Virus record (IMG/VR): IMGVR_UViG_3300020034_000015
Span: 1-58,194 of that record
Source of the DNA: a virus
DNA length: 58,194 nt
Strand: one strand, 5' to 3'
Part shown: piece by piece, positions 1 through 58,194 of the stretch
How the letters are laid out: every line of letters starts with the position of its first letter
How positions within the stretch are numbered: the first letter of the stretch is position 1
Program-made: the position numbers and the translations under genes
Notes under the pieces: generated by a model
Seen by the model: the letters and a program-made list of their open reading frames with translations, nothing else
What the model was told of the DNA's origin: nothing
Databases searched by the model: none

Positions 1-47
1 GACCTCTACGAACTGGCGACACCGGGACCCGCCAGTTCGTAGAGGTC
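1..47. repeat. Perfect 18-bp inverted repeat at the left end of the window
   Basis: Bases 1-18 are the exact reverse complement of bases 30-47, with an 11-nt spacer. The right arm reads naturally as tail-protein coding sequence (residues RQFVEV). The left arm has no such logic and lies at the extreme end of the sequence. If bases 1-17 are dropped, the GAC at 18-20 equals the last GAC of the window and the two halves of the Gp37-like gene join in frame. The left arm is therefore probably a fold-back or chimeric end, not native sequence. Confidence 0.8.
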
Positions 48-434
48 ACCTCCGGGGCCGCCCCGGACTGGTACCGCGTCGAGAAGCTGCTCGACCAGTC
101 CGGGACCACGGACGTCAACGGCGAGCTGACCCAGGCCGCAAACCTCGAACTGGGCAACGACAACCCGCAGGTCAGCCTGTCCACGGTCACCGTCGACACC
201 GAAGACCTGCGCGCGGGCCGCGACTTCGGACTCGGCGACAAAGTCACCGTCGAACTCGCCTCCGGCTTCGAGGTCGCCGACCTCGTCTACACGATCCGCC
301 TCGAAGCCACCCCCGGCGGCGGCGAACTCGTCACCTCCGTGATCGGCAAGGGCGACCAGACCACTGACACGCGCACCGTCCAGCAGATCCGCGGGCTCGC
401 CCGGCGGCTCGGGCGCATCGAAACCAGAAGGTGA
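3..434 (+). CDS. Gp37-like minor tail protein, C-terminal part (gene continues from the right end of the window)
   Basis: Frame 3 is open from the left edge to the TGA at 432-434. From codon ACC at 21 onward it encodes about 137 residues beginning TGTRQFVEV. It completes the protein that starts at 57445: 250 codons end exactly at the right edge, and codon 21 continues them in frame, giving about 387 residues. The family is the siphovirus ReqiPepy6 Gp37-like tail protein, which sits after the distal tail protein and is probably part of the baseplate hub. It is followed 6 nt later by the next tail gene. The first six codons come from the inverted-repeat arm and are probably not native. Confidence 0.8.
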   Translation, partial: PLRTGDTGTRQFVEVTSGAAPDWYRVEKLLDQSGTTDVNGELTQAANLELGNDNPQVSLSTVTVDTEDLRAGRDFGLGDKVTVELASGFEVADLVYTIRLEATPGGGELVTSVIGKGDQTTDTRTVQQIRGLARRLGRIETRR

Positions 435-440
435 GCACCT

Positions 441-1469
441 GTGGCGCAATCATCCTGGCCGTCCCCGGACACCTCCCGGGTCATCGACGACCTGGCCTAC
501 GAACGGCTCGTCGCAGCCCAGTACGTCGACGGCCTCGTCGGCAACATCACCGACACCCCGCTGGTCTACGCGGACGGCTCCGGGCGGCAGGTGTTCGTTC
601 GGGCGAGCCGCATCGCGCAGGTCCGCGGCCACGGGTGGTCGTCCGGCGGCAGCGTCCTGACGCTCTCCATCGGCGCCAACTCCTCGGGCAGCACCCGCGT
701 AGACCTCGTCGTGCTCGGGCTCAACCGCAGCACCTGGAACGTCACCGCCTACGTCAAGGCGGGCACCCCCGGGTCCGGGGCGCCCGCGTTGCAGGTCGAC
801 GCCGGCGACACTGGGATCTACGAGATCCCCCTGGCGGAAGTGACCGTGCCCAACGGCGCGACCCTCACCTCCGCAGGGCAGGTCCTGCCGCGCGCCTGGT
901 ACGCAACACCGTACGGGCCGGCCGCGCCCGGGTCGACGGTTGCGACCCGGCCGCCGGCGCCGGTTCCGGGCGTGATGATGTGGCAGAACGGCACCGGATA
1001 CGTGTGGAACGGGACGATCTGGGAGGCGATCTCCAACCCGCCTCTGCCGGTGACTTCGGACATGAGCACCACCCTGTTCGGCAACAGCATCAGGGACGAC
1101 AGCGCCTGGCACGATTTTCCGTCCGGGAACTGGGCTCCGCTGGCGTTCACCGTGCCGCCCTCCGGGCGCATCCACGTCAACATCAGCGGCTGGATCCAAA
1201 ATCTCCACGCCGCCGACAGCACGATCTGGATCAGCTGGCGGGCATCCGGCGGCGGACTGACCGTCGGCACGGACCTCGTCACCGTCCGGAACAGGGGGAT
1301 GAGCGTGCGCAGCAGCGGCATCGCCGCCACCAAACGCACGTACTTCAGCGGGCTCACCCCCGGCGCGTCCGTCACCCTCACACCCATCTACGCGAGCACG
1401 ACAACCACGAATGACGTGGACGTCAGCAGCTTGTCGTATGGGCGACTTGAAATGGAGCCGTCCGCATGA
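441..1469 (+). CDS. Minor tail protein
   Basis: 342 residues, GTG start preceded by AGAAGGTGAG. The N-terminal part (to about residue 170) is an upper-baseplate-like beta domain; it contains motifs such as VLTLSIGANSSGSTRVDLVV, typical of minor tail proteins that follow Gp37 in Streptomyces phages. A short hinge (PPAPVPG, W..GTGYVWNG) leads to a C-terminal beta-rich domain, residues about 210-342, with no recognisable catalytic motif. It overlaps the next gene by ATGA, so the two are probably translated together as tail-tip components. The exact role (hub, adaptor or fibre base) is inferred from position. Confidence 0.75.
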   Translation: MAQSSWPSPDTSRVIDDLAYERLVAAQYVDGLVGNITDTPLVYADGSGRQVFVRASRIAQVRGHGWSSGGSVLTLSIGANSSGSTRVDLVVLGLNRSTWNVTAYVKAGTPGSGAPALQVDAGDTGIYEIPLAEVTVPNGATLTSAGQVLPRAWYATPYGPAAPGSTVATRPPAPVPGVMMWQNGTGYVWNGTIWEAISNPPLPVTSDMSTTLFGNSIRDDSAWHDFPSGNWAPLAFTVPPSGRIHVNISGWIQNLHAADSTIWISWRASGGGLTVGTDLVTVRNRGMSVRSSGIAATKRTYFSGLTPGASVTLTPIYASTTTTNDVDVSSLSYGRLEMEPSA

Positions 1470-3208
1470 GCCGCCACGTTTTCGGCCAGGGCCCCAGTGA
1501 CTGGACTTTCACTGTCGGAGCCGCCAACGCCGCCACGTTGGCCGGCGGCGTCGTCATCACCGTGTGGGACTCCGCCACCAGCGGCACGCAGCTCACCGAC
1601 CTCCTGGACGCGACCGGCTCGGCGATCAGCACGGTCACCAGCTCAACCGGCGCCTCCGGCCTGCCGGTCGGCACCATCCCCAGGTTCTCCGGCCCGGACG
1701 GCGTCACTCAGATGTGGGCCGACGCCGGCGGCGGCTACCGTTCCCTGATGGTCGCCCTCGACCTCGGCGCCGACGTCAAGACCCTCCAGACGTCAACGGC
1801 CGGGCACTACGCGGCATCGAATCCGCACAACACCACATACTTCGACCTGACGGGCGTCTACAACCCGACGGTCTCGAACCTGCTCGCGCAGCCCACGTTC
1901 ACCGCCGCCCACCGCGGCAGTGGCGGGGAGTTCCCCGAGCACACCCTGCGGTCCTACCGGTCCGCGCTCGCCGCAGGCGCTCCCGCCATCGAGGTTTCCG
2001 TCCAGCTCACCGCCGACGGCGTGCTCGTGTGCATGCATGACCTGACCCTGGACAGGACCACGGACCACACGGGGAACCTGAAGGACTGGACTCTCGCGGC
2101 GTTGAGGGAAAAGGTCCTCGTCACCCAGCAGTCGCTGCTCGGCGCGGGCTGGTCGTCCCAGCCGATCCCCACGCTGGAAGAGGTCCTGGACGCGCTGTAC
2201 GGCAAGTGCGTGATCTTCATCGAGGCCAAGAGCAACGACGCCATTGTCCCCTTGCAGAACTTGCTGCTGGCCCGGTATCCGGGGTGCCAGCGCTCGGTCC
2301 TTTGGAAGGGCTATTACCAATCGACCTCTTTTGCGTGGGCGAAAGCGAATGGTTTTTACGTGTGGGGGTACGTCGACGCCACCACGACCAACACGCAGAT
2401 GGACACCTACGACGCCAACATCGACTTCTGGGGTGTGCCGATCGCGTCGACGGACGCCCAGGTCTCTCTGGTCGTCGCCCGCGGCAAAAAAGTCATGGTC
2501 TGGGACGTCCACCGGCACATCGACGTCGAGCGCCTGACCGCCCTCGGCGTCGTCGGCTTCATGGAAGCCCAGTGGATCTACCTCAACAACTCCCCGGCGC
2601 TCACCCTGGACCGATTCGACGCGCAGATCAGCCAGCCAGGCACCCTCGGCATCGCCCGCTACGACCCCGTCTACGCGCTGAAATACGACGGCGCCTCGGG
2701 TGCCTACGTGCCGGTGGTGCCCAACGACGCGGTGGGGATGTTCGGTCACCGCCCGGCCGACGGCACCACCCACACCATCAACTTCCAGATGAAGTGGGAC
2801 ACCGCCCCCGCATCGGCGCTGCACGCCGACGTCGCCTTGTGCAGGTCGAAAGACGACCCCTGGCAGTTCGCCAACAACAACAACGCCTACGGGGCGCTGG
2901 CCTCCCCGGGCGGCTACCACTGCCTGATCCGCGGCAACGGCGACATCCAGATCTACTCGCACGTCGCTGGCAGTACGACCGGCACGCAGCTCGGGACGCT
3001 GGCCACTGTCGCGCCGGTCAACGGCACGTTCATGACTTTCCAGATCATCGTGTCGAGCACGCAGATCATCTTCAAGCGCACTGACGGTGCTGGCTGGACG
3101 CTCACCGTCACGAACAACCTCTATCGGGGCCGGTACTGGCACCTCGGCAACGGCAGCATCACCTCGCTGACCAACAAGCCCACGTGGAAGCTGCTGTCCG
3201 TCGCCTGA
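1466..3208 (+). CDS. Minor tail protein / tail fibre with glycerophosphodiester phosphodiesterase domain
   Basis: 580 residues. Residues 1-125 form a baseplate-type beta domain. Residues about 146-390 are a GDPD-like TIM barrel: AHRGSGG (H149, R150), PEHT at 157-160, IEVSVQLTADG (E176) and MHDLTLDRTT (H191). The remaining about 190 residues look like a beta-sandwich binding domain. GDPD domains in phage tails can cleave glycerophosphate links, so teichoic acid or a related wall polymer is a likely target during adsorption (inference). Two usual active-site positions differ: PEN is PEH, and the Asp of the ExD metal motif is Ser178. Catalysis is therefore uncertain. Confidence 0.85.
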   Translation: MSRHVFGQGPSDWTFTVGAANAATLAGGVVITVWDSATSGTQLTDLLDATGSAISTVTSSTGASGLPVGTIPRFSGPDGVTQMWADAGGGYRSLMVALDLGADVKTLQTSTAGHYAASNPHNTTYFDLTGVYNPTVSNLLAQPTFTAAHRGSGGEFPEHTLRSYRSALAAGAPAIEVSVQLTADGVLVCMHDLTLDRTTDHTGNLKDWTLAALREKVLVTQQSLLGAGWSSQPIPTLEEVLDALYGKCVIFIEAKSNDAIVPLQNLLLARYPGCQRSVLWKGYYQSTSFAWAKANGFYVWGYVDATTTNTQMDTYDANIDFWGVPIASTDAQVSLVVARGKKVMVWDVHRHIDVERLTALGVVGFMEAQWIYLNNSPALTLDRFDAQISQPGTLGIARYDPVYALKYDGASGAYVPVVPNDAVGMFGHRPADGTTHTINFQMKWDTAPASALHADVALCRSKDDPWQFANNNNAYGALASPGGYHCLIRGNGDIQIYSHVAGSTTGTQLGTLATVAPVNGTFMTFQIIVSSTQIIFKRTDGAGWTLTVTNNLYRGRYWHLGNGSITSLTNKPTWKLLSVA

Positions 3209-3234
3209 TCCCCATCCCTACGCACCAACCGCCG

Positions 3235-3261
3235 CCCCGCGCCAGCCGGCCGGGGTTCTTT
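3235..3261 (+). terminator. Weak hairpin before the endolysin gene
   Basis: CCCCG (3235-3239) pairs with CGGGG (3251-3255), followed by TTCTTTC. It lies in the 70-nt gap between the GDPD tail gene and the endolysin. The stem is only 5 bp, so a partial terminator or mRNA-processing element is possible but unproven. Confidence 0.35.
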
Positions 3262-3278
3262 CATGTCCGGGAGGACCC

Positions 3279-4238
3279 ATGCCGACATCGCGCGGCCTCG
3301 ATGTGTCGTCCTATCAGGGCGTCCAGGACTGGAAAGCCCTGGCCCGCAGCGGGCTCACGTTCGCGTTCGCGAAAGCGTCCGAGGGCGAGCACACACACGA
3401 CGCCAAGTTCGGCACCCACATCACCGGCATCATCGGCGCCGGACTCGTGCCGGGCGCCTACCACTACGCCTGGCCGAACCAGGACCCGGCGGCCGAAGCG
3501 GCGAACTACGTCTCCGCGGTCCACACCCACCGCGTGGCCGGCTTCGTGCACGTCCTGGATCTGGAGCGCCGCACCGACGGCGCGAACTACAAGGGCCGCA
3601 CCGCGAAGCAGATCCAGGCGTACGCGCAGGCGTGGATCGATGACGTGCACGCCGCGTTCCCGCACGACCGCGTCGGCGTCTACACCTCCGCGTCGGACAT
3701 CGCGGCCGGCCATCTGCCGCCGAACGCCAGCTTCCTCTGGTACCCGGCGTATCCGTCGGGCGCCATGTCGTACGCGGACTCGGAGAAGCACACACCCCCG
3801 GCGCCGTCCGGGCGGCACCCGCTGTTCTGGCAGTTCACCAGCACCCCGCTGGACCGTTCCCTCGCCTATCTCTCCCCGGACGACCTGCGCACGTGGGCGG
3901 CCGGCGACGCACCCAAGCCCACGCAGCCTGACCCCGTGAAGGAGCCCACCTTGCCCGCACCGATTGATGTCTGGGGCTACAAGAACGCCAAGCAGGTCAA
4001 GGCGAACCCGAAGCTCCCCGACGCCTACGCCTACCTCCAGGGCGCGTACAACACGACGCGCACCCTCACGACTCAGGTCGCCGCCCTGAACGCCACCATC
4101 GGCGCACTCACCAAGGCAGTCGGCGACCTCCACTCGGGCATCGACACCGCGACCCTCGTGGCTGCCGTAGAGAAGGCCATCGCTGACGCCGTCGTGCACG
4201 TCCAGGTGGACGTCACCGGGGCGGCGGCCGAGGCGTGA
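3279..4238 (+). CDS. Endolysin, GH25 family muramidase
   Basis: 319 residues, ATG preceded by GGGAGGACCC. Residues 1-205 are a glycoside hydrolase 25 catalytic domain: GLDVSSYQG (D8), FAKASEG (E35), GAYHYAWP, and the catalytic VLDLE (D94 and E96). The domain cleaves the N-acetylmuramic acid to GlcNAc bond of peptidoglycan. A proline-rich linker (about 210-230) leads to a C-terminal region containing NAKQVKANPKLPDAYAYLQG and an alanine-rich helix, probably for wall binding or oligomerisation. No signal peptide is visible, so export should depend on a holin; the following membrane genes fit that. It overlaps the next gene by GTGA. Confidence 0.93.
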   Translation: MPTSRGLDVSSYQGVQDWKALARSGLTFAFAKASEGEHTHDAKFGTHITGIIGAGLVPGAYHYAWPNQDPAAEAANYVSAVHTHRVAGFVHVLDLERRTDGANYKGRTAKQIQAYAQAWIDDVHAAFPHDRVGVYTSASDIAAGHLPPNASFLWYPAYPSGAMSYADSEKHTPPAPSGRHPLFWQFTSTPLDRSLAYLSPDDLRTWAAGDAPKPTQPDPVKEPTLPAPIDVWGYKNAKQVKANPKLPDAYAYLQGAYNTTRTLTTQVAALNATIGALTKAVGDLHSGIDTATLVAAVEKAIADAVVHVQVDVTGAAAEA

Positions 4239-4576
4239 TCCTCAACCTGACGCCGCACCCGATCCGCCTCTACGCCGGAGAGCGCGAGGATGGCAGCGAC
4301 GATCTCGACCCCCACCTGCGCGAGACGATCCCACCCGAGCCGACCCCGGCCCGCCTCGCCACGATCGAACTCGGCGGCGGCATGTTCCCCGAGTTGGTCG
4401 AGTTCGGGCACGCCCAGAATCTCCCGCCGAAGCGGGACGGCGTGCAGTACATCGTCTCCCTGGTCGTCGCCCTGGCCCTCTGCGACCGGCGCTCCGACCT
4501 CCTCGTCCCGTACCGCGAGGTACGCAACTCGACCGGCACGGTCATCGGCTGCCGCAGTCTCGCGCAGCCCGTCTGA
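4235..4576 (+). CDS. Conserved phage protein of unknown function (LTPHPI family)
   Basis: 113 residues, GTG start overlapping the endolysin stop. It starts ILNLTPHPIRLYAG and has ETIPPEPTPAR and a C-terminal Y..VSLVVALALCDRRSDLLVPY segment. This pattern recurs in small proteins of actinobacterial phages and hosts, but no function is known to me. It has no transmembrane helix or nucleotide-binding motif. It lies inside the lysis cluster and is translationally coupled to the endolysin. Confidence 0.75.
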   Translation: MILNLTPHPIRLYAGEREDGSDDLDPHLRETIPPEPTPARLATIELGGGMFPELVEFGHAQNLPPKRDGVQYIVSLVVALALCDRRSDLLVPYREVRNSTGTVIGCRSLAQPV

Positions 4577-4602
4577 ACCCCAACCAGTAGAAACGGATCA
4601 CC

Positions 4603-4989
4603 ATGAAGATCTTCGGCAGAGAACCCGTGTACTGGCTCACCACCATCGCCGTCATCCTCAAGCTCGCCGCGGCCTACGGCATCGACGTGTCCGACAACGA
4701 GCAGGGCGCGATCAACGCAGCCCTCGCCGCCGCCGTGGGCATCGCCACCGCCATCGTCCTCAAGAGCGGGGCGCTCGCCGCGAGCATCCTCAACTTCGGA
4801 CAGGGCGGCATCGCCTTGTTCATCGCGTTCGGGCTCCACATGTCCGCACACCAGCAGGGCCTGATCATGTCCGGCATCGCGACCGTACTAGCTCTGGTGC
4901 TGCACGAGCAGGTCACAGCCCCAGTGCCGTCCGTACCCCTGGAGGAGACCAGCCCGGTGAAGACCACCCAGCCCGTTCAGGCGGTGTGA
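4603..4989 (+). CDS. Membrane protein, holin candidate
   Basis: 128 residues with three hydrophobic stretches (about 8-28, 38-62 and 66-95) and a hydrophilic Pro/Thr-rich C-terminal tail. The N-terminus MKIFGREPVYWLTTIAVILKL resembles small phage holins encoded directly after an actinophage lysin. The gene sits two genes after the endolysin and overlaps the next membrane gene by TGATG. Holin function is inferred from topology and position only. Its Shine-Dalgarno sequence is weak (ACGGATCACC). Confidence 0.7.
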   Translation: MKIFGREPVYWLTTIAVILKLAAAYGIDVSDNEQGAINAALAAAVGIATAIVLKSGALAASILNFGQGGIALFIAFGLHMSAHQQGLIMSGIATVLALVLHEQVTAPVPSVPLEETSPVKTTQPVQAV

Positions 4990-5417
4990 TGCGCGCGGCG
5001 GTCCGGCGGGTCAGCAAACGGTTGGGCCGCCGCGGCCGGATCCTCCTCGCCTTCGGGATCATGCAAGTCCTCTACGGCGTATCCATCGTCAGCGACCCCC
5101 GCTACGGAATCGTCCGCGGCGTCGGCGTCCTCACCCACATGCAGCCCATGCCCTTCTGGGGCGCGATCTGGATCGTCTGCGGCGCCGTAGCCCTCGCCAT
5201 GGCCTGGGAAATCCGGTCCTCCCGCGACACCTGGGGGTACGGCGCCGTCACCGTACCGATGGCGTTGTGGTCCGGTGCGAACTTCGTCGCCTGGGTCTCC
5301 AGCGAATACCCGCAAGCCTGGACATCGGTATTCACCTGGGGCGCATTCGTGTACATCGCAGGCATCGTCAACCGGTGGCCGGAGTACGGCCGGAGGAGAG
5401 CCAATGGACGCGAGTAG
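4989..5417 (+). CDS. Membrane protein in the lysis cluster
   Basis: 142 residues, start taken at the ATG that overlaps the upstream stop (TGATG). A basic N-terminus (RRVSKRLGRRGR) precedes four hydrophobic segments at about 18-36, 52-72, 80-98 and 108-126. No catalytic motif is present. With the neighbouring holin candidate it may form a second holin, antiholin or superinfection-related membrane protein. The last 14 nt overlap the next gene. Confidence 0.7.
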   Translation: MRAAVRRVSKRLGRRGRILLAFGIMQVLYGVSIVSDPRYGIVRGVGVLTHMQPMPFWGAIWIVCGAVALAMAWEIRSSRDTWGYGAVTVPMALWSGANFVAWVSSEYPQAWTSVFTWGAFVYIAGIVNRWPEYGRRRANGRE

Positions 5418-5772
5418 CGGCCTGTGGGGGGCCGTCGTCGCGGCCATCGGCCTGCTCAGCCTCCTCGTCACCGGACGCCGCGGCCCGCGCGAGGTGCCTC
5501 CACCGGCCGGGACCGCCCAGGACCCGACACCCGAACAACTCCAGGTGTCTCCGGCGATCTGGAAGGACATGCGCGGCGAAATCAGGGAGCTGCGCACGAA
5601 AGTCGACCACCTCACCGACGTGGTCGAGCAGGGCAGCACCCGGGAGCGGTCTCTCCGCGAGCACCTCCGGATGGCCATGAAGGTCATCCGCCGCGCGAAC
5701 CGGCGCCTACGGGCCGCCGGCCAGCCTGAAGAGCCAGTGCCTGTCGAACTCATCCCGTACTCGCTCGACTGA
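5404..5772 (+). CDS. Small membrane-anchored coiled-coil protein
   Basis: 122 residues. ATG 5404 is chosen because GGAGGAGAGCC lies directly upstream; longer in-frame starts lack a ribosome site. Residues 7-24 form one transmembrane helix (GAVVAAIGLLSLLVTG). After a Pro-rich linker, residues 50-105 are a charged heptad-like coiled coil (IREL..KVDHLTDVVEQ, SLREHLRMAMKVI). One membrane anchor plus a coiled coil beside lysin and holin genes suggests a spanin-like or lysis-accessory role; this is inference. Confidence 0.7.
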   Translation: MDASSGLWGAVVAAIGLLSLLVTGRRGPREVPPPAGTAQDPTPEQLQVSPAIWKDMRGEIRELRTKVDHLTDVVEQGSTRERSLREHLRMAMKVIRRANRRLRAAGQPEEPVPVELIPYSLD

Positions 5773-5783
5773 AAGGGGGCACG

Positions 5784-7700
5784 ATGGCGCTGCCCGTAGG
5801 CGTGCCGAAGGTGACCGTCACGACGGCGAAGCCCCTGATCACCCCGGGGGGTGCCCCGTACAAGGGGCGCCTCGTCTTCACCGGCCCCGACCTGGTGACC
5901 GTCGGTGGCCTGGACCTCGTCATCGGCGGACAGGCACCGGCGTACCTGACGGCCGGGCTGTTCTCCATCGACCTGGTGCCCTGCGACGTCGACACCATGA
6001 GCCCGAGCGGGTGGACGTACAAGGTCGACGGGGAATTCTCCAACGCCCCGGACTTCACCCGGTACGTCAGCGTCCTGTCCGGTGCCGGGCCATTGCAACT
6101 CGCGGACATCCTCGTGCCCGACCCGGTTGCCGGGGATTTCACGGTGTTGCTCGACCCGTCATCGTTGGGCGGGGCGGCGCTCCTCGACGTGGGGCAGACC
6201 GCGGCGACCGTCGCGGCCGGGGATGACGCGCGGTTCAGTACGGGTGGTCCTCCGTCTGGTGCGGCCGGCGGGGCGCTCACGGGCACCTACCCGAACCCCG
6301 CACTGAGCTCGGTCACCATCGCGGCGTTCGACCCGGCCGGGGCGGCGGCCGTCGCACAGTCGTCGGCCATCTCCGCAGCAGCCGCTGATGCCACCACGAA
6401 GGCGGGGACCGCGCAGTCCACGGCCATCTCGGTCGCGGCCTCGGACGCGACAACGAAAGCCAATGCGGCGCAGTCCGCGGCCACTTCGGCGGCTGCCACC
6501 GACGCGACGGGCAAGGTCACCGCTCACGCCGGTGCGACGGACCCCCATGCCGACCGGGCGTTCACAACCTCCGCAGTCTCCACGCACTCAGGAGCCACGG
6601 ACCCGCACGCAGACCGGGCATTCACCACGAGCTCGGTGTCTACGCACACGGGGGCAGCAGATCCCCACGGTGACCGTGCGGCGGCAGCTTCGGACGCGGC
6701 CTCGAAGGTCACCACGCACGCGGGCGCCACGGATCCGCACGCGGACCGCAGTTTCACGACCGGCGCCGTCTCAACTCATGCGGGGGCGGGCGACCCTCAC
6801 GGGGACAGGGCGGACGCCGCGGCGAAGTACGTGCCGCTCGGGGGCGGGACGATGGCTGGGGCGTTGAACCTGTCCAGCGGTGGTGTGGCCAGCAGGACCC
6901 CGGATGTCCAGGTGTTCACCGGCAGCGGGACGTGGACGAAGCCGACCGGCGCGGTGCTGGTGTCCGTGTACCTGTTGGCCGGTGGTGGCGGTGGCGGGTC
7001 GGGGCGGCGCGGTGCTGCGGGCACCATCCGCTGCGGTGGTGGCGGCGGGGCCGGCGGGTCGGTGTTCCAGGCGAACTTCCAGGCGTCGGCGCTCGGGGCG
7101 ACGGTCGCGGTGACCGTGGGCACGGGAGGCCCGGGTGGTGCGGCGAGGACGACGGACGACACCGATGGCGTGGCCGGGACCGCCGGGGGTGTGACCCTGT
7201 TCGGTCTGATCGGCCGTGTTGGAACCGGTGGTGCGGGCGGTGGTGGTACGGCGACGGCGGGCACTGGGGGCAGCACGGGCAGCGGCACTGTGACCGGGGG
7301 TGGTGGCGGTGCGGCGTCCGCAACCGGGGGCGCGGGCAACAGTGGCGGCGCGGGGGTGCTCGCGGGCCCGGGTGGGGGTTCTGGTGGTGGCATCACGGCG
7401 GCCAACGCGGCGGCCGCGGGTATCGGGGGCGGCGGCAACGGGGGCTCGGTGTCCGGCGCTGGCGGGTCCGTGGGTGGTGCTGCACCCACCCCGGCGGCGG
7501 ATTCCGCGGCGGGCTCTGGCCTGTCAGGTGGTGGCGGTGGCGGTGGTGCCGGGTCGATCACGGCGGCCGCGACCGCGGGCGCGGCCGGTGCCCTGTACGG
7601 GGCGGGTGGGGGTGGCGGTGGCGCCAGCCTGAACGGCAACAACTCGGGTGCGGGGGGCGCGGGCGGGAACGGCATCGCCATCGTGATCTCGTTCTTCTGA
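5784..7700 (+). CDS. Tail fibre / minor tail protein with DPHADR repeats and glycine-rich tip
   Basis: 638 residues, ATG with an AAAGGGGGCACG ribosome site. Residues 1-135 form a beta domain. Then come ALTGTYPNP, an Ala/Thr-rich helical stretch (about 180-250), and five imperfect repeats of the type GATDPHADRAF at about 250-350. A short WTKPTGAVLVSVYLLAGGGGGG segment follows, then a glycine-dominated C-terminus (about 390-638) ending in GGNGIAIVISFF. Glycine-rich tips are known as receptor-binding domains in other tail fibres. It is the last late gene before a strong terminator, so it is probably a distal receptor-binding fibre. Confidence 0.8.
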   Translation: MALPVGVPKVTVTTAKPLITPGGAPYKGRLVFTGPDLVTVGGLDLVIGGQAPAYLTAGLFSIDLVPCDVDTMSPSGWTYKVDGEFSNAPDFTRYVSVLSGAGPLQLADILVPDPVAGDFTVLLDPSSLGGAALLDVGQTAATVAAGDDARFSTGGPPSGAAGGALTGTYPNPALSSVTIAAFDPAGAAAVAQSSAISAAAADATTKAGTAQSTAISVAASDATTKANAAQSAATSAAATDATGKVTAHAGATDPHADRAFTTSAVSTHSGATDPHADRAFTTSSVSTHTGAADPHGDRAAAASDAASKVTTHAGATDPHADRSFTTGAVSTHAGAGDPHGDRADAAAKYVPLGGGTMAGALNLSSGGVASRTPDVQVFTGSGTWTKPTGAVLVSVYLLAGGGGGGSGRRGAAGTIRCGGGGGAGGSVFQANFQASALGATVAVTVGTGGPGGAARTTDDTDGVAGTAGGVTLFGLIGRVGTGGAGGGGTATAGTGGSTGSGTVTGGGGGAASATGGAGNSGGAGVLAGPGGGSGGGITAANAAAAGIGGGGNGGSVSGAGGSVGGAAPTPAADSAAGSGLSGGGGGGGAGSITAAATAGAAGALYGAGGGGGGASLNGNNSGAGGAGGNGIAIVISFF

Positions 7701-7715
7701 ACCCGGGAACGGCAA

Positions 7716-7747
7716 CGCCCCTCACTGCCTTCGGGCGGTGAGGGGCG
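7716..7747. terminator. Bidirectional terminator ending the late operon
   Basis: CGCCCCTCACTGCC (7716-7729) pairs with GGCGGTGAGGGGCG (7734-7747) with one G-T pair and a 4-nt loop, followed by GCTTTCG. It lies between convergent genes: the fibre gene from the left and the membrane gene ending at 7766 from the right. It probably stops transcription from both sides. Confidence 0.9.
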
Positions 7748-7765
7748 GCTTTCGTACGTCCGGGA

Positions 7766-7975
7766 TCAGGAGCGGCGCCACCCCAGCGTGGTCAGCCAGC
7801 CGCCCACGCCTCCCGCGCACGCGAGCAGCACCACCACACCGACCGCCGCCGGGTGGCCGGTCGTCCACATCGTGACCGTACGGACGACGACCCACACCCC
7901 GGCAGCCACCACCGAGAGGCAGTATGCGAGCGTTCCGACACGTGCCAGGACGTCGGGCCACCAGGGCGCGGGCAC
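7766..7975 (-). CDS. Small two-helix membrane protein, end of the Spd-like operon
   Basis: 69 residues from GTG 7975, which lies 2 nt after the upstream stop. The sequence VPAPWWPDVLARVGTLAYCL leads into two transmembrane helices (about 12-34 and 42-62) and a short GWRRS tail. The frame stays open upstream to 8179, but that part is Arg/Pro-rich shadow of the neighbouring gene. Small membrane proteins like this occur in the spread clusters of Streptomyces plasmids; a direct family match cannot be confirmed here. Confidence 0.65.
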   Translation of the reverse strand: MPAPWWPDVLARVGTLAYCLSVVAAGVWVVVRTVTMWTTGHPAAVGVVVLLACAGGVGGWLTTLGWRRS

Positions 7976-7977
7976 GG

Positions 7978-8112
7978 CTACTTCTTCTCGGGCGCGGGCT
8001 GGGGCTCGACGGGCTTCGTCCACCCGCCCGCGGCCGGATCGTACTCGCGGGCATGCTCGTCGGTGTCGCCGGGGCGCTGATCCTGGCGTGTGGGCATCTT
8101 CGGCAGGGGCAT
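7978..8112 (-). CDS. Small hydrophilic protein
   Basis: 44 residues, from ATG 8112 to the TAG at 7978-7980. The sequence begins MPLPKMPTRQDQRPGDTDEH and ends PVEPQPAPEKK. It is Pro- and charge-rich, without a membrane helix. An AGGTAA upstream is a poor ribosome site. The tight junction with the downstream membrane gene (2 nt) and GC-rich third positions support coding. Function unknown. Confidence 0.6.
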   Translation of the reverse strand: MPLPKMPTRQDQRPGDTDEHAREYDPAAGGWTKPVEPQPAPEKK

Positions 8113-8148
8113 GATCGGGGTTACCTGTTCTCTCGCGGGATGGGTGGA

Positions 8149-8188
8149 CCGGGGCGGGTGATGTCTTGGCGGATGGCACCCGCCCCGG
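8149..8188. terminator. Strong 12-bp hairpin inside the minus-strand operon
   Basis: CCGGGGCGGGTG (8149-8160) and CACCCGCCCCGG (8177-8188) are perfect reverse complements with a 16-nt loop. It sits just after the stop of the CDSC-motif gene (8192) and before the 44-residue gene on the minus strand. It may act as an internal terminator, attenuator or RNase barrier that lowers expression of the last two genes. Confidence 0.7.
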
Positions 8189-8191
8189 GGT

Positions 8192-8419
8192 CTAGCGGTG
8201 GGTGATCAGGAGCAGCAAAAGCGCGGTGAGGACGATCACGGCCCAAGCGGCGGCGCGCGCGTCCACCGGGCGGCGCCGGGCGCGCTGCAAGTGCTCCCCG
8301 TCAGGGACGTGCCCGCCGTGACGACGGCGCCGGTGCGCGTCCCGCACATCGAGGACCTCGGCCCGTGTGCGCACGGGCAGGCTCGTCGTACGGCAGGAGT
8401 CACACCGGTACCGCCACAC
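8192..8419 (-). CDS. Mobile-element-type small membrane protein (Spd-like)
   Basis: 75 residues, GTG 8419 (VWRYRCDSCRTTSLPVRTRA). An N-terminal CDSC motif, a basic HRRRRHGGHVPDGE segment and a single C-terminal transmembrane helix (about 57-72) are visible. Proteins with SCR.TSPP.RTRA..VRDAHRR...GG..PDGE recur in Streptomyces integrative elements and plasmids next to transfer and spread genes (recalled family pattern, not searched). It starts 4 nt after the upstream stop. Confidence 0.7.
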   Translation of the reverse strand: MWRYRCDSCRTTSLPVRTRAEVLDVRDAHRRRRHGGHVPDGEHLQRARRRPVDARAAAWAVIVLTALLLLLITHR

Positions 8420-8422
8420 GGC

Positions 8423-9337
8423 CTACACGCCCCCCGAGATTGGCCCGAGAGCGGCCCGAGAGTGGTCCGAGGGCGGCTGAGATTCCTGCTGGTCAGAACC
8501 GCTCTCGGATGGTTGAGAGGGGGACGCCTGCCCCTTCCGGGGGAGGGCCAGGACAAGGGCCTCAACATCAGCCCGACGGACCCCCGAGCGGCCCTCAATA
8601 CCGTCCACGGACAGGGTGCGCTGGACGGGCACGGCGACGGCCTCAAGGAGGGCGCCCATATAGACCCGGGGAAGGCCCGCGAAGAGGGGGTGCGCGGCGA
8701 CCTTTCGGTGCAGCTCGCCGAGGTGCACACCGTTGCGGTGGCGGGTGACTTCCTCGAGGAGGACGAGGAGCGTGATCCGGTCCCGCTCGAGCAGGTCTTC
8801 CTCGGGCAGTCCCTTCGACTCCTCGAGCGGCTTCTGCTCGAGCACCTTCGGGGCCGGTCCGGGAGCAACCCACCAAGCGGCGATGAGCAGCCCGACCAGC
8901 CCCACCCCGGCGGCGGCCGGCAGGTACGGGGCGACCTTCGGGCCGGCGGTGACCAGCACGCCGACGGCCACGACCCCGGTGACGCCGAGGGCGAGGAGTC
9001 CGCCCGCGATGCGCTCCGCCATGTCGGCCATGGGTGTGGCCTTGGGCGGAGGCGCCTTCTTCGCCTTGCCTGGGGTGCTCTTGGCGTCGGTCGTGGCGGG
9101 CTTCCCGGTCTTGGCCGGGGGCTTGGCTGCCTGCTCGCCGAACGCGGCCTTGAGCGCTTTGCCGAGCAGTCGGAACAGGCCGCGGCCGAGGACCCCGAAC
9201 CCCGACGCGAGGGTCCGGGCGGTGGTCTTGCCGGGCAGATAGGGGCGCAGGCGCGGTCGGGCGAGGGCCCGCCGGGATGACGGCTCCCCCGCCTCCGCAT
9301 CCTCGATGATCTTGCCGAGGAGGGTTCGCGCACCCAT
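8423..9337 (-). CDS. Two-helix membrane protein with cytoplasmic winged-helix-like domain
   Basis: 304 residues, ATG 9337 overlapping the upstream TGA (TGATG). A basic amphipathic N-terminus (1-70) and a Lys/Pro/Ala linker (70-103) precede two transmembrane helices (about 111-131 and 139-157). Residues about 180-265 (ERDRITLLVLLEEVTRHRNG, LGELHRKVAAHPLFAGLP) look like a small helical, winged-helix-like domain. The tail is Ser/Gln-rich. No ATPase motif is present, so it is not a TraB/FtsK translocase. Probably a partner in the membrane complex encoded by this operon; function unknown. Confidence 0.75.
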   Translation of the reverse strand: MGARTLLGKIIEDAEAGEPSSRRALARPRLRPYLPGKTTARTLASGFGVLGRGLFRLLGKALKAAFGEQAAKPPAKTGKPATTDAKSTPGKAKKAPPPKATPMADMAERIAGGLLALGVTGVVAVGVLVTAGPKVAPYLPAAAGVGLVGLLIAAWWVAPGPAPKVLEQKPLEESKGLPEEDLLERDRITLLVLLEEVTRHRNGVHLGELHRKVAAHPLFAGLPRVYMGALLEAVAVPVQRTLSVDGIEGRSGVRRADVEALVLALPRKGQASPSQPSESGSDQQESQPPSDHSRAALGPISGGV

Positions 9338-9813
9338 CACGCACCGCCGGTGAAGTGCCCGACGACCATGCGGATGATGTTCACGAGGATCCCCCACACC
9401 CCGCCGGCCGTGCCGTACACCGCCGCCGCGGCGATCCCCAGCAGGCCGGGCCAGATGAGGCGTTTCCAGTGTGGGCCGAACGTCAGCAAGGTCAGGACCA
9501 GGGCGATGCCGCCCTGCCCGGGGTTCCCCAGACCGCTCCCCGGGCCGAGGACGGAGGTGGGCACCGACCCGATGTTGGCCGCGGTCGAGGCCCACGCCCC
9601 GCCTGCGGCGATCCACAGGGTGCCGGTGAGGATCCCGAACGCGCCGATGCCGTCGCGGTGGGCGACGACCTTGAACCGGTCGGCTTTGCGGACGCCGAGG
9701 ATCATCGCGACGGCGCAGGCCAGGGCGAGCCCGGACAGGGTCATCGTCCCGAGGAGCTGCCCGCCGTGGATGCCCTGCACGGTGGCGGGGGCGGCGGTAA
9801 GCATGCTGGTCAC
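9337..9813 (-). CDS. Polytopic membrane protein of the Spd-like operon
   Basis: 158 residues from GTG 9813, which overlaps the upstream TGA; GGAG lies 7 nt before it (an internal ATG at 9804 is also possible). Four hydrophobic segments are visible (LLGTMTLSGLALACAVAMIL, GAFGILTGTLWIAAGG, GGIALVLTLLTFG, LIWPGLLGIAAAAVYG). The cytoplasmic loop VRKADRFKVVAHRDG is basic. The pattern matches membrane proteins of Streptomyces spread (spd) clusters. Overlaps on both sides indicate coupled translation. Confidence 0.75.
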   Translation of the reverse strand: MTSMLTAAPATVQGIHGGQLLGTMTLSGLALACAVAMILGVRKADRFKVVAHRDGIGAFGILTGTLWIAAGGAWASTAANIGSVPTSVLGPGSGLGNPGQGGIALVLTLLTFGPHWKRLIWPGLLGIAAAAVYGTAGGVWGILVNIIRMVVGHFTGGA

Positions 9814-10433
9814 TGGGGTACTCCGGGTGCGTAGAGGGCGATGGCCAGGACAGCGCTGGCGAGGGGGATGCGGCAGGCCCACGCGAGCGGCGGCCACCAC
9901 CCGCGGGTACGGCCATCGAGGAGCGCGGTGCCGAGGATGAGACCGCCGCCGAGGCACAGGGCCGCGGTGGTGCCGGACTGCCGGCCGCAGTCGGCGACCC
10001 AGCCGTGGAACAGGGGGGCGAGTCCGAGGTACCAGCCGGCCGTGGCGGCGGCGCCGTTGGTGAGGAGCCAGCGGGTGCGCCGGTCAACCTGGCCCCAGGT
10101 GGTGTGCAGTTCGCGAGCGGGGTTGCGGCGGTCGCGTCGTACGACGGCCGGGGTGGACTCGTCGACGGGCTCGGCGTCCTCCCACTCCGGGTCCGCCTCG
10201 GGCTGCTCCGTGGGCTCGGGCACCGCCTTGGGTGCGGCCGGACGGCGCAGCGGTGGGATACGGCGGCGCCGGGGCGTGGCCGCACCGTGGTGGTCGTCGG
10301 TGTCGTCGTACAGGCGGTCCCACCACTCGTCACCGGATGCGGGTGCAGCCGGGGGCTGCGGGGTGTATCCGAGACCGCGCTTGCGGAGTGCGTAGCGGAT
10401 GCGGCGCTCATCGGCACCGGGGGTGGTGGTCAC
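9810..10433 (-). CDS. Membrane protein with long acidic/basic N-terminal domain
   Basis: 207 residues, GTG 10433 overlapping the DUF2637 gene stop. Residues 10-30 (ERRIRYALRKRGLGYTPQP) form a basic motif. An Arg-rich and then Glu/Pro-rich linker spans about 50-105. Hydrophobic helices occur at about 128-150, 155-172 and 182-203. The first motif is reminiscent of plasmid-transfer accessory membrane proteins, but I do not recognise a named family. Its position between DUF2637 and another membrane protein suggests one complex. Confidence 0.7.
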   Translation of the reverse strand: MTTTPGADERRIRYALRKRGLGYTPQPPAAPASGDEWWDRLYDDTDDHHGAATPRRRRIPPLRRPAAPKAVPEPTEQPEADPEWEDAEPVDESTPAVVRRDRRNPARELHTTWGQVDRRTRWLLTNGAAATAGWYLGLAPLFHGWVADCGRQSGTTAALCLGGGLILGTALLDGRTRGWWPPLAWACRIPLASAVLAIALYAPGVPQ

Positions 10434-11188
10434 GAGGCTTCCTTGTCGAGTGCGTCGCGGATGCGCATGGCCCGGGGCTGCCCGACTCCGTAGGTGCGCT
10501 GGATGCGCCGCAGGCTCATGGGGCCGTGTGCGGCGAGTGCACGGGCGTGCTCGATCAGCTCGGCGTCGGATGCGGCAGACGTCGGCACGGGGGGCTCAGT
10601 CCGGGCGGGGGGTGCGACTGGTGCATCCGGGTGCGCATCCGCCCTGACCGCTGTCGACACGGGCAGCATCGGTGCCAGGTGCAGTTCGAGTGCACCCGCC
10701 GGGTGCGGGGGCGGGGCGAGTGCGGTCGCCTCGGATGCAGCCCGGTCGAAGCCTGTATCCGGCTGCACCTCGGGGGCATCCTGAATACGCTCCAGCGCGT
10801 CGTGGACCTGCCGCATGAGTGCACCGAATGCGATGAGCGCAGCCGTCGGCGGCACTGCGGCGACGATGTAGTTGAGGGGAGATGCACCGGATCCGACACC
10901 GCTGATGTTCAGCGCAACCGATCCGACGGAGCCGAGTGCGGCGAGTGCGATAGCCCAGGGGTCGACACGGCCCTTGAGGGAAGCCCGGAGGATCAGGCTC
11001 TCGCCGACGAGGATGAACCCGTCGATGGTGCCGGGCCAGGCCCAGGCTCCGTTGCCACTGAGTCCGTGGCCGCCTGCGATGTGGTGGAGGTGGTCGTAGG
11101 ACAGCCAGAATCCGGCGCCGGTGAGGACGACCGTGACGACGCCGGCGCTGATGGCGAGTGCGGTGGTGGCGCGGCGGTGGGGGTTCAC
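10430..11188 (-). CDS. DUF2637 membrane protein (Spd-like) with C-terminal HTH-like segment
   Basis: 252 residues, GTG 11188 with GAGGAG 6 nt upstream. Residues 8-130 carry four transmembrane helices, starting TTALAISAGVVTVVLTGAGF and including AWAWPGTIDGFILVGESLIL and PWAIALAALGSVGSVALNIS. The GFIL and GS.ALN features recall the DUF2637 family, common in actinobacterial conjugative elements. After a Pro/Ala linker, residues about 205-248 (SDAELIEHARAL, LRRIQRTYGVGQPRAMRIRD) form a helix-turn-helix-like segment also seen at the end of such proteins. It leads the long membrane-gene run. Confidence 0.8.
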   Translation of the reverse strand: MNPHRRATTALAISAGVVTVVLTGAGFWLSYDHLHHIAGGHGLSGNGAWAWPGTIDGFILVGESLILRASLKGRVDPWAIALAALGSVGSVALNISGVGSGASPLNYIVAAVPPTAALIAFGALMRQVHDALERIQDAPEVQPDTGFDRAASEATALAPPPHPAGALELHLAPMLPVSTAVRADAHPDAPVAPPARTEPPVPTSAASDAELIEHARALAAHGPMSLRRIQRTYGVGQPRAMRIRDALDKEAS

Positions 11189-11265
11189 GACGCTCCTCGG
11201 CGTTGTGGGGGTGGGGACCGCGCCCGGCGGCCGGGAGGGGTGGCGCCGGGCGCGGCGGTCCGGGG

Positions 11266-11436
11266 TTAGCGGCGGTCGGGGATCGTGTCGTCGGTTTCGG
11301 TGACGGTGAGGTCCGGGATGTGATTCCGGATCCGGCCGATCCGTTCTTTGGCGAAGTCCGGGGCGTTGGTGCTGAACTCATCGAGGTGCTTGCCGTCTGG
11401 GCCGGTGACCTTGTACCGGGTGACCTTGAAGTCCAC
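11266..11436 (-). CDS. Small conserved-type protein of unknown function
   Basis: 56 residues, GTG 11436 preceded by ACCAGGAGCCGACC. The sequence starts VDFKVTRYKVTGPDGKHLDE and continues with an Arg-rich helix (FAKERIGRIRNHIPDLTV) and an acidic end. The ribosome site and GC-rich third codon positions support coding. It lies 77 nt upstream of the DUF2637 gene in the same operon. No family recognised. Confidence 0.65.
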   Translation of the reverse strand: MDFKVTRYKVTGPDGKHLDEFSTNAPDFAKERIGRIRNHIPDLTVTETDDTIPDRR

Positions 11437-11452
11437 GGTCGGCTCCTGGTGG

Positions 11453-11617
11453 TTACTCGTTCCAGCGGGGGCGGTTGGTCTGGTCGCGGCGCTGCCGTGC
11501 CTTGGAGTCGCGGGAGTTCCGGGCGACCCGGAGTTGGTGGTCGGCGGCGCGCTGCAGGGACTGGGCGTCGGTTTTGGGGGTGCTGCGTCCGCCGAGCCAG
11601 GAGAACCGGCCGGTCAC
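11453..11617 (-). CDS. Small basic protein of unknown function
   Basis: 54 residues, GTG 11617 overlapping the upstream stop (GGTGA), TAA at 11453. The sequence starts VTGRFSWLGGRSTPKTDAQS and is rich in Arg and Gln, with a predicted amphipathic helix (LQRAADHQLRVARNSRDSKA). A nucleic-acid or membrane-surface role is conceivable but not shown. Translational coupling on the upstream side supports it as a real gene. Confidence 0.6.
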   Translation of the reverse strand: MTGRFSWLGGRSTPKTDAQSLQRAADHQLRVARNSRDSKARQRRDQTNRPRWNE

Positions 11618-11787
11618 CGGCGGTGCTGGGTGTGGGGGGTGGCGGTGAAGTGCCCGCCGGGGTTGGCGTCTTCGCGTTGCTGGTAGTCGCGGTTGCAGGC
11701 GTCGACGGTCGCCTCCTCGTAGGCGACGGTGTTGGGCTGGTGCGCGGGGGTGGGCTCGGGGTCGGGGTGATCGCTACGATTCGTCAC
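11614..11787 (-). CDS. First small gene of the minus-strand operon
   Basis: 57 residues, GTG 11787 with AGAGGCGAGTCC upstream. The sequence VTNRSDHPDPEPTPAHQPNT is followed by an acidic/aromatic segment (VAYEEATVDACNRDYQQRED) and a His-rich tail. Function unknown. It is the promoter-proximal gene of the operon that runs to 7766 and is divergent from the HTH gene at 11953. Confidence 0.6.
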   Translation of the reverse strand: MTNRSDHPDPEPTPAHQPNTVAYEEATVDACNRDYQQREDANPGGHFTATPHTQHRR

Positions 11788-11822
11788 GGACTCGCCTCTT
11801 CGTCGTGGTTGTAGGTGGGTCT

Positions 11823-11861
11823 GGCCCCGGCCATGTGGAGCTGCGAACTCCGGCCGGGGCC
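11823..11861. terminator. Perfect 10-bp hairpin in the divergent intergenic region
   Basis: GGCCCCGGCC (11823-11832) and GGCCGGGGCC (11852-11861) are exact reverse complements with an inner GGAG/CTCC pair in the loop. On the plus strand it is followed by GTTCTCGTT. It could insulate the minus-strand operon from the plus-strand promoter, or act as an attenuator of the minus transcript leader. Confidence 0.6.
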
Positions 11862-11887
11862 GTTCTCGTTGAGCAGCGTGGGCTGCC

Positions 11888-11917
11888 TTCCATCACTGTA
11901 GGGGGTTCCCCTACAAT
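11888..11917 (+). promoter_or_regulatory. Promoter with embedded palindromic operator upstream of the HTH gene
   Basis: A TACAAT -10-like hexamer (11912-11917) and a weak TTCCAT (11888-11893) at 18-nt spacing flank or overlap a perfect inverted repeat, TGTAGGGG-GTT-CCCCTACA (11897-11915). A repressor bound there would block the polymerase. The HTH protein encoded 36 nt downstream is the natural candidate (autoregulation, inferred). Confidence 0.65.
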
Positions 11918-11952
11918 CTGGGAAGCGGCCCGCCCACAGAGAGGGGCCGGGC

Positions 11953-12264
11953 GTGAGCGAGGAGGCGCATCGGGTGTTCGATGCCATGGAGGCGCTGGGG
12001 CAGATTGCCGATCCGGTGGAGCGCGCCAGGGTCCTGACGGAGGTGCTGAAGGGACTGCCCGCTCACAACCGGCGGCTGAAGGAGGCGCGGCAGGCCACGT
12101 TCCAGGAGCTGCTGGCGCGCCCGGGCGCGACCCTGCGGAGCGTCGGGATCGAGTTGGGGATCAATCACGGGTCGGTGCAGGACATCGCGAAGGGCTACTC
12201 GGGGTCCGGCACGAAGCGGCCGAGGACGCCCCCGCCGTCACTCAGCGATGGGAGCAGTACATGA
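11953..12264 (+). CDS. Small helix-turn-helix DNA-binding protein
   Basis: 103 residues, GTG preceded by GAGAGGGGCCGGGC. The N-terminal half is helical (VFDAMEALGQIADPVERARV, LTEVLKGLPAHNRRLKEARQ). Residues 55-85 (LLARPGATLRSVGIELGINHGSVQDIAKG) match a helix-turn-helix of the type that recognises operators (AELGVSYGTVQDI-like). The last about 18 residues are disordered. It follows a promoter with a palindromic operator and overlaps the next gene by ATGA. Likely a local regulator. Confidence 0.75.
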   Translation: MSEEAHRVFDAMEALGQIADPVERARVLTEVLKGLPAHNRRLKEARQATFQELLARPGATLRSVGIELGINHGSVQDIAKGYSGSGTKRPRTPPPSLSDGSST

Positions 12265-12491
12265 CCGCGTTCGACCCCCGCAGCCCGAGCATGCGGTTGT
12301 GGCACCGTCTTCTGGCAGGCGGCGCCACGGAGGACGAAGCCACCGCGCTGATGAATGGCTACGCCCACGAGTTGGCGGAGAGACTGATCTGTGACGAGAA
12401 GGCCGGGGTGGCCGTGTACAGGCCGGGCCTCATGTGGGCTGCCGAGGTGATCGACCCGCAGCCCGATGACGAGGAGAGCAGCAGCGCATGA
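12261..12491 (+). CDS. Small acidic protein of unknown function
   Basis: 76 residues, ATG overlapping the HTH gene stop; GGGAGCAGTAC is a moderate ribosome site. It reads MTAFDPRSPSMRLWHRLLAG with helices containing ATEDEATALMNGYAHELAER and an acidic end (PQPDDEESSSA). Overlaps on both sides (ATGA) indicate an operon with 11953 and 12488. No family recognised. Confidence 0.7.
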   Translation: MTAFDPRSPSMRLWHRLLAGGATEDEATALMNGYAHELAERLICDEKAGVAVYRPGLMWAAEVIDPQPDDEESSSA

Positions 12492-12634
12492 GCGAGGAGC
12501 CCGAAGCTGCCGAGCAAGAGGAAGCGCCCGATCTTGCGCACTCCGAGGAGCAAGGAGTGCGCCTCCTCGTGTATCCGGGGACGCTGGAGTTCATCGGCTC
12601 GCTTTACCCGCCGAACCTGATGCCACCAATCTGA
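12488..12634 (+). CDS. Small acidic protein
   Basis: 48 residues, ATG overlapping the previous stop. The sequence starts MSEEPEAAEQEEAPDLAHSE and ends GSLYPPNLMPPI. The gene contains a perfect 9-bp inverted repeat (GCGCACTCC/GGAGTGCGC near 12536-12562), which could act on mRNA structure. Function unknown. Confidence 0.55.
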   Translation: MSEEPEAAEQEEAPDLAHSEEQGVRLLVYPGTLEFIGSLYPPNLMPPI

Positions 12635-12646
12635 CCCGGAGACGAC

Positions 12647-12901
12647 ATGACGACCGATCCACCACCCTCACCACAGCGCAAGGGCAACAGGTCGGAATGG
12701 TGGCCGCTTGTCGCGGCGCTCGCGGCCTCCCTCGCACTCGGCGAGACGTATGCCGTCCACGACATCCTCACGACCACACCGCGCAACACTGGAGACTGGC
12801 TGATCGGTGTCCTCGCTGCCGGCCCGGCTCTCGCTGGAGTGATCTTCATACCGCTCCTGATCATCGGCGGACTGATCGCGATGATGAGATTCCCACGATG
12901 A
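12647..12901 (+). CDS. Small membrane protein
   Basis: 84 residues, ATG with GGAGACGAC upstream. A hydrophilic N-terminus (1-18) is followed by three hydrophobic segments at about 19-37, 49-64 and 66-80 (IPLLIIGGLIAMM). It overlaps the next gene by ATGA. Function unknown; a membrane role such as superinfection exclusion is possible but unsupported. Confidence 0.7.
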   Translation: MTTDPPPSPQRKGNRSEWWPLVAALAASLALGETYAVHDILTTTPRNTGDWLIGVLAAGPALAGVIFIPLLIIGGLIAMMRFPR

Positions 12902-13407
12902 GCGATCTGATCGAGTTCCTGCGGGCCCGGCTGGACGAGGATGCGCTATGGGCCACCGAGGCAAGCCGCCGCAACGACGGCCCGGCCGTTGAAAGCGGCG
13001 TCCACTGGCAGTGGGAGGACGCCGACGACAAGGTGTGCCAACCTGCCCCCGACACCGAGGCGTACATCGCCGACGGTTTGACGACGGTCTCGCTACGCAG
13101 CCGGGAAGAATGGCCCTCCCGCGTCGGCAACCTTCCGCAGTTCGCGATCTCTACCGCTGAGGAGGTCCCGACTGCCGTCGGCGCCCACATCATCCGCCAC
13201 GACCCGGCGCGGGTGCTGCGCGAGGTCGAGGCCAAGCGGGCCGTCCTCGCCCAGTACGAGAGCGCGCGCGAACAGGTGCGACACCCCGTGAGTGCCGAGA
13301 ACCGCGCGGCTGCCCGCGTGGCACAGGGCGAGTTGGAAGACGTGCTCCGCCTGCTGGCCGCCGTGTACGCCGATCACCCGGACTACCGCGAGGAATGGCG
13401 GCCATGA
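12898..13407 (+). CDS. DUF6221-type protein
   Basis: 169 residues. The pattern MSDLIEFLRARLDEDALWAT near the start, HIIRHDPARVLREVEAKRAV near residue 100 and LRLLAAVYADHPDYREEWRP at the C-terminus is characteristic of the DUF6221 family, widespread in Streptomyces chromosomes and phages. The function is unknown. The long helical middle suggests a protein-interaction role. It is coupled by ATGA overlaps to the membrane protein before it and the gene after it. Confidence 0.8.
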   Translation: MSDLIEFLRARLDEDALWATEASRRNDGPAVESGVHWQWEDADDKVCQPAPDTEAYIADGLTTVSLRSREEWPSRVGNLPQFAISTAEEVPTAVGAHIIRHDPARVLREVEAKRAVLAQYESAREQVRHPVSAENRAAARVAQGELEDVLRLLAAVYADHPDYREEWRP

Positions 13408-13625
13408 GCGACGAGCAGGGCACCCACTTCTGGTTTATGTCGCTGATCCTGCCGAATGCGGCAGGCTTCGCCGCCTACCGACGCGTGGGGCACTGCACAC
13501 CGGAGCCCGGCGCCACCAGGCTCGATCTGTTCGACATGCTGCTGAACATGGTGAAAGAAAAGTCGCCTGAGCTAAACGATGGTGCTGTCGTCATCTCGTT
13601 CGATATCCAGCCCAACAAGCTCTGA
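13404..13625 (+). CDS. Small protein of unknown function
   Basis: 73 residues from ATG 13404 (overlap with the previous stop). It has an aromatic N-terminus (THFWFMSLILPNAAGFAAYR) and ends in a beta-like VVISFDIQPNKL. It resembles small single-domain alpha/beta proteins; no family is recognised. It is last in the coupled run that begins at 11953. Confidence 0.65.
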   Translation: MSDEQGTHFWFMSLILPNAAGFAAYRRVGHCTPEPGATRLDLFDMLLNMVKEKSPELNDGAVVISFDIQPNKL

Positions 13626-13733
13626 GGCCCCGACGCAGTACCGCCCGTCACCGCGCTGTTGGCGGGGCGTTGTCGTGTCACAACCCGGCCACAACCCGGA
13701 CGGGCCCACCCACCCCTGCCCATACTCGCGCGC

Positions 13734-13964
13734 ATGACCGACACCGCCACGAAGCCGTGGATCCGCCGCAGGACCACCATCATCGGGTTCGTACTGATCG
13801 CGTTCATCGCGTGGACCCTGGGCGCGCAGGAGTGGACCGCGAAGGACTGCGGCACATGGCAGGGCTACGGCCTCGTCGTGTCGCACTTCGGGACACCGGA
13901 CCATTACGAGGGGTGCGAGGGCGAGCCGGGCGGGCCGGCGTACACGGACGACTACCAGGGCTGA
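13734..13964 (+). CDS. Single-pass membrane protein
   Basis: 76 residues. A basic N-terminus (KPWIRRRTT) precedes one transmembrane helix (about 15-34, IIGFVLIAFIAWTLGAQEW). Two cysteines (CGTW, EGCEGE) lie in the outside domain, which could form a disulfide. No clear ribosome site is seen upstream. Function unknown. Confidence 0.55.
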   Translation: MTDTATKPWIRRRTTIIGFVLIAFIAWTLGAQEWTAKDCGTWQGYGLVVSHFGTPDHYEGCEGEPGGPAYTDDYQG

Positions 13965-14070
13965 CACTGGCCGCCATCGTCACCCGTTCGGGGGATCCGG
14001 TGGGCGTCCGGGGTCCGCGCCCCGGTGAGTCGGGCAGCATCCAGGGGTCCGCGAGTCTGGGGAGGGGTAC

Positions 14071-14310
14071 GTGCAGGGATTGTTCGCACCGGAGTCGGAG
14101 TTCAGCCGGTGGGTGAGCAACCGGGCTGACGAGGTTGCTGCGCTCAAGGGGAATCCAACGAGCGCGGCGTTGGCGGCGTGCCAGACGGCCACGCTGCACG
14201 CGATGGGTGGTGTGGCGTTGCCGCCGTTGTTTGCTGCCCGGGTGGCGCAGGTGCTGTGTGTGTCGGTGGAGGTGTTGCGGGAGGCTTTCCCGACCCCACC
14301 GGACGGCTGA
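14071..14310 (+). CDS. Small helical protein of unknown function
   Basis: 79 residues, GTG with GGGGAGGGGTAC upstream. Mostly alpha-helical and alanine-rich (AALAACQTATLHAMGG, ARVAQVLCVSVEVLREAF). The C-terminal part LPPLFAARVAQVLCVSVEVL could be a helix-turn-helix. It ends just before two strong hairpins and converges with the minus-strand gene at 14400. Confidence 0.65.
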   Translation: MQGLFAPESEFSRWVSNRADEVAALKGNPTSAALAACQTATLHAMGGVALPPLFAARVAQVLCVSVEVLREAFPTPPDG

Positions 14311-14319
14311 CGCGCGGAA

Positions 14320-14355
14320 GGGCCGTACCGCCGGGGGGAGTCGGCGGCACGGCCC
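14320..14355. terminator. Terminator hairpin between convergent genes
   Basis: GGGCCGTACCGCCG (14320-14333) pairs with CGGCGGCACGGCCC (14342-14355) with a single A-C mismatch. It lies 10 nt after the stop of the plus-strand gene. Confidence 0.8.
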
Positions 14356-14362
14356 AGGTTGT

Positions 14363-14393
14363 CCCGGGTGCGCGGTGGGTGCGCGCACCCGGG
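14363..14393. terminator. Second convergent terminator, one copy of a duplicated element
   Basis: CCCGGGTGCGC (14363-14373) and GCGCACCCGGG (14383-14393) are perfect reverse complements. It directly follows the minus-strand gene ending at 14400. About 32 nt of this element (from 14369) recur with four mismatches at 15139-15170. Confidence 0.8.
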
Positions 14394-14399
14394 CGGCAC

Positions 14400-14720
14400 T
14401 CAGGCCGTGGCGGCCGGGTAGACAGGCCATCCACCCATGCCGGTCGGTCGGTCGGAGCTGGGTTCGCCGACGTCGGCGGGGCGGTGGGCGTCGATGGTGC
14501 GGCGCAGCCAGTCGGACATGTCGGCGGCGGGCGGCCACAGTTCAGCCGCGTCGCTCCACTCGACGGTGATGTCGACGCGGGTGATGTCGCGGCGGAGGCC
14601 GTATTCGAGCCGCAGCCCGATCGGTTGGCGGGTGCGGCCGACGAGGTTGGTGAGCTTCGGAGCGTCGGTGAGGTCAATGCGGACCCGGTGATGTACCTCG
14701 CGGACGGTGGCAGTGGGCAC
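14400..14720 (-). CDS. Small protein of unknown function
   Basis: 106 residues, GTG 14720 preceded by GAAGGAGCCCGCC. It contains a beta-rich region (HHRVRIDLTDAPKLTNLVG, LRLEYGLRRDITRVDITVEW) and an acidic, proline-containing C-terminal half with DMSDWLRRTIDAHRP. No family recognised. Co-directional with the genes upstream at 14857 and beyond. Confidence 0.65.
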   Translation of the reverse strand: MPTATVREVHHRVRIDLTDAPKLTNLVGRTRQPIGLRLEYGLRRDITRVDITVEWSDAAELWPPAADMSDWLRRTIDAHRPADVGEPSSDRPTGMGGWPVYPAATA

Positions 14721-14857
14721 GGCGGGCTCCTTCGGGCGGCTTCGGGTTCGGTGACGGGCTCGTCGTCCCAGCGCTCGGTCCAGTAACGCCGGTCCTCGAC
14801 CGCTACTTCGGCGGGCGTGTCCTGGGCAGGCGGGGGAGCGGGGGCGGGGGCGGCCAT
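14721..14857 (-). CDS. N-terminal part of an open frame overlapping 14400-14720 (uncertain gene)
   Basis: ATG 14857 overlaps the upstream TGA (TGATG) and encodes MAAPAPAPPPAQDTPAEVAV, then EDRRYWTERWDDEPVTEPEA, which looks like real protein. The frame has no stop at 14720 and runs on to 14144 entirely over the next gene, where it becomes low-complexity Ser/Pro/Thr. Either the gene is short and a base error hides its stop, or two genes overlap. Only the coding-like part is given here. Confidence 0.4.
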
Positions 14858-15096
14858 CAGACGGTCGGAGCAGGCGACGCGATGGCCCGCTGGAGGATGG
14901 TGCGAAGCCCGGATGCGACCTCGGGGGTGATGCCGTCCCGGTCGTCGCTGAGGTAGTCGAGGGCTTCCTCGACGCCGTACCGGTACTCGGCGGCGATCCG
15001 GGCGGCGCGGCGGCCGTTGACGGCGTGGGCGCAGTCGCCGTTGGCGCACTGCTCGGCGTGGTTGGCGTTGTCCTCGACGCTGGTGCGGTCGGTCAT
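14857..15096 (-). CDS. Small helical protein with CANGDC motif
   Basis: 79 residues from ATG 15096, chosen for the GGAAGGACCAACC upstream; a longer frame exists but has no ribosome site. It contains CANGDCAHAV and a helical part (RRAARIAAEYRYGVEEALDY, DGITPEVASGLRTILQRAIA). Function unknown. The stop overlaps the next frame (TGATG). Confidence 0.65.
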   Translation of the reverse strand: MTDRTSVEDNANHAEQCANGDCAHAVNGRRAARIAAEYRYGVEEALDYLSDDRDGITPEVASGLRTILQRAIASPAPTV

Positions 15097-15135
15097 TGGT
15101 TGGTCCTTCCCTTGGTTCGGGCTGAGTGTCTCGTG

Positions 15136-15160
15136 GGGTGCGCGGTGGGGGCACGCACCC
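15136..15160. terminator. Hairpin, second copy of the duplicated terminator
   Basis: GGGTGCG (15136-15142) pairs with CGCACCC (15154-15160). The surrounding 32 nt (15139-15170) repeat the element at 14369-14400. It follows the minus-strand gene ending at 15179. Confidence 0.65.
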
Positions 15161-15178
15161 GGAAGGCACTCAGACGAA

Positions 15179-15424
15179 TCAAGCGATCCGCTTGGGGGAC
15201 TCCGGACCGCGCGGACCGCCGTCCTCAAACTCGGAGTGCTGCCATACCTCGCCGTTCGGCTCTATGCGGATGTACGCCCGACATCGGGGCTTGGAGGGCT
15301 CGAAGTCGAGGCCGTGGTGGCGGGGGGTCAGGTACTGGGTTGCACCCTCGGCGGCCGCGACCTGCTGCGCCATGCGGATCATCCCGGCGCGGTCGGCGCA
15401 TTTCGCTCGAATTCTGCTGGCCAT
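15179..15424 (-). CDS. Small protein of unknown function
   Basis: 81 residues, ATG 15424 with AGGGAGATCAAG upstream. The N-terminal half is helical (MASRIRAKCADRAGMIRMAQ). The second half has Y.R....LDFEPSKPRCRAYIRI and WQHSEFEDGG, a pattern suggesting a small beta domain. No family recognised. Confidence 0.65.
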   Translation of the reverse strand: MASRIRAKCADRAGMIRMAQQVAAAEGATQYLTPRHHGLDFEPSKPRCRAYIRIEPNGEVWQHSEFEDGGPRGPESPKRIA

Positions 15425-15457
15425 CTTGATCTCCCTGCGGCTGGTGGCGGGCTGCGG

Positions 15458-15874
15458 TCAGGCGGCGTGTGCGTAGCGGGTGCCGCGTTCGTCGCGGGCG
15501 ATCTCGTACGCGGTGAGCGCGGCGGGGGTCCGGAAGACGGGGGCGGCGGTCACCGGGCGGTCGGTGGCGGAGGTGGCGCGGGGGACCAGGTACGCGGTCC
15601 GGTGCGCGGTGTAGCTGAGGACGCGGTCCAGGCGGAACGAGCGGCGCTTGCCGGTCTCGCGGTCCATGCCGATGAGGAGGACGTTCCCGGCGGCGGTGAC
15701 CTGGATGTCGTACAGCTCAAGGGTGCGGATCGTGGGGACGAGGTTGCCGGTCTTGCGGCCGCGCTCGTCCTTCTCTTCCTTCAGCGCGGTGATGGTGACG
15801 GGGTGCTGGCGGTCCATCGCGCGGTAGAGGTCGGTGAGGGTCCGGGCGCTGGTCTGGTTCTTGGTGAGCTTCAT
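15458..15874 (-). CDS. WYL-like small protein
   Basis: 138 residues, ATG 15874. Residues about 22-95 (HPVTITALKEEKDERGRK, TIRTLELYDIQVTAAGNVLL, DRETGKRRSFRLDRVLSYTA) match the beta-strand order of a WYL domain, with the ELYDI..T..G...L.G.DR..G..RSFRLDRV pattern common in actinophage proteins annotated as WYL domain. Such domains usually bind ligands or nucleic acid to control transcription. A TTCTGTAATACAAGAA operator-like site lies 26 nt upstream, so it is probably controlled with 16034 and 16691. Confidence 0.75.
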   Translation of the reverse strand: MKLTKNQTSARTLTDLYRAMDRQHPVTITALKEEKDERGRKTGNLVPTIRTLELYDIQVTAAGNVLLIGMDRETGKRRSFRLDRVLSYTAHRTAYLVPRATSATDRPVTAAPVFRTPAALTAYEIARDERGTRYAHAA

Positions 15875-15899
15875 CCGGTCCCCCGTGGTCGCCGCTTGT

Positions 15900-15915
15900 T
15901 TCTGTAATACAAGAA
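15900..15915 (-). promoter_or_regulatory. Operator-like site A (TTCTGTAATACAAGAA)
   Basis: Imperfect palindrome 26 nt upstream of the WYL-like gene start. The same core occurs at 15966, 16594 and 16662. TGTAATAC also resembles a -10 region, so it may overlap the promoter of the 15874 gene. Confidence 0.65.
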
Positions 15916-15965
15916 TGCGCTCGACCGGAGGTTATGTCAACCCCCAATCCCAGATCAGTTCGGGT

Positions 15966-15977
15966 TTCTGTAATACG
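15966..15977. promoter_or_regulatory. Operator-like site B (partial)
   Basis: TTCTGTAATACG repeats the left 11 bases of site A, 66 nt further upstream of the WYL-like gene. The right half is not conserved, so it could be a weaker or half site. Confidence 0.5.
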
Positions 15978-16033
15978 CCCCCGAACATGGCGACGCCCGG
16001 CGACCCCAAAGGGCGCCGGGCGGAGCGCTCCCG

Positions 16034-16567
16034 TCAGCCCAGCAGCAGGCTGTCGTCAGAGAAGGGGCTCGTGAAGCGGCTGTCGGGGTGGGTGCCGACA
16101 TGCCCGTCGCCGCCCCACTCGTTGCGGTTGTGGGTACCCCGCTTGTTGAGGCGGCGGATGCAGGTGTGGCCGTCCCGGCTCATCAGCCCGCACTCGCCCT
16201 CCCGGGCCAGCGGGTTGCGGAACGGCGCCCGGGCCCGCGCAGGGGTGATGCCGGCGTCGATGAGGGCCTGCGCGTATTCGCTGAGCGCTTCGGCGAACAG
16301 TTCGCTGGCGCGGGTCGCCTCGACTTCGGTGAGGACGGCGGTGCCGGGTCCGGAGCAGGTCTCGTTGCGGGCGTTGCGGATGGTGGCGCAGGAGGACCAG
16401 CCGTTGCCGATCTCGACGGTGGCTGCGCAGTCGGTGCAGGTTCCTTCGTACACGAGGGCGTGGTCCCGGGACGGGCGGGGGAGACGCTTCCAGGTGAGGG
16501 CGTGGCCGTTCGCGGCGGCAGTCTCATTCATGTGCTGCTTGCCGAGGGTCCACCACTGCTGCGCCAT
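16034..16567 (-). CDS. Cysteine-containing protein of unknown function
   Basis: 177 residues, ATG 16567 with CAGGGGAGACGGAC upstream. Residues 23-70 have LVYEGTCTDCAATVEIGNGW and SSCATIRNARNETC, a zinc-ribbon-like set of cysteines. A helical part follows (LTEVEATRASELFAEALSEY). The C-terminal region has ECGLMSRDGHTCIRRLNKRG, a further Cys/His set. It may bind zinc; no enzymatic motif is seen. An operator-like site lies 27 nt upstream. Confidence 0.65.
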   Translation of the reverse strand: MAQQWWTLGKQHMNETAAANGHALTWKRLPRPSRDHALVYEGTCTDCAATVEIGNGWSSCATIRNARNETCSGPGTAVLTEVEATRASELFAEALSEYAQALIDAGITPARARAPFRNPLAREGECGLMSRDGHTCIRRLNKRGTHNRNEWGGDGHVGTHPDSRFTSPFSDDSLLLG

Positions 16568-16593
16568 GTCCGTCTCCCCTGCCTGCGGTCCGT

Positions 16594-16609
16594 TTCTGTA
16601 TTACAAGAA
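16594..16609. promoter_or_regulatory. Operator-like site C (TTCTGTATTACAAGAA)
   Basis: Differs from site A by one base at the centre. It lies between the divergent genes 16567 (minus) and 16691 (plus), 27 nt from the minus-strand start. Confidence 0.65.
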
Positions 16610-16661
16610 TGCTCCCATCCGTCGAGCTTGTCAACACCCAACCGCAGATGAGACACTGTTC

Positions 16662-16672
16662 CTGTAATACAG
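16662..16672 (+). promoter_or_regulatory. Operator-like site D (CTGTAATACAG)
   Basis: Eleven-base palindrome around a central A, 18 nt upstream of the RHH gene start. It is the most symmetric copy of the CTGTAWTACAG core shared by sites A-D, and overlaps the region where that gene's promoter or leader must lie. Confidence 0.65.
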
Positions 16673-16690
16673 ACCCGAGAGGATCACCCC

Positions 16691-16876
16691 ATGGCCCGCC
16701 CCGCCACCGGCAAGACCCCCGGCAAGACCTTCCGACCACCCAAACCCCTATGGGCCGAGGTGATGGAGTACGTCAAGGCAGAAGAGCGCCCCTACGGGGA
16801 CGTCATCATCGAGGCCCTTCACGACTGGCTGAACAAGAAACGACGCGAACACCCCACCGCGCCGACCGACCTCTAG
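16691..16876 (+). CDS. Ribbon-helix-helix-type small DNA-binding protein
   Basis: 61 residues, ATG with CGAGAGGATCACCCC upstream. The sequence has a beta-like KTFRPPKPLWAEVMEYVKAE start and a DVIIEALHDWLNKKRRE helix, the arrangement of Arc/MetJ/CopG-type ribbon-helix-helix proteins. These bind short palindromes as dimers. With four CTGTAWTACAG-like sites around it and its two divergent or neighbouring genes, it is the likely regulator of this cluster (inferred). Confidence 0.7.
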   Translation: MARPATGKTPGKTFRPPKPLWAEVMEYVKAEERPYGDVIIEALHDWLNKKRREHPTAPTDL

Positions 16877-16910
16877 CCGCCTGCCCGCGCCCGGGTGCGT
16901 CCTGGCCGCC

Positions 16911-16948
16911 GCGCCCCGTCCCCCTCATCCACCAGGGAGACGGGGCGC
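16911..16948 (+). terminator. Terminator after the RHH gene
   Basis: GCGCCCCGTC (16911-16920) and GACGGGGCGC (16939-16948) form a perfect 10-bp stem with an 18-nt loop, followed by CGTTTGCG, 34 nt after the RHH gene stop. Confidence 0.85.
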
Positions 16949-17266
16949 CGTTTGCGTTATCCTCGGAGCGCCCCGCCCATGGTTGGTATCCGAGCAGGCA
17001 GACGTTTCCGGTCGCAAGATGTGGCCCTCACCGTGATCCGGTGGGGGCCTCGTCGCGTCGGGCTACCCTGGCCGTGCGGCATCCGGGTGCGAGACCCGGC
17101 GCATGCGATCCGGACGCGCGAGAGGCTGCCCCGCCTGGCGGGACTACCCCTGTGCCGCACTCAACCCGACTTGAAAACCGGCCCGCCAAATTCAAGGTTC
17201 GGGTCACCACCGGCGCGTCGGGGCCTTGTGCTACTGGTCTGGGTCCAACTGGTAGATCACCGGGAC
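16949..17266. other. 318-nt stretch without a convincing gene
   Basis: Open frames here are Arg/Pro-rich shadows without ribosome sites. The only long one, on the plus strand, is the upstream extension of the XRE gene frame. A short segment near 17248-17262 (GGTCCAACTGGTAGATCACC region) looks like a tRNA D-arm, but no anticodon loop or T-arm fits. The stretch may hold the promoter or remnant of a lost gene. Nothing else was seen. Confidence 0.5.
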
Positions 17267-17443
17267 CTACGCCCGCGCGGTCTCCCGCTCCACCGCGACC
17301 CGCCACTCCGCACGCAACCTGCCCAGCTCGGCCAGCGCCTCCGGAGTCCACACCGTACGGCCCTCGCACAGCTGCCGTATCCGCTGGTTCAGCTCAGCCG
17401 CACCAGGGCACACCGGGGCCGGGGAACAGGACGGACAGGGCAT
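17267..17443 (-). CDS. Small cysteine-containing protein, divergent from the XRE-TPR gene
   Basis: 58 residues, ATG 17443, TAG at 17267. The sequence starts MPCPSCSPAPVCPGAAELNQ and continues RIRQLCEGRTVWTPEALAEL, ending in a helical GRLRAEWRVAVERETARA. The CPSCSP...C N-terminus plus TVWTPEALAEL.RLR.EW resembles small proteins seen next to XRE regulators in Streptomyces genomes. It may bind metal through the cysteines. Function unknown. Confidence 0.65.
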   Translation of the reverse strand: MPCPSCSPAPVCPGAAELNQRIRQLCEGRTVWTPEALAELGRLRAEWRVAVERETARA

Positions 17444-17587
17444 GCCACCAGCCTACGGGCCGACGATGTACACCCGGTATACGCGCAGGCCGGACGGCAT
17501 ATACCAACCCCCACCAACAGGATCACCCCCACAAGCACCCCCGCCCGGCGTACCGTGAAAGGACAACTCTCTGGCGGGGGTACCCAC

Positions 17588-18811
17588 ATGGCACGCGAAA
17601 ACAGCCCCATCGGCGACCGCATCCGCGTCCTACGCGAATTCCGCGACGTCACCCAACAAGAACTCGCCGACCGCGCCGGCTGCTCCATCGACACCATCCG
17701 AAAACTCGAACAGGGCGTACGGCAGTCCGCTGCACTAGCCACCCTCCGCGCCCTCGCACGCGCCCTGGACGTCGAACTCGAACGCCTCCTAGGACAGCCC
17801 ACCGTGACCAGCTCCGCGCCGGACGACGGCGGCCTCCTCGCACTCCGCGACGCGATCCAGGACGTCGGCGCGATCCCCGGCGTCCTCACCGCCGACCTCG
17901 CCGACGACCCGCCCGACACGGGAGCGTGGCTGGCGTCCGTTGCGCACGCCACGAACCTCTACTGGCAGGGCGGCTATTCCGAGCTGTCCGGTGTGCTACC
18001 GCTGCTGCTCCGCGACGGGCGCGCGGTCGCCCGCGACACCGCGGGCCACGACGCCGAACGCGTCTGGGGGCAACTGGCATTGTCGTATCAGCTCGCCGCG
18101 TCCCTGGCCACACAGTCCGGGCACACCGACTGGGCATACCAGGCCGTCGAGAAGCAGCTCCAGGCCGCGGAGCGCGCGAGCGACCCGCTGATGTCCGGCA
18201 TGGGCGTGTCCACGCTGAGCTGGGTGCTGCTCCGCCAGGGCCGGTGGGAGCAGGCCCAGCAGGTCGCGGAGACGAAGGCGGACTCCCTGGAGCCGTCGAT
18301 CCGCCGGGCGACCGCATCTCAGTACGCCGTGTACGGGAACCTGCTGATCGCCGCGGCGACGCCGGCCGCACGCCGGGACCAGCATGATGAGGCGTCGGAG
18401 CTGATCAACCTCGCCGAGGCCGCCGCCACCCGCAGCGGGCCCACCCGGGCGTACGGCAGCGCGTTCAGCGTGGTGGACGTGCAGACGCAGGCTGTGAACG
18501 TCGCCTTGGCCGGCCGCCGGTCCCGCCCGGAGGTCGCCTTGCGCCTCGCTGCCCGCGTCGACTTGACGGCTATCAGCCGCCCGGTGCACGCCGCGTCGCA
18601 CCGGGTGGACGTGGCGCACGCGCAGTACGCCACTGGGGACTCCGACGGGGCGTTGGGGACGCTGCTTGAGGTAGAGGCGGTGCAGCCGGAGTGGATCCGT
18701 TACCAGACCCTCGCGGCGGCGACGGTGCGGGAGATGTTGGAGGCGGAGCGGCGGAAGAACACCCCACTGAGGGGGCTGGCCGCCCGGCTCGGTGTCGAGC
18801 CCGCATTGTGA
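17588..18811 (+). CDS. XRE-family regulator with C-terminal TPR-like domain
   Basis: 407 residues. ATG 17588 is chosen although the frame is open upstream, because the HTH begins at once. Residues 9-62 are an XRE HTH (GDRIRVLREFRDVTQQELAD, GCSIDTIRKLEQG). The remaining about 340 residues are alanine-rich helical repeats typical of Streptomyces XRE regulators with TPR-like sensor domains (LAASLATQSGHTDWAYQAVE, WVLLRQGRWEQAQQVAETKA). These regulators usually control an adjacent gene, here probably the divergent 17267-17443. It looks chromosomal in origin and may be an accessory (moron) regulator. Confidence 0.85.
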   Translation: MARENSPIGDRIRVLREFRDVTQQELADRAGCSIDTIRKLEQGVRQSAALATLRALARALDVELERLLGQPTVTSSAPDDGGLLALRDAIQDVGAIPGVLTADLADDPPDTGAWLASVAHATNLYWQGGYSELSGVLPLLLRDGRAVARDTAGHDAERVWGQLALSYQLAASLATQSGHTDWAYQAVEKQLQAAERASDPLMSGMGVSTLSWVLLRQGRWEQAQQVAETKADSLEPSIRRATASQYAVYGNLLIAAATPAARRDQHDEASELINLAEAAATRSGPTRAYGSAFSVVDVQTQAVNVALAGRRSRPEVALRLAARVDLTAISRPVHAASHRVDVAHAQYATGDSDGALGTLLEVEAVQPEWIRYQTLAAATVREMLEAERRKNTPLRGLAARLGVEPAL

Positions 18812-18812
18812 A

Positions 18813-18831
18813 GTAGGACGCCTTGTCCTAC
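18813..18831. repeat. Inverted repeat after the XRE-TPR gene
   Basis: GTAGGAC (18813-18819) and GTCCTAC (18825-18831) flank GCCTT, starting 2 nt after the stop codon. Too weak for a strong terminator; it could be an operator for the genes starting at 18984. Confidence 0.5.
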
Positions 18832-18983
18832 CCGGGCCGTATTCTGGTCGGCGACTGGTGAACCCTGTCCCTGTGCTGTGACCACGCACGTACGTAGCGT
18901 GATCACTAAGGCTGCGGCACTGCCCCCCACTCCCGCCAGGACCCCGGGGCGGTGCCGCGCACCGGACGCACAGGGGACACGCC

Positions 18984-19208
18984 ATGCCGGACACGGACAT
19001 CACGCACAGTTTCACCCGCGCACAGGCCACCGCCGTACGCCTCCGCGAACGCCTCACCGCCCTCGGACTCACCGACACCGAGGTCCGGCAGATACTCCCC
19101 ACCGGCGACATCAATGGCCGCCCCATGGTGCGGTTCGGCGTGATGTCCCTGGACTCGGCCGAGTTGATCCTCGCCGCGCTCACCCCGGCCGAGGAGCTGA
19201 CGTCGTGA
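18984..19208 (+). CDS. Small helical protein of unknown function
   Basis: 74 residues, ATG with CAGGGGACACGCC upstream. Helical N-terminus (HSFTRAQATAVRLRERLTAL, TDTEVRQILPTGD), then a beta-like NGRPMVRFGVMSLDSAELIL and a helical end. The pattern suggests a small alpha-beta protein encoded by other actinophages too. First gene of a short coupled run (18984-19724). Confidence 0.65.
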   Translation: MPDTDITHSFTRAQATAVRLRERLTALGLTDTEVRQILPTGDINGRPMVRFGVMSLDSAELILAALTPAEELTS

Positions 19209-19375
19209 TGGCCGGTGGCCGTACCGCAGTGCGCACGTGCGCACGTTGCCAGGAGCCCGTCGCTCCCGGTACCGGGAGGCTGGTAGGGGTCGACCAGGGC
19301 ACTACGGCCTCACCCGACATCCTCATCCACAAGCGGTCCTGCGAGCCGGTCTACGTCCGCCGGAGCCAGGGATGA
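19208..19375 (+). CDS. Small zinc-ribbon-like protein
   Basis: 55 residues from ATG 19208 (TGATG overlap). A CARCQEPV motif and a later C in HKRSCEPVYVRR give three cysteines plus one histidine, a plausible single zinc site. It overlaps the next gene by ATGA. Function unknown. Confidence 0.65.
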   Translation: MAGGRTAVRTCARCQEPVAPGTGRLVGVDQGTTASPDILIHKRSCEPVYVRRSQG

Positions 19376-19584
19376 GCGGTGGCCACTACCTCGACACCGG
19401 CAACGGGCCCCGCCCATTGGCCGTGACCACAGCCCGGATGGCGGACGGCGCCGTACAGATCGCGTACCAGGCGTACATGGACCACCGGCCGGGCTGCTCC
19501 CAGTGTGAACACCACGCCCTCGTGTGCGGCACCGCCCGGGAGTTGTGGGACGCGTACATCGCCGCGCGGCGCTCCACCCCATGA
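19372..19584 (+). CDS. Small protein with CSQCEHH motif
   Basis: 70 residues, ATG overlapping the previous stop. It contains AYMDHRPGCSQCEHHALVCG followed by a helix (TARELWDAYIAARRS). The C-x2-C and H/H/C residues may bind zinc. Function unknown. It overlaps the following gene by ATGA. Confidence 0.65.
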   Translation: MSGGHYLDTGNGPRPLAVTTARMADGAVQIAYQAYMDHRPGCSQCEHHALVCGTARELWDAYIAARRSTP

Positions 19585-19724
19585 ACCGGGCCGCCGGCGG
19601 GACGGCAAATGGCCGCCGGTTGGTCCTGCGCCTGCGTGTACGGAACCCCCTCACCGGCACCTGCCGGGCGTACACGCAGGCGCAACCCGGCGCAGATTCA
19701 CCCGATCGGGTGACGTACGCATAG
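19581..19724 (+). CDS. Small basic protein
   Basis: 47 residues, ATG overlapping the previous stop. The sequence is MNRAAGGTANGRRLVLRLRV followed by RNPLTGTCRAYTQAQP and ends VTYA. Coding is supported mainly by the coupled overlap. Function unknown. Confidence 0.5.
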   Translation: MNRAAGGTANGRRLVLRLRVRNPLTGTCRAYTQAQPGADSPDRVTYA

Positions 19725-19773
19725 TTGCCCCGGGTATCCGCATTACGAGACGGTGATGGGCCGCTCCCCGCCG

Positions 19774-20061
19774 CTAACCGCGCACCAGATGAGACAGAGG
19801 AACCCCGAGCGCATTCGCGATCATGATCAGGTGGTCGAGACGCGCAGAGGCGACGCCGGTCTCGATTCGCACGATCGTCACGCGGTCGAGGTCGGCTCGC
19901 TCGGCAAGGCGCTCCTGAGTCATCCCGGCGTGCTCGCGGGTCTGGCGGATCTGGACTCCGATCGCCCGGCGGCGCTGGAGCACCTGCTCGGGAATGGGAT
20001 CGGTAGGCACTTGATCAACGCTCTGGGCGACAAGATCGAATGTCTGTAGCGTCAACGCCAC
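19774..20061 (-). CDS. XRE-family regulator
   Basis: 95 residues from GTG 20061; TTG 20055 is an alternative. Residues 33-92 are a complete XRE helix-turn-helix (GVQIRQTREHAGMTQERLAE, DRVTIVRIETGVASARLDHL) ending with the typical IMIANALGVPLSHLVRG helix. It is small, without a dimerisation or sensor domain, and is divergent from the integrase. It could control integrase expression or act in the lysis-lysogeny decision beside the 21738 repressor. Confidence 0.85.
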   Translation of the reverse strand: MALTLQTFDLVAQSVDQVPTDPIPEQVLQRRRAIGVQIRQTREHAGMTQERLAERADLDRVTIVRIETGVASARLDHLIMIANALGVPLSHLVRG

Positions 20062-20160
20062 ACTTCGACTCCGCCGCCCCTGCGTTCACGGGCGGCGGTG
20101 TCACGCTGGAGGTTCTGCGAGGTGCCTCTACCGTCAGGATGACGGAGGCGTGACCGCAGC

Positions 20161-20190
20161 GGGGTCGTCCGACTCACATCGGGCGACCCC
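20161..20190. repeat. Inverted repeat GGGGTCG/CGACCCC
   Basis: GGGGTCG at 20161-20167 pairs with CGACCCC at 20184-20190 with a 16-nt spacer. It may be a terminator or structured leader in the XRE-integrase intergenic region. Confidence 0.5.
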
Positions 20191-20328
20191 CTGTGCGGGT
20201 TCCGCGATCCCCTCTACAGTCAAAGATAGTTCATTGCACATCGCTTAACTCCGAACAGCAAAGACGCAGTTCAGCACATCGCCCAGGCTCGCATAGTGCG
20301 CGACTACCTGGACTGAGCCGGGCTAAAC

Positions 20329-20370
20329 AAAACGCCACTGACCAGCAACTATGCTGGGAAGTGGCGTTTT
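20329..20370 (+). terminator. Large terminator-like hairpin in the integrase leader
   Basis: AAAACGCCACT (20329-20339) and AGTGGCGTTTT (20360-20370) form a perfect 11-bp stem, with an inner CCAGCA/TGCTGG stem (20342-20347 and 20352-20357). The T-run makes it look like a rho-independent terminator or attenuator for transcripts entering the integrase gene, whose ATG is 38 nt downstream. Confidence 0.75.
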
Positions 20371-20407
20371 GCATGTTCAGCACACCGCTCTCAGGCAAGA
20401 TATCTCC

Positions 20408-21313
20408 ATGGACAGCGAAGAGCTCAACTCGATGCTCGACTCCTGGCTCCTCCATCTGCGGGCCGAACGGAAAAGCGCACAGACCATCAAGACCTACGGC
20501 GACGGCGTACGGCGCTTCATGGCGTGGGCCGAAGCAGCAGAGGTCGAACCCACCCTCACCAGACCAACCGTCAACGCGTTCATCGCAGGGATCCTCGACG
20601 ACGGCAACGGGGTCCAGGCATCAACGGCACGATCCCGGCAGCTCGCCCTGCGACGCATGTCGGCGTGGCTCAAGGACGAGGGAGAGATCGAAACCGACGA
20701 GCTGGCGGGCCTGAAGCCGCCCAAGCTAGATAGCAAAATTGTTCCTGAGCTGACAGATGACCAGCTCCGCGGCCTCATCACGGCCTGCAAGGGCGCCGAC
20801 TTCCGAGAGCGGCGCGATGAGGCGATCGTACGCCTCATGACCGAGACTGCGGCCCGGGCCGGCGAAGTCGTCGCGATGACCCTTCCGGATGTCGACCTGA
20901 AGGAGGGGCTGGTCGCGGTCCGCCGCGGCAAGGGCGGAAAGGGCCGCATGATTCCGGTCGGTCCGCAGACGGTCCGCGCGATCGACCGCTACCTGCGCCT
21001 GCGACGGTCCCACCGCCTCGCACAGGCCGGGTCATCGCTGCTCTGGCTCGGAGACCGGGGGAAGGGCTTCACGTACTACGGGCTGTACAGCGCCCTCTTG
21101 TACCGGGCCGAACTGGCGGGTGTCGAGGACTTCCACCCTCATGTGCTGCGGCACACGGCGGCCGGCCGGTGGCTGGCCAGAGGGGGGTCGGAGGGCGGGC
21201 TGATGGCCATCGCGGGGTGGACGCGGCGGGAGATGGTCGACCGGTACACCCGGGCTACGTCGGAGCGGCGGGCTGCGGATGAGGCCAGGTCCCTGGGTCT
21301 GGGGGACCTGTAG
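20408..21313 (+). CDS. Tyrosine-family integrase
   Basis: 301 residues from ATG 20408; an in-frame ATG at 20351 lies inside the hairpin and is rejected. Residues 6-95 are the SAM-like core-binding domain (SWLLHLRAERKSAQTIKTYG). The catalytic domain has R150 (AARAGEV), H245-x2-R248 (HVLRHT), W271 and the nucleophile Y280 (MVDRYTRA). It would recombine attP with attB. It is compact, without an obvious N-terminal arm-binding domain. Neighbours (XRE regulator, repressor, HTH protein) form the lysogeny module. Confidence 0.93.
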   Translation: MDSEELNSMLDSWLLHLRAERKSAQTIKTYGDGVRRFMAWAEAAEVEPTLTRPTVNAFIAGILDDGNGVQASTARSRQLALRRMSAWLKDEGEIETDELAGLKPPKLDSKIVPELTDDQLRGLITACKGADFRERRDEAIVRLMTETAARAGEVVAMTLPDVDLKEGLVAVRRGKGGKGRMIPVGPQTVRAIDRYLRLRRSHRLAQAGSSLLWLGDRGKGFTYYGLYSALLYRAELAGVEDFHPHVLRHTAAGRWLARGGSEGGLMAIAGWTRREMVDRYTRATSERRAADEARSLGLGDL

Positions 21314-21320
21314 CAGCGGA

Positions 21321-21346
21321 GGCCCGACCGGGGATCCGGCCGGGCC
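21321..21346 (+). terminator. Terminator after the integrase
   Basis: GGCCCGACCGG (21321-21331) pairs with CCGGCCGGGCC (21336-21346) with one A-C mismatch, followed by TTCTGG, 7 nt after the integrase stop. Confidence 0.85.
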
Positions 21347-21358
21347 TTCTGGCGCGTT

Positions 21359-21541
21359 TCACATGCCGACGAGCTGAAGGCTTCCCACGAGTTTCGGCAG
21401 CCGGATGCACAGCAGGGTCAGGGCTTCTGCGCGGCTGATCTGGCGTGGGTCGTAGGCTGCGCGAATCCGGTGGCCAAAGTCCCGGTACATCACGTGCACG
21501 CCGTCGTCGAGCAGCTCTTCGTCGAGTTGAACATTGGCCAC
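21359..21541 (-). CDS. Small protein convergent with the integrase
   Basis: 60 residues from GTG 21541, chosen because AGGGGGTC lies just upstream; an ATG 30 nt earlier has no ribosome site. The sequence starts VANVQLDEELLDDGVHVMYR and continues DFGHRIRAAYDPRQISRAEA, ending in a hydrophobic LCIRLPKLVGSLQLVGM. It resembles small regulatory proteins but no family is recognised. Confidence 0.6.
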   Translation of the reverse strand: MANVQLDEELLDDGVHVMYRDFGHRIRAAYDPRQISRAEALTLLCIRLPKLVGSLQLVGM

Positions 21542-21737
21542 ATGACCCCCTGTCCCGCTGGCGCCGGGCATACCGGTATCGCACTAGCGTTCGATCAGTG
21601 CGAGGTGTGGCCACTGTACGACTGCAACCACCATTTACGCAGGATGTGCAGCACATCGCGCGTAGATCGAGCCGATTGTGACACTCCAGAAACCGGTCAG
21701 TTTGTAGTACCGGTCAACCATTCGAATCCCATACCTC
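21542..21737. other. Lower-GC intergenic region, candidate attP location
   Basis: 196 nt with no gene, clearly less GC-rich than the rest. It contains a pair of direct ACCGGTCA repeats near 21693 and 21710, and a tRNA T-loop-like TTCGAATCCC at 21721-21730. It lies between the integrase side and the repressor, which is a usual place for attP. Not proven. Confidence 0.4.
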
Positions 21738-22154
21738 TTACGCCTCTTCATCCTCCCAGCGCTCTGCGACGCGCTGTGCGAGGGGAGTGCGCGGGACGCC
21801 GCTGCCGATGATGCGGAGCAGGGTGGCAGGCGGGCCGGCGGCCAGTTCGGTCTGGGTGTAGCCGATGATCTGAAAATGGGCCGCGGCGGCGATGACTTCG
21901 CGGGGGAGACCAAGGCCGACGGCGACAGCGCCGACGAGCTCGGGGGTGATGGTGTACCCCTGATTGTTGATGATCTTCCCGACGAGGCTCTTGCTCGGCG
22001 ACCATCTCGTCTCGGGGTCGACGGCGGCCTCAGCGAAGTCGCGGGTGGACCATCTCCGGCCGGCGCCGACGTGCTGCTGCACCAGCTCGGTCAGCGCGTC
22101 GCGCTGCTGCGCGTCGCCCTGTCCAGGGGTCACGGCTACCTCTCCCGCGCTCAT
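21738..22154 (-). CDS. Probable immunity repressor (HTH protein)
   Basis: 138 residues from ATG 22154 with GGAAGGTGTGGACT upstream; the frame extends further upstream but without a ribosome site. Residues 20-85 (LTELVQQHVGAGRRWSTRDF, SPSKSLVGKIINNQGYTITP) form a helix-turn-helix, followed by a helical C-terminal domain (LVGAVAVGLGLPREVIAAAA, FQIIGYTQTELAAG). It is divergent from the HTH gene at 22380, and two matching palindromic operators lie between them, the classic lysogeny switch layout. Confidence 0.75.
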   Translation of the reverse strand: MSAGEVAVTPGQGDAQQRDALTELVQQHVGAGRRWSTRDFAEAAVDPETRWSPSKSLVGKIINNQGYTITPELVGAVAVGLGLPREVIAAAAHFQIIGYTQTELAAGPPATLLRIIGSGVPRTPLAQRVAERWEDEEA

Positions 22155-22228
22155 AGTCCACACCTTCCGGCCGAAGTGACCCGATTTATGCAGGTCAAGC
22201 GGCACAACCTTTTCGACTAACGGGGCCA

Positions 22229-22241
22229 TTGTCCACGATCG
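22229..22241. promoter_or_regulatory. Half operator TTGTCCACGATCG
   Basis: Matches the left half of the 20-bp operators at 22297 and 22343. It lies 75 nt from the repressor start and may be a weaker third site. Confidence 0.5.
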
Positions 22242-22296
22242 GGGGCGTTGCGGGAGGCCTCGCCCCATCTGCACGCCGATATTGCCGAAAAGCAAC

Positions 22297-22316
22297 CTGC
22301 CCACGGTCGTGGACAG
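22297..22316. promoter_or_regulatory. Repressor operator 1 (20-bp palindrome)
   Basis: CTGCCCACGGTCGTGGACAG. Its reverse complement differs from operator 2 (22343-22362) by one base. Located between the divergent repressor and HTH genes. Confidence 0.75.
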
Positions 22317-22342
22317 CGAAGGAGCGCTGTGCTTTAGTGGGG

Positions 22343-22362
22343 CTGTCCACGAACGTGGGCAG
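22343..22362. promoter_or_regulatory. Repressor operator 2 (20-bp palindrome)
   Basis: CTGTCCACGAACGTGGGCAG, near-perfect inverted repeat, 18 nt before the GTG of the HTH gene and just before its TTCGGAGG ribosome site. The same element occurs in reverse orientation at 22297. Confidence 0.75.
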
Positions 22363-22379
22363 CACTTCGGAGGCATCTT

Positions 22380-22835
22380 GTGGCGCATGTTCGACTGCAA
22401 CTGACCGATGGTGATCTGCTTCGGAAGCTCATGTGTTGGGCTCCCGGCGGCACTCCACTCACAGTCAGGGCGCTTGCGTCGCAGGTGGGCGTGTCAAAGA
22501 GCAAAGTTCAGGCGCTCCTCACCGGAGACCGCGCAACGGTGGATCGCGACACGGCGCACCGGATCGCGAAAGCTGTCGGCGTTCACGCTGGCGCTCTCTT
22601 TTTTGAGCCACTGTCCACGCCCATGGGCGTGGACACCCCCCAGGAGGATCGGAATGACCACCAGCGAACAGTCGATGCGGATGCGCGTAGCAGCGCACCT
22701 GAGCTGGGCGAACACCCCCGACAGGTCCGCCCGCACCAGGGCGGCACGCGAGGCGAGCCACTACACGCGGTTCGTCACGAAGGCCCGCGAGATGAACCCG
22801 ACCGGCAGCGAAGAGGAGATCAACGCCGCCGCTAA
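22380..22835 (+). CDS. HTH DNA-binding protein (Cro-like), divergent from the repressor
   Basis: 151 residues as an open frame, GTG with TTCGGAGGCATCTT upstream. Residues 10-75 (RALASQVGVSKSKVQALLTG, DTAHRIAKAVGVHAGALFFE) are an XRE-like helix-turn-helix ending GVHAGALFFEPLS, the usual end of such proteins at about 85-95 residues. The remaining frame overlaps the next gene by 182 nt and looks non-native, so the stop may be displaced by a base error. It probably antagonises or partners the 21738 repressor. Confidence 0.75.
   Translation: MAHVRLQLTDGDLLRKLMCWAPGGTPLTVRALASQVGVSKSKVQALLTGDRATVDRDTAHRIAKAVGVHAGALFFEPLSTPMGVDTPQEDRNDHQRTVDADARSSAPELGEHPRQVRPHQGGTRGEPLHAVRHEGPRDEPDRQRRGDQRRR
22612..22635. 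promoter_or_regulatory. Perfect 24-bp palindrome related to the repressor operators
   Basis: TGTCCACGCCCA (22612-22623) followed by its exact reverse complement to 22635. Arms share the TGTCCACG core with operators 1 and 2 but have a wider spacing (8 instead of 2 nt). It lies inside the HTH gene, 18 nt before the ATG of 22654. Confidence 0.65.
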
Positions 22836-22977
22836 GTCGCTGCGGAAGGCCCACTACACCGACCTGTCGCTGCGGTCCGCGAAGGCGCGCCGGCTGAAGG
22901 GCGCCGCGAAGAAGGCGGCTCGGGAGCGGGCGGTCGCGGATGAGATCGCCGCGTACTCGGCGGCCAAGTCCGCCTGA
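22654..22977 (+). CDS. Small conserved actinobacterial phage protein
   Basis: 107 residues, ATG with CAGGAGGATCGGA upstream. The pattern HLSWANTPDRSARTRAAREA near residue 17 and SLRKAHYTDLSLRSAKARRL, then a Lys/Arg-rich AAKKAARERAVADEIAAY helix, recurs in hypothetical proteins of Streptomyces and mycobacterial genomes. It is probably a helical, basic protein; function unknown. First gene of the early run. Confidence 0.8.
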   Translation: MTTSEQSMRMRVAAHLSWANTPDRSARTRAAREASHYTRFVTKAREMNPTGSEEEINAAAKSLRKAHYTDLSLRSAKARRLKGAAKKAARERAVADEIAAYSAAKSA

Positions 22978-23074
22978 CCCCTCATGTGGCGCGGGGCCGA
23001 TCAGCCCTGGACGGCTGACCAGCCCCACTCGGCGCCGCACCCCATGACCCATCTCACGGAATGAGGCGAACGCC

Positions 23075-23518
23075 TTGAAGAACAACCCTATCGGGAGCCC
23101 GTACCCGACAACGATCAGCGAGCAGCAGCCCGCCATCGACGCGCTGATGGCCCTGACTGCCCTGTTCGGTTCGCTGCCCCCGGCGTACATCACCGTCACG
23201 GACACGGCCGGTAACCACGTCGCCCTCCAGCTCGACAGCCCGCACGACTTCGAGGTCTGGCGCGAGGCGCTGCGGATCCCGCCGGGTTCGGTGTCCTGGC
23301 ACGTCTTCAACGCGTCGGTGTGGATCTCCGCGTCGACTGAGGTGTATGGCGCCGTGGTCGGGCTTTCTGGTCACAACGTGCCGGTGTCGTCCGAGGTGGC
23401 GAAGGTGTCGCCTGCGGAGGATGCGGAGCGGCATCAGTTGGACGACGCGGCTGAGGCGGAGTTGGCGGCGGACCCGGGTCTGCCGTCGGCGTGGTCCGCT
23501 GCGGCGGTGTCGGCATGA
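23075..23518 (+). CDS. Hypothetical protein
   Basis: 147 residues, TTG start (no ATG near the conserved-looking N-terminus), weak GAGGCG ribosome site. Alpha-beta pattern: AIDALMALTALFGSLPPAYI, VALQLDSPHDFEVWREALRI, VFNASVWISASTEVYGAVVG, then an acidic helical tail. No family is recognised. It overlaps the next gene by ATGA. An IR (TCAGCC/GGCTGA) lies 50-90 nt upstream. Confidence 0.7.
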   Translation: MKNNPIGSPYPTTISEQQPAIDALMALTALFGSLPPAYITVTDTAGNHVALQLDSPHDFEVWREALRIPPGSVSWHVFNASVWISASTEVYGAVVGLSGHNVPVSSEVAKVSPAEDAERHQLDDAAEAELAADPGLPSAWSAAAVSA

Positions 23519-23907
23519 ACGCGGCGGCCGTAGAGCAGCTGTCGCGTGCCATCCACGCGGCGATGCCGACCCACCGGACCGCCGCCGGGATCGCCTTCGC
23601 GATCGAGCCGGTCGTGATCGAGCCCCTGCGGCACCGCATCGCCGAGCTGGAGACCGCGGCCGGTCTGGTTGCCGAGTACCGGGTGCCGACGGGCGACGGC
23701 AAGTGGCTGTCCGTTCGGCGCGAACCGTGCGGCAACCGGTGGCTGATCGCGCAGTCTTTCGGGCACTCGCCGATGCGTGTGTGGACCGGCGAGCGATGGA
23801 CGTCTTGGGGCCTGGCGGGCGATGCCGAGCTGTGGGCCTACGACTCCGCTGATGCTGCGCTGTCCGAGGCGACCCGTCTGGCCGCGCTTCCCGGGAGCGC
23901 GTCGTGA
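23515..23907 (+). CDS. Hypothetical protein
   Basis: 130 residues, ATG overlapping the previous stop. Helical N-terminus (VEQLSRAIHAAMPTHRTAAG) followed by beta-rich VAEYRVPTGDGKWLSVRREP and a WTGERWTSWGL segment with several Trp/Arg residues. Resembles small uncharacterised early proteins of actinophages. Stop overlaps the next micro-gene (TGATG). Confidence 0.7.
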   Translation: MNAAAVEQLSRAIHAAMPTHRTAAGIAFAIEPVVIEPLRHRIAELETAAGLVAEYRVPTGDGKWLSVRREPCGNRWLIAQSFGHSPMRVWTGERWTSWGLAGDAELWAYDSADAALSEATRLAALPGSAS

Positions 23908-23978
23908 TGGCCGCCGCCGGGATTTGGTTCCCCGGGAAGCCCCGCGCCCCGAGGCCGGGTGATGACGATGACCAGTGA
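23907..23978 (+). CDS. 23-residue micro-ORF
   Basis: ATG 23907 overlaps the previous TGA and encodes MAAAGIWFPGKPRAPRPG, then DDDDQ. It ends inside the next gene. It may be a leader that couples translation to the membrane protein at 23962. Low confidence because of its size. Confidence 0.35.
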   Translation: MAAAGIWFPGKPRAPRPGDDDDQ

Positions 23979-24225
23979 CCTGATCCTCGCCGCGTCCGTC
24001 GGTGTCGTCCTGACCGCTGTGGGGGCGTCCCTGCTGGTGGGTTATGAGGCGGGGCGGACGGAGCAGATCGCGGCTGGTTGGCGTGAGGGGTGTGCGCAGT
24101 TCGCGAAGTGGTGGGCGAAGGCCCGCCCGGTGCTGCGTGCGGTCCGGGTTGCTGTGTGGCGGTGGCTGCTGGCACAGGTGCTGCTGCCCGCGCACGGCTG
24201 CCACCGAGGGGAGGCAGCCCGATGA
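23962..24225 (+). CDS. Single-pass membrane protein
   Basis: 87 residues from ATG 23962 (GTG 23959 and ATG 23968 also possible). One transmembrane helix (about 6-27, LILAASVGVVLTAVGASLLV), then a Trp/Arg-rich cytoplasmic part (WREGCAQFAKWWAKARPVLR) with a second hydrophobic stretch VAVWRWLLAQVLL. Overlaps the next gene by ATGA. Function unknown. Confidence 0.65.
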   Translation: MTMTSDLILAASVGVVLTAVGASLLVGYEAGRTEQIAAGWREGCAQFAKWWAKARPVLRAVRVAVWRWLLAQVLLPAHGCHRGEAAR

Positions 24226-24431
24226 GCGCCCGCACCCGTACCCCGGACCGCGTCGAGACCACCGAGGACGGCCGGAAGCGCACCGTCATCACGATGCAGC
24301 GCTGCTGCAACGGATGCGGTGAAGCCCTCGGCGACGTCACCGACTACGAGGTCAACCACGCCATCGCAGGGCTCCCGTTGCCCGACGTGCGCGGCGAGTG
24401 CCCGCGCTGCTCGACGGGCGGCACCTCGTGA
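24222..24431 (+). CDS. Zinc-ribbon protein
   Basis: 69 residues, ATG overlapping the previous stop. CCNGCGEALGDV near residue 27 and CPRCSTG near the C-terminus make a four-cysteine zinc ribbon. It has no other domain, so it may bind nucleic acid or protein. Overlaps the next gene (GTGA). Confidence 0.75.
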   Translation: MSARTRTPDRVETTEDGRKRTVITMQRCCNGCGEALGDVTDYEVNHAIAGLPLPDVRGECPRCSTGGTS

Positions 24432-24553
24432 CCGCCGTGTGGGTCGTGATCGCCGTGTTCGTCGCGGTCAACGCCATCGCCGTGATCGCCGGATACCGGC
24501 ACCAGACCGCCCGCCGCCGCCACACCAACCACAAGACCGGGGGACCCCGATGA
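24428..24553 (+). CDS. 41-residue membrane peptide
   Basis: GTG start overlapping the previous stop. One transmembrane helix (VWVVIAVFVAVNAIAVIAGY) with a basic His/Arg tail (RHQTARRRHTNHK). Overlaps the next gene (ATGA). The clear helix and coupling on both sides support it as real. Confidence 0.65.
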   Translation: MTAVWVVIAVFVAVNAIAVIAGYRHQTARRRHTNHKTGGPR

Positions 24554-24909
24554 CCGGACCCGAGCACTACCTCGCCGCCGAAGAACTGCTTCTCACCGCC
24601 GACGCCTACGACCAGGACCACGCGCCGCAGACTGCCGCCGCCCGCCGCGCCACCGCGCAGGTGCACGCCACCCTCGCGCTCGCCGCCGCCACGGCCACGC
24701 AGGCGGACGTCTCTGCGACGGTCGCGGGCATCAGCCACACCGACGTGGACGCCTGGGACGACGCCATCTGCTCGGGCAGCGCCTACGACGGCATGACCAA
24801 CGCCGACGTCGTGGGTGCCGACGAGCTGCACGAGATGGATCAGGCCGCCGAGTTCGCCCACGACGCCGCCGACGACGAGCGCCGCGCCGAGGCCGGTGAG
24901 GGTCAGTGA
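24550..24909 (+). CDS. Hypothetical helical protein
   Basis: 119 residues, starting MTGPEHYLAAEELLLTADAY. This EHYR.AE.LL..A start and the following Ala-rich helix (TAQVHATLALAAATATQA) are typical of a Streptomyces phage hypothetical family. The C-terminus is acidic. Coupled by overlaps on both sides. Confidence 0.75.
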   Translation: MTGPEHYLAAEELLLTADAYDQDHAPQTAAARRATAQVHATLALAAATATQADVSATVAGISHTDVDAWDDAICSGSAYDGMTNADVVGADELHEMDQAAEFAHDAADDERRAEAGEGQ

Positions 24910-25268
24910 GCCTCAACGCGATGCTCCGCATCTTCCCCGCCGCCGCCACCACCCGCCCGGCCCGGCTCCGCGCCGACCGCATCCGCCGCGACACCCTCAC
25001 CCAACTCGCCGCCGCACTCGCCGAGGACCACGACAGCAGCGTGCAGAACGCCCTCGACGAACTGATCGACGCCGTCGCCCACGACGCACCGGACGTGGAG
25101 ATCGACGCACTCGTGCAGGACCTCGAGGACGTGGCCGACATGGGCCGCCCCGTGATGGGCCTGTCCGATGCGGACGTGCGGCAGCTCGCCGACGAGGCCG
25201 CTGCGGCTGTCCGCCCCGTCGGCACGGTCACTGCGCTCCCGCAGCAGCAGGACCGGTGGTCGGCATGA
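24906..25268 (+). CDS. Hypothetical protein
   Basis: 120 residues, GTG overlapping the previous stop. Helical, with acidic central part (DELIDAVAHDAPDVEIDALV) and ADMGRPVMGLSDADVRQLAD. No motif for a known activity. Confidence 0.65.
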   Translation: MSLNAMLRIFPAAATTRPARLRADRIRRDTLTQLAAALAEDHDSSVQNALDELIDAVAHDAPDVEIDALVQDLEDVADMGRPVMGLSDADVRQLADEAAAAVRPVGTVTALPQQQDRWSA

Positions 25269-25873
25269 CCGCCCGGCAGAGCTTGTACGGCTTCGGCATG
25301 AAGGGCAAGGCGCACTCGCCCGACACCTCCGAGCGCATGTCCGAGGAGATCGACGCCTACCGCGCCGAGGTGCTGGCCGAGGCCGCGGACGTCGCCGAGA
25401 TGGTCGGCAGTGGCTTCCTCGACAACGCCCACAGCGGCGAGGGCAACGGCGCCATGGCCATCGCGGCCGAACTGCGGTCCCGCGCCGATGTCCTCACCCC
25501 GGCCGTCCCCGCCGCCGGGCAGGACGACACCAGCACGGCCGAGCCCGACCCCACTCCGATCAGCGCCCGCTGGGACCGCCTCGTCATCCACCCCGACCCG
25601 GACAGCGACGACGACACCATCGTCTGCTGCCTCGCCGACGACGGCCGCCCCGTCGCCCTGTTTCTCGACGACGAGCTGCGCGAAGCGCTCGGGATGCTGC
25701 TGGTCGACCCGGACGGCGACGACGAGCCCACCGCGCAACCGGACGGCCACGAGCCGGACTGCACCTGCGACAGCGACGACAACACCCACGACCCCGGCTG
25801 CGACACCGCCGCTCGCTGGGCCGCCGACACCTACGCGGGCACGCGCGGCGAACCCGGGGACGTGACCACATGA
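25265..25873 (+). CDS. Hypothetical acidic protein
   Basis: 202 residues, start at ATG 25265 (ATGA overlap) although the frame is open upstream. Helical N-terminal region (MSEEIDAYRAEVLAEAADVA) followed by a Ser/Thr/Pro/Asp-rich half with DPDSDDDTIVCCLADDGRPV and VDPDGDDEP; the C-terminal CTCDSDDNTHDPGCD has three cysteines. Function unknown. Confidence 0.65.
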   Translation: MTARQSLYGFGMKGKAHSPDTSERMSEEIDAYRAEVLAEAADVAEMVGSGFLDNAHSGEGNGAMAIAAELRSRADVLTPAVPAAGQDDTSTAEPDPTPISARWDRLVIHPDPDSDDDTIVCCLADDGRPVALFLDDELREALGMLLVDPDGDDEPTAQPDGHEPDCTCDSDDNTHDPGCDTAARWAADTYAGTRGEPGDVTT

Positions 25874-26754
25874 CCACCATCCGCCGACGCGCAGCCGCCG
25901 AGCCCACACCCACCGGCACCGACCGCATCCCCCAACCCTCCGCCGGCTGGTACCGCGACCCCGTCACCGGCGACAAACTCCGCCGCGTCACCACCATCCT
26001 CAGCCTCGGCTGCCCGAAACCCCAGCTCGTCTTCTGGTCCGCGAACCTCACCGCAGAAGACGCCCTCAACACCCTCCCTGCGCTCGTCCACGCATCCCTG
26101 CGACCCGAAACCCGCACCGAGGCATACGACTGGCTCCGCAAGGGCCACATCCGCAAGAAGGACGAACGCGCCGACATCGGCTCCGCCGTCCACCGGATCA
26201 TCGAAGCCCACGTCCTCGGCCAGCCGATGCCAGAAGACGACTTCAACAACCCCGACATGGCCCCCTACCTGGAGAACTTCCTCCGGTGCGTCGCCGACTG
26301 GCAGATCACCTTCGAAGCCTCCGAGATGGTCGTCGGCAACCGCACCGCCGGGTACGCCGGGACCCTCGACTACCTCCTGCGGTCCCCGCTGATCGCCCGG
26401 CTCTTCAAGATCCCGGCGGACACCGTGCTGATGGGCGACACCAAGACCGGCGGTGAGCTGGATGTCAAGGGCGTCTACTCCGAGGCCGGGTTGCAGATGT
26501 CCGCCTACCGCAAGGCCGAGGTGTGCTGGCTCCGCGACGGCTCGACCGTGCCCATGCCGGCCACGCATTCCACCGGGGTCGCGCTGCACCTGCGGCCGGA
26601 GGGCTACCGGCTCATTCCCGTCAAGTGCGGTGACGACGTGTTCGCCGCGTTCTTGAACGTCCAGCGGAACGCCGAGTGGATCTCCGGCCTGTCCAAAACC
26701 GTCGTCGGAGAGGCCCTCGTGCTGCCGACCGTTCCTGAGGAGAGGGCTGCCTGA
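25870..26754 (+). CDS. Cas4/RecB-like PD-(D/E)XK exonuclease
   Basis: 294 residues, ATGA overlap. Motifs in order: ADIGSAVHRIIEAHVLG (H108), GYAGTLDYLL (D167), MGDTKTGG (D190 and K192, the D-x-K core) and LQMSAYRKAE (Q209, Y213). This is the RecB/Cas4-type nuclease fold commonly annotated as Cas4-family exonuclease in Streptomyces phages. It lacks the Cas4 iron-sulfur cysteines. It probably processes DNA ends during phage recombination or replication. Confidence 0.85.
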   Translation: MTTIRRRAAAEPTPTGTDRIPQPSAGWYRDPVTGDKLRRVTTILSLGCPKPQLVFWSANLTAEDALNTLPALVHASLRPETRTEAYDWLRKGHIRKKDERADIGSAVHRIIEAHVLGQPMPEDDFNNPDMAPYLENFLRCVADWQITFEASEMVVGNRTAGYAGTLDYLLRSPLIARLFKIPADTVLMGDTKTGGELDVKGVYSEAGLQMSAYRKAEVCWLRDGSTVPMPATHSTGVALHLRPEGYRLIPVKCGDDVFAAFLNVQRNAEWISGLSKTVVGEALVLPTVPEERAA

Positions 26755-27911
26755 TGCCCATCATCGACCTCCAGATGCGTATGCGGCAGCTCGGCGAGAT
26801 CCGCATCGGCCGCGTCGTCGACACCGGCCGCATCTCGAAGAAGACGAACAAGCCGATCCTTCGCCCGGAGAAGCTCAAGGCGTTCCGTTTCACCAGTCCG
26901 AGCCGCGAGATCCTCGGCCAGGTCGCCACTCTGTACGGCGGCGAGGTCCAGCCCTGGACTCCCGCCAACGGCGGACCGTCCGAGTTCGAGGTGTACAGCG
27001 AGGCGACACGCCTGCCCGTCCTCATCCCCCCGCGCGATGCCGTGTCCCAGTGGTACGAGCTGTACGCCGGATCGAAGTGCCAGCGCCGATGCGACGGCCA
27101 GACCGAGCACAAGTCCGACCGGCCCTGCATGTGCAACCCCGAGGACCGGCAGTGCTCCATCACCACCCGCGTCAACGTCATGCTCCGCGACGTCGCCGCC
27201 CTCGGCCAGTGGCTCCTCATCAGCAAGGGCTACTACGCCGCCGTGGAACTCCCGCCGGCCGCTGAGCTGCTGGCTCAGGTCGGTGGCTACGTGCAGGGCT
27301 GGCTCGGCATGGAGGAGAAGTCCGTCGTCCGCGACGAGGGACCCACGCGGTTCATGGTCCCGACGCTGGACGTGGAGATCACCCCGACCCAGCTGATGGC
27401 CGGGCAGATCACCGGTGGCCCGGCGGTCACCGCTGGCCCGGAGCGGGTTGCGATCACCGCGGCGCCTTCGGCCGCCCCGGCGGGGCCACCGCGGGACTTC
27501 CTCGCCGACGCGCAGAAGGCCGTGACGCAGGCCGACGTCCTGGTCATCTTCCAGGCCGCGAAGGACGCGGGGGCTCCCCTGGACTACCAGGAGAAGCTGA
27601 AGGCCATCGGGCAGAGCAAGCCCGAGCCCGCCCCGGCAGCGGAGCCGAACACCGCCTGGCAGTCCGCGGCGGCGGACACGATGACCGACGCCCCGCACAG
27701 CGACGACATCGCGGACGCGGAGATCGTCGACGACGCCGACATCCACGAGATCTGGTTCCAGATCATCGCCGCCGCAGGCACCCGCGGATGGACCACCCCG
27801 CAGACCGAGGCGAAGTTCGCGGAGCGCAACAGCGGGCTGATGCCGGGCACGGCGCCAGCCGCCCGCCTGTCGGAGTTCCTCGCTGCGGTCAAGGCCGGTG
27901 AGGTCGCATGA
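26754..27911 (+). CDS. Gp3-like protein (recombination directionality factor family)
   Basis: 385 residues, TGATG overlap. Residues 1-195 match the phiC31 Gp3-like family: MPIIDLQMRMRQLGEIRIGR, KAFRFTSPSREILGQVATLY, QWYELYAGSKCQRRCDGQTE, CNPEDRQCSITTRVNVML. Eight conserved-looking Cys/Asp positions in the CQRRCDG...RPCMCNPEDRQC region could bind zinc. A Pro/Ala linker and a C-terminal helical extension (about 285-385) are additional. In phiC31 Gp3 reverses serine-integrase directionality. Here the integrase is a tyrosine type, so the role may differ. Confidence 0.85.
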   Translation: MPIIDLQMRMRQLGEIRIGRVVDTGRISKKTNKPILRPEKLKAFRFTSPSREILGQVATLYGGEVQPWTPANGGPSEFEVYSEATRLPVLIPPRDAVSQWYELYAGSKCQRRCDGQTEHKSDRPCMCNPEDRQCSITTRVNVMLRDVAALGQWLLISKGYYAAVELPPAAELLAQVGGYVQGWLGMEEKSVVRDEGPTRFMVPTLDVEITPTQLMAGQITGGPAVTAGPERVAITAAPSAAPAGPPRDFLADAQKAVTQADVLVIFQAAKDAGAPLDYQEKLKAIGQSKPEPAPAAEPNTAWQSAAADTMTDAPHSDDIADAEIVDDADIHEIWFQIIAAAGTRGWTTPQTEAKFAERNSGLMPGTAPAARLSEFLAAVKAGEVA

Positions 27912-28636
27912 GCTGGTACACCGACCGCCTCTGCGGATTCGACCTCGAAAGTACCGGCGTCGACACCGACACAGCCCGCATCGTCACCGCCTGCATCGTC
28001 CAATGCGGAGGCGGCGTGAACACCCAGTCCGCCTCCTGGCTATCCAACGTTGACGGCGAACCCATCCCCGACGAAGCCGCCCGCATCCACGGCGTAACCA
28101 CCGAACGCGCCCAAGCCGAAGGCGTCGACCTCCGCGAAGTCGTCGACGAGTTGCTCGCCGGCCTCGCACAGGTCGCCCTCTCCGGTATCCCCATCGTCGC
28201 GATGAACGCCCGCTACGACTTCACACTCCTGGACCGCGAGGCCCGCAGGTACGGCATGACGCCGTTGCAGGAGCGCCTCGGTGACGTGTACGTCATCGAC
28301 CCGTTCGTGATCGACAAGCAGATGTCGCGGCGCCGCGGGTCCCGGAAGCTCGTGGACCTGTGCGGGCACTACCAGGTGCCGATCGGGGAGGCGCACACCT
28401 CCGACGCGGACGCGATCGCGGCGTGCCGGGTGGCGTGGCGGCAGGGGCAGCGGTATCCGCAGTTGCAGCCGCTGAGTGTGCAGGAGTTGCACGTCCGGCA
28501 GATCGGGTGGGCGAAGGAGCAGGCGGACAGTCTGCGCGCGTACTTCGCCCGTACGCCCGGCAAGGAGTCGTGGGCTCCTGGGGTGCGCGGCGAGTGGCCG
28601 CTCATCCCGTTCACCGCCGGGGGGGTGGCGGTCTGA
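27908..28636 (+). CDS. DnaQ-like 3'-5' exonuclease
   Basis: 242 residues, ATGA overlap. A DEDDh nuclease: FDLESTGVD (D12, E14), MNARYDFTLL (D104), and HTSDADAIAACRV (H163, D168). It would degrade DNA or RNA from the 3' end or proofread. It stands alone without a polymerase gene in the window, so it may act in DNA-end processing with the Cas4-like and RuvC-like proteins. The C-terminal 60 residues are a helical tail (WAKEQADSLRAYFARTPG). Confidence 0.88.
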   Translation: MSWYTDRLCGFDLESTGVDTDTARIVTACIVQCGGGVNTQSASWLSNVDGEPIPDEAARIHGVTTERAQAEGVDLREVVDELLAGLAQVALSGIPIVAMNARYDFTLLDREARRYGMTPLQERLGDVYVIDPFVIDKQMSRRRGSRKLVDLCGHYQVPIGEAHTSDADAIAACRVAWRQGQRYPQLQPLSVQELHVRQIGWAKEQADSLRAYFARTPGKESWAPGVRGEWPLIPFTAGGVAV

Positions 28637-29007
28637 TGCCTACCAAGCGGTATTTGGCCCGGCAACTCGCCGACGCACAGCAGCGCAACCGCGAACTCGT
28701 AGACCAGCGCGAAGAGGCCCTCGGCGACGCAGGCAGCGAGCACTTCAACACCACACGCCTCGCCAAGCAGCTCAACGAAGCGCGGGATGAGGCCGACGAC
28801 CTCCGCCGCGAACTGGCGGCCCGCCCGCCAGCCCCGAGCAACGTCCGCAGTGATCAGGCCCGGCTGCGCCAGCGGTTCGCCCTGTCGGAGCGGGCCCGCA
28901 GGCAACTCGTGGACCAGATCGAGGAGTTGCGGCGCTGCAACGACGACCTGTCGCGGCAGGCCGTGGACCGTGCGGGGAACCTCGCCGTGCCGGAGGTGAC
29001 CGGGTGA
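28636..29007 (+). CDS. Coiled-coil protein
   Basis: 123 residues, TGATG overlap. Nearly all charged helix: ARQLADAQQRNRELVDQREE, AKQLNEARDEADDLRRELAA, RQLVDQIEELRRCNDDLSRQ. Presumably forms a dimeric coiled coil. Function unknown. Confidence 0.7.
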   Translation: MPTKRYLARQLADAQQRNRELVDQREEALGDAGSEHFNTTRLAKQLNEARDEADDLRRELAARPPAPSNVRSDQARLRQRFALSERARRQLVDQIEELRRCNDDLSRQAVDRAGNLAVPEVTG

Positions 29008-29267
29008 TGTTCACCGTCAGCACCGCGACCGCGTTCACGCTCGCCGCGATCCTCGGCCCCGGCGGCGCGGCCCTCGCGGTCGCATCCCGGTACTGGCCGT
29101 GGTGGCGCCACCGCCCGGCCCACACCCCGGCGCTCGGCCTGTCCGAGATGCCCGTGGGCTGGCGGTACTGCCCCGACGATCTCCGTCAGCGCGCCGCAGT
29201 GCTTCACACCGATGGTTCCGCCCGGTGCCTGGACTGCGGCACCCACATCCCAGCAGGTGACCTGTGA
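29007..29267 (+). CDS. Membrane protein with CLDCG motif
   Basis: 86 residues, ATG 29007 (GTG 29004 also possible). One N-terminal transmembrane helix (FTLAAILGPGGAALAVASRY), then a soluble part ending CLDCGTHIP with an earlier cysteine (YCPDDL). Overlaps the next gene by GTGA. Confidence 0.65.
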   Translation: MFTVSTATAFTLAAILGPGGAALAVASRYWPWWRHRPAHTPALGLSEMPVGWRYCPDDLRQRAAVLHTDGSARCLDCGTHIPAGDL

Positions 29268-29890
29268 CCGCCCCGACGTTGTTCACCCCCCAGCCCCCGG
29301 CCGCCACCTCCCCGGCGGCCGGGCCCCGACCCCTCGTCATCGGCCTCGACGTCGCCATCGGCACCACCGGCATCGCAGGCGAAGGCTGGACCGACCACAT
29401 CCACGCCACCGCCACCAGCCTCCACGGCCGCCTCCAGCAACAGCTCGACGGCATCACCACCTTCATCCGCCACGCCGACCACGTCGTCATCGAAGGCGCC
29501 GCGTTCTCCCGCTCCCATCTCCAGGGCATGGACCAGCTCTCCGCGATGCGGTGGATGGTCCGCCAGGAACTGTGGAAGCGCGGCATCCCCTACGCCGTCG
29601 TCCCCCCGGACAACCGCACCATCTACGCCACCGGCAAGGCCCGGTGGAAGGACGACGCGGGCAAGAAGCTGACCCCGGCGCAGGTCAAGGGCATGGTTCG
29701 CGACAACGTCAGCGCCCGGTACGGGGTGCAGATCGAAGGCCGCTGGCGGTACGACGAAGCGGACGCGTACACGCTCCTCGCGATGGGCTACGACCGGCTC
29801 GGGTGCCCGCTCGCGGAGGTGCCGGCGACGCACTCCCGGTCGCTGGACGGCTGCGACTGGTCCGACTTCCACCGGGCGGTGGCCCGGTGA
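29264..29890 (+). CDS. RuvC-like Holliday junction resolvase
   Basis: 208 residues, GTG overlapping the previous stop. RNase H-like fold with acidic residues at IGLDVAIGTTG (D29), VVIEGAAF (E77) and YDEADAYTLLAMG (D164 and D167). The PPDNRTIYATGKARW loop is typical of actinophage RuvC-like enzymes. It resolves branched DNA before packaging. Neighbouring nuclease genes point to a recombination and replication cluster. Confidence 0.88.
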   Translation: MTAPTLFTPQPPAATSPAAGPRPLVIGLDVAIGTTGIAGEGWTDHIHATATSLHGRLQQQLDGITTFIRHADHVVIEGAAFSRSHLQGMDQLSAMRWMVRQELWKRGIPYAVVPPDNRTIYATGKARWKDDAGKKLTPAQVKGMVRDNVSARYGVQIEGRWRYDEADAYTLLAMGYDRLGCPLAEVPATHSRSLDGCDWSDFHRAVAR

Positions 29891-30186
29891 GGCGCGCCCC
29901 GGACACCCTCGAACCCGCCACCAGCTGGCGCGACCAAGCCGAATGCGCCAACGACTACCCCGCCGACTGGTGGTACCCCATCGGCACCAACTTCACCGCC
30001 AAAGCCGACACCGCGCGCGCCACCACCATCTGCCAGCGCTGCCCCGTCGCCGTCGACTGCCTCGAACACGCCCTCACCACCCCCGAACCCTTCGGCATCT
30101 GGGGCGGACTCACCGAAGACCAGCGCGCCGAGGCCATCCACCAGCGGCGCCTCGCCCGCCGGGCCGCAACCAGGGCCGCCGCGTGA
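29887..30186 (+). CDS. WhiB-family transcription factor
   Basis: 99 residues, GTG overlapping the previous stop. Four cysteines in WhiB spacing: WRDQAEC (C20), then C49, C52 and C58 in TTICQRCPVAVDCLEHAL, followed by the FGIWGGLTEDQR turn (GIWGG 70-74) and a basic C-terminal helix. WhiB-like proteins bind a [4Fe-4S] cluster and act with sigma factors in actinobacteria. The phage copy may redirect host transcription. Confidence 0.93.
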   Translation: MRRAPDTLEPATSWRDQAECANDYPADWWYPIGTNFTAKADTARATTICQRCPVAVDCLEHALTTPEPFGIWGGLTEDQRAEAIHQRRLARRAATRAAA

Positions 30187-30407
30187 ACGCCCCGCTGATC
30201 GTCACCGCGACGCTCCGCACCGAATGCGGCGAACACCGCCGTGGTCGGTGGATCCGCCAGCCCACCGCCACCTACCAGTGCAACCGGTGCCTCTACCGGG
30301 AGACCGTCCGCGGCGCCGAACGAGTCCGCGCCTTCAACTCCCACATCCGCAACACCCACGACCAAGCCTGCCCATCAGCAGCCAACCCAAGGAGCCACAC
30401 CGCATGA
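30183..30407 (+). CDS. Small zinc-finger-like protein
   Basis: 74 residues, GTG overlapping the WhiB stop. YQCNRCLYRE followed by FNSHIRNTHDQAC gives a C-x2-C...H-x4-H arrangement typical of a C2H2-type finger. Possibly DNA- or RNA-binding. Overlaps the next gene by ATGA. Confidence 0.7.
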   Translation: MNAPLIVTATLRTECGEHRRGRWIRQPTATYQCNRCLYRETVRGAERVRAFNSHIRNTHDQACPSAANPRSHTA

Positions 30408-30772
30408 CCGACACCACCGAACAGCGGACCGGCGAAATCGTCGACCTCCCCACCTGGCTCGCCGGACACCTCGCCGGACGCACCGCCGAAGAGATCAGCG
30501 CCGAATTCCACGGCCTCCTCGACGCCGTCCGCGAACACGGCAAGAAGGGCTCCATGACGATCACGTTCGTCGTCGAACCCCCCGCCAACGGCGTCGAGTC
30601 CGCACCGCTCCCGATCGGTGTGGAGTCCGCCGTGAAGCCCCCGAAGGCCACCGCCCCCAAGGCCCTCTACTTCCTCGACGGCGACGGCAACCCCGTGCGC
30701 GACGACCCCCGCCAGATGGCCATCCCCTTCCAGACCGCCCCGACCAACAAGACCTTCAAGGACGCCAACTGA
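30404..30772 (+). CDS. Hypothetical protein upstream of the DUF2303 gene
   Basis: 122 residues, ATGA overlap. Helical N-terminus (SAEFHGLLDAVREHGKKGSM), beta-like TITFVVEPP, then LYFLDGDGNPVRDDPRQMAI. Resembles small proteins encoded before the DUF2303 gene in actinophages. Function unknown. Overlaps the next start (TGATG). Confidence 0.75.
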   Translation: MTDTTEQRTGEIVDLPTWLAGHLAGRTAEEISAEFHGLLDAVREHGKKGSMTITFVVEPPANGVESAPLPIGVESAVKPPKATAPKALYFLDGDGNPVRDDPRQMAIPFQTAPTNKTFKDAN

Positions 30773-31581
30773 TGAGCACCCCCACCGACCTCCAGGCCGT
30801 CATCGACACGGCCGTACGCACCGTCGCCCCCGCCGAACTGACACCGGGCAAGGTCTACGCCTTCCACACGCCCAACGGCGTCGAGCAGGTCGACCTCACC
30901 GGCCCCGAATACCGCGACCTGCCCGCCCGCAAGACCGGCACCACGGTCGTGCGTGACGCGTTCTCCTTCGACGCCTACTGGGCCAAGCACTCCACCGACA
31001 ACAGCGAGATCTACGCCGACGCCGACCGGCTGTCCGTCACCGCCGTCCTCGACGCCAGCAGCGAGACCACCGCCAACTGGGGAGGCCACCGCCTGCACCT
31101 CCAGCTCCGTGAGACCGATGCCTGGAAGGCGTGGGCCGCCAACGACGGGAAGCTCCTGGACCAGGAGACCTTCGCGAACTTCATTGAGGACCGTCTCCCC
31201 GAGATCCTGGAGCCGGCCGCCGCGGACATGCTGGAGATCGCCCAGTCCATCTCCGGGACCGTCAAGGCCGAGTTCGCCTCCGGCACCCGCCTTGCGACCG
31301 GCGCACGGCAGCTCCAGTACACCGAGACCGTCACCGCGAAGGCCGGGCAGAAGGGCACCCTGACGATCCCGGAGACCTTCGTCGTCGGCCTCGTGCCGTT
31401 CGACGGCTCCGAGGGCTACAAGGTCACCGCCCGCCTCCGCTACAAGATCGAGGGCTCCAGCCTGCGGATCGGCTACAAGCTCCAGCAGCCGGCCGACACC
31501 CGCCGCACGGCGTTCGCGGACGTCCTCACCAAGATCTCCGAGCAGATCGAGACGCCGATCCTCAACGGCACCCCCGCCTGA
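30772..31581 (+). CDS. DUF2303 (YfdQ-like) protein
   Basis: 269 residues, TGATG overlap. Motifs of the family: DLTGPEYRDLPARKTGTTVV, FDAYWAKHSTDNSEIYADAD, WAANDGKLLDQETFANFIED, and GTLTIPETFVVGLVPFDGSE. The family is frequent in phage early regions near recombination genes. Its exact activity is not established. It overlaps the next gene (TGATG). Confidence 0.88.
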   Translation: MSTPTDLQAVIDTAVRTVAPAELTPGKVYAFHTPNGVEQVDLTGPEYRDLPARKTGTTVVRDAFSFDAYWAKHSTDNSEIYADADRLSVTAVLDASSETTANWGGHRLHLQLRETDAWKAWAANDGKLLDQETFANFIEDRLPEILEPAAADMLEIAQSISGTVKAEFASGTRLATGARQLQYTETVTAKAGQKGTLTIPETFVVGLVPFDGSEGYKVTARLRYKIEGSSLRIGYKLQQPADTRRTAFADVLTKISEQIETPILNGTPA

Positions 31582-31901
31582 TGGCCGCGCGCAGGACGGG
31601 CACCAACCCGCTCACCACCCACCGCTGCCCGTCCTGCCGCGCCCCCGTCCTCCGCCAAGTCGTCGAAGTCCTCGCCGTCACCGCCGACGCCACACCCCGA
31701 CCCCCAGGCCACAACCCCTTCGACGACCCCAACCACCTCACCTGGTGCAACCCGCCCACCAAATACGGGCCCCCGCGCCTCCGCTGGATCTACCGCTCCA
31801 CACACCCACCCAACTGCCCACACCCACACCACAAAGACCACCAATGCACCGGCCGACACCCGCCCGCCGACACCACCGAACAGACCGACCGCCTGTTCTG
31901 A
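31581..31901 (+). CDS. Zinc-ribbon protein
   Basis: 106 residues. HRCPSCRAPVLRQVVEV near the start, then WCNPPT, and NCPHPHHKDHQCTGRHP at the end give Cys/His sets for one or two zinc sites. Pro-rich throughout. Function unknown; small zinc proteins of this kind precede helicase genes in related phages. Confidence 0.7.
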   Translation: MAARRTGTNPLTTHRCPSCRAPVLRQVVEVLAVTADATPRPPGHNPFDDPNHLTWCNPPTKYGPPRLRWIYRSTHPPNCPHPHHKDHQCTGRHPPADTTEQTDRLF

Positions 31902-31918
31902 GCACCGAGGAGACCCGC

Positions 31919-33700
31919 GTGGACTCGAACGTCATCCCACACCCCAGCACCAACCACGGGGACGATGACGCCCACGCCTACCCCGTCCCCGCCGACATCG
32001 AAGCTGAACAGCTCGTCCTCGGCGCCGTCATGCACTACCCCCAGGCCCACGCCGACGCCGCCCTCATCCTCGACCGCACCGACTTCCTCCGCGAAGCCCA
32101 CCGCCTCATCTGGGACACCGTCACCCACCTCATCGAAACCGGCGCCGGCGTCCACCCCGTCGCCGTCCGCGCCCACATCGAAAAGATCAAGCAGCTCCGG
32201 CAAGTCGACGGCGGGATCCTCATCCAGCGCCTCGGCGCCGACACCATCACCCCCGGCATGGTCGGCCACTTCGCACAGATCGTCGCCGACCGCGCCCACG
32301 AACGCCGCTACGACGAACACGCCTCCGAACTCAAAGGGGCCATCGCCCGGCAGGCGTCCGCCGACGAACTCGAAAAGATCGTCGCCCAGTTCCAGCAACG
32401 CGAAACGCTCCGCGCCAACACCGGCCACGGCCCCGCCCACCTCGTCAGCAGCATCCTCGACTGGGACGTGTTCTTCGCCACCGACTTCGGGAACATCGCG
32501 ATGCTCCCCGGCCGGCTCATGGCCCCCGGCCAGCAGATCACCATCGTCGGCGACGGCAAGGCCGGCAAGTCCCTGTTCTGCCAGGAGTGGATGTGGCGCA
32601 TGGCCACCGGCCGCCCCTTCCTCGACGACGCCCCCGGCGTACCGGTGCGGATCCTCTACCTCGACGCGGAGAACGGGCAGGAGCAGGTCCAGGAGCGCTT
32701 CTACTCCTTCGGTGCCGGCCCCGGCCGCATGGGCGACCTTCGCTACGCGAGCTTCCCGCCCCTGCGCCCGCTGGACACTGCGGGCGGCGGCGCGGACCTC
32801 ATGGCCCTCATTAAGGCCACCGGCGCCGAACTCGTCGTCATCGACACCGTGTCGCGGTTCATCTCCGGCCCCGAGAACGACGCCGACACCTGGCTGAACC
32901 TCTACCGCCACACCCTGCTGGCCATGAAGCGCGACCGGGTCGCCTCCGTGCGCCTGGACCACTTCGGGAAGGACGGCGAGCGCGGTGCCCGCGGCAGTTC
33001 CGCGAAGAACCAGGACGTCGACCACGTCTGGACCCTGTCCTCGCAGGGCGGCGGCATCCTCTCGCTTCGCCGTACCCACACCCGCACCGGCATCGGCCCC
33101 GACGAATTCACCGTCCGCCGCGACGCCCGGCGCGACGGCGACAACTGGGTACCCGGCGCGACCAAGCACGTCGTCATGACGTACGAGCACGTCGAGCAGA
33201 ACCTGCCCGGCTCCGTCGAGTGGCTGATCATGCAGCTCGACGGTGCGAACGTCCCGCTGGACGCCGGCAACCGAGTCGTCCGCGCGGCCCTCGCGACGCT
33301 GAAGATTTCCGCCGGGAACAACAAGATCGCGGAGGCTGTTGCGGCCCGCAAAGCCCGAACCGGAATGACCTCCTCCAACGTTTCCGCAGACGTTTCCGCA
33401 GACCGTTCCGAGGGACGTTTCCCGGAAACGTTTCCCGGAACGGACCCCGGAACAGGCGAAACCGCAGGTCAGACGTTTCCCGGAACGCCTCCGGAAACGT
33501 CCGGAACACCCCCCGTTCCGTACCCCTCCCCCTCTCGGAGAGAGGGGGTAGGGGAACACCCGGAACACGCAGGGTCGGAAAGTCCCCTCTGCACCATTTG
33601 CGGGCAGTCCCTCCATGGCTACCGGTCCGACCGCGGATACGACACCTGCCTCTCCTGCGACCCCACCACCGGCAGCCACCCCAACACCGGAGCCGAGTGA
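31919..33700 (+). CDS. Replicative helicase (DnaB-type N-terminus with RepA-like ATPase)
   Basis: 593 residues, GTG 31919 with CCGAGGAGACCCGC upstream. Residues 24-140 are a DnaB-N-type domain (DIEAEQLVLGAVMHYPQAHA). Residues 175-430 are a RecA-fold ATPase of the RepA/AAA_25 type: Walker A GDGKAGKS (211-218), Walker B ELVVIDT (D309). A disordered linker (about 470-550, encoded by iteron-like repeats) ends in a zinc ribbon (C558, C561, C577, C580). It should unwind DNA at the phage origin and recruit host primase/polymerase, since no polymerase is encoded here. Confidence 0.9.
   Translation: MDSNVIPHPSTNHGDDDAHAYPVPADIEAEQLVLGAVMHYPQAHADAALILDRTDFLREAHRLIWDTVTHLIETGAGVHPVAVRAHIEKIKQLRQVDGGILIQRLGADTITPGMVGHFAQIVADRAHERRYDEHASELKGAIARQASADELEKIVAQFQQRETLRANTGHGPAHLVSSILDWDVFFATDFGNIAMLPGRLMAPGQQITIVGDGKAGKSLFCQEWMWRMATGRPFLDDAPGVPVRILYLDAENGQEQVQERFYSFGAGPGRMGDLRYASFPPLRPLDTAGGGADLMALIKATGAELVVIDTVSRFISGPENDADTWLNLYRHTLLAMKRDRVASVRLDHFGKDGERGARGSSAKNQDVDHVWTLSSQGGGILSLRRTHTRTGIGPDEFTVRRDARRDGDNWVPGATKHVVMTYEHVEQNLPGSVEWLIMQLDGANVPLDAGNRVVRAALATLKISAGNNKIAEAVAARKARTGMTSSNVSADVSADRSEGRFPETFPGTDPGTGETAGQTFPGTPPETSGTPPVPYPSPSRREGVGEHPEHAGSESPLCTICGQSLHGYRSDRGYDTCLSCDPTTGSHPNTGAE
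33377..33511. repeat. Iteron-like repeats inside the helicase gene, candidate origin
   Basis: About 135 nt with at least five copies of ACGTTTCC(C/G)G(C/G)A (starting near 33378, 33390, 33415, 33428 and 33473), a GTTCCG variant near 33405 and an inverted copy GGAAACGTCCGGAAC near 33493. It encodes a low-complexity Ser/Thr/Gly/Pro linker. Iterons inside a replication gene recall the lambda O-gene origin (analogy). Confidence 0.7.
33523..33554. repeat. Strong hairpin adjacent to the iterons
   Basis: CCCCTCCCCCTCTC (33523-33536) pairs with GAGAGGGGGTAGGGG (33540-33554) with one bulge. It lies inside the coding frame, 12 nt after the last iteron, and could form a structured element of an origin. 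Confidence 0.6.
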
Positions 33701-34155
33701 TGCCCACCACCGCCCCCGTACCCGTCCCCGGCGTCACCGGCCCGCCCTGGAACTTCACCACCCGCACAGGCCACCGCGCATTCCTCGAACACTGCCAAAA
33801 CCGCCCCTCCATGGTCGACGAGCTGATGCGAGGCCGGACCTACACCGACGACAAACCCACGCCCCCACCCCGGCCAGTCACACGACGACGCAAGACCACC
33901 CAACCCGCCGGCGAACAACTCACCCTCGCCCTCGACTTCGAAGCCACCAGCGAGCCCGACGAGAACATCAACGCCCGCCGCAAACGCCTCCTAACCGAAG
34001 CACTCCTCGCCGACCCGGACGGCTGGACCCAAGAACGCGTCCAAGCCCTCTACGCCGCCGCAGGAGACCACGTCGACATCAACACCTGCTGGGGATGGCT
34101 CCGCCACCTCACCGTCGTCGAACCCGTCACCCGCCGCGCCACCACCAACACCTGA
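33700..34155 (+). CDS. Hypothetical protein, possible helicase accessory
   Basis: 151 residues, ATG overlapping the helicase stop. N-terminal WNFTTRTGHRAFLEHCQN, a middle region with PPPRPVTRRRKTTQPAGEQL and a helical C-terminus (RKRLLTEALLADPDGWTQER, DINTCWGWLRHLTVV). No motif identified. Coupled to the helicase, so a role in replication is likely (inferred). Confidence 0.7.
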   Translation: MPTTAPVPVPGVTGPPWNFTTRTGHRAFLEHCQNRPSMVDELMRGRTYTDDKPTPPPRPVTRRRKTTQPAGEQLTLALDFEATSEPDENINARRKRLLTEALLADPDGWTQERVQALYAAAGDHVDINTCWGWLRHLTVVEPVTRRATTNT

Positions 34156-34166
34156 AGGACCCCGAC

Positions 34167-34586
34167 ATGATCCGACTCCGCCTCGACCTCACCGGACCCG
34201 ACACCACAGCAGCACTCATCAACCTCCTTCTCACCGCAGCCGACCGCACCGAACGCCGAAACCCCGAACTCGCCGACGAATGGCGCACCCTCGCCAACGG
34301 CATCGGAGACGGACTCGACGCACTCGACCCGGACACCCCCGAACACCCAGACCCGGCACCCCGCAAGCCATACCCGCACTGGATCAACGACCCGGAGATC
34401 GACGAACTCGCCGTCGAACGCGTCGTACGCGGTCACCTCCCCTACCCGCAGCTCACCCGCGCCGAAGCCCTGGCCGCCAGCGAACGCCTCACCCAGCAAG
34501 GCGCCAGCTCCCTCGTCATCGCCGAACGCACCGGAGTCGTACGCCGCACCGTGCACCGCTGGCGCGGCCAGTCCGAGACCGCCTGA
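34167..34586 (+). CDS. Hypothetical protein with C-terminal HTH
   Basis: 139 residues, start ATG 34167 with GAAGGACCCCGAC upstream. N-terminal beta/helix part (RLRLDLTGPDTTAALINLLL), Pro-rich spacer and a C-terminal helix-turn-helix (RGHLPYPQLTRAEALAASER, SLVIAERTGVVRRTVHRWRG). Likely DNA-binding; target unknown. Confidence 0.7.
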   Translation: MIRLRLDLTGPDTTAALINLLLTAADRTERRNPELADEWRTLANGIGDGLDALDPDTPEHPDPAPRKPYPHWINDPEIDELAVERVVRGHLPYPQLTRAEALAASERLTQQGASSLVIAERTGVVRRTVHRWRGQSETA

Positions 34587-34624
34587 CGGACCGAACCCCA
34601 CCCGACCGAACCCCGGAGACCACC

Positions 34625-34822
34625 GTGACCAGCCAATGCCCCAACTGCACCAACGCCCGTGCCGCCCGCAAGTACCTCTGCCCGCCCTGCTGGCGCGCCC
34701 TCACCCCCGCAACCCGCGGCGCCCTCAACCGAACCGGCGACGGAGCGATCCGCCGCTATCAGGCGCTCCTCGACCAGATCCGCAACCGCACGCCGCTCGG
34801 CCAGATCGAGATCCCCGAGTGA
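34625..34822 (+). CDS. Zinc-ribbon protein
   Basis: 65 residues, GTG with CCGGAGACCACC upstream. CPNCTNARAARKYLCPPCWR gives a C-x2-C...C-x2-C ribbon, followed by a basic helix (DGAIRRYQALLDQIRNRTPL). Similar small Cys4 proteins are common in Streptomyces phages. Function unknown. Confidence 0.75.
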   Translation: MTSQCPNCTNARAARKYLCPPCWRALTPATRGALNRTGDGAIRRYQALLDQIRNRTPLGQIEIPE

Positions 34823-34941
34823 TCCACACACGGCCCGTGAAGCCCCGAACGGGCATGCGAACGGCCCGAGACCCGCGATCACTACCCCCAGCCCCGCACA
34901 CGCCCACACAGCCCTCCGCACGACACCACAGAGGATCACCG

Positions 34942-35346
34942 ATGACCCCGCAGCACGACCCGGTTCCGTCCCCGACCGCGCGCCTCACGGCCGCCGCCAC
35001 CCACCTCCGCACGCTCCTCACGGCCATCGCCACGGAGAGCCCCGCCGATCTGCCGCTCCACGCCGACGGCCGCACGATCACCCAGGGCCGCATCGGGCTG
35101 CACGACTTCGCCACTGCGGCGACGCCGGAGGTCGCCGCGTTCATCACGGCGATGGGACCGCTGGCCGGCGAGGCGATCGCGACGTTGCTGGAGACAGAGG
35201 CCCGCGTCGCCGCCGAAGACCGGGCCGCGCTCGTCGCCGAGGGCCGCATCCCCGAGGTGGAGCACCGCTCGTGCACGGTCGCCACCTGCACCACGGAAGC
35301 CGCCCTGGCGCTGGCCGACGCGATCCTCGCCGGGACCGACCAGTGA
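34942..35346 (+). CDS. Hypothetical helical protein
   Basis: 134 residues from ATG 34942 with AGAGGATCACCG upstream. An in-frame GTG at 34819 overlapping the previous stop is possible but would add an unlikely Pro/Arg-rich leader. Helical, alanine-rich (AATHLRTLLTAIATESPADL, AFITAMGPLAGEAIATLLET), with SCTVATCTTEAALALADAIL near the end. Overlaps the methyltransferase gene (GTGA). Confidence 0.65.
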   Translation: MTPQHDPVPSPTARLTAAATHLRTLLTAIATESPADLPLHADGRTITQGRIGLHDFATAATPEVAAFITAMGPLAGEAIATLLETEARVAAEDRAALVAEGRIPEVEHRSCTVATCTTEAALALADAILAGTDQ

Positions 35347-36107
35347 ACGCCCCACGGCCCGCGCCGTACTGGGAGGACGTCGACGCCGGGATCGCCCTGT
35401 ACCTGGGGGACTGCCGGGAGATCCTGCCCGCGCTCGGCGTGCAGGCGGATCTGATCCTGGCCGACCCGCCGTACAACGAGACCAGCCTCGCCTGGGACCG
35501 GTGGCCCGACGGGTGGCCGGCGCTCGCCGCGCAGCACTCCGCGTCGATGTGGTGCTTCGGCAGCATGCGCATGTTCCTCGACCGGGCCGGCGAGTTCGCC
35601 GACTGGAAACTCAGCCAAGACGTGGTGTGGGAGAAGCCGGTCGGCACCGGTCTGGCCGCCGACCGCTTCCGCCGCGTCCACGAACACGCATTGCACTGGT
35701 ACCGCGGCGACTGGGCCAGCCGTCACCACGACGCCGTCCGCGAGCAGTGGCACGGCCAGGACAACGGCAGCCGATCCAAGGGCGGCAGCAAAGGCGCTCA
35801 CCTCGGTGAGGCCGGGAACCGCGCCTACGCCGACGACGGGACTCGGCTGGTGCGAAGCGTGCTGCGCGTGGCCAACCTCCGACAGCGCTCAATCCATCCC
35901 ACCGAGAAGCCGCTGGGCATCCTCGCCCCGCTGATCGCCTACGCCTGCCCGCCCGCGGGCCTCGTGATCGACCTGTTCGCCGGATCGGGCAGCACCCTCG
36001 ACGCGGCCCGCCAGTCCGGCCGGCGCGCCATCGGCATCGAAGCGAACGAGACGTACTGCGAAGCCGCCGCCCGCCGCCTCTCGCAGCTCACCTTGGAGGC
36101 GTCATGA
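35343..36107 (+). CDS. DNA methyltransferase (beta-class, N4/N6 type)
   Basis: 254 residues, GTG overlapping the previous stop. Catalytic DPPY at 41-44 near the N-terminus, a target-recognition middle region (about 85-190), HPTEKPLGILAPLI, then the SAM-binding LVIDLFAGSGST (212-217). The order catalytic motif then SAM motif defines the beta class. No restriction gene lies beside it, so it is an orphan enzyme that probably protects phage DNA from host restriction or affects regulation. Confidence 0.92.
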   Translation: MNAPRPAPYWEDVDAGIALYLGDCREILPALGVQADLILADPPYNETSLAWDRWPDGWPALAAQHSASMWCFGSMRMFLDRAGEFADWKLSQDVVWEKPVGTGLAADRFRRVHEHALHWYRGDWASRHHDAVREQWHGQDNGSRSKGGSKGAHLGEAGNRAYADDGTRLVRSVLRVANLRQRSIHPTEKPLGILAPLIAYACPPAGLVIDLFAGSGSTLDAARQSGRRAIGIEANETYCEAAARRLSQLTLEAS

Positions 36108-37186
36108 GCCGGGTAAGTGCCGTCCGGCCGTGGGCGATCACGGCGGCCGCCATCGCCGCGGTGGTGTGCCTGGCCGGCTGGCCACGCCCCACCCTCTACG
36201 CCCTCGCGGTGACGGCCGGCGCCGGCGTGATGCTCGCCGGGCTGCTGTGGACGGGCGCCCGGCGGGTCACGGCGGAAAGGCGCAGCAAGGAGGGTCCGGG
36301 CTGCGGTCCGGATGGTCCGGATAGGTCGTCCGGGCTGGTCAACGGGCAGGTGCCGGAGAGTTGTCCGGAGAAGTCCGCAGACAATCCGGAGACCGGGTGG
36401 GCCGAGCCGGGCGATGCCGCGCTCCGCGACCGCATCGCCGACACCCTCCGAACCGCCGCCCACCACTGCGACGGCAACTGCGGACTCACCGAACGGCAAT
36501 GCGTCGCCGCACACCCCATCCAGGTCGCAGCCTGGACCTACGGCGTAGTCACCGACGTGTACGGACCGATCGACGCCATCACCGCCGTCGTGCACGCCGT
36601 CGTGCAGCCCGAGGTGGACCGCGCCGAGAAGCGCCGACTGCAACTCACCCGTGCGGCAGGCATCCCGGAGGAGTCGACGTGGCTCGAATGCCTGGTCGCG
36701 GTCGTCAAAGCACGGCAAGGACAGGTGCGCGCCGAGCAGGTGGAAGTGCACCGCGTCGCTCTGGCTAATGCGCTCGGCGAACCCCGTGGGCGCAACTGGA
36801 CCACGCTCATCGGCCGGGCCGAATCCATCGCGACGACCGCCAGCGAACAACGCAGCGGCCTGGCCAAGCTGGACGTCCACCGCGTCACCCTCGCCGACGC
36901 CCTCGGATTCCAGGCGCAACGGACCATGCTCGGCTGGCCCGCGCTCCTTGACGCAGTCCAGGTCCTGCACGCGCTCAAGGACGACCACCGCGCCCGCGCC
37001 GAGACCGCCGAGGCCGCGATCACCCGCGTCCGGGAACTCCACCACCCAGCCAGCTACCCCGACCCGAATGGCCCCGGCGAGATCACCTACTGCGTCGGCT
37101 GCGAGGAAGGCGACGGCGGCCATCCCTGCCCGACGATCACCTCCATCACCCCGCCCGCCGACCAGCCCGACGGAGACACCACCTGA
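36104..37186 (+). CDS. Membrane-anchored protein of unknown function
   Basis: 360 residues, ATGA overlap. Two transmembrane helices near the N-terminus (about 9-27 and 30-50). The rest is soluble: a Cys/His-containing segment at about 118-135 (HHCDGNCGLTERQCVAAHPI), a repeated-looking motif (VEVHRVALANALGEPRGRNW and LDVHRVTLADALGFQAQRTM) and a final CVGCEEGDGGHPCP zinc-type motif. The two HRV.LA.ALG motifs may be a duplication. Function unknown. Confidence 0.7.
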   Translation: MSRVSAVRPWAITAAAIAAVVCLAGWPRPTLYALAVTAGAGVMLAGLLWTGARRVTAERRSKEGPGCGPDGPDRSSGLVNGQVPESCPEKSADNPETGWAEPGDAALRDRIADTLRTAAHHCDGNCGLTERQCVAAHPIQVAAWTYGVVTDVYGPIDAITAVVHAVVQPEVDRAEKRRLQLTRAAGIPEESTWLECLVAVVKARQGQVRAEQVEVHRVALANALGEPRGRNWTTLIGRAESIATTASEQRSGLAKLDVHRVTLADALGFQAQRTMLGWPALLDAVQVLHALKDDHRARAETAEAAITRVRELHHPASYPDPNGPGEITYCVGCEEGDGGHPCPTITSITPPADQPDGDTT

Positions 37187-37638
37187 TGACCTCGCCCGCC
37201 TCCCGCTTCGCCGCCGCATACGCCGCCCTGACCGCCTCTCACGAGTTCGCCGACCACTGGGTTCAGATCGATGCGCAGGCGACCGCCAAGGGCAACCCCG
37301 GCCCCGTCGGCGCCCGCGCCTGCGCACAGCACGTCGCGACGTACACCGCGACACAGGCCGCCGCCCTTCTGGCCGTCAACCGCACGCTCGGCCTCGGCAT
37401 CACCTGGCGGCGCGCGACTGCCGGTTTGGCGATCAGCGCACTCACGCACTACGTCGCGGACCGCCAAGGCGGCCACTGGGCAGACAAGCACCCGCGCGGG
37501 CTCGTACGGCTCGCCTCCGCCACCGGGCACGCCGGGTGGCTCCAGCGGGACCCGGGCGCGGGCTACCTGATGGATCAGGCGTGGCACAAGGCGTGGATCG
37601 CCGTGGCGGCGGCCGTCGTTGCGGGGAGCACACGGTGA
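37186..37638 (+). CDS. Membrane-associated protein, DUF3307-like
   Basis: 150 residues, TGATG overlap. SHEFADHWVQIDAQATAKG near residue 18, a hydrophobic middle (AALLAVNRTLGLGITWRRAT), AISALTHYVADRQGGHWADK and GYLMDQAWHKAWIAVAAAVV at the end. The His-Asp pairs (ADHW, HYVADR, MDQAWHK) recall small membrane proteins such as DUF3307; this is a weak resemblance. Overlaps the next gene by GTGA. Confidence 0.65.
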   Translation: MTSPASRFAAAYAALTASHEFADHWVQIDAQATAKGNPGPVGARACAQHVATYTATQAAALLAVNRTLGLGITWRRATAGLAISALTHYVADRQGGHWADKHPRGLVRLASATGHAGWLQRDPGAGYLMDQAWHKAWIAVAAAVVAGSTR

Positions 37639-37880
37639 CCGCCCCCGCCGAGCGGCTCGGCCCGCGGGAGATCGACACGCTCCGGCACCTCGCCGCCGGC
37701 CGGTCGTTGGGCGAGGCCGCCATTGAAATGCACGTCACCAAAGGCACTGTCCGCAGCTACCTGCGCGGCATCTACAGCAAGTTCGGCGTCGGCACCCGAG
37801 AAGACGCCGCGCGGGTCGGCCGGCGCCTCGGCTACGTCACCGACGCCTGCCCCACCTGCGGCCACGGAGGCACCCGATGA
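37635..37880 (+). CDS. LuxR-type HTH protein
   Basis: 81 residues, GTG overlapping the previous stop. LGPREIDTLRHLAAGRSLGE, AIEMHVTKGTVRSYLRGIYS, KFGVGTREDAARVGRRLG is a GerE/LuxR C-terminal HTH without a receiver domain; CPTCGHGG is an extra zinc-like motif at the end. Likely a stand-alone phage transcription factor. Confidence 0.85.
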   Translation: MTAPAERLGPREIDTLRHLAAGRSLGEAAIEMHVTKGTVRSYLRGIYSKFGVGTREDAARVGRRLGYVTDACPTCGHGGTR

Positions 37881-37981
37881 CGCCCCCGTGGGTCTGGCAC
37901 GCCCTCGCCGTATGGCTCTGCGCCGTCGGCATCTGGGCCGTCTACCTCGCCACCAACGCCCGCCGAAAGGACCACCGATGA
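37877..37981 (+). CDS. 34-residue membrane peptide
   Basis: ATG overlapping the previous stop. MTPPWVWHALAVWLCAVGIW, then AVYLATNARRKDHR: one transmembrane helix and a basic tail. Overlaps the next gene (ATGA). Real on grounds of topology and double coupling; function unknown. Confidence 0.6.
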   Translation: MTPPWVWHALAVWLCAVGIWAVYLATNARRKDHR

Positions 37982-38292
37982 CCACCGAGCCCCTGCCGCC
38001 GTACAGCGGCGACGAACCCGATTGCCCCAAGTGCAGCCACTCGCACGCCTACACCGAATACCGGGCCCACGGCTCATGCGTCCACAGCGCAGAGGGGACG
38101 GTCGGCCTGGAGCCGAACGAGCGCCTGCACCGGCAATGCGCACGCTGCGGCTACGCCTGGGACGAGGCCACCGTCGAGCCCGCCGTGGGCTGCGGCCCGG
38201 AGTGCTCCGAGATGCACACGGAGACAGGGCGCTGCGAGATCGCCACACAGCGGAACACCACGACCGACCTCGCCACCACGAAGGGGAACTGA
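37978..38292 (+). CDS. Zinc-ribbon protein
   Basis: 104 residues. CPKCSHSHAY near residue 16 and CARCGYAWDEATV give the Cys4 set of a zinc ribbon, followed by CGPECSEMH. Ribbons of this form are common in actinophages. Function unknown. Confidence 0.75.
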   Translation: MTTEPLPPYSGDEPDCPKCSHSHAYTEYRAHGSCVHSAEGTVGLEPNERLHRQCARCGYAWDEATVEPAVGCGPECSEMHTETGRCEIATQRNTTTDLATTKGN

Positions 38293-38294
38293 CC

Positions 38295-38570
38295 ATGCCG
38301 CGCTTCCGCAAGAAGCCCGTTGAGATCGAGGCCGTGCAGTTCAACGGCACTGTCGAGTCAGCGAATCGCATCCTCGGATGGATCGGCGGCGACGGCGGCG
38401 TCGCGAGACGAGTGCATGCTACGAAGCCGGAACGAGGCCTCATCATCCACACGCTTGAAGGGGCGATGCGAGCAGAACCCGGCGACTGGATCATCAAGGG
38501 CGTCGTCGGCGAGTTTTACCCGATCAAGGCCGACATCTTCCGCGCCACCTACGAGCCCGCCGAGTCGTGA
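38295..38570 (+). CDS. Widespread small phage protein (MPRFRKKPVEIEAVQF family)
   Basis: 91 residues. It starts MPRFRKKPVEIEAVQFNGTV and contains GLIIHTLEGAMRAEPGDWII followed by KGVVGEFYPIKADIFRATYE. This small beta protein occurs in many phages and prophages, with no assigned function. Confidence 0.88.
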   Translation: MPRFRKKPVEIEAVQFNGTVESANRILGWIGGDGGVARRVHATKPERGLIIHTLEGAMRAEPGDWIIKGVVGEFYPIKADIFRATYEPAES

Positions 38571-38579
38571 CATGACGAA

Positions 38580-38616
38580 GGGCGCGCCCTGTCCGGCCAG
38601 ACACCCAGGCGCGCCC
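38580..38616 (+). terminator. Terminator-like hairpin
   Basis: GGGCGCGCC (38580-38588) pairs perfectly with GGCGCGCCC (38608-38616), 19-nt loop. It lies 10 nt after the stop of the preceding gene. Confidence 0.75.
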
Positions 38617-38663
38617 CTGCGATGCCGATCACCCTACGCCCCAACCAGCACCCCGAGGCGACG

Positions 38664-39365
38664 ATGACCAGCACCGCAACCGCACACCTCACCACCGTCA
38701 TCGACCGGTGGGACGACCTCACCGACATGCTCACCACCCACCACGGCACCACCTGGCCCGAGCCCATGGGCATCGCCCACCTCCTCGCCGCCGCCGACGA
38801 GCCGGACACCGCGCTCGCCGCCCGCCTCGCGGAGCGCGCCGACTCCCGGTACACCCTCGGTGCGTCACCGGCCCCGCTGCGCCTCGCGATCGTCGACACC
38901 ATCCGCATGGCCGACAACGACCTCGTGTACCTCTGCGACACCCTCGCGCAGGAGATCCAGCGGCAGCCCATGAAGGCCGCACCGTCGTTCTGGCTCCCCG
39001 CGGACCGGGCGGCACGGGACAAGCTCGCGGCCGAGGACGCGGCGGACGTGCGCCGGTGGCGGTACCGCGGCCACCGGTCCGCGCCGTACGCCGCGGCGTG
39101 GCTACTCGCCCGCGTCGAGGCAGCCCCCGGCCCGTTCCTGCGCCTCACCACGATGCAACTCGGCCGCGTCGAGGGCGTGGCCAAGCACGTAGCCGGGCGC
39201 ATCGAGCAGGCGTTGGACATGGTCCAGTCCGTGCAGCCGGTGGGACGGCCGTGCCCGCTGTGCGATGGCCAACTGGTGGTGGCCTCAGGAGATGGGGAGC
39301 AGCCGGTCGTGACGTGCTTCGGGTGCCGGCAGACATGGACGCTGGATCTGCTCAGCGTGGCGTAA
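38664..39365 (+). CDS. Hypothetical protein with C-terminal zinc ribbon
   Basis: 233 residues from ATG 38664, preceded by CCGAGGCGACG; an earlier in-frame ATG at 38622 lacks a ribosome site. Helical main body (WLPADRAARDKLAAEDAADV, YAAAWLLARVEAAPGPFLRL). The end has CPLCDGQLVVASGDGEQPVV followed by TCFGCRQTW, a Cys4 zinc ribbon. Similar proteins in Streptomyces phages are annotated as DUF with zinc ribbon. Function unknown. Confidence 0.75.
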   Translation: MTSTATAHLTTVIDRWDDLTDMLTTHHGTTWPEPMGIAHLLAAADEPDTALAARLAERADSRYTLGASPAPLRLAIVDTIRMADNDLVYLCDTLAQEIQRQPMKAAPSFWLPADRAARDKLAAEDAADVRRWRYRGHRSAPYAAAWLLARVEAAPGPFLRLTTMQLGRVEGVAKHVAGRIEQALDMVQSVQPVGRPCPLCDGQLVVASGDGEQPVVTCFGCRQTWTLDLLSVA

Positions 39366-39415
39366 ACGCAGGTCAAATGCCTTGCAGCGTGGGATACTTG
39401 AGACCGAAAGGCAGA

Positions 39416-39444
39416 CCCCGGCGGGTGCGCGAACACCCCCGGGG
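39416..39444 (+). repeat. GC-rich hairpin in the leader of 39474
   Basis: CCCCGGCGGGTG (39416-39427) pairs with CACCCCCGGGG (39434-39444) with a one-base bulge and CGCGAA loop. It lies 30 nt upstream of the GTG and may act as an attenuator or terminator. Confidence 0.55.
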
Positions 39445-39473
39445 CATGGCCGACGCTTCGAAGGAGCATCGAC

Positions 39474-40052
39474 GTGTACGAGGATATCTGTGCCCAACTC
39501 GGGAAGTGCCTCAATCCCCTCCACGATCATGGAGAGCGGATTGGAGCCCCCGGACTGTCCAGCCTGGTGGACACCACTGACCCCGCCTTCGAGGCCATCG
39601 CCCGCGTGCTGGCCGATATGAACGCAGCAGGGGTGAAACTCACCCTGGCCAGCGTTGACGTCGCGATCAGGTTGGGCAGGCTCTACCAGTCCAAGCGAGA
39701 GCAGCCCGCAGTGCCCCAGCAGACCGCGTACGGACTCCGCCATGAGGTCGTGTACTACATGCGGTTCGGCCACCTCATCAAGATCGGCACCACGGGGCTG
39801 CTCGGGAATCGGGCGCGCGAACTGAAGCCTGACGAGGTGCTCGCCGCCGAGCCGGGCAGCTACGACCTAGAGAGCGAGCGGCATCGGCAGTTCGGCCGAT
39901 TCCTGGCCGAAGGCGAGTACTTCTTCCCCGCTCCGGCGCTCATGGCTCACATCCGTAAGGTGCGAGTCCGCTATCGGCGGACGCTTCTCGAACCCGTGGT
40001 AACCCAGCGTTACGACGATCATGCTTGCGATCCGATTCCATCCCTGTTCTAA
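39474..40052 (+). CDS. GIY-YIG/T5orf172-like protein
   Basis: 192 residues, GTG preceded by CGAAGGAGCATCGAC. N-terminal part is helical (AFEAIARVLADMNAAGVKLT). Residues about 92-165 contain VVYYMRFGHLIKIGTTGLLG, NRARELKPDEVLAAEPGSYD and LESERHRQFGRFLAEGEYFF, the VYY..F...IKIG.T.....R....P..VLA.EPG.YDLE..RH..F pattern of the GIY-YIG-like (T5orf172) family. It may be a DNA endonuclease. The final 25 residues are basic. Solitary gene closing the early region. Confidence 0.75.
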   Translation: MYEDICAQLGKCLNPLHDHGERIGAPGLSSLVDTTDPAFEAIARVLADMNAAGVKLTLASVDVAIRLGRLYQSKREQPAVPQQTAYGLRHEVVYYMRFGHLIKIGTTGLLGNRARELKPDEVLAAEPGSYDLESERHRQFGRFLAEGEYFFPAPALMAHIRKVRVRYRRTLLEPVVTQRYDDHACDPIPSLF

Positions 40053-40110
40053 TCGGGGCAAGCGCATGGTGCCCGGACATAAATGATCTAGGCGCACGCT
40101 GAGTAACTTC

Positions 40111-40148
40111 CGAAGGCCCCGCAGCCCACGACGCTGACGGGGCCTTCG
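40111..40148 (+). terminator. Strong terminator ending the early region
   Basis: CGAAGGCCCCG (40111-40121) and CGGGGCCTTCG (40138-40148) form a perfect 11-bp stem with a 16-nt loop. It separates the early genes from the start of the late operon, so the late promoter and possibly the cos or pac site lie to its right. Confidence 0.9.
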
Positions 40149-40175
40149 CCATTCCCCCAACCGCCAGGAGCAGCG

Positions 40176-40442
40176 ATGCAGCAGCCCAGCGTCGGCCGCG
40201 CAGTCCACTACGTCAGCCACGGCACCCCCGTGCGTGAGGACGGCACCCAGACGTACGTGTCCGCGTGTCGCGCCGCGACCATCACCGAGGTCAGCGAAGA
40301 GAACCCGGGCCTGATCGGCATCTCGGTCACCAACCCGACCGGGATGTTCTTCCACCCCCTGGAGTCCGGCGGCTGCCGCTACGACGAGACGGGCACCGAC
40401 GCCACTTCCGGCGGCACTTGGCACTGGCCCGAGCGCGTCTGA
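40176..40442 (+). CDS. Conserved hypothetical protein upstream of the terminase
   Basis: 88 residues, ATG with CCAGGAGCAGCG upstream. The sequence MQQPSVGRAVHYVSHGTPVR, then CRAATITEV, GISVTNPTGMFFHPL and GGTWHWPE, recurs in Streptomyces phage proteins next to the terminase. Probably a small beta-sheet protein; function unknown. Confidence 0.82.
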   Translation: MQQPSVGRAVHYVSHGTPVREDGTQTYVSACRAATITEVSEENPGLIGISVTNPTGMFFHPLESGGCRYDETGTDATSGGTWHWPERV

Positions 40443-40449
40443 CCCCCTC

Positions 40450-40704
40450 GTGGACAGCGACGACGGCGCGGAGCAGCCGATCGGCTCCACCCTCGACGCC
40501 CTCGGCATCACCGCCACGATCACCCCCGGCACCCTCGTCTCCGGTGCGATCGTCCTCCTCAAACTCCTGCTCCCCGACGGCCGCGAACGCCTCTCCGTGA
40601 CCCACTCCGACGGGCTCGGCTGGATCGAACGCGCCGGGATGCTCCGCGTCGCCGAAACCATCGAAACCGCGTCGGCTGCCGGGAGCAGGGCAAGCGGCGC
40701 CTGA
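40450..40704 (+). CDS. Hypothetical protein
   Basis: 84 residues, GTG, no clear ribosome site and 7 nt from the previous stop. It reads GSTLDALGITATITPGTLVS, then GAIVLLKLLLPDGRERLSV, GLGWIERAGMLRVAETIETA. Related small proteins precede the terminase in actinophages. Function unknown. Confidence 0.7.
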   Translation: MDSDDGAEQPIGSTLDALGITATITPGTLVSGAIVLLKLLLPDGRERLSVTHSDGLGWIERAGMLRVAETIETASAAGSRASGA

Positions 40705-40719
40705 CCCAAGGGGGTGGCC

Positions 40720-41247
40720 ATGGGCGCCGCACCTCTCACTGAAGGCGAGATCCAGGCGATCCGCGACCTGCACGCCCAGGGCCTCGGCCGCAATGAGATC
40801 GCGCGGGCGATCGGCCGTGGAACCCGCACCGTCAGCGTCCACGCCGCCGACATGGGCCTCGCCTTTGACCGGGCGGAGATGACCGAGACCGCCACCCGTG
40901 TCCGCACCGCCGACCTCGCTGAGAAGCGCGCGATCCTCGCCGAGGCCCTCACCGACGACGCGCTGCGCCTCAGCGAGCAGATGTGGCAGCCCGCGAAGGT
41001 CTTCAACATCGGCGGCAAGGACAACACGTACACCGACAAGGACGTGCCCGAGCCGCCGGCCGACGCCAAGCGCGCCCTGATGGGCGCCGCCGGCATGGCG
41101 ATCGACCGCTCCCTCAAGCTCGTACCGCCCGTCCACGGCGACGGCGCAGACGAAGCCCGCTCCATGGTCGGCAAGATCATGACCGGGCTCGCTGCGATCT
41201 ACGAGGAGCAGCAGGCCGCAGACGAGGGGGCCGGTGATGCTCCGTGA
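40720..41247 (+). CDS. Terminase small subunit (putative)
   Basis: 175 residues from ATG 40720, chosen because AAGGGGGTGGCC precedes it (GTG 40714 is the alternative). Residues 8-45 form a helix-turn-helix (GEIQAIRDLHAQGLGRNEIA, RAIGRGTRTVSVHAADMGLA). The middle is helical, with a WQPAKVFNIGGKDNTYTDKD segment found in actinophage small terminases. It binds the packaging site and recruits the large subunit. It overlaps the large subunit gene. Confidence 0.85.
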   Translation: MGAAPLTEGEIQAIRDLHAQGLGRNEIARAIGRGTRTVSVHAADMGLAFDRAEMTETATRVRTADLAEKRAILAEALTDDALRLSEQMWQPAKVFNIGGKDNTYTDKDVPEPPADAKRALMGAAGMAIDRSLKLVPPVHGDGADEARSMVGKIMTGLAAIYEEQQAADEGAGDAP

Positions 41248-42505
41248 CGCACCCCCGCTGTCCCGCAAGCAGGTCGCCTCGATCGTTGAGTCGCAGCACC
41301 GCATCAACGCCTGGGAAGGCTCGGTCCGGTCCGGGAAGACCATCGCGTCCATCCTGCGCTGGTTCGGCTACGTAGCTGCCCCACCGGCCGGCGGCGAACT
41401 GGTGATGATCGGCCGCACCCGCGACTCCCTGTACCGCAACGTCCTCAAGCCGATGATGGACCGCACCCTGTTCGGCGAGCTCGCCAAGCAGGTCCGGTAC
41501 ACCAACGGCGCCTCCACAGCGGTCATCATGGGCCGCGAGGTCCACATCATCGGCGCCAACGACGCCTTGGCCGAGCCGAAAGTCCGCGGCCTCACCTGCG
41601 CCGGCGCGTACGTCGATGAGGCCACGACGCTCCCGCAGGAGTTCTTCGACCAGCTCGTCGCACGCTGCTCCGTCCCCGGCGCGAAGATCTTCGCGACGAC
41701 CAACCCCGGTGCGCCCGGCCACTGGTTCCGGAAGCAGTACCTGCTGCGCCCGGACGCGACCCGGCTGAAGAGCTGGCACTTCACCCTCGACGACAACCCG
41801 GCGCTCGACCCCGAATACGTGGCCGCTCTGAAGGCCACCTACACCGGCCTGTGGTACCGGCGGTTCATCCTCGGCGAGTGGTGCCTCGCCGAGGGCGTCG
41901 TCTGGGACTCCTGGGACGAGAACAAGCACGTCGTGGACATCCTCCCGGCGATGCAGCGCTGGATGGCAGTCGGCGTCGACTACGGCACGTCGAATCCCTT
42001 CGCGGCGCTGCTCCTCGGCCAGGGCATCGACAACCGGCTGTACGTGGCCAGTGAGTACCGGCACGATTCGCGGGCCGCTCAACGGCAGCTCACCGATGCG
42101 CAGTACAGCACCGGCGTCCAGGACTGGCTGGGCTCGTACAAGCACGCGTCCGGTCTCGGTGTCACCCCTGAGTGGATCTTCGTGGACCCGAGTGCGGCGT
42201 CATTCATCACGCAACTGTGGTCCGACGGCGTCGGCAGCGTCGCCCGCGCGAAGAACGACGTCCTCGACGGGATCCGGTCCGTCGGCGTCGCGCTCGGCTC
42301 CGGGATCGTCTCCGTCCACCGCTCCTGCGAGGGCCTCATCACCGAGGTGCCGGGCTACGCGTGGGACGACAAGGCCAGCGAGCGCGGCGAGGACAAGCCC
42401 CTCAAGGCCGATGACCACTCGTGCGATGCCCTGCGGTACGCGCTGCACTCCACGGCGCACGACTGGCGGCACCTGATCCGAGCAGACCTGACGGAGGCGG
42501 CATGA
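41237..42505 (+). CDS. Terminase large subunit
   Basis: 422 residues from ATG 41237, with GAGGGGGCCGGTG upstream. Walker A GSVRSGKT (28-35), Walker B GAYVDEAT (D127-E128), motif III TTNPG, and an RNase H-like nuclease domain with VGVDYGTS (D248), IFVDPSA (D317) and DHSCDALRY (D397). It is a PBSX/XtmB-type terminase. It cuts concatemers and powers DNA packaging through the portal. Confidence 0.95.
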   Translation: MLRDAPPLSRKQVASIVESQHRINAWEGSVRSGKTIASILRWFGYVAAPPAGGELVMIGRTRDSLYRNVLKPMMDRTLFGELAKQVRYTNGASTAVIMGREVHIIGANDALAEPKVRGLTCAGAYVDEATTLPQEFFDQLVARCSVPGAKIFATTNPGAPGHWFRKQYLLRPDATRLKSWHFTLDDNPALDPEYVAALKATYTGLWYRRFILGEWCLAEGVVWDSWDENKHVVDILPAMQRWMAVGVDYGTSNPFAALLLGQGIDNRLYVASEYRHDSRAAQRQLTDAQYSTGVQDWLGSYKHASGLGVTPEWIFVDPSAASFITQLWSDGVGSVARAKNDVLDGIRSVGVALGSGIVSVHRSCEGLITEVPGYAWDDKASERGEDKPLKADDHSCDALRYALHSTAHDWRHLIRADLTEAA

Positions 42506-42933
42506 TCCCCCGGCACGCGACGATCGCCGTGCAGTCACCCGGCCGCGCCACCATCACCGTTGACGGGCAGGAGCTGCACGGCGTCACCGGCATCAAGTTC
42601 GGTGCCAACCGCGGCGAGCTGGCGACGCTGATCCTCGACATGCCGCTGCTCACCTTCGACCTCGACAGCGACGCCGTGATCACCGTGCCCGAGGAGACGG
42701 CAGAGGCGCTGCTCGCGCTCGGATGGACGCCACCAGCGGAGCAGCCCTACGGCGGATCGGGGCGGCCCACGGCATGGCGGCACTCCTGCGGTGAGCTGAA
42801 CGAAGGCGCTGAGCACGGTATGTGCGGGGCCTGCCGCTTCGACGTCGACAGCAACCCCGAGGACATCGAGCACCGGTACGTCCTCGTTGAACTGCCCACT
42901 ATCGATCGGGGGGACGATGCCGCTTCCCGATAA
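42502..42933 (+). CDS. Hypothetical protein between terminase and portal
   Basis: 143 residues, ATGA overlap. N-terminal half is beta-rich (ATIAVQSPGRATITVDGQEL, LATLILDMPLLTFDLDSDAV). The C-terminal half has GRPTAWRHSCGELNEGAEHG and MCGACRFDVD, a possible zinc site. Probably a small structural or regulatory protein. Overlaps the portal gene. Confidence 0.7.
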   Translation: MIPRHATIAVQSPGRATITVDGQELHGVTGIKFGANRGELATLILDMPLLTFDLDSDAVITVPEETAEALLALGWTPPAEQPYGGSGRPTAWRHSCGELNEGAEHGMCGACRFDVDSNPEDIEHRYVLVELPTIDRGDDAASR

Positions 42934-44488
42934 GAACACCGCGTGGCCGCCGACCGCCCCGGAGATCCGTACCGCCCTCGACGACTGGGCTGCCTGGTAC
43001 AGCAGCAACCCCGACAAGATCGCCGACCGGTACTACTGGCGATCCACCCGCATCGGCCAGTACGGGCAGCAGCCCGTCAACCGCCCCTCCCAGATGCGCG
43101 GCGGCCTCATCGGCCAGTTGGCCAGGTTCTTCTGGGGTGAGCCGGTCCCCTTCGGCGAGAAGCGCACCAAGCTCCACATCCCGCTGGCCGGAGACATCGC
43201 CCGCACGTCCGCCGACCTCCTGTTCTCCGAGCCCGCGACGCTCCTCGCCGACAACAAGGACACCCAGGAACGGCTGGAGGAGTTGCAGGAGACCGGCTTC
43301 AACCGGACGCTCCTCGCCGCGGGGGAAATCAGTGCAGCCCTCGGCGGGGTGTACCTGCGCACCGTGTGGGACGACGAGATCTCCGACCGGCCGTGGATCG
43401 ACGCCGTCCACGCCGACGCCGCCGCCCCGGAGTTCAAGCTCCAGACGCTGATGGCCGTGACGTTCTGGACGGTCATCGCCGCCGACGGCACGAAGGTCGT
43501 CCGGCACCTGGAGCGGCACGAGCGCGGCGGGGTCATCCTTCATGGCGTGTACGAGGGATCGGACGTCAACCTCGGCAAGCGCATCGACAGCTTCGACTCG
43601 TTCCCGGAGACGAAGGGTCTGATCGCCGAGCGGAAGGTCGACATCGGCCGGCTGATGACCGTGTCGTACATCCCGAACACGGTCACCGCCCGCGCGTGGC
43701 GGGACATCCCCGGCACCAAGGGCCTGGGCTTGTCGGACTATCAGGGCTCCGAGTCGCTGTTCGATGCTCTCGATGAGACGTACACGTCGTGGATGCGGGA
43801 CATCCGCCTCGGCAAGGGCCGCATCATCGTGCCGTCCGGGTTCCTCACCAACAACGGTGTGGGGCAGGGCATGACGTGGGAGGACCGTGAGGTCTTCGCG
43901 GGCATGAACATCCCGCCGACCGAGCAGGGCAACATGATCACCCTGAACCAGTTCAAGATCCGCAATGCGGAGCACAAGGCGACCGCTGAGGAGCTGATCC
44001 GGCAGATCATCCGCAACGCCGGGTACAGCACCGGCACGTTCGGGGATGACGCTGATGGTCGGGCGGTCACCGCGACGGAGATCAAAGCCAAAGAGGGCCG
44101 CTCCATGAGCACCCGGGCGCGGAAGGCTGAGATGTTCTCCGTGAGCATCCCCGACATCGTCGAGGCGCTCCTCGCCCTGGAGAACACCAGCCTCTTCCCC
44201 GGGCAGGGCGTCGAGATGGAACGGCCCACGGTGCGGTTCCAGGACTCCGTGCAGGACGACCCCCTGAACCTCGCGCAGACCGCGCTGGCGCTCCGGCAGG
44301 CCGAAGCCGCATCGACCGAGACCCTCGTGAAGCTCACCCAGCCAGACCTTGATACCGACGCTCAGGCCGCCGAGGTGGCCCGGATCCTCACCGAAGCCGG
44401 CCGCGCCGTGAACGACCCGACGACAACAGGGGGCGGCGGTGGCGGTTTCCCCGGCAACAGCGGAGGGCCTGGCCCAACCGGTCCATGA
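42917..44488 (+). CDS. Portal protein
   Basis: 523 residues from ATG 42917 (GATCGGGGGGACG upstream). SPP1-type portal features: YYWRSTRIGQYGQQPVNRPS, a KLHIPLAGDIARTSADLLF segment, LGGVYLRTVWDDEI, DALDETYTSWMRDIRLGKGR, and a long C-terminal helical part (TATEIKAKEGRSMSTRARKA, TALALRQAEAAS). It forms the dodecameric ring for DNA entry and head-tail joining. The tail GGGGGG end overlaps the next gene. Confidence 0.93.
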   Translation: MPLPDKNTAWPPTAPEIRTALDDWAAWYSSNPDKIADRYYWRSTRIGQYGQQPVNRPSQMRGGLIGQLARFFWGEPVPFGEKRTKLHIPLAGDIARTSADLLFSEPATLLADNKDTQERLEELQETGFNRTLLAAGEISAALGGVYLRTVWDDEISDRPWIDAVHADAAAPEFKLQTLMAVTFWTVIAADGTKVVRHLERHERGGVILHGVYEGSDVNLGKRIDSFDSFPETKGLIAERKVDIGRLMTVSYIPNTVTARAWRDIPGTKGLGLSDYQGSESLFDALDETYTSWMRDIRLGKGRIIVPSGFLTNNGVGQGMTWEDREVFAGMNIPPTEQGNMITLNQFKIRNAEHKATAEELIRQIIRNAGYSTGTFGDDADGRAVTATEIKAKEGRSMSTRARKAEMFSVSIPDIVEALLALENTSLFPGQGVEMERPTVRFQDSVQDDPLNLAQTALALRQAEAASTETLVKLTQPDLDTDAQAAEVARILTEAGRAVNDPTTTGGGGGGFPGNSGGPGPTGP

Positions 44489-45542
44489 CCTCTACCAGGC
44501 CGCTGAGCTCGACCTCCTCGGCCACCTCGCCCGCATCATCGGGCAGGACATCGACTCACCTCGGTGGGCGGATCGGCGGATCCGGGCGAATGGGGACCTG
44601 CGGAGTGCCGCCGACGTGGTGTCGATGGCACTCCGCAGGGACACAACCCGGGCCGTAGACGCTGCTCTGCTGGAGGCGTACGACCGTGGCCGGCAGGCGG
44701 CCGTGACCGATCTGGGACACCTGGATGCCGCAGCCGCGCGCACCGTACAGGGCGCCGGCCGCAGCGATGAGGTGCCCCGTCAGCTCGCGGCCGCCGTCGA
44801 GCGCGACACCCGGCCGCTGTACCGGCGCATCGTCACCAGCGTGACCACCGCGTACCGGCAGATCGTTGACCGGGCGGCGGCCAGTGCCAACGCCCGCCGT
44901 GGTGTGGCGCAGCAGGCCCTCAACCACTTTGCGGGGCGCGGCATCACCGGGATGGTCGACCCGCGCGGGCGCGGCTGGTCGATGACCGCCTACGCCGACA
45001 TGGCCATGCGGTCGGCGACGGGGCGCGCGGTCGTCGACGGCGGGACCGACCTCCTCGCCGGTGTCGGCCTCGGCCTGATCATCGTGTCCAACAGCCCGCT
45101 GGAGTGCCCGCTGTGCCGCCCCTGGGAGTCCAAGGTCCTCACCCTGGACGCGTCGCCCGGTGCCCGCGTGGTGCAGGGTCGTCCGGCGGTCGGCTCCCCG
45201 GTGACCGTGCCCGTACGCGTCGCCGGGTCCCTCGAAGAGGCGCGCACTGCCGGTCTGTACCACGTCAACTGCCGTCACAGCCTGCGCCCGTTCCTCCCCG
45301 GTGTGACCCGGCCGGACCCGCCAGCACCAGGCCCGCCCGGGGTGACGTACGAGGACACGCAGGAGCAGCGGCGGTTGGAGCGGCAGTTGCGGGCCTGGCA
45401 GCGCCGCGAGGCCGTCGCCCTAGACGACCGCGCCCGGGGCGATGCTGCGGCGAGTGTCCGCGCCACCCAGGGCCGCCTGGCCGGCCTGACCGCGAGCACG
45501 GGCCTGCGCAGGCAGCGCGCCCGCGAGCGCACCACCCTCTGA
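44439..45542 (+). CDS. Phage minor capsid protein 2 (MuF-like)
   Basis: 367 residues, GTG with AACAGGGGGCGGCG upstream, overlapping the portal gene by 50 nt. Features include DLYQAAELDLLGHLARIIGQ, the ATVTDLGHLDAAA segment, IVTSVTTAYRQIVDRAAASA, GWSMTAYADMAMRSATGRAV, SPLECPLCRPWESKVLTLD and a YHVNCRHSLRPFLPG end. These match the minor capsid 2 / SPP1 gp7-like family that links portal and capsid. The CPLC...NCRH set may bind zinc. Confidence 0.9.
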   Translation: MAVSPATAEGLAQPVHDLYQAAELDLLGHLARIIGQDIDSPRWADRRIRANGDLRSAADVVSMALRRDTTRAVDAALLEAYDRGRQAAVTDLGHLDAAAARTVQGAGRSDEVPRQLAAAVERDTRPLYRRIVTSVTTAYRQIVDRAAASANARRGVAQQALNHFAGRGITGMVDPRGRGWSMTAYADMAMRSATGRAVVDGGTDLLAGVGLGLIIVSNSPLECPLCRPWESKVLTLDASPGARVVQGRPAVGSPVTVPVRVAGSLEEARTAGLYHVNCRHSLRPFLPGVTRPDPPAPGPPGVTYEDTQEQRRLERQLRAWQRREAVALDDRARGDAAASVRATQGRLAGLTASTGLRRQRARERTTL

Positions 45543-45553
45543 TCGGAGACCTC

Positions 45554-45712
45554 ATGGCCATGGCACCGAAGTCCGGGCGCTTCCAGAAGCTCGCCGCGCA
45601 GCTCGCTGCGAAGGGCGCCGACGACCCCAAGGGCCTCGCCGCCGTCATCGGCCGGAAGAAGCTTGGCAAGGCGAAGTTCCAGAAGCTCGCCGCCGCCGGC
45701 AAGAAGGACTGA
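45554..45712 (+). CDS. Small basic head protein
   Basis: 52 residues. MAMAPKSGRFQKLAAQLAAK, then GADDPKGLAAVIGRKKLGKA and KFQKLAAAGKKD. Lys/Ala-rich; short proteins with this ADPKALAA.IGRKK.GK..F.KLA pattern occur between MuF and scaffold genes in Streptomyces phages. May bind DNA or scaffold. ATG chosen at 45554. Confidence 0.8.
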   Translation: MAMAPKSGRFQKLAAQLAAKGADDPKGLAAVIGRKKLGKAKFQKLAAAGKKD

Positions 45713-45724
45713 CCCCACAGCTTC

Positions 45725-45839
45725 GGCCCGCCAGGCAGCGGGCCGGGAACCACAGGGTGCGCCTGGTGCGCGCCCAATGCACCACCCCACGTTGCGGTCC
45801 GCCAGGAGCGGGCCACCCATCGCCCCGCCAGGTGCGGGC
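45725..45839. repeat. Three short hairpin repeats before the scaffold gene
   Basis: Related units CCGCCAGG(C)AGCGGGCC, CCGCCAGGAGCGGGCC and CCGCCAGGTGCGGGCT at 45728, 45799 and 45825, each able to form a short hairpin (for example GGCCCG/CGGGCC at 45725-45730 and 45739-45744). The region is a 150-nt untranslated leader. It may control mRNA stability of the abundant capsid genes. Confidence 0.65.
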
Positions 45840-45862
45840 TGATCCATGCCCTGGAGGGCACC

Positions 45863-46669
45863 ATGCGCAAGAAGACCCTGCCCCGCGGTCTCGCGGGCAC
45901 CGGCTGGTCACACCCCTACGGCAACGCCCCTTTCTCCCCGTTCCTCTACGCGGACGGAGGGGACGGCGACGGCTCCGGATCCGGCAGCGGAGACGAGGGC
46001 GCGGGTGACGGCGGCACCGGAGACGGTGACGGAACAGGTGATGGTGCTGGAGCCGGCGGGACCGGCGACGAAGGCACCGGCAAGGGCGACGGCGCAGGCA
46101 AGGGCGCTGCGGGTAAGGGCGGCGATCCGGCTGCGGAGGTCGCACGGCTCAACAAGGAGCTCGCCGACGTCCGTAAGGAAGCCGGTAAGGACCGCACCGC
46201 AGCGAAGCAGGCAGCGGCAGACGAGGCCGTGAAGGCGCTCACCGAGAAGTTGGGTAAGGCGCTGGGTCTGGTCAAGGACGACGACACCACCGAGACGGAC
46301 CCGGCGAAGCTCCTGGCCAAGTTGCAGGAGTCCCAGGGGCAGATCACCGCGGCGCAGCAGGACGCGGTGGACGCGCAGATCGAGGCGACTGTCGTACGGA
46401 CTGCGTACGCCATGGGCGTCGACGGCGACCGGCTGCTCGACTCCCGGGCGTTCTGCGACGACGTCGACAGCCTCGACCCGGCCGACCCCGCGAAGTTCAA
46501 GACGGCCCTGAAGGCCCTCATCAAGGCATCCGCGGAGAAGAACACCGCGCTGCGCACCCAGACCGCCGGCCGGTCCGGCGGGGACATGGGCGGTGGCTCG
46601 CGCGAGGACGGCGCACGCAAGCGTCCCACCAGCATCGGCACCGCTATCAAGAGCACCTACAACACCTGA
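45863..46669 (+). CDS. Capsid scaffolding protein
   Basis: 268 residues, ATG with CTGGAGGGCACC upstream. The N-terminal 85 residues include a Gly/Asp/Ala low-complexity stretch ([20 protein letters not shown]), followed by helical parts ([40 protein letters not shown]) and a positively charged end ([12 protein letters not shown]). Acidic helical scaffolds directly before the capsid gene fit. It guides procapsid assembly. Confidence 0.85.
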
Positions 46670-46685
46670 GACATAGGAGGGCACC

Positions 46686-47750
46686 GTGCCCGTCACCCTT
46701 GCCCAGGCGCAGGTCAACGTCCAGTCGGACATCGACTACGCCGTCATCGACAACCTGCGCCGCTACTCGTGGCTGCTCGACCAGATCGCGTTCGACGACA
46801 CCGTCAACCCGGGCACCGGTGGCGGCACCCTCACCTACGGCTACACCCGGCTGACGGCCGCCAGGCCGGCGCAGTTCCGGCAGTTCAACCAGGAGTACAC
46901 CGCGTCGCAGGCGACTCGGGCGCGCTTCACGGTGGACCTGAAGCCGCTCGGCGGGTCATTCAACATCGACCGTGTCCTGGCCAAGCTCGGATCCGCAGCC
47001 AGCAACGAGATCGAGTTCCAGTCGCAGCAGCTCCTCACGTCCATCCGGACGAAGTTTCAGGAGCAGCTCATCCTCGGCGACAACGCGACGGACGACGGCT
47101 TCGACGGCCTCGACAAGTCCCTGACCGGCACCGTCACCGAGTTCCTGCCGATCAACCAGGGCATCACCGCCGGGTACCTCGACTGGACCCCGGGCGCGAT
47201 CATCACGCAGGCCCTGGCGATGGCGGCCCTGGACCAGCTCGACAACTTCCTGTCCACGATCGTCCCGTCGCACACCGGCGGCGGCGACCAGGGCACCCCG
47301 GGCGCTCTGCCGCCGGGCGTGAAGGCCATCATCGGCAACACCCAGTCGATCACCCGCGTGCGGGCGCTCGCCCGGTGGGCTGCGATGTACACCGCCACCG
47401 AGGACAGCCTCGGCCGGAAGATCGAGTCTTATGGTCAGTGGGTCCTCGTCGACATCGGCGACACCTCCACCGGAGTCGGCCCGATCATCCCCGTCCAGTC
47501 CCGCGACGCGGACGGTGCGGGCGGCGGCGGCCTCATCACCGGACTCACCGACCTGTACGCCGTGTCCTTCGGCATGGACGCCCTGCACGGTGCGTCGCTC
47601 GCCGGGCAGGCCCTCGTCAACACCTACATGCCCGACTTCAGCCTCCCCGGCGCGGTCAAGACCGGCGAGATCGAAATGGGCCCCGTCGCCGGAGTCATCC
47701 GCAACACCAAGGCGTGCGGTGTGATGCGGAACCTGAAGGTGACCGGCTGA
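46686..47750 (+). CDS. Major capsid protein
   Basis: 354 residues, GTG with AGGAGGGCACC upstream. HK97-fold features: LDQIAFDDTVNPGTGGGTLT, LTAARPAQFRQFNQEYTASQ, ARFTVDLKPLGGSFNIDRVL, SNEIEFQSQQLLTSIRTKFQ, FQEQLILGD, and an A-domain end LYAVSFGMDALHGASLAGQA. No N-terminal delta domain is visible; the scaffold is separate. It forms the icosahedral shell. Confidence 0.92.
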   Translation: MPVTLAQAQVNVQSDIDYAVIDNLRRYSWLLDQIAFDDTVNPGTGGGTLTYGYTRLTAARPAQFRQFNQEYTASQATRARFTVDLKPLGGSFNIDRVLAKLGSAASNEIEFQSQQLLTSIRTKFQEQLILGDNATDDGFDGLDKSLTGTVTEFLPINQGITAGYLDWTPGAIITQALAMAALDQLDNFLSTIVPSHTGGGDQGTPGALPPGVKAIIGNTQSITRVRALARWAAMYTATEDSLGRKIESYGQWVLVDIGDTSTGVGPIIPVQSRDADGAGGGGLITGLTDLYAVSFGMDALHGASLAGQALVNTYMPDFSLPGAVKTGEIEMGPVAGVIRNTKACGVMRNLKVTG

Positions 47751-48145
47751 TGGCCAGGTTCGAAGTGCGGGCCCCGCTGCCGCAGTTCACCGGCAACGTC
47801 GTCGGCGTCGATTTCGTGGCGGGTATCGCCGAGGTCGACACCGACAACGACGCCGGCCGGTCCGCGTACGCCTACTTCGAGCGCGCCGGATACCGGCTGT
47901 CGCCCGTCCAGGCCGAGCCGGAGCCGAGCAGCACCCCCGAAGACGACGGCCCGTTCGACCCGTCCGAGCACAAGGCCGACGAAGTGCTGGCCTTCCTCGA
48001 CTCCGCTTCCTACGAGGTCGCCGTCCGTGTCCTGGAGAACGAGACCGCGGGCAAGAACCGCGTCACGATCACCGGCAAGCGCGACGAGATCCTCGCCGAC
48101 AAGACCCCGGCCCCGGCCGACGACCAGGAAGGACCGCAGGCATGA
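47750..48145 (+). CDS. Small head-associated protein
   Basis: 131 residues, TGATG overlap with the capsid gene. Beta-like N-terminus (VVGVDFVAGIAEVDTDND, AYAYFERAGYRL), Pro/Glu linker and a helical end (KADEVLAFLDSASYEVAVRV, LENETAGKNRVTI) reminiscent of Rho-N-like or head-joining helices in Streptomyces phage proteins. Possible capsid accessory; function unproven. Confidence 0.75.
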   Translation: MARFEVRAPLPQFTGNVVGVDFVAGIAEVDTDNDAGRSAYAYFERAGYRLSPVQAEPEPSSTPEDDGPFDPSEHKADEVLAFLDSASYEVAVRVLENETAGKNRVTITGKRDEILADKTPAPADDQEGPQA

Positions 48146-48708
48146 CCGTCCTCGGAGCGTTCCGCGGGAACCCCCGCGACGAACTCGGTTACATGAACAG
48201 CGCAGGCCGACCCGACCCGACACAGGTCTTCCACCGGGCGAACCTGCCCCGGACCGGCCTCGACGACGTCGCCGCCCTCGCCACCGGCGTCATGACGTCC
48301 GTGCCGATCTACCTCGTCGCCGGTGACCTGATCACCAACCTCACGTTCATCTCGGCCGGGACCGCGGCTGGCACCCCGACGAACTACTTCGCGGCGCTCT
48401 ACAGCCCCGCGGGGGCGCTGCTGTCGCAGTCCGCGGACAAGACCAGCACCGCCTGGGCCGCCGACACCGCGGTGGTGTTCGCGCTGGGCACCGCGCAGCG
48501 CATCACCCGCTCGGGCCTGTACTACGCGGCACTGTCCGTGACCGCGACGACGCCCCCGACACTGATCGGCTGCCGGTCGCAGAAGGCCGTCCTCACCGGC
48601 GAGGTCAACCTGTCCCAGTCGTCCGGGACCGGCCTGACCGCAACGGCCCCGGCGACCATCGCGACCCCGACGTTCAAGGCGGCCACGCCCCTCGTCCTGG
48701 CAACCTGA
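48142..48708 (+). CDS. Putative head protein
   Basis: 188 residues, ATGA overlap. Beta-rich, Thr/Ala/Ser-rich: IYLVAGDLITNLTFISAGTA, NYFAALYSPAGALLSQSADK, AQRITRSGLYYAALSV. The pattern resembles head fibre or decoration proteins encoded after capsid genes in actinophages. Function inferred from position. Confidence 0.7.
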   Translation: MTVLGAFRGNPRDELGYMNSAGRPDPTQVFHRANLPRTGLDDVAALATGVMTSVPIYLVAGDLITNLTFISAGTAAGTPTNYFAALYSPAGALLSQSADKTSTAWAADTAVVFALGTAQRITRSGLYYAALSVTATTPPTLIGCRSQKAVLTGEVNLSQSSGTGLTATAPATIATPTFKAATPLVLAT

Positions 48709-48722
48709 TCGGGGTCTGACAC

Positions 48723-49058
48723 ATGGCACGCACCGCACTCAACCCGCAGCGCCTCGGGCCTCACGGGGTCCTGGCGACCTATGTCACACCGGATGCGGCG
48801 GGCGTATCGTTCCGCAGCTCCGGCAAGCAGTTCGTCCACGTCAAGAACGGCTCGGCGGCGTCGATCACGATCACCGAGAAGATCGGCCGGACCGTCCAGG
48901 GCCAGGCCGTGACCGCGCCCACCGCGACGATCGCGGCCGGGGCAGAGAAGTTCTTCGGCCCATACCCGGACGACTACGAGCAGCCGGACGGCACCGAGAA
49001 CGTCTACCTGGACATCTCGGCCGTCACCACGGTCACCGTGGCGTGCCTGTCGCTGTGA
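48723..49058 (+). CDS. Putative head decoration / small structural protein
   Basis: 111 residues, ATG without a strong ribosome site. Beta-rich: GPHGVLATYVTPDAAGVSFR, GKQFVHVKNGSAASITITEK, FFGPYPDDYEQPDGTENVYL, DISAVTTVTVACLSL. Typical of small head proteins that follow capsid genes. Confidence 0.75.
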   Translation: MARTALNPQRLGPHGVLATYVTPDAAGVSFRSSGKQFVHVKNGSAASITITEKIGRTVQGQAVTAPTATIAAGAEKFFGPYPDDYEQPDGTENVYLDISAVTTVTVACLSL

Positions 49059-49086
49059 CCTCCGGGTCGGGAAGGAGGCGCACCCG

Positions 49087-49485
49087 ATGAGGATCTACGC
49101 CACCGTCGAGGAGTTCGCGGACTTCCTCGACCCGGACCCGGTCCCCGCGAACGCGGCGCGCCTCCTGAAGAACGCGTCGCGGCGGCTCGACGTGCTGCTC
49201 CTCGGCGCCCGCTACGACACGGACACCGACGGCATGCCGACCGCCGCCAACTTGGTGGACCTGCTCCGGGAGGGCGTGTGCCTCCAGGCGCAGTACATCG
49301 CTGACCTGGATGACGAGACCGGGGCCAACGCCAACATCAGCACCCAGACGGTCGGCAGCGTCACTGTCACCAGGGCGCTGTCCCTCGTGGGTGGCGGCAC
49401 GCCCCGCGACTCTCCGGAGCTGCTGGACCTGCTCCGCACGTCGGGACTCGTGCCGGCCTACCCATCAACCGCCTGCAATTGGTAA
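49087..49485 (+). CDS. Head-to-tail adaptor
   Basis: 132 residues. MRIYATVEEFADFLDPDPVP, LLKNASRRLDVLLLGARYDT, and LLREGVCLQAQYIADLDDET match the helical adaptor (gp6-like / HK97 family) of Streptomyces phages. It would sit below the portal as the first neck ring. Confidence 0.85.
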   Translation: MRIYATVEEFADFLDPDPVPANAARLLKNASRRLDVLLLGARYDTDTDGMPTAANLVDLLREGVCLQAQYIADLDDETGANANISTQTVGSVTVTRALSLVGGGTPRDSPELLDLLRTSGLVPAYPSTACNW

Positions 49486-49488
49486 CCG

Positions 49489-49821
49489 ATGCTTCCTCTC
49501 ACCACGGACACCGTGACGGTCGTCCACGCCAACCTGGTCGCGGACGCGTACAACAACCTGGCCCCGGACTGGCCCAACGCGACCCGTACCGCGGTGCGCG
49601 CTGTGGTCGACGGTGCGACCACCTCCGAGTCCACCGACGGGAAGGACCAGACGACGACCGTGTACCGCTGCTACCTGCCGCCGGGCACCGCGATCACCGC
49701 GCAGGACCGCATGGAGGTCCGCGGGATGGTCCTGGAGGTCGACGGCGAACCGGTCCCGAGAACCGGGCCCACAGCGGCTCTGGCGCACATCGAGGTCATG
49801 GGGAGGCTGGTGTCGGGATGA
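49489..49821 (+). CDS. Head-closure (stopper) protein
   Basis: 110 residues. VTVVHANLVADAYNNLAPDW, VYRCYLPPGTAITAQDRMEV, MVLEVDGEPVPRTGPTAALA is the SPP1 gp16-like beta-barrel pattern of head-closure proteins. It overlaps the next gene by ATGA. Confidence 0.83.
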   Translation: MLPLTTDTVTVVHANLVADAYNNLAPDWPNATRTAVRAVVDGATTSESTDGKDQTTTVYRCYLPPGTAITAQDRMEVRGMVLEVDGEPVPRTGPTAALAHIEVMGRLVSG

Positions 49822-50120
49822 GCCTGGTCAACATCGAAGTCGACGAGGCCGCGATCCAGGCGCTGGCCGCCACGCCCGCGGTGAAGCGGGACATGCGCGC
49901 CCGCGGCCGGCGCGTCGTCCAGTCCGCGAAGGACACCGCACCGGTGGACACCGGCGAGTACCGGGACTCCATCCACCTGGAGGACGGCCCCGGCGACAGC
50001 GAGGTCCTCATCGTGGCCAGCGCCGGCCACTCGATCTACGTCGAGCACGGCACCCGAGTGCCCGGTCACCCCGCGCACAACACCCTGAACAACGCCCTCG
50101 ACGCGGCAGGAGGCCCATGA
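49818..50120 (+). CDS. HK97 gp10-like neck / tail-completion protein
   Basis: 100 residues. AIQALAATPAVKRDMRARGR, RVVQSAKDTAPVDTGEYRDS, HSIYVEHGTRVPGHPAHNTL is the conserved APVDTG.......V.....Y..YVE.GT pattern of HK97-gp10-like proteins. Connects head and tail. Overlaps the following gene. Confidence 0.9.
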   Translation: MSLVNIEVDEAAIQALAATPAVKRDMRARGRRVVQSAKDTAPVDTGEYRDSIHLEDGPGDSEVLIVASAGHSIYVEHGTRVPGHPAHNTLNNALDAAGGP

Positions 50121-50344
50121 TGCGGTTCCGACTCTCCTTCTGGATGAAGGACCCCGCCGGCGGGCCCGGCGATGTCGTAGAAGTGCCCGACTTCCGGGTC
50201 CCCGCGCTCGTGCGGGCGGGCATCGGCCACCCGGAGGACAGCGACGCGCCCCCCGCTGACGGCCCGGCGGACACTCCCAGCCAGGAGCCGCCCACGTCGG
50301 CTGCCGTGCCCAGGAAGACCGCGAAGGCCACGAAGACCGACTGA
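50117..50344 (+). CDS. Small neck-region protein
   Basis: 75 residues (ATG 50117; ATG 50120 is next in frame). MMRFRLSFWMKDPAGGPGDV, FRVPALVRAGIGHPEDSD, then a Pro/Lys tail. Similar proteins with V.V.....ALV..G are encoded in neck clusters of Streptomyces phages. Function unknown. Confidence 0.72.
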   Translation: MMRFRLSFWMKDPAGGPGDVVEVPDFRVPALVRAGIGHPEDSDAPPADGPADTPSQEPPTSAAVPRKTAKATKTD

Positions 50345-50360
50345 CCGACGGGAGCACACC

Positions 50361-50771
50361 GTGGCGCTCCCCGACATCGAGGCCCTCATCGTCCAGTACC
50401 TGACCGACACCGTGGACGGGCTGTACGTGTGCACCGTCCGGCCGGCCGCAGGTGAGTTCATCCCCCGGCTGCCGCTGGCGCAGATCACCCGCGTCGGTGG
50501 ACCCCGCACGATCCCCACGTGGAACGGCCGGTACACCGCAGAGGACGCCCGGGTCAGCGTGGATGTCTTCGCCGACTCCCGTGAGGGCGCCAACACCACT
50601 GTCGGCGCGGTCCGGTTGGCGCTGGAGGACCTCAAGGGCGCGGTGACGGAGGAGGGGACGGTCTCCCGGACGTGGGAGGAGACCGGTCCTACCGCCCGGC
50701 CCGAAGAGCCGAATACGGGTGTCGTCCGCACCGGGTGGATCGCGGGTCTGACGGTCCGCGGCTCCGCCTGA
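50361..50771 (+). CDS. Tail terminator protein
   Basis: 136 residues, GTG. ALPDIEALIVQYLTDTVDGL, PRLPLAQITRVGGPRTIPTW, RVSVDVFADSREGANTTVGA, TVSRTWEETGPTARPEEPNT fit the DUF3168-like/tail-terminator profile of siphoviruses (a ring that ends tail-tube growth). The position just before the major tail gene supports this. Confidence 0.85.
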   Translation: MALPDIEALIVQYLTDTVDGLYVCTVRPAAGEFIPRLPLAQITRVGGPRTIPTWNGRYTAEDARVSVDVFADSREGANTTVGAVRLALEDLKGAVTEEGTVSRTWEETGPTARPEEPNTGVVRTGWIAGLTVRGSA

Positions 50772-50835
50772 CTACTTCGCCCGGCTGCCGGGCTCCATCC
50801 GGCCCCGCGTGGGCCACCACATGAGGAGTACAACC

Positions 50836-51405
50836 ATGGCCATCGAGCCTGTGATGCTCGGTGTGGGCGGATTCGCGTACATCGCGGCCGTCGGCGCCAC
50901 CGCCCCTGTCGACCCGTTCGCCTCCTGGGGCGCCGAGTGGACCAACCTCGGCGACGTATCGGATGACGGTCTCGCCGAGGCACTCGGAGAGGACCGCACC
51001 CAGATCATGAAGTGGGGGTCGAACACCCCCACCCGCAGCCAGGTCAAGCAGCGCACCAGCACCTACAAGGCCGTGCTGATCAACATCACCGCGCAGGCGC
51101 TGGGCCTGTACTACTCGGTGCCCATCGCGGACATGACCTCCTCGGGCAGCGGGGGCACGCAGTTCATCTCCTTCAGCGACCCGAGCACCACCGACCCGTA
51201 CGAGGTCGCGCTCGGTTTCGACGTCCTCGACGGCGACCGGCACTGCCGCTTCGTGATCGCCCGAGCGGAGGCCACCGCGAAGGGCGACCTCACGTACAAG
51301 GCGGACGTCCCGGTCGGCTTCGACCTGACGTTCACCGCGCTCACCGCGCCCGGCGGCGCGGCGGCGATCCAGCGGATGTACGGAGCCGTGGCTCTTCCGG
51401 CCTGA
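50836..51405 (+). CDS. Major tail protein
   Basis: 189 residues from ATG 50836 (GAGGAGTACAACC upstream). PVMLGVGGFAYIAAVGATAP, GAEWTNLGDVSDDGLAEALG, WGSNTPTRSQVKQRTSTYKA, VALGFDVLDGDRHCRFVIAR, VPVGFDLTFTALTAPGGAAA. Typical Streptomyces siphovirus tail-tube subunit, followed by the frameshifted chaperones. Confidence 0.9.
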   Translation: MAIEPVMLGVGGFAYIAAVGATAPVDPFASWGAEWTNLGDVSDDGLAEALGEDRTQIMKWGSNTPTRSQVKQRTSTYKAVLINITAQALGLYYSVPIADMTSSGSGGTQFISFSDPSTTDPYEVALGFDVLDGDRHCRFVIARAEATAKGDLTYKADVPVGFDLTFTALTAPGGAAAIQRMYGAVALPA

Positions 51406-51505
51406 TCCGCCACCGATCGGCGGCCGGGGAGTACGTGGGTCCTCTCCGGCCGCTCAGCACGCCTTCATCCGATCCACGAGCCCCACAAGACCCACGAGGA
51501 GACCC

Positions 51506-51877
51506 ATGTCCAAGACCGGAGCACCCCGCAAGGCGTTCAACCTCAACGCCCTGCGTGCCCAGCAGGCCGATGCCCGCGGCGACAAGTACGTGGAGTTCGA
51601 GATCACCCCCGACGGCTCCGCGGACGTCCTGACCTTCCGCTTCCTGCGCCGCACCTGGTGGCCGGTGAAGTTCCTCCTGGCCATCGACCACCTCGACGGC
51701 GACGTCGCCATCCTCCGCGAGCTGATGGGCGAGGACCAGTTCGACCGGCTCATCGAGGCCGGACTGGACTTCACCGACATGAAGGCGATCTTCAAGGAGG
51801 TCATGGGCGTCGATGCCGACGCGGACGACGACGAGGGCGCGAGCCTGGGGGAATCCTCTGGCTCCTCGGAGTCCTGA
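51506..51877 (+). CDS. Tail assembly chaperone gpG-like
   Basis: 123 residues, ATG with CGAGGAGACCC upstream. FNLNALRAQQADARGDKYVE, FRFLRRTWWPVKFLLAIDHL, FDRLIEAGLDFTDMKAIFKE and an acidic end (DADADDDEGASLGESSGSS). Near its end lies a GGGGGAA slippery heptamer (51847-51853). A -1 shift gives the longer gpGT product that ends at 52353. Chaperones hold the tape measure during tail-tube assembly. Confidence 0.92.
   Translation: MSKTGAPRKAFNLNALRAQQADARGDKYVEFEITPDGSADVLTFRFLRRTWWPVKFLLAIDHLDGDVAILRELMGEDQFDRLIEAGLDFTDMKAIFKEVMGVDADADDDEGASLGESSGSSES
51847..51853 (+). other. Programmed -1 frameshift slippery site
   Basis: GGGGGAA in frame as G-GGG-GAA; a -1 shift re-pairs it as GGG-GGA and continues into the 51850-52353 frame. 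This heptamer is used in many actinophage tail-chaperone genes. The site lies 24 nt before the gpG stop. Confidence 0.88.
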
Positions 51878-52353
51878 CCGAGCACCCCCGCAAGGTCCAC
51901 GCCGACATCGCCCGGTACTACCCCGGCAGGTCGCTCGCCGAGTTCCACGCCAACGAGTGGGGCCAGGGCAGCATGAGCTGGCTCGAACTCCTCTGCTTCG
52001 TAGAGGGGCTCCCCGAGGACTCCGCGACCAAAGCCGCCCTGGCCGGTGACACCGAGGGCCGCCGCTGGACGCAGGCGGACTGGCTGGCGGCGTACCAGGC
52101 CAACCTGCTCCAGATCCTCATCCGCATCCAGTGGGCCGGTCACGGCATCAAGGGCACCCCGGACCTCCATCCGGTCGAGGTGCCCGTCCTGGACATTCCT
52201 CCGAGCGACGAGGACATCAGCCGGATGGAGCGCCGGGAGCAGCAACTCCAGGCCCTCTCCCGGCTGCGGCCGGTAGAAGCCATCCCCGGCCGGGATGAAC
52301 TGGCCGCGCTCGACGCGTCCCTCAAGTCCCGCAGGGGCTCCGTGAACTCGTGA
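51850..52353 (+). CDS. Tail assembly chaperone gpT part, expressed as gpGT by -1 frameshift
   Basis: No own start; the fusion gpGT covers 51506-52353 (about 282 residues, 115 from gpG and 167 from this frame). ILWLLGVLTEHPRKVHADIA, YYPGRSLAEFHANEWGQGSM, LLCFVEGLPEDSATKAALAG and a C-terminal charged helix (EQQLQALSRLRPVEAIPG) match T-type chaperone domains that precede the tape-measure gene. Confidence 0.88.
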   Translation, partial: GILWLLGVLTEHPRKVHADIARYYPGRSLAEFHANEWGQGSMSWLELLCFVEGLPEDSATKAALAGDTEGRRWTQADWLAAYQANLLQILIRIQWAGHGIKGTPDLHPVEVPVLDIPPSDEDISRMERREQQLQALSRLRPVEAIPGRDELAALDASLKSRRGSVNS

Positions 52354-52369
52354 CGAGGGGGTCAAGCCT

Positions 52370-53638
52370 GTGCCCACGACCGTCGGTTCGGCTCAGGTCC
52401 GGCTGGCCCCTTCACTCACCGGGTTCGCCCAGCGGCTGCGCACCGAACTCCGGGGCATCAGCACCGATGACCTGAGCGTCGGGATCTTCCCCAAGCTGAA
52501 CCAGGCGGCGGCCAACAAGGTCACCCGGGACCTCGACAAGCTCACCAAGGCGCGGACCGTACCGATCTTCGCCTCCGTCGACACCCGTGTCGCCGCCGAC
52601 GAGATCGACGCGCTCACCCGCAACCGCACCTCGACCATCCGCCTCGATGCCGACACCCGCGTAGCGGCCGACGAGATCGACCTCCTCACCCGCGATCGCA
52701 CCGTCACCGTCCGAACCCGCACCGTCGGGGGCACCGGTGGCGGCTCAAGCCCCGTAGGAGCAGCCGGGGCAGGCGAGGACATCAAGGGGACGCTCATCTC
52801 CCTGGCCCCGGCCCTGGCCCCCGTCGCGGCGTACCTGACGTCCATCGCGGTGGCCGGCGGCGCAGCCCTGGTGTCCGTCGGGGCGTTCGGCGCGGCGGTG
52901 AAGCCGCAGATCGCCATGTTCACCGGCCTCGCGGCGGCCGAGGACAACGCCGGCGCGGCCGTCAAGAAGTACGGCGTCGCCTCCAAGGAGGCTTACGAGG
53001 CTCAGGACGCCGTCGCTGCGACTCTCGACGCGATGCCGGAGCAGACCCGGCGCGCCGCGGTGGCGTTCACGATCCTGCGGAGCGACTTCAAGGACTGGTC
53101 GAACTCCATGTCGGAGTTCACGATGACCCCGGTCACCCAGGGCATCGCCGTTGTCGACAAGATCCTGCCGCACCTGTCGCCGCTGGTGAAGGACACCTCC
53201 AACCAGCTGTCCCGGCTGACGACCATCGCGGGCGGCGCGGTCAACACGCCTGGCTTCGACAAGATGATGGGCAAGTTCAGCACGTTCTCCGCGAAGGTCC
53301 TCAAGGAGATCGTCGACGAGACCGTGCATTTCTCCCGGATCCTCAGCGAGGGCAAGGCCAGTGGCCCCGCCAGCGAGTTCATGGCGTACGCCAAGGAGAA
53401 CGGCCCCGAGGTCAAGAAGACCCTCACCGACATTGCCACGGCCGTCCTGCACGTCGTCCAGGGCGTCTCGGAGGCCGGCCCGAGCATGCTCACGGTGGTC
53501 GACGCCGCCGCGCAGCTGGTGTCCGCGCTGCCTCCGGAGTTCATCGGCCGCGCACTCCAGCTCTACACCACTTTCAGGCTGTACAAGCTCGCCAGCTCCG
53601 GCGTCACCGCGCTGGGGGGCAGCCTGAAAGTGGTGTAG
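52370..53638 (+). CDS. Tape measure protein, N-terminal part (ended by an in-frame amber codon)
   Basis: 422 residues, GTG with GACGAGGGGGTCAAG upstream. VGSAQVRLAPSLTGFAQRLR, a tandem FASVDTRVAADEIDALTRNR / LDADTRVAADEIDLLTRDRT pair, a hydrophobic stretch (LISLAPALAPVAAYLTSIAV) and helical parts are typical of tape measures. The frame ends at TAG 53636-53638, but the same frame is open from there to 56455 and continues tape-measure sequence. The stop lies in the right arm of a perfect 25-bp inverted repeat, so it is probably a mutation or artefact. Confidence 0.9.
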   Translation: MPTTVGSAQVRLAPSLTGFAQRLRTELRGISTDDLSVGIFPKLNQAAANKVTRDLDKLTKARTVPIFASVDTRVAADEIDALTRNRTSTIRLDADTRVAADEIDLLTRDRTVTVRTRTVGGTGGGSSPVGAAGAGEDIKGTLISLAPALAPVAAYLTSIAVAGGAALVSVGAFGAAVKPQIAMFTGLAAAEDNAGAAVKKYGVASKEAYEAQDAVAATLDAMPEQTRRAAVAFTILRSDFKDWSNSMSEFTMTPVTQGIAVVDKILPHLSPLVKDTSNQLSRLTTIAGGAVNTPGFDKMMGKFSTFSAKVLKEIVDETVHFSRILSEGKASGPASEFMAYAKENGPEVKKTLTDIATAVLHVVQGVSEAGPSMLTVVDAAAQLVSALPPEFIGRALQLYTTFRLYKLASSGVTALGGSLKVV

Positions 53639-53644
53639 AGCTGG
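53557..53644. repeat. Perfect 25-bp inverted repeat at the tape-measure break
   Basis: Arm 1 (53557-53581, beginning CCAGCTCTACACC) and arm 2 (53620-53644, ending GGTGTAGAGCTGG) are exact reverse complements separated by 38 nt. Arm 1 encodes a natural-looking QLYTTFRLY. Arm 2 encodes SLKVV-stop-SW and creates the amber codon. Arm 2 looks like a templated copy of arm 1. Confidence 0.95.
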
Positions 53645-53695
53645 CTGACCGCCGTCCGCGCCGCCTCGACAGCGGCCGGCGGCGGCCTCACGGGT

Positions 53696-56455
53696 GTGCG
53701 CGCAGCCATCGCCGGCCTGTCGACGGGGGCGAAGATCGGCGGGGCGCTGCTGGCGGTCGCCGCTGTGGTGCTGGTGCTCAACAAGCTGAGCAGCTCCGGT
53801 AAGAAGGCCCCCGACGTCGACCGGATGACGACCGCCATCGGGGACTTGGGCCGCACCGGCAAGGTCACCGGTGAGGCGGCGCGTTCCTTCGGCAAGGATC
53901 TGTCGGGCCTGAATGAGTCCATCGACCGCCTCAACGGCGGCGGTTCCAAGATGGATCACTTCAACGACGCGATGAACAAGGTGTTCTCGCTGGGCATGGC
54001 CAAGTCCAACAGTGCGAAGGCCGCGTCCAAGGACCTCGACGCCGTCGACAAGTCCCTGGCCAACCTGGTGTCGGGCGGCAAGGCGGATCTCGCGTCTGAG
54101 GCCGTCAAGCGGCTCACTGCCAGTTACGCCAAGACGGGCAAGCCGACGTCGGACCTCACGTCCAAGCTCGACGACTACCAGAGTGCCCTGGCCGACGCGA
54201 AGTTCGAGAGCGACCTCACCGCCGACTCGATGGGTCTGTTCGGCAACCAGGCGCAGCGGGTCCAGTCGCAGCTCGACGGGCAGAAGAAGAGCGCCGATGG
54301 CCTGCGGCAGTCGATCCAGGCGCTGAACGACGTCAACCGGGCAGCGATCAGTGCCCAGTCGGACTTCGAGCAGGCCATCGACGACGCGAAGAAGGCGGTC
54401 GACAAGCACCACCACGCCCTGTCGATGACCAACGGTGAGCTGAACCTCAGCAGCCAGGCCGCCCGTGACGCCTATCAGCCGCTGTCCGACCTTGCGGCGA
54501 AGACGGACGCCGCGACGGCGGCCGCCCTGGACCAGGGCAAGTCGTGGACGGACGTCAAGGGGACGTACGACCGGGGCCGCTCCTCTCTGATCAAGACCGC
54601 CCACCAGATGGGTCTGACCACCAGCGAGGCCAAGACTCTCGCCAGCCAGATCCTGAAGACCCCGGACAAGACTGCTTACCTCAGGGGCAACATCACCGAC
54701 CTGAAGGACAAGGTCGGCAAGGCGCAGGCCAGCCTCAAGGGCGTCAAGGGGCCCAAGGCGGTGGCGATCAAAGGCAACATCGCCCAGCTCAACAACGTGA
54801 TCCGGGACGCACAGGCCAAGATCAACAACCTGCACGGGACGTCCGTCGACATCCTCACCACGTACACGATCGTCAAGGGCAAGCCCGTCAACGTGGCGCA
54901 TGAGGGGGGCGGCTACGCCACCGGCGGCATCTTGCCCGGCTATACCCCCGGCAAGGACGTCCACCACTTCTACAGCCCCACCGGCGGCGGCCTGAACCTG
55001 TCCGGCGGCGAGGCCGTCATGAGGCCCGAGTGGACCCGTGCGGTCGGCCCGGCCATGGTCAACGCCTGGAACCGCCTATCGCGCTCGCAGGGCGTGGCCG
55101 GTGTCCGGCGGGCGATGGGCTTCAAGGACGGCGGCGTCCTCGGCAGGGTCCAGAGCTTCGCCACCGGCGGCGTCGTCACCCTGAAGTCGGCGCAGTCGTC
55201 GTACGACTCCATCCTGGCCCGGGTCAACGCCGACCAGACGGCCGTCAACCAGGCGCAGGCCGCATACAACCGGGCGCACAGCCAGGCCGACAAGGCCCGC
55301 GCCCAGTCCATGCTCCGCGACGCCCGGCTACAGCTCAAGGAGGACCGGCAGAAGGAGGCCACCGCAGCCAAGCGCCTCAACGAGGCGCAGAAGCGGGCCA
55401 ACACCTACGCGGCGGCCGTCAAGAAGCGCAACGGCGCGGTGCAGAACGTCCTCGACAAGCTCGCGGCGAACTTCACCAAGAGCATGACCGGGTCTGCGTC
55501 GCAGATCACGTCCACGTCGAACAGCATGATCACGGCGTTGCAGCGGCTCAGGGACAGCGCGGTGACCGCCAACGGGCGCAAGGCCACGATCAACACGATC
55601 AACCTGGTCCGCACCGACACCGGCAAGCTCACCACCCTCGCGGGCAAGCGCGACTCGCTCAATTCCACGATCGCCACGGCCAACGCCTACGCGGCCAGCG
55701 CCTCCGACAGCGCCAAGTCCTCCGCTGGCCTGACCAGCCTGTTCAGTGGTGCAGGGCCCTTCAACGCCAAGAGCGTCCTGTACGGCCTCAACGTCCGGCT
55801 GGCGCAGATCAAGAAGTTCTCCTCCAACCTGGCGCTGCTCGCCAAGCGCGGCCTGAACAAGGGCTTGCTCAACCAGCTCGTCCAGGCAGGCCCCGAGCAG
55901 GGCGGCACCTACGCGCAGGCGCTGGCTGACGCGTCGACTGCGGACCTCAAGTCGATCAACTCGGCTCAGGTCCAGATCGACAGCGCGTCCACGGCGTACG
56001 GCAAGGGCGTCGCCGACTCGATGTACGACAGCGGGAAGCAGGCGGGGAAGGGCTTCCTGACCGGCTTGCAGGCGCAGGAGAAGGACATCGAGAAGGAGAT
56101 GTCGGTCCTCGCCAAGAAGATCGAGGCGGCCATCAGGAAGGCCCTGGAGATCAAGTCGCCGTCGAGGCTGACGCAGCGGCTGGGCGGGCTGACCGGTGAG
56201 GGCTTCCTCGTCGGTTTCCGCAACAAGCACCCGGAGATCGAAGCCAGCGCCCGGCGCATGGCGGCGCTGGTCGCCGGGGCCTCCGCTGAGCGCGTCCGGG
56301 TGGCCCAGCCGCTGTCTGCCGCGGGCGCGCAGGGAACCGCCGGCGGCTCGATCACGTACCAGATCAACGCGAGGACGGCCGATTTCAAGATGTCGGACCT
56401 CCAGACACTCCAGCGCCAGCAGGAGGCCCGGCAACGGGTGGGGAGGCCGTACTAG
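53696..56455 (+). CDS. Tape measure protein, C-terminal part (same frame as 52370)
   Basis: 919 residues if it starts at GTG 53696, with no ribosome site; in the intact protein it directly follows codon 423 (53639 onward), giving about 1361 residues in all. AGLSTGAKIGGALLAVAAVV is a transmembrane-like stretch. Long coiled-coil regions (LNDVNRAAISAQSDFEQAID, NQAQAAYNRAHSQADKARAQ), a GYATGGILPGYTPGKDVHHF, GEAVMRPEWTRAVGP segment, and FLVGFRNKHPEIEASARRMA near the end match siphovirus tape measures. The tape measure sets tail length and enters the host membrane. Confidence 0.9.
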   Translation: MRAAIAGLSTGAKIGGALLAVAAVVLVLNKLSSSGKKAPDVDRMTTAIGDLGRTGKVTGEAARSFGKDLSGLNESIDRLNGGGSKMDHFNDAMNKVFSLGMAKSNSAKAASKDLDAVDKSLANLVSGGKADLASEAVKRLTASYAKTGKPTSDLTSKLDDYQSALADAKFESDLTADSMGLFGNQAQRVQSQLDGQKKSADGLRQSIQALNDVNRAAISAQSDFEQAIDDAKKAVDKHHHALSMTNGELNLSSQAARDAYQPLSDLAAKTDAATAAALDQGKSWTDVKGTYDRGRSSLIKTAHQMGLTTSEAKTLASQILKTPDKTAYLRGNITDLKDKVGKAQASLKGVKGPKAVAIKGNIAQLNNVIRDAQAKINNLHGTSVDILTTYTIVKGKPVNVAHEGGGYATGGILPGYTPGKDVHHFYSPTGGGLNLSGGEAVMRPEWTRAVGPAMVNAWNRLSRSQGVAGVRRAMGFKDGGVLGRVQSFATGGVVTLKSAQSSYDSILARVNADQTAVNQAQAAYNRAHSQADKARAQSMLRDARLQLKEDRQKEATAAKRLNEAQKRANTYAAAVKKRNGAVQNVLDKLAANFTKSMTGSASQITSTSNSMITALQRLRDSAVTANGRKATINTINLVRTDTGKLTTLAGKRDSLNSTIATANAYAASASDSAKSSAGLTSLFSGAGPFNAKSVLYGLNVRLAQIKKFSSNLALLAKRGLNKGLLNQLVQAGPEQGGTYAQALADASTADLKSINSAQVQIDSASTAYGKGVADSMYDSGKQAGKGFLTGLQAQEKDIEKEMSVLAKKIEAAIRKALEIKSPSRLTQRLGGLTGEGFLVGFRNKHPEIEASARRMAALVAGASAERVRVAQPLSAAGAQGTAGGSITYQINARTADFKMSDLQTLQRQQEARQRVGRPY

Positions 56456-57427
56456 ATGCCCATCCTCGCGACACCGGTCATCGCACCCCCGCCACCTCCG
56501 CCTCCGCCACCGCCTCCTCCGGTGGTACTGCCGGACGTCGGACTGGCGACCGCGACGTACTTCGACCCGTCCGGTACAGCGTGGCCGCTGACGGACGACG
56601 CGCCGGAGCGCGGCTGGTTCACCCTTGCCGACGGCGTGTCCGGCCTCGGCGCGGCCCCGGTCTCGCTCACCACGGACCCGTACCCGCGGGGCGGGGCCAG
56701 GGTGCGGCACATCCAGCCGCAGCCGCGGACCATCGTCTGGCCCCTGCTCGTCTTCGGCAGCACCCACATGGAGTTCGTGGGCCGCTGGCGCAACCTGGCG
56801 CGGGCCCTGACGGACACCTCCCGCTACGGGCCGGGAATCCTGGAGATCGCCCGCCCGGACGGCAGCCTGCGGCGCATCCCGGTGTACTACCAGGACGGCT
56901 GGGAGGGCCAGGCCACACAGGGATACGGGCGGGTCATCGACAGTGGGGTCGTCACCTGGTTCTGCGAGGACCCCTACTGGACGGACCCGGTGCCCGTTAC
57001 CGATCACCGCGAGTCCGGGACCGGTGTGAGTTTCCTCGACCCGTACCCCCAGGTGTCATCCAGCCAGGTCCTCGGCGCGACGACGCTCGTCAACCCCGGC
57101 GACGCCATCGGGTGGCCGACCTGGACGATCACCGGCCCGGCATCCGCGATCACCTGCACCAACAACGACACCGGTGAGTCGTTCACGCTCACCCCGTCGG
57201 ACACCGGCCACGGCAACCTCCTGGCCGGCGAGAAGGTCACGGTCCGCACCGACCCCATGCAGGTCCGCTACCAGAACGGCGACGTGTGGACGCCGGCTCT
57301 GAACTGGCCTTCCGCACAGCTGTGGGGGCTTCAGCCCGGCACCAACGCCGTCACGTTCACGCTCTCCGGCTCCGGCACGGGCTCCGCGGTCGACGTGTCC
57401 TTCGAAGCCCGGTACGAAACAGCCTGA
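56456..57427 (+). CDS. Distal tail / minor tail protein (Dit-like)
   Basis: 323 residues, ATG one codon after the tape-measure stop (TAGATG). A poly-proline run (12 P at about 11-22) is followed by WPLTDDAPERGWFTLADGVS, RIPVYYQDGWEGQATQGYGR, VTWFCEDPYWTDP and FTLTPSDTGHGNLLAGEKVT. The EDPYW motif and order after the tape measure match siphovirus distal tail proteins, which form the ring at the tail tip. Confidence 0.88.
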   Translation: MPILATPVIAPPPPPPPPPPPPVVLPDVGLATATYFDPSGTAWPLTDDAPERGWFTLADGVSGLGAAPVSLTTDPYPRGGARVRHIQPQPRTIVWPLLVFGSTHMEFVGRWRNLARALTDTSRYGPGILEIARPDGSLRRIPVYYQDGWEGQATQGYGRVIDSGVVTWFCEDPYWTDPVPVTDHRESGTGVSFLDPYPQVSSSQVLGATTLVNPGDAIGWPTWTITGPASAITCTNNDTGESFTLTPSDTGHGNLLAGEKVTVRTDPMQVRYQNGDVWTPALNWPSAQLWGLQPGTNAVTFTLSGSGTGSAVDVSFEARYETA

Positions 57428-57444
57428 CAGCGCTGGGGGTGACC

Positions 57445-58194
57445 ATGGCGATCGATCTGCTGGTCACCGACCGGAACCTGAACGTCCTCGGTGACCCCCT
57501 GGACGGCTGGACCGACCTCAGCTGTGACCTCAACTTCAAAACCCCGGCGACCGGGTCGGTGGCCATGCCCGCCCGCCCCGAGTACGAGGCGCTGCTCCAG
57601 CCCGGCAACAGGTTGGTCGTCATCCGTGACGGTGCTATCTGGTGCGCGGGGCCGATGGAGCAGCCCCAGCAGTTCGAGTGGGCCGTCGACGGCGAACAGG
57701 ACCCGGGCAAAGTCACCGTCGGCTTCTCCGACGACCTCGCCCGGATCGCCGGATACCTCACCTACCCCGACCCCACGGTGAACCTCGCCTCGCAGACCGT
57801 CGTCTCGGACCCCACCTACCAACTGACCGCCACCAACGCGGAGACCATCATCCGCACCCTGGTCAACCTCAACTGCGGGCCCGGCGCCATCACCGCGCGC
57901 AGGATCGAACAACTCGTCCTCGACACCGCCGCCGGCGTGGGCACCAACACCTCCATCAGCACCCGGTTCGAACCGCTCCTGGACGTGTGCCGGACCGTGG
58001 CCAGCGGGGACGGCCTCGGGTTCCGCACCTACCAGGTCGGCGACCAGATCAAGTTCGCCGTCTACGCCCCCGTCGACCGCACCGGCACCGCCCGCTTCTC
58101 CCGCAACCTCGGCAACCTGCGGTCTGCGAGTTTCACGCTCGCCGCGCCCACAGCCACCTCCGAGCTCGTCATGGGCGGTGCCGGTGCGGTCGAC
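57445..58194 (+). CDS. Gp37-like minor tail protein, N-terminal part (continues at the left end of the window)
   Basis: 250 codons from ATG 57445 (GGGGGTGACC upstream) to the window edge, ending GGAGAVD. AIDLLVTDRNLNVLGDPLDG, FKTPATGSVAMPARPEYEAL, GAIWCAGPMEQPQQFEW, and RRIEQLVLDTAAGVGTNTSI, RFEPLLDVCRTVASGDGLGF are typical of the ReqiPepy6 Gp37-like family. Its last codon joins in frame to codon 21 at the left end. Confidence 0.9.
   Translation, partial: MAIDLLVTDRNLNVLGDPLDGWTDLSCDLNFKTPATGSVAMPARPEYEALLQPGNRLVVIRDGAIWCAGPMEQPQQFEWAVDGEQDPGKVTVGFSDDLARIAGYLTYPDPTVNLASQTVVSDPTYQLTATNAETIIRTLVNLNCGPGAITARRIEQLVLDTAAGVGTNTSISTRFEPLLDVCRTVASGDGLGFRTYQVGDQIKFAVYAPVDRTGTARFSRNLGNLRSASFTLAAPTATSELVMGGAGAVD

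What the first reader, a model, noticed from the sequence alone, without database searches (positions are those of the whole stretch)
53557..53644. Tape-measure gene interrupted by an amber codon lying inside a perfect 25-bp inverted repeat
The tape-measure frame runs 52370-56455 with a single in-frame TAG (53636-53638). The TAG lies in the right arm (53620-53644) of an exact 25-bp inverted repeat. The left arm (53557-53581) encodes sensible protein and the right arm replaces what should be tape-measure sequence without changing the frame. A templated (quasipalindrome) switch or a fold-back sequencing/assembly error explains both the repeat and the stop. If real, the phage would be defective or would need suppression. 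A regulated invertible segment is a less likely alternative.
Basis: partly seen in the sequence, partly recalled or inferred. Interest (0 to 1): 0.85.

Follow-up and report, generated by a model that had tools for sequence, protein, structure and literature searches.

The report
Fold-back artefact in tape-measure gene
The premature stop in this phage's tail-length gene is most likely not biology: a near-identical copy of the same phage has the normal gene, and the same kind of mirror-image copying error caps both ends of this assembled sequence and one end of the other.

Summary
A perfect 25-bp inverted repeat (53557-53581 / 53620-53644, 38-nt loop) carries an in-frame TAG (53636-53638) inside an otherwise open tape-measure frame.

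A sister contig (IMGVR 3300020027_000027) matches the window over 31,047 nt and differs at only two places. One is here: 18 nt (53627-53644) are replaced, base for base, by the reverse complement of 53557-53574, directly after a pre-existing 7-bp inverted repeat. The sister and a ~90%-identical contig share the unpatched, open sequence, so the window allele is derived; no other IMG/VR contig carries it. The other difference is a short fold-back-like patch in the sister, where the window is normal.

The window's next two longest inverted repeats (22 and 18 bp) lie exactly at its two ends, as does the sister's longest (18 bp). Each holds 14-16 nt of fold-back sequence that disagrees with the other contig. 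Only 1 of 58 other contig ends is like this, and 7 of 20,000 random cuts.

This matches the documented library artefact in which single strands fold back on short natural repeats and are filled in. Verdict: sequencing/assembly artefact. A genuine template-switch mutation is the only serious rival. Nothing supports recoding, suppression or a switch.

The parts
52370..56455 (+). tape-measure gene (1,361 codons in the sister contig), interrupted here by TAG 53636-53638
   Evidence: frame with one TAG; sister frame open from end to end; PHROGs tail length tape measure, 2.6e-26.
53557..53581 (+). left arm, native sequence; 53557-53574 is the template of the copied patch
   Evidence: Identical in sister L004 and nearly so in L006.
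53575..53581 (+). pre-existing CAGGCTG that pairs with CAGCCTG 53620-53626 (7-bp fold-back seed)
   Evidence: Both halves present in the unpatched sister.
53627..53644 (+). 18-nt patch, exact reverse complement of 53557-53574, replacing 18 nt of native sequence; contains the TAG
   Evidence: Base-by-base comparison with sister and L006; patched allele found in no other IMG/VR contig.
1..47 (.). fold-back contig end: 1-18 is the reverse complement of 30-47 (1-14 not in the sister)
58072..58194 (.). fold-back contig end: 58173-58194 is the reverse complement of 58072-58093 (58179-58194 not in the sister)

Best explanation
A fold-back artefact of library preparation that was carried into the assembled consensus. 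A single-stranded fragment whose 5' end lay at 53557 and whose (trimmed) 3' end lay at 53626 folded on the natural 7-bp repeat CAGGCTG/CAGCCTG. End-repair polymerase then copied the 5' overhang (53557-53574) onto the 3' end, adding 18 false bases that contain TAG. Amplified copies of that molecule dominated local coverage, and a substitution-only step (read correction or consensus vote) wrote the 18 bases over the true ones without changing length. Shown here: the patch, its template, its seed, its derived state, and the same signature at contig ends. Inferred: the wet-lab step, the dominance of duplicates and the software step.
For: 1) The sister contig is identical over 31,047 nt except this patch and one other cluster; the sister and ~90%-identical L006 share the unpatched, open allele. 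2) The patched allele is private to the window among IMG/VR contigs. 3) The other difference is a short fold-back-like patch in the sister where the window is normal. 4) The three longest inverted repeats of the window are this one and its two termini, flush with base 1 and base 58194; the sister's longest is flush with its last base. Novel lengths are 18 nt here and 14, 16, 16 nt at the ends, after seeds of 7 and 4, 6, 2 bp. 5) Terminal fold-backs of 12 bp or more: 3 of 4 ends of these two contigs, 1 of 58 other IMG/VR contig ends, 7 of 20,000 internal cuts. 6) No isolated point substitution separates the contigs, yet two fold-back-like patches do. [quoted passage not shown] also PMC10908179). 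8) Equal length is unusual for true template switches (5.5% of high-confidence hominid events, PMC7954356) but expected if bases were overwritten in place; there is also no microhomology at the return.
Against: Raw reads were not available, so dominance of artefact reads over true reads at 53627-53644 is not shown. Terminal fold-backs are dead ends, whereas the focal one rejoins the true sequence; the software step that does this is inferred. The library kit and assembly pipeline of the window's dataset are unknown.
Confidence: 0.9

Rival explanations
1. A genuine short-range template-switch (quasipalindrome-type) mutation in one phage lineage: the nascent strand folded on the 7-bp repeat, copied 18 nt of itself, then returned to its template, leaving a broken tape-measure gene.
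For: Pre-existing 7-bp inverted repeat, exact templated patch, derived state. Such events are known (PMC7954356, PMC8604942).
Against: Same-size fold-backs cap the contig ends, where no mutation can explain them. Equal-length outcomes are rare for template switches (5.5%). There is no outer homology or microhomology to guide the return. No isolated substitution but two such patches over 31 kb. The allele would destroy an essential tail gene yet be the consensus.
Confidence: 0.08
2. A functional recoding or readthrough stop with an RNA hairpin, giving a short (422 aa) and a long tape-measure product.
For: Strong predicted hairpin, -75 kcal/mol, z = -8.0. The frame continues open after the TAG.
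Against: The stop lies in the 3' arm of the stem, not upstream of it. None of the eleven contigs that cover the site (sister included) has the stop; they align without gaps. No tRNA gene in the window.
Confidence: 0.01
3. A regulated invertible segment: the 38-nt loop flips between two 25-bp inverted repeats.
For: Only the geometry: perfect arms around a short loop.
Against: The sister differs inside one arm, not in loop orientation; its loop is identical to the window's and its repeat is only 7 bp.
Confidence: 0.005

Closest known systems
Interrupted-palindrome library artefact (Star et al. 2014, PMC3946424)
   Same: Terminal reverse complement of the same strand, seeded by a short natural inverted repeat; tracts of similar size (mean palindrome 11 bp there; 18-25 bp palindromes with 14-18 nt novel tract here).
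   Different: Reported in reads of historic DNA; here seen in an assembled metagenomic consensus, at contig ends and once internally, overwriting 18 nt in place.
Inverted-repeat chimeric reads from sonicated libraries (PDSM model, PMC10908179)
   Same: False sequence templated by a nearby inverted repeat during end repair.
   Different: Low-frequency variant calls in human panels; here the consensus itself.
Short-range template-switch mutations (PMC7954356)
   Same: Same formal description: templated reverse-complement patch next to an inverted repeat.
   Different: True mutations mostly change length and do not cap contig ends.

Membership tests
Fold-back library artefact | False tract is an exact reverse complement of nearby sequence on the same strand | tested here: met
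   18/18 nt equal to the reverse complement of 53557-53574.
Fold-back library artefact | Seeded by a short inverted repeat present in the true sequence | tested here: met
   7-bp CAGGCTG/CAGCCTG in the unpatched sister; 6, 4 and 2 bp at the contig ends.
Fold-back library artefact | Same assemblies show fold-backs at molecule (contig) ends above background | tested here: met
   3 of 4 ends of the two contigs, 1 of 58 other contig ends, 7 of 20,000 internal cuts.
Fold-back library artefact | Supporting reads end at the false tract and are clonal | not testable with these tools
   Raw reads are not held.
Short-range template-switch mutation | Templated patch with pre-existing inverted repeat, derived in a phylogeny | tested here: met
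   Sister and L006 share the unpatched allele.
Short-range template-switch mutation | Present in independent molecules or inherited in relatives | tested here: inconclusive
   Patched allele in no other IMG/VR contig; the otherwise identical sister lacks it. Independent molecules of the window's own sample could not be examined.
Readthrough / suppressed stop | Stop conserved in relatives, or suppressor tRNA present | tested here: not met
   No relative has the stop; no tRNA in the window.
Invertible DNA switch | Both orientations of the spacer between conserved inverted repeats | tested here: not met
   Sister has the same spacer orientation and only a 7-bp repeat.

The most novel reading that the evidence does not exclude
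A real, very recent template-switch mutation that knocked out the tape-measure gene in the dominant member of a phage population, caught against a virtually identical intact genome.
Probability: 0.08. Interest if true: 0.35.

Novelty: not a real feature. Interest (0 to 1): 0.1.

Why it matters
It is a caution for mining uncultivated virus genomes. Fold-back read artefacts can survive assembly as perfect inverted repeats at contig ends and, more deceptively, as in-frame internal patches that create false stops, false hairpins and apparent recoding or inversion loci. Checking whether the contig's own ends are fold-backs, and comparing with any near-identical contig, exposes them cheaply.

Tried and rejected
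Suppressor tRNA in the window: none found. Other contigs with the patched allele: none. A GTDB genome carrying the left-arm region: none by pattern. Phage and plasmid records: only distant relatives, mostly Streptomyces phage-plasmids of about 85-94 kb and actinophage tape measures, none able to resolve single bases at the site. Other perfect inverted repeats in neighbouring-dataset contig 3300020021_000028 (24, 17, 16 bp) were inspected; they could be natural and none shows the stop-in-open-frame signature clearly, so they were not counted as evidence. Polarising the sister's second patch through a third contig failed: no other contig carries the window's version exactly. A quasipalindrome longer than 7 bp in the ancestor: beyond the seed only 6 of 18 positions agree, near chance.

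Full report
OBSERVATION. The arms are 25 nt, perfect, 38 nt apart. The frame 52370-56455 contains one TAG, at 53636-53638, inside the right arm. Order-3 Markov simulations of the window never gave a perfect arm longer than 16 nt with a loop up to 150 nt (40 simulations), so this is not chance. The tape-measure assignment is supported by PHROGs hits (2.6e-26), with a distal-tail (Dit) gene immediately downstream (56456-57427).

THE DECISIVE COMPARISON. One IMG/VR contig, IMGVR_UViG_3300020027_000027 (31,061 nt), aligns to the window from 34631 to 58178 and on through 15 to 7513, so it also closes the genome into a circle (or permuted map) of 58,162 nt. In about 31,047 aligned nt the two differ at two places only. 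At 53627-53644 the window has AAAGTGGTGTAGAGCTGG and the sister CGGACCGTAGCGACCCGC, equal in length. The window's 18 nt are the reverse complement of 53557-53574. A second contig, 3300021411_000047 (L006), about 90% identical over the gene, has the sister's version letter for letter. The sister's tape-measure frame is open over 1,361 codons, and L006 is open as far as it reaches. Eleven contigs that cover the site, sister included, align there without gap or stop. The repeat and the stop are therefore derived and private to the window: a scan of IMG/VR for the patched sequence found only the sister's left arm, on the opposite strand.

HOW THE PATCH AROSE. In the unpatched sequence 53575-53581 (CAGGCTG) and 53620-53626 (CAGCCTG) already form a 7-bp inverted repeat. 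The patch starts at the base after that seed and copies outward for 18 nt. At its far end there is no microhomology with the native sequence and no outer homology. This is the anatomy of a strand that folded back on a short natural hairpin and was filled in.

WHY ARTEFACT RATHER THAN MUTATION. First, the window's next two longest inverted repeats (22 and 18 bp) end exactly on its last and first base, and the sister's longest (18 bp) ends exactly on its last base. Compared with the other contig, the final 16, 14 and 16 nt at these ends are false, after seeds of 6, 4 and 2 bp. Second, only 1 of 58 ends of other IMG/VR contigs examined has a terminal fold-back of 12 bp or more (51 ends, seven more), and only 7 of 20,000 random internal cuts. 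Third, the only other difference between the contigs, at 37662-37665, is a short patch in the sister that completes a perfect 12-bp palindrome there; a G-run miscall at a hairpin could also explain that one. Two patches against no isolated substitution in 31 kb is not a natural mutation spectrum. Fourth, equal-length outcomes were 5.5% of high-confidence template switches in hominids (PMC7954356), whereas both patches here preserve length.

MECHANISM. Star et al. [quoted passage not shown] PMC10908179 describes inverted-repeat chimeric reads from sonicated libraries. I infer that a fragment starting at 53557 did this, that its amplified copies dominated local coverage, and that a substitution-only step overwrote the 18 true bases up to the end of the artefact read; one candidate is k-mer read correction, which is used for low-input, PCR-amplified metagenomes (PMC6511391). 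The last step is not shown; the pipeline of the window's dataset is unknown.

ALTERNATIVES. A true template-switch mutation remains possible (about 8%). Recoding is contradicted by the absence of the stop in all relatives that cover the site and by the position of the TAG inside the 3' arm. An invertible segment is contradicted because the sister has the same loop orientation and only a 7-bp repeat. No suppressor tRNA was found.

CONTEXT. The genome encodes terminase, portal, major head protein, tail fibre, DnaB-like helicase and exonuclease genes, and its tape measure is distantly related to genes of Streptomyces phage-plasmids (phage ZL12 and plasmids of about 85-94 kb). Apart from the artefact it looks like an ordinary siphovirus of actinobacteria (host inferred from relatives).

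Noticed in passing
window 1-14 and 58179-58194: Both contig termini are fold-back sequence that is not part of the genome; the sister contig joins 58178 directly to 15-17, giving a circular (or permuted) map of 58,162 nt.
   Followed up: yes
window 37662-37665 (sister contig 3300020027_000027, about 3032-3035): The only other difference between the two contigs: the sister has GGGG where the window has CCGC, completing a perfect 12-bp palindrome in the sister. Either a short fold-back patch or a G-run miscall.
   Followed up: partly
window 19627-19684: 16-bp perfect inverted repeat with 26-nt loop, apparently between genes, in the part of the genome the sister does not cover; a natural terminator/operator and another fold-back cannot be told apart.
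   Followed up: partly
L012 11564-11664 (contig 3300049823_000408, right end): 28-bp fold-back flush with the last base of a more distant IMG/VR contig, so the artefact occurs in other datasets too.
   Followed up: partly
L073 359-413 (contig 3300020021_000028): 24-bp perfect inverted repeat with 7-nt loop near the contig start, plus 17- and 16-bp repeats elsewhere; not resolved whether natural.
   Followed up: partly
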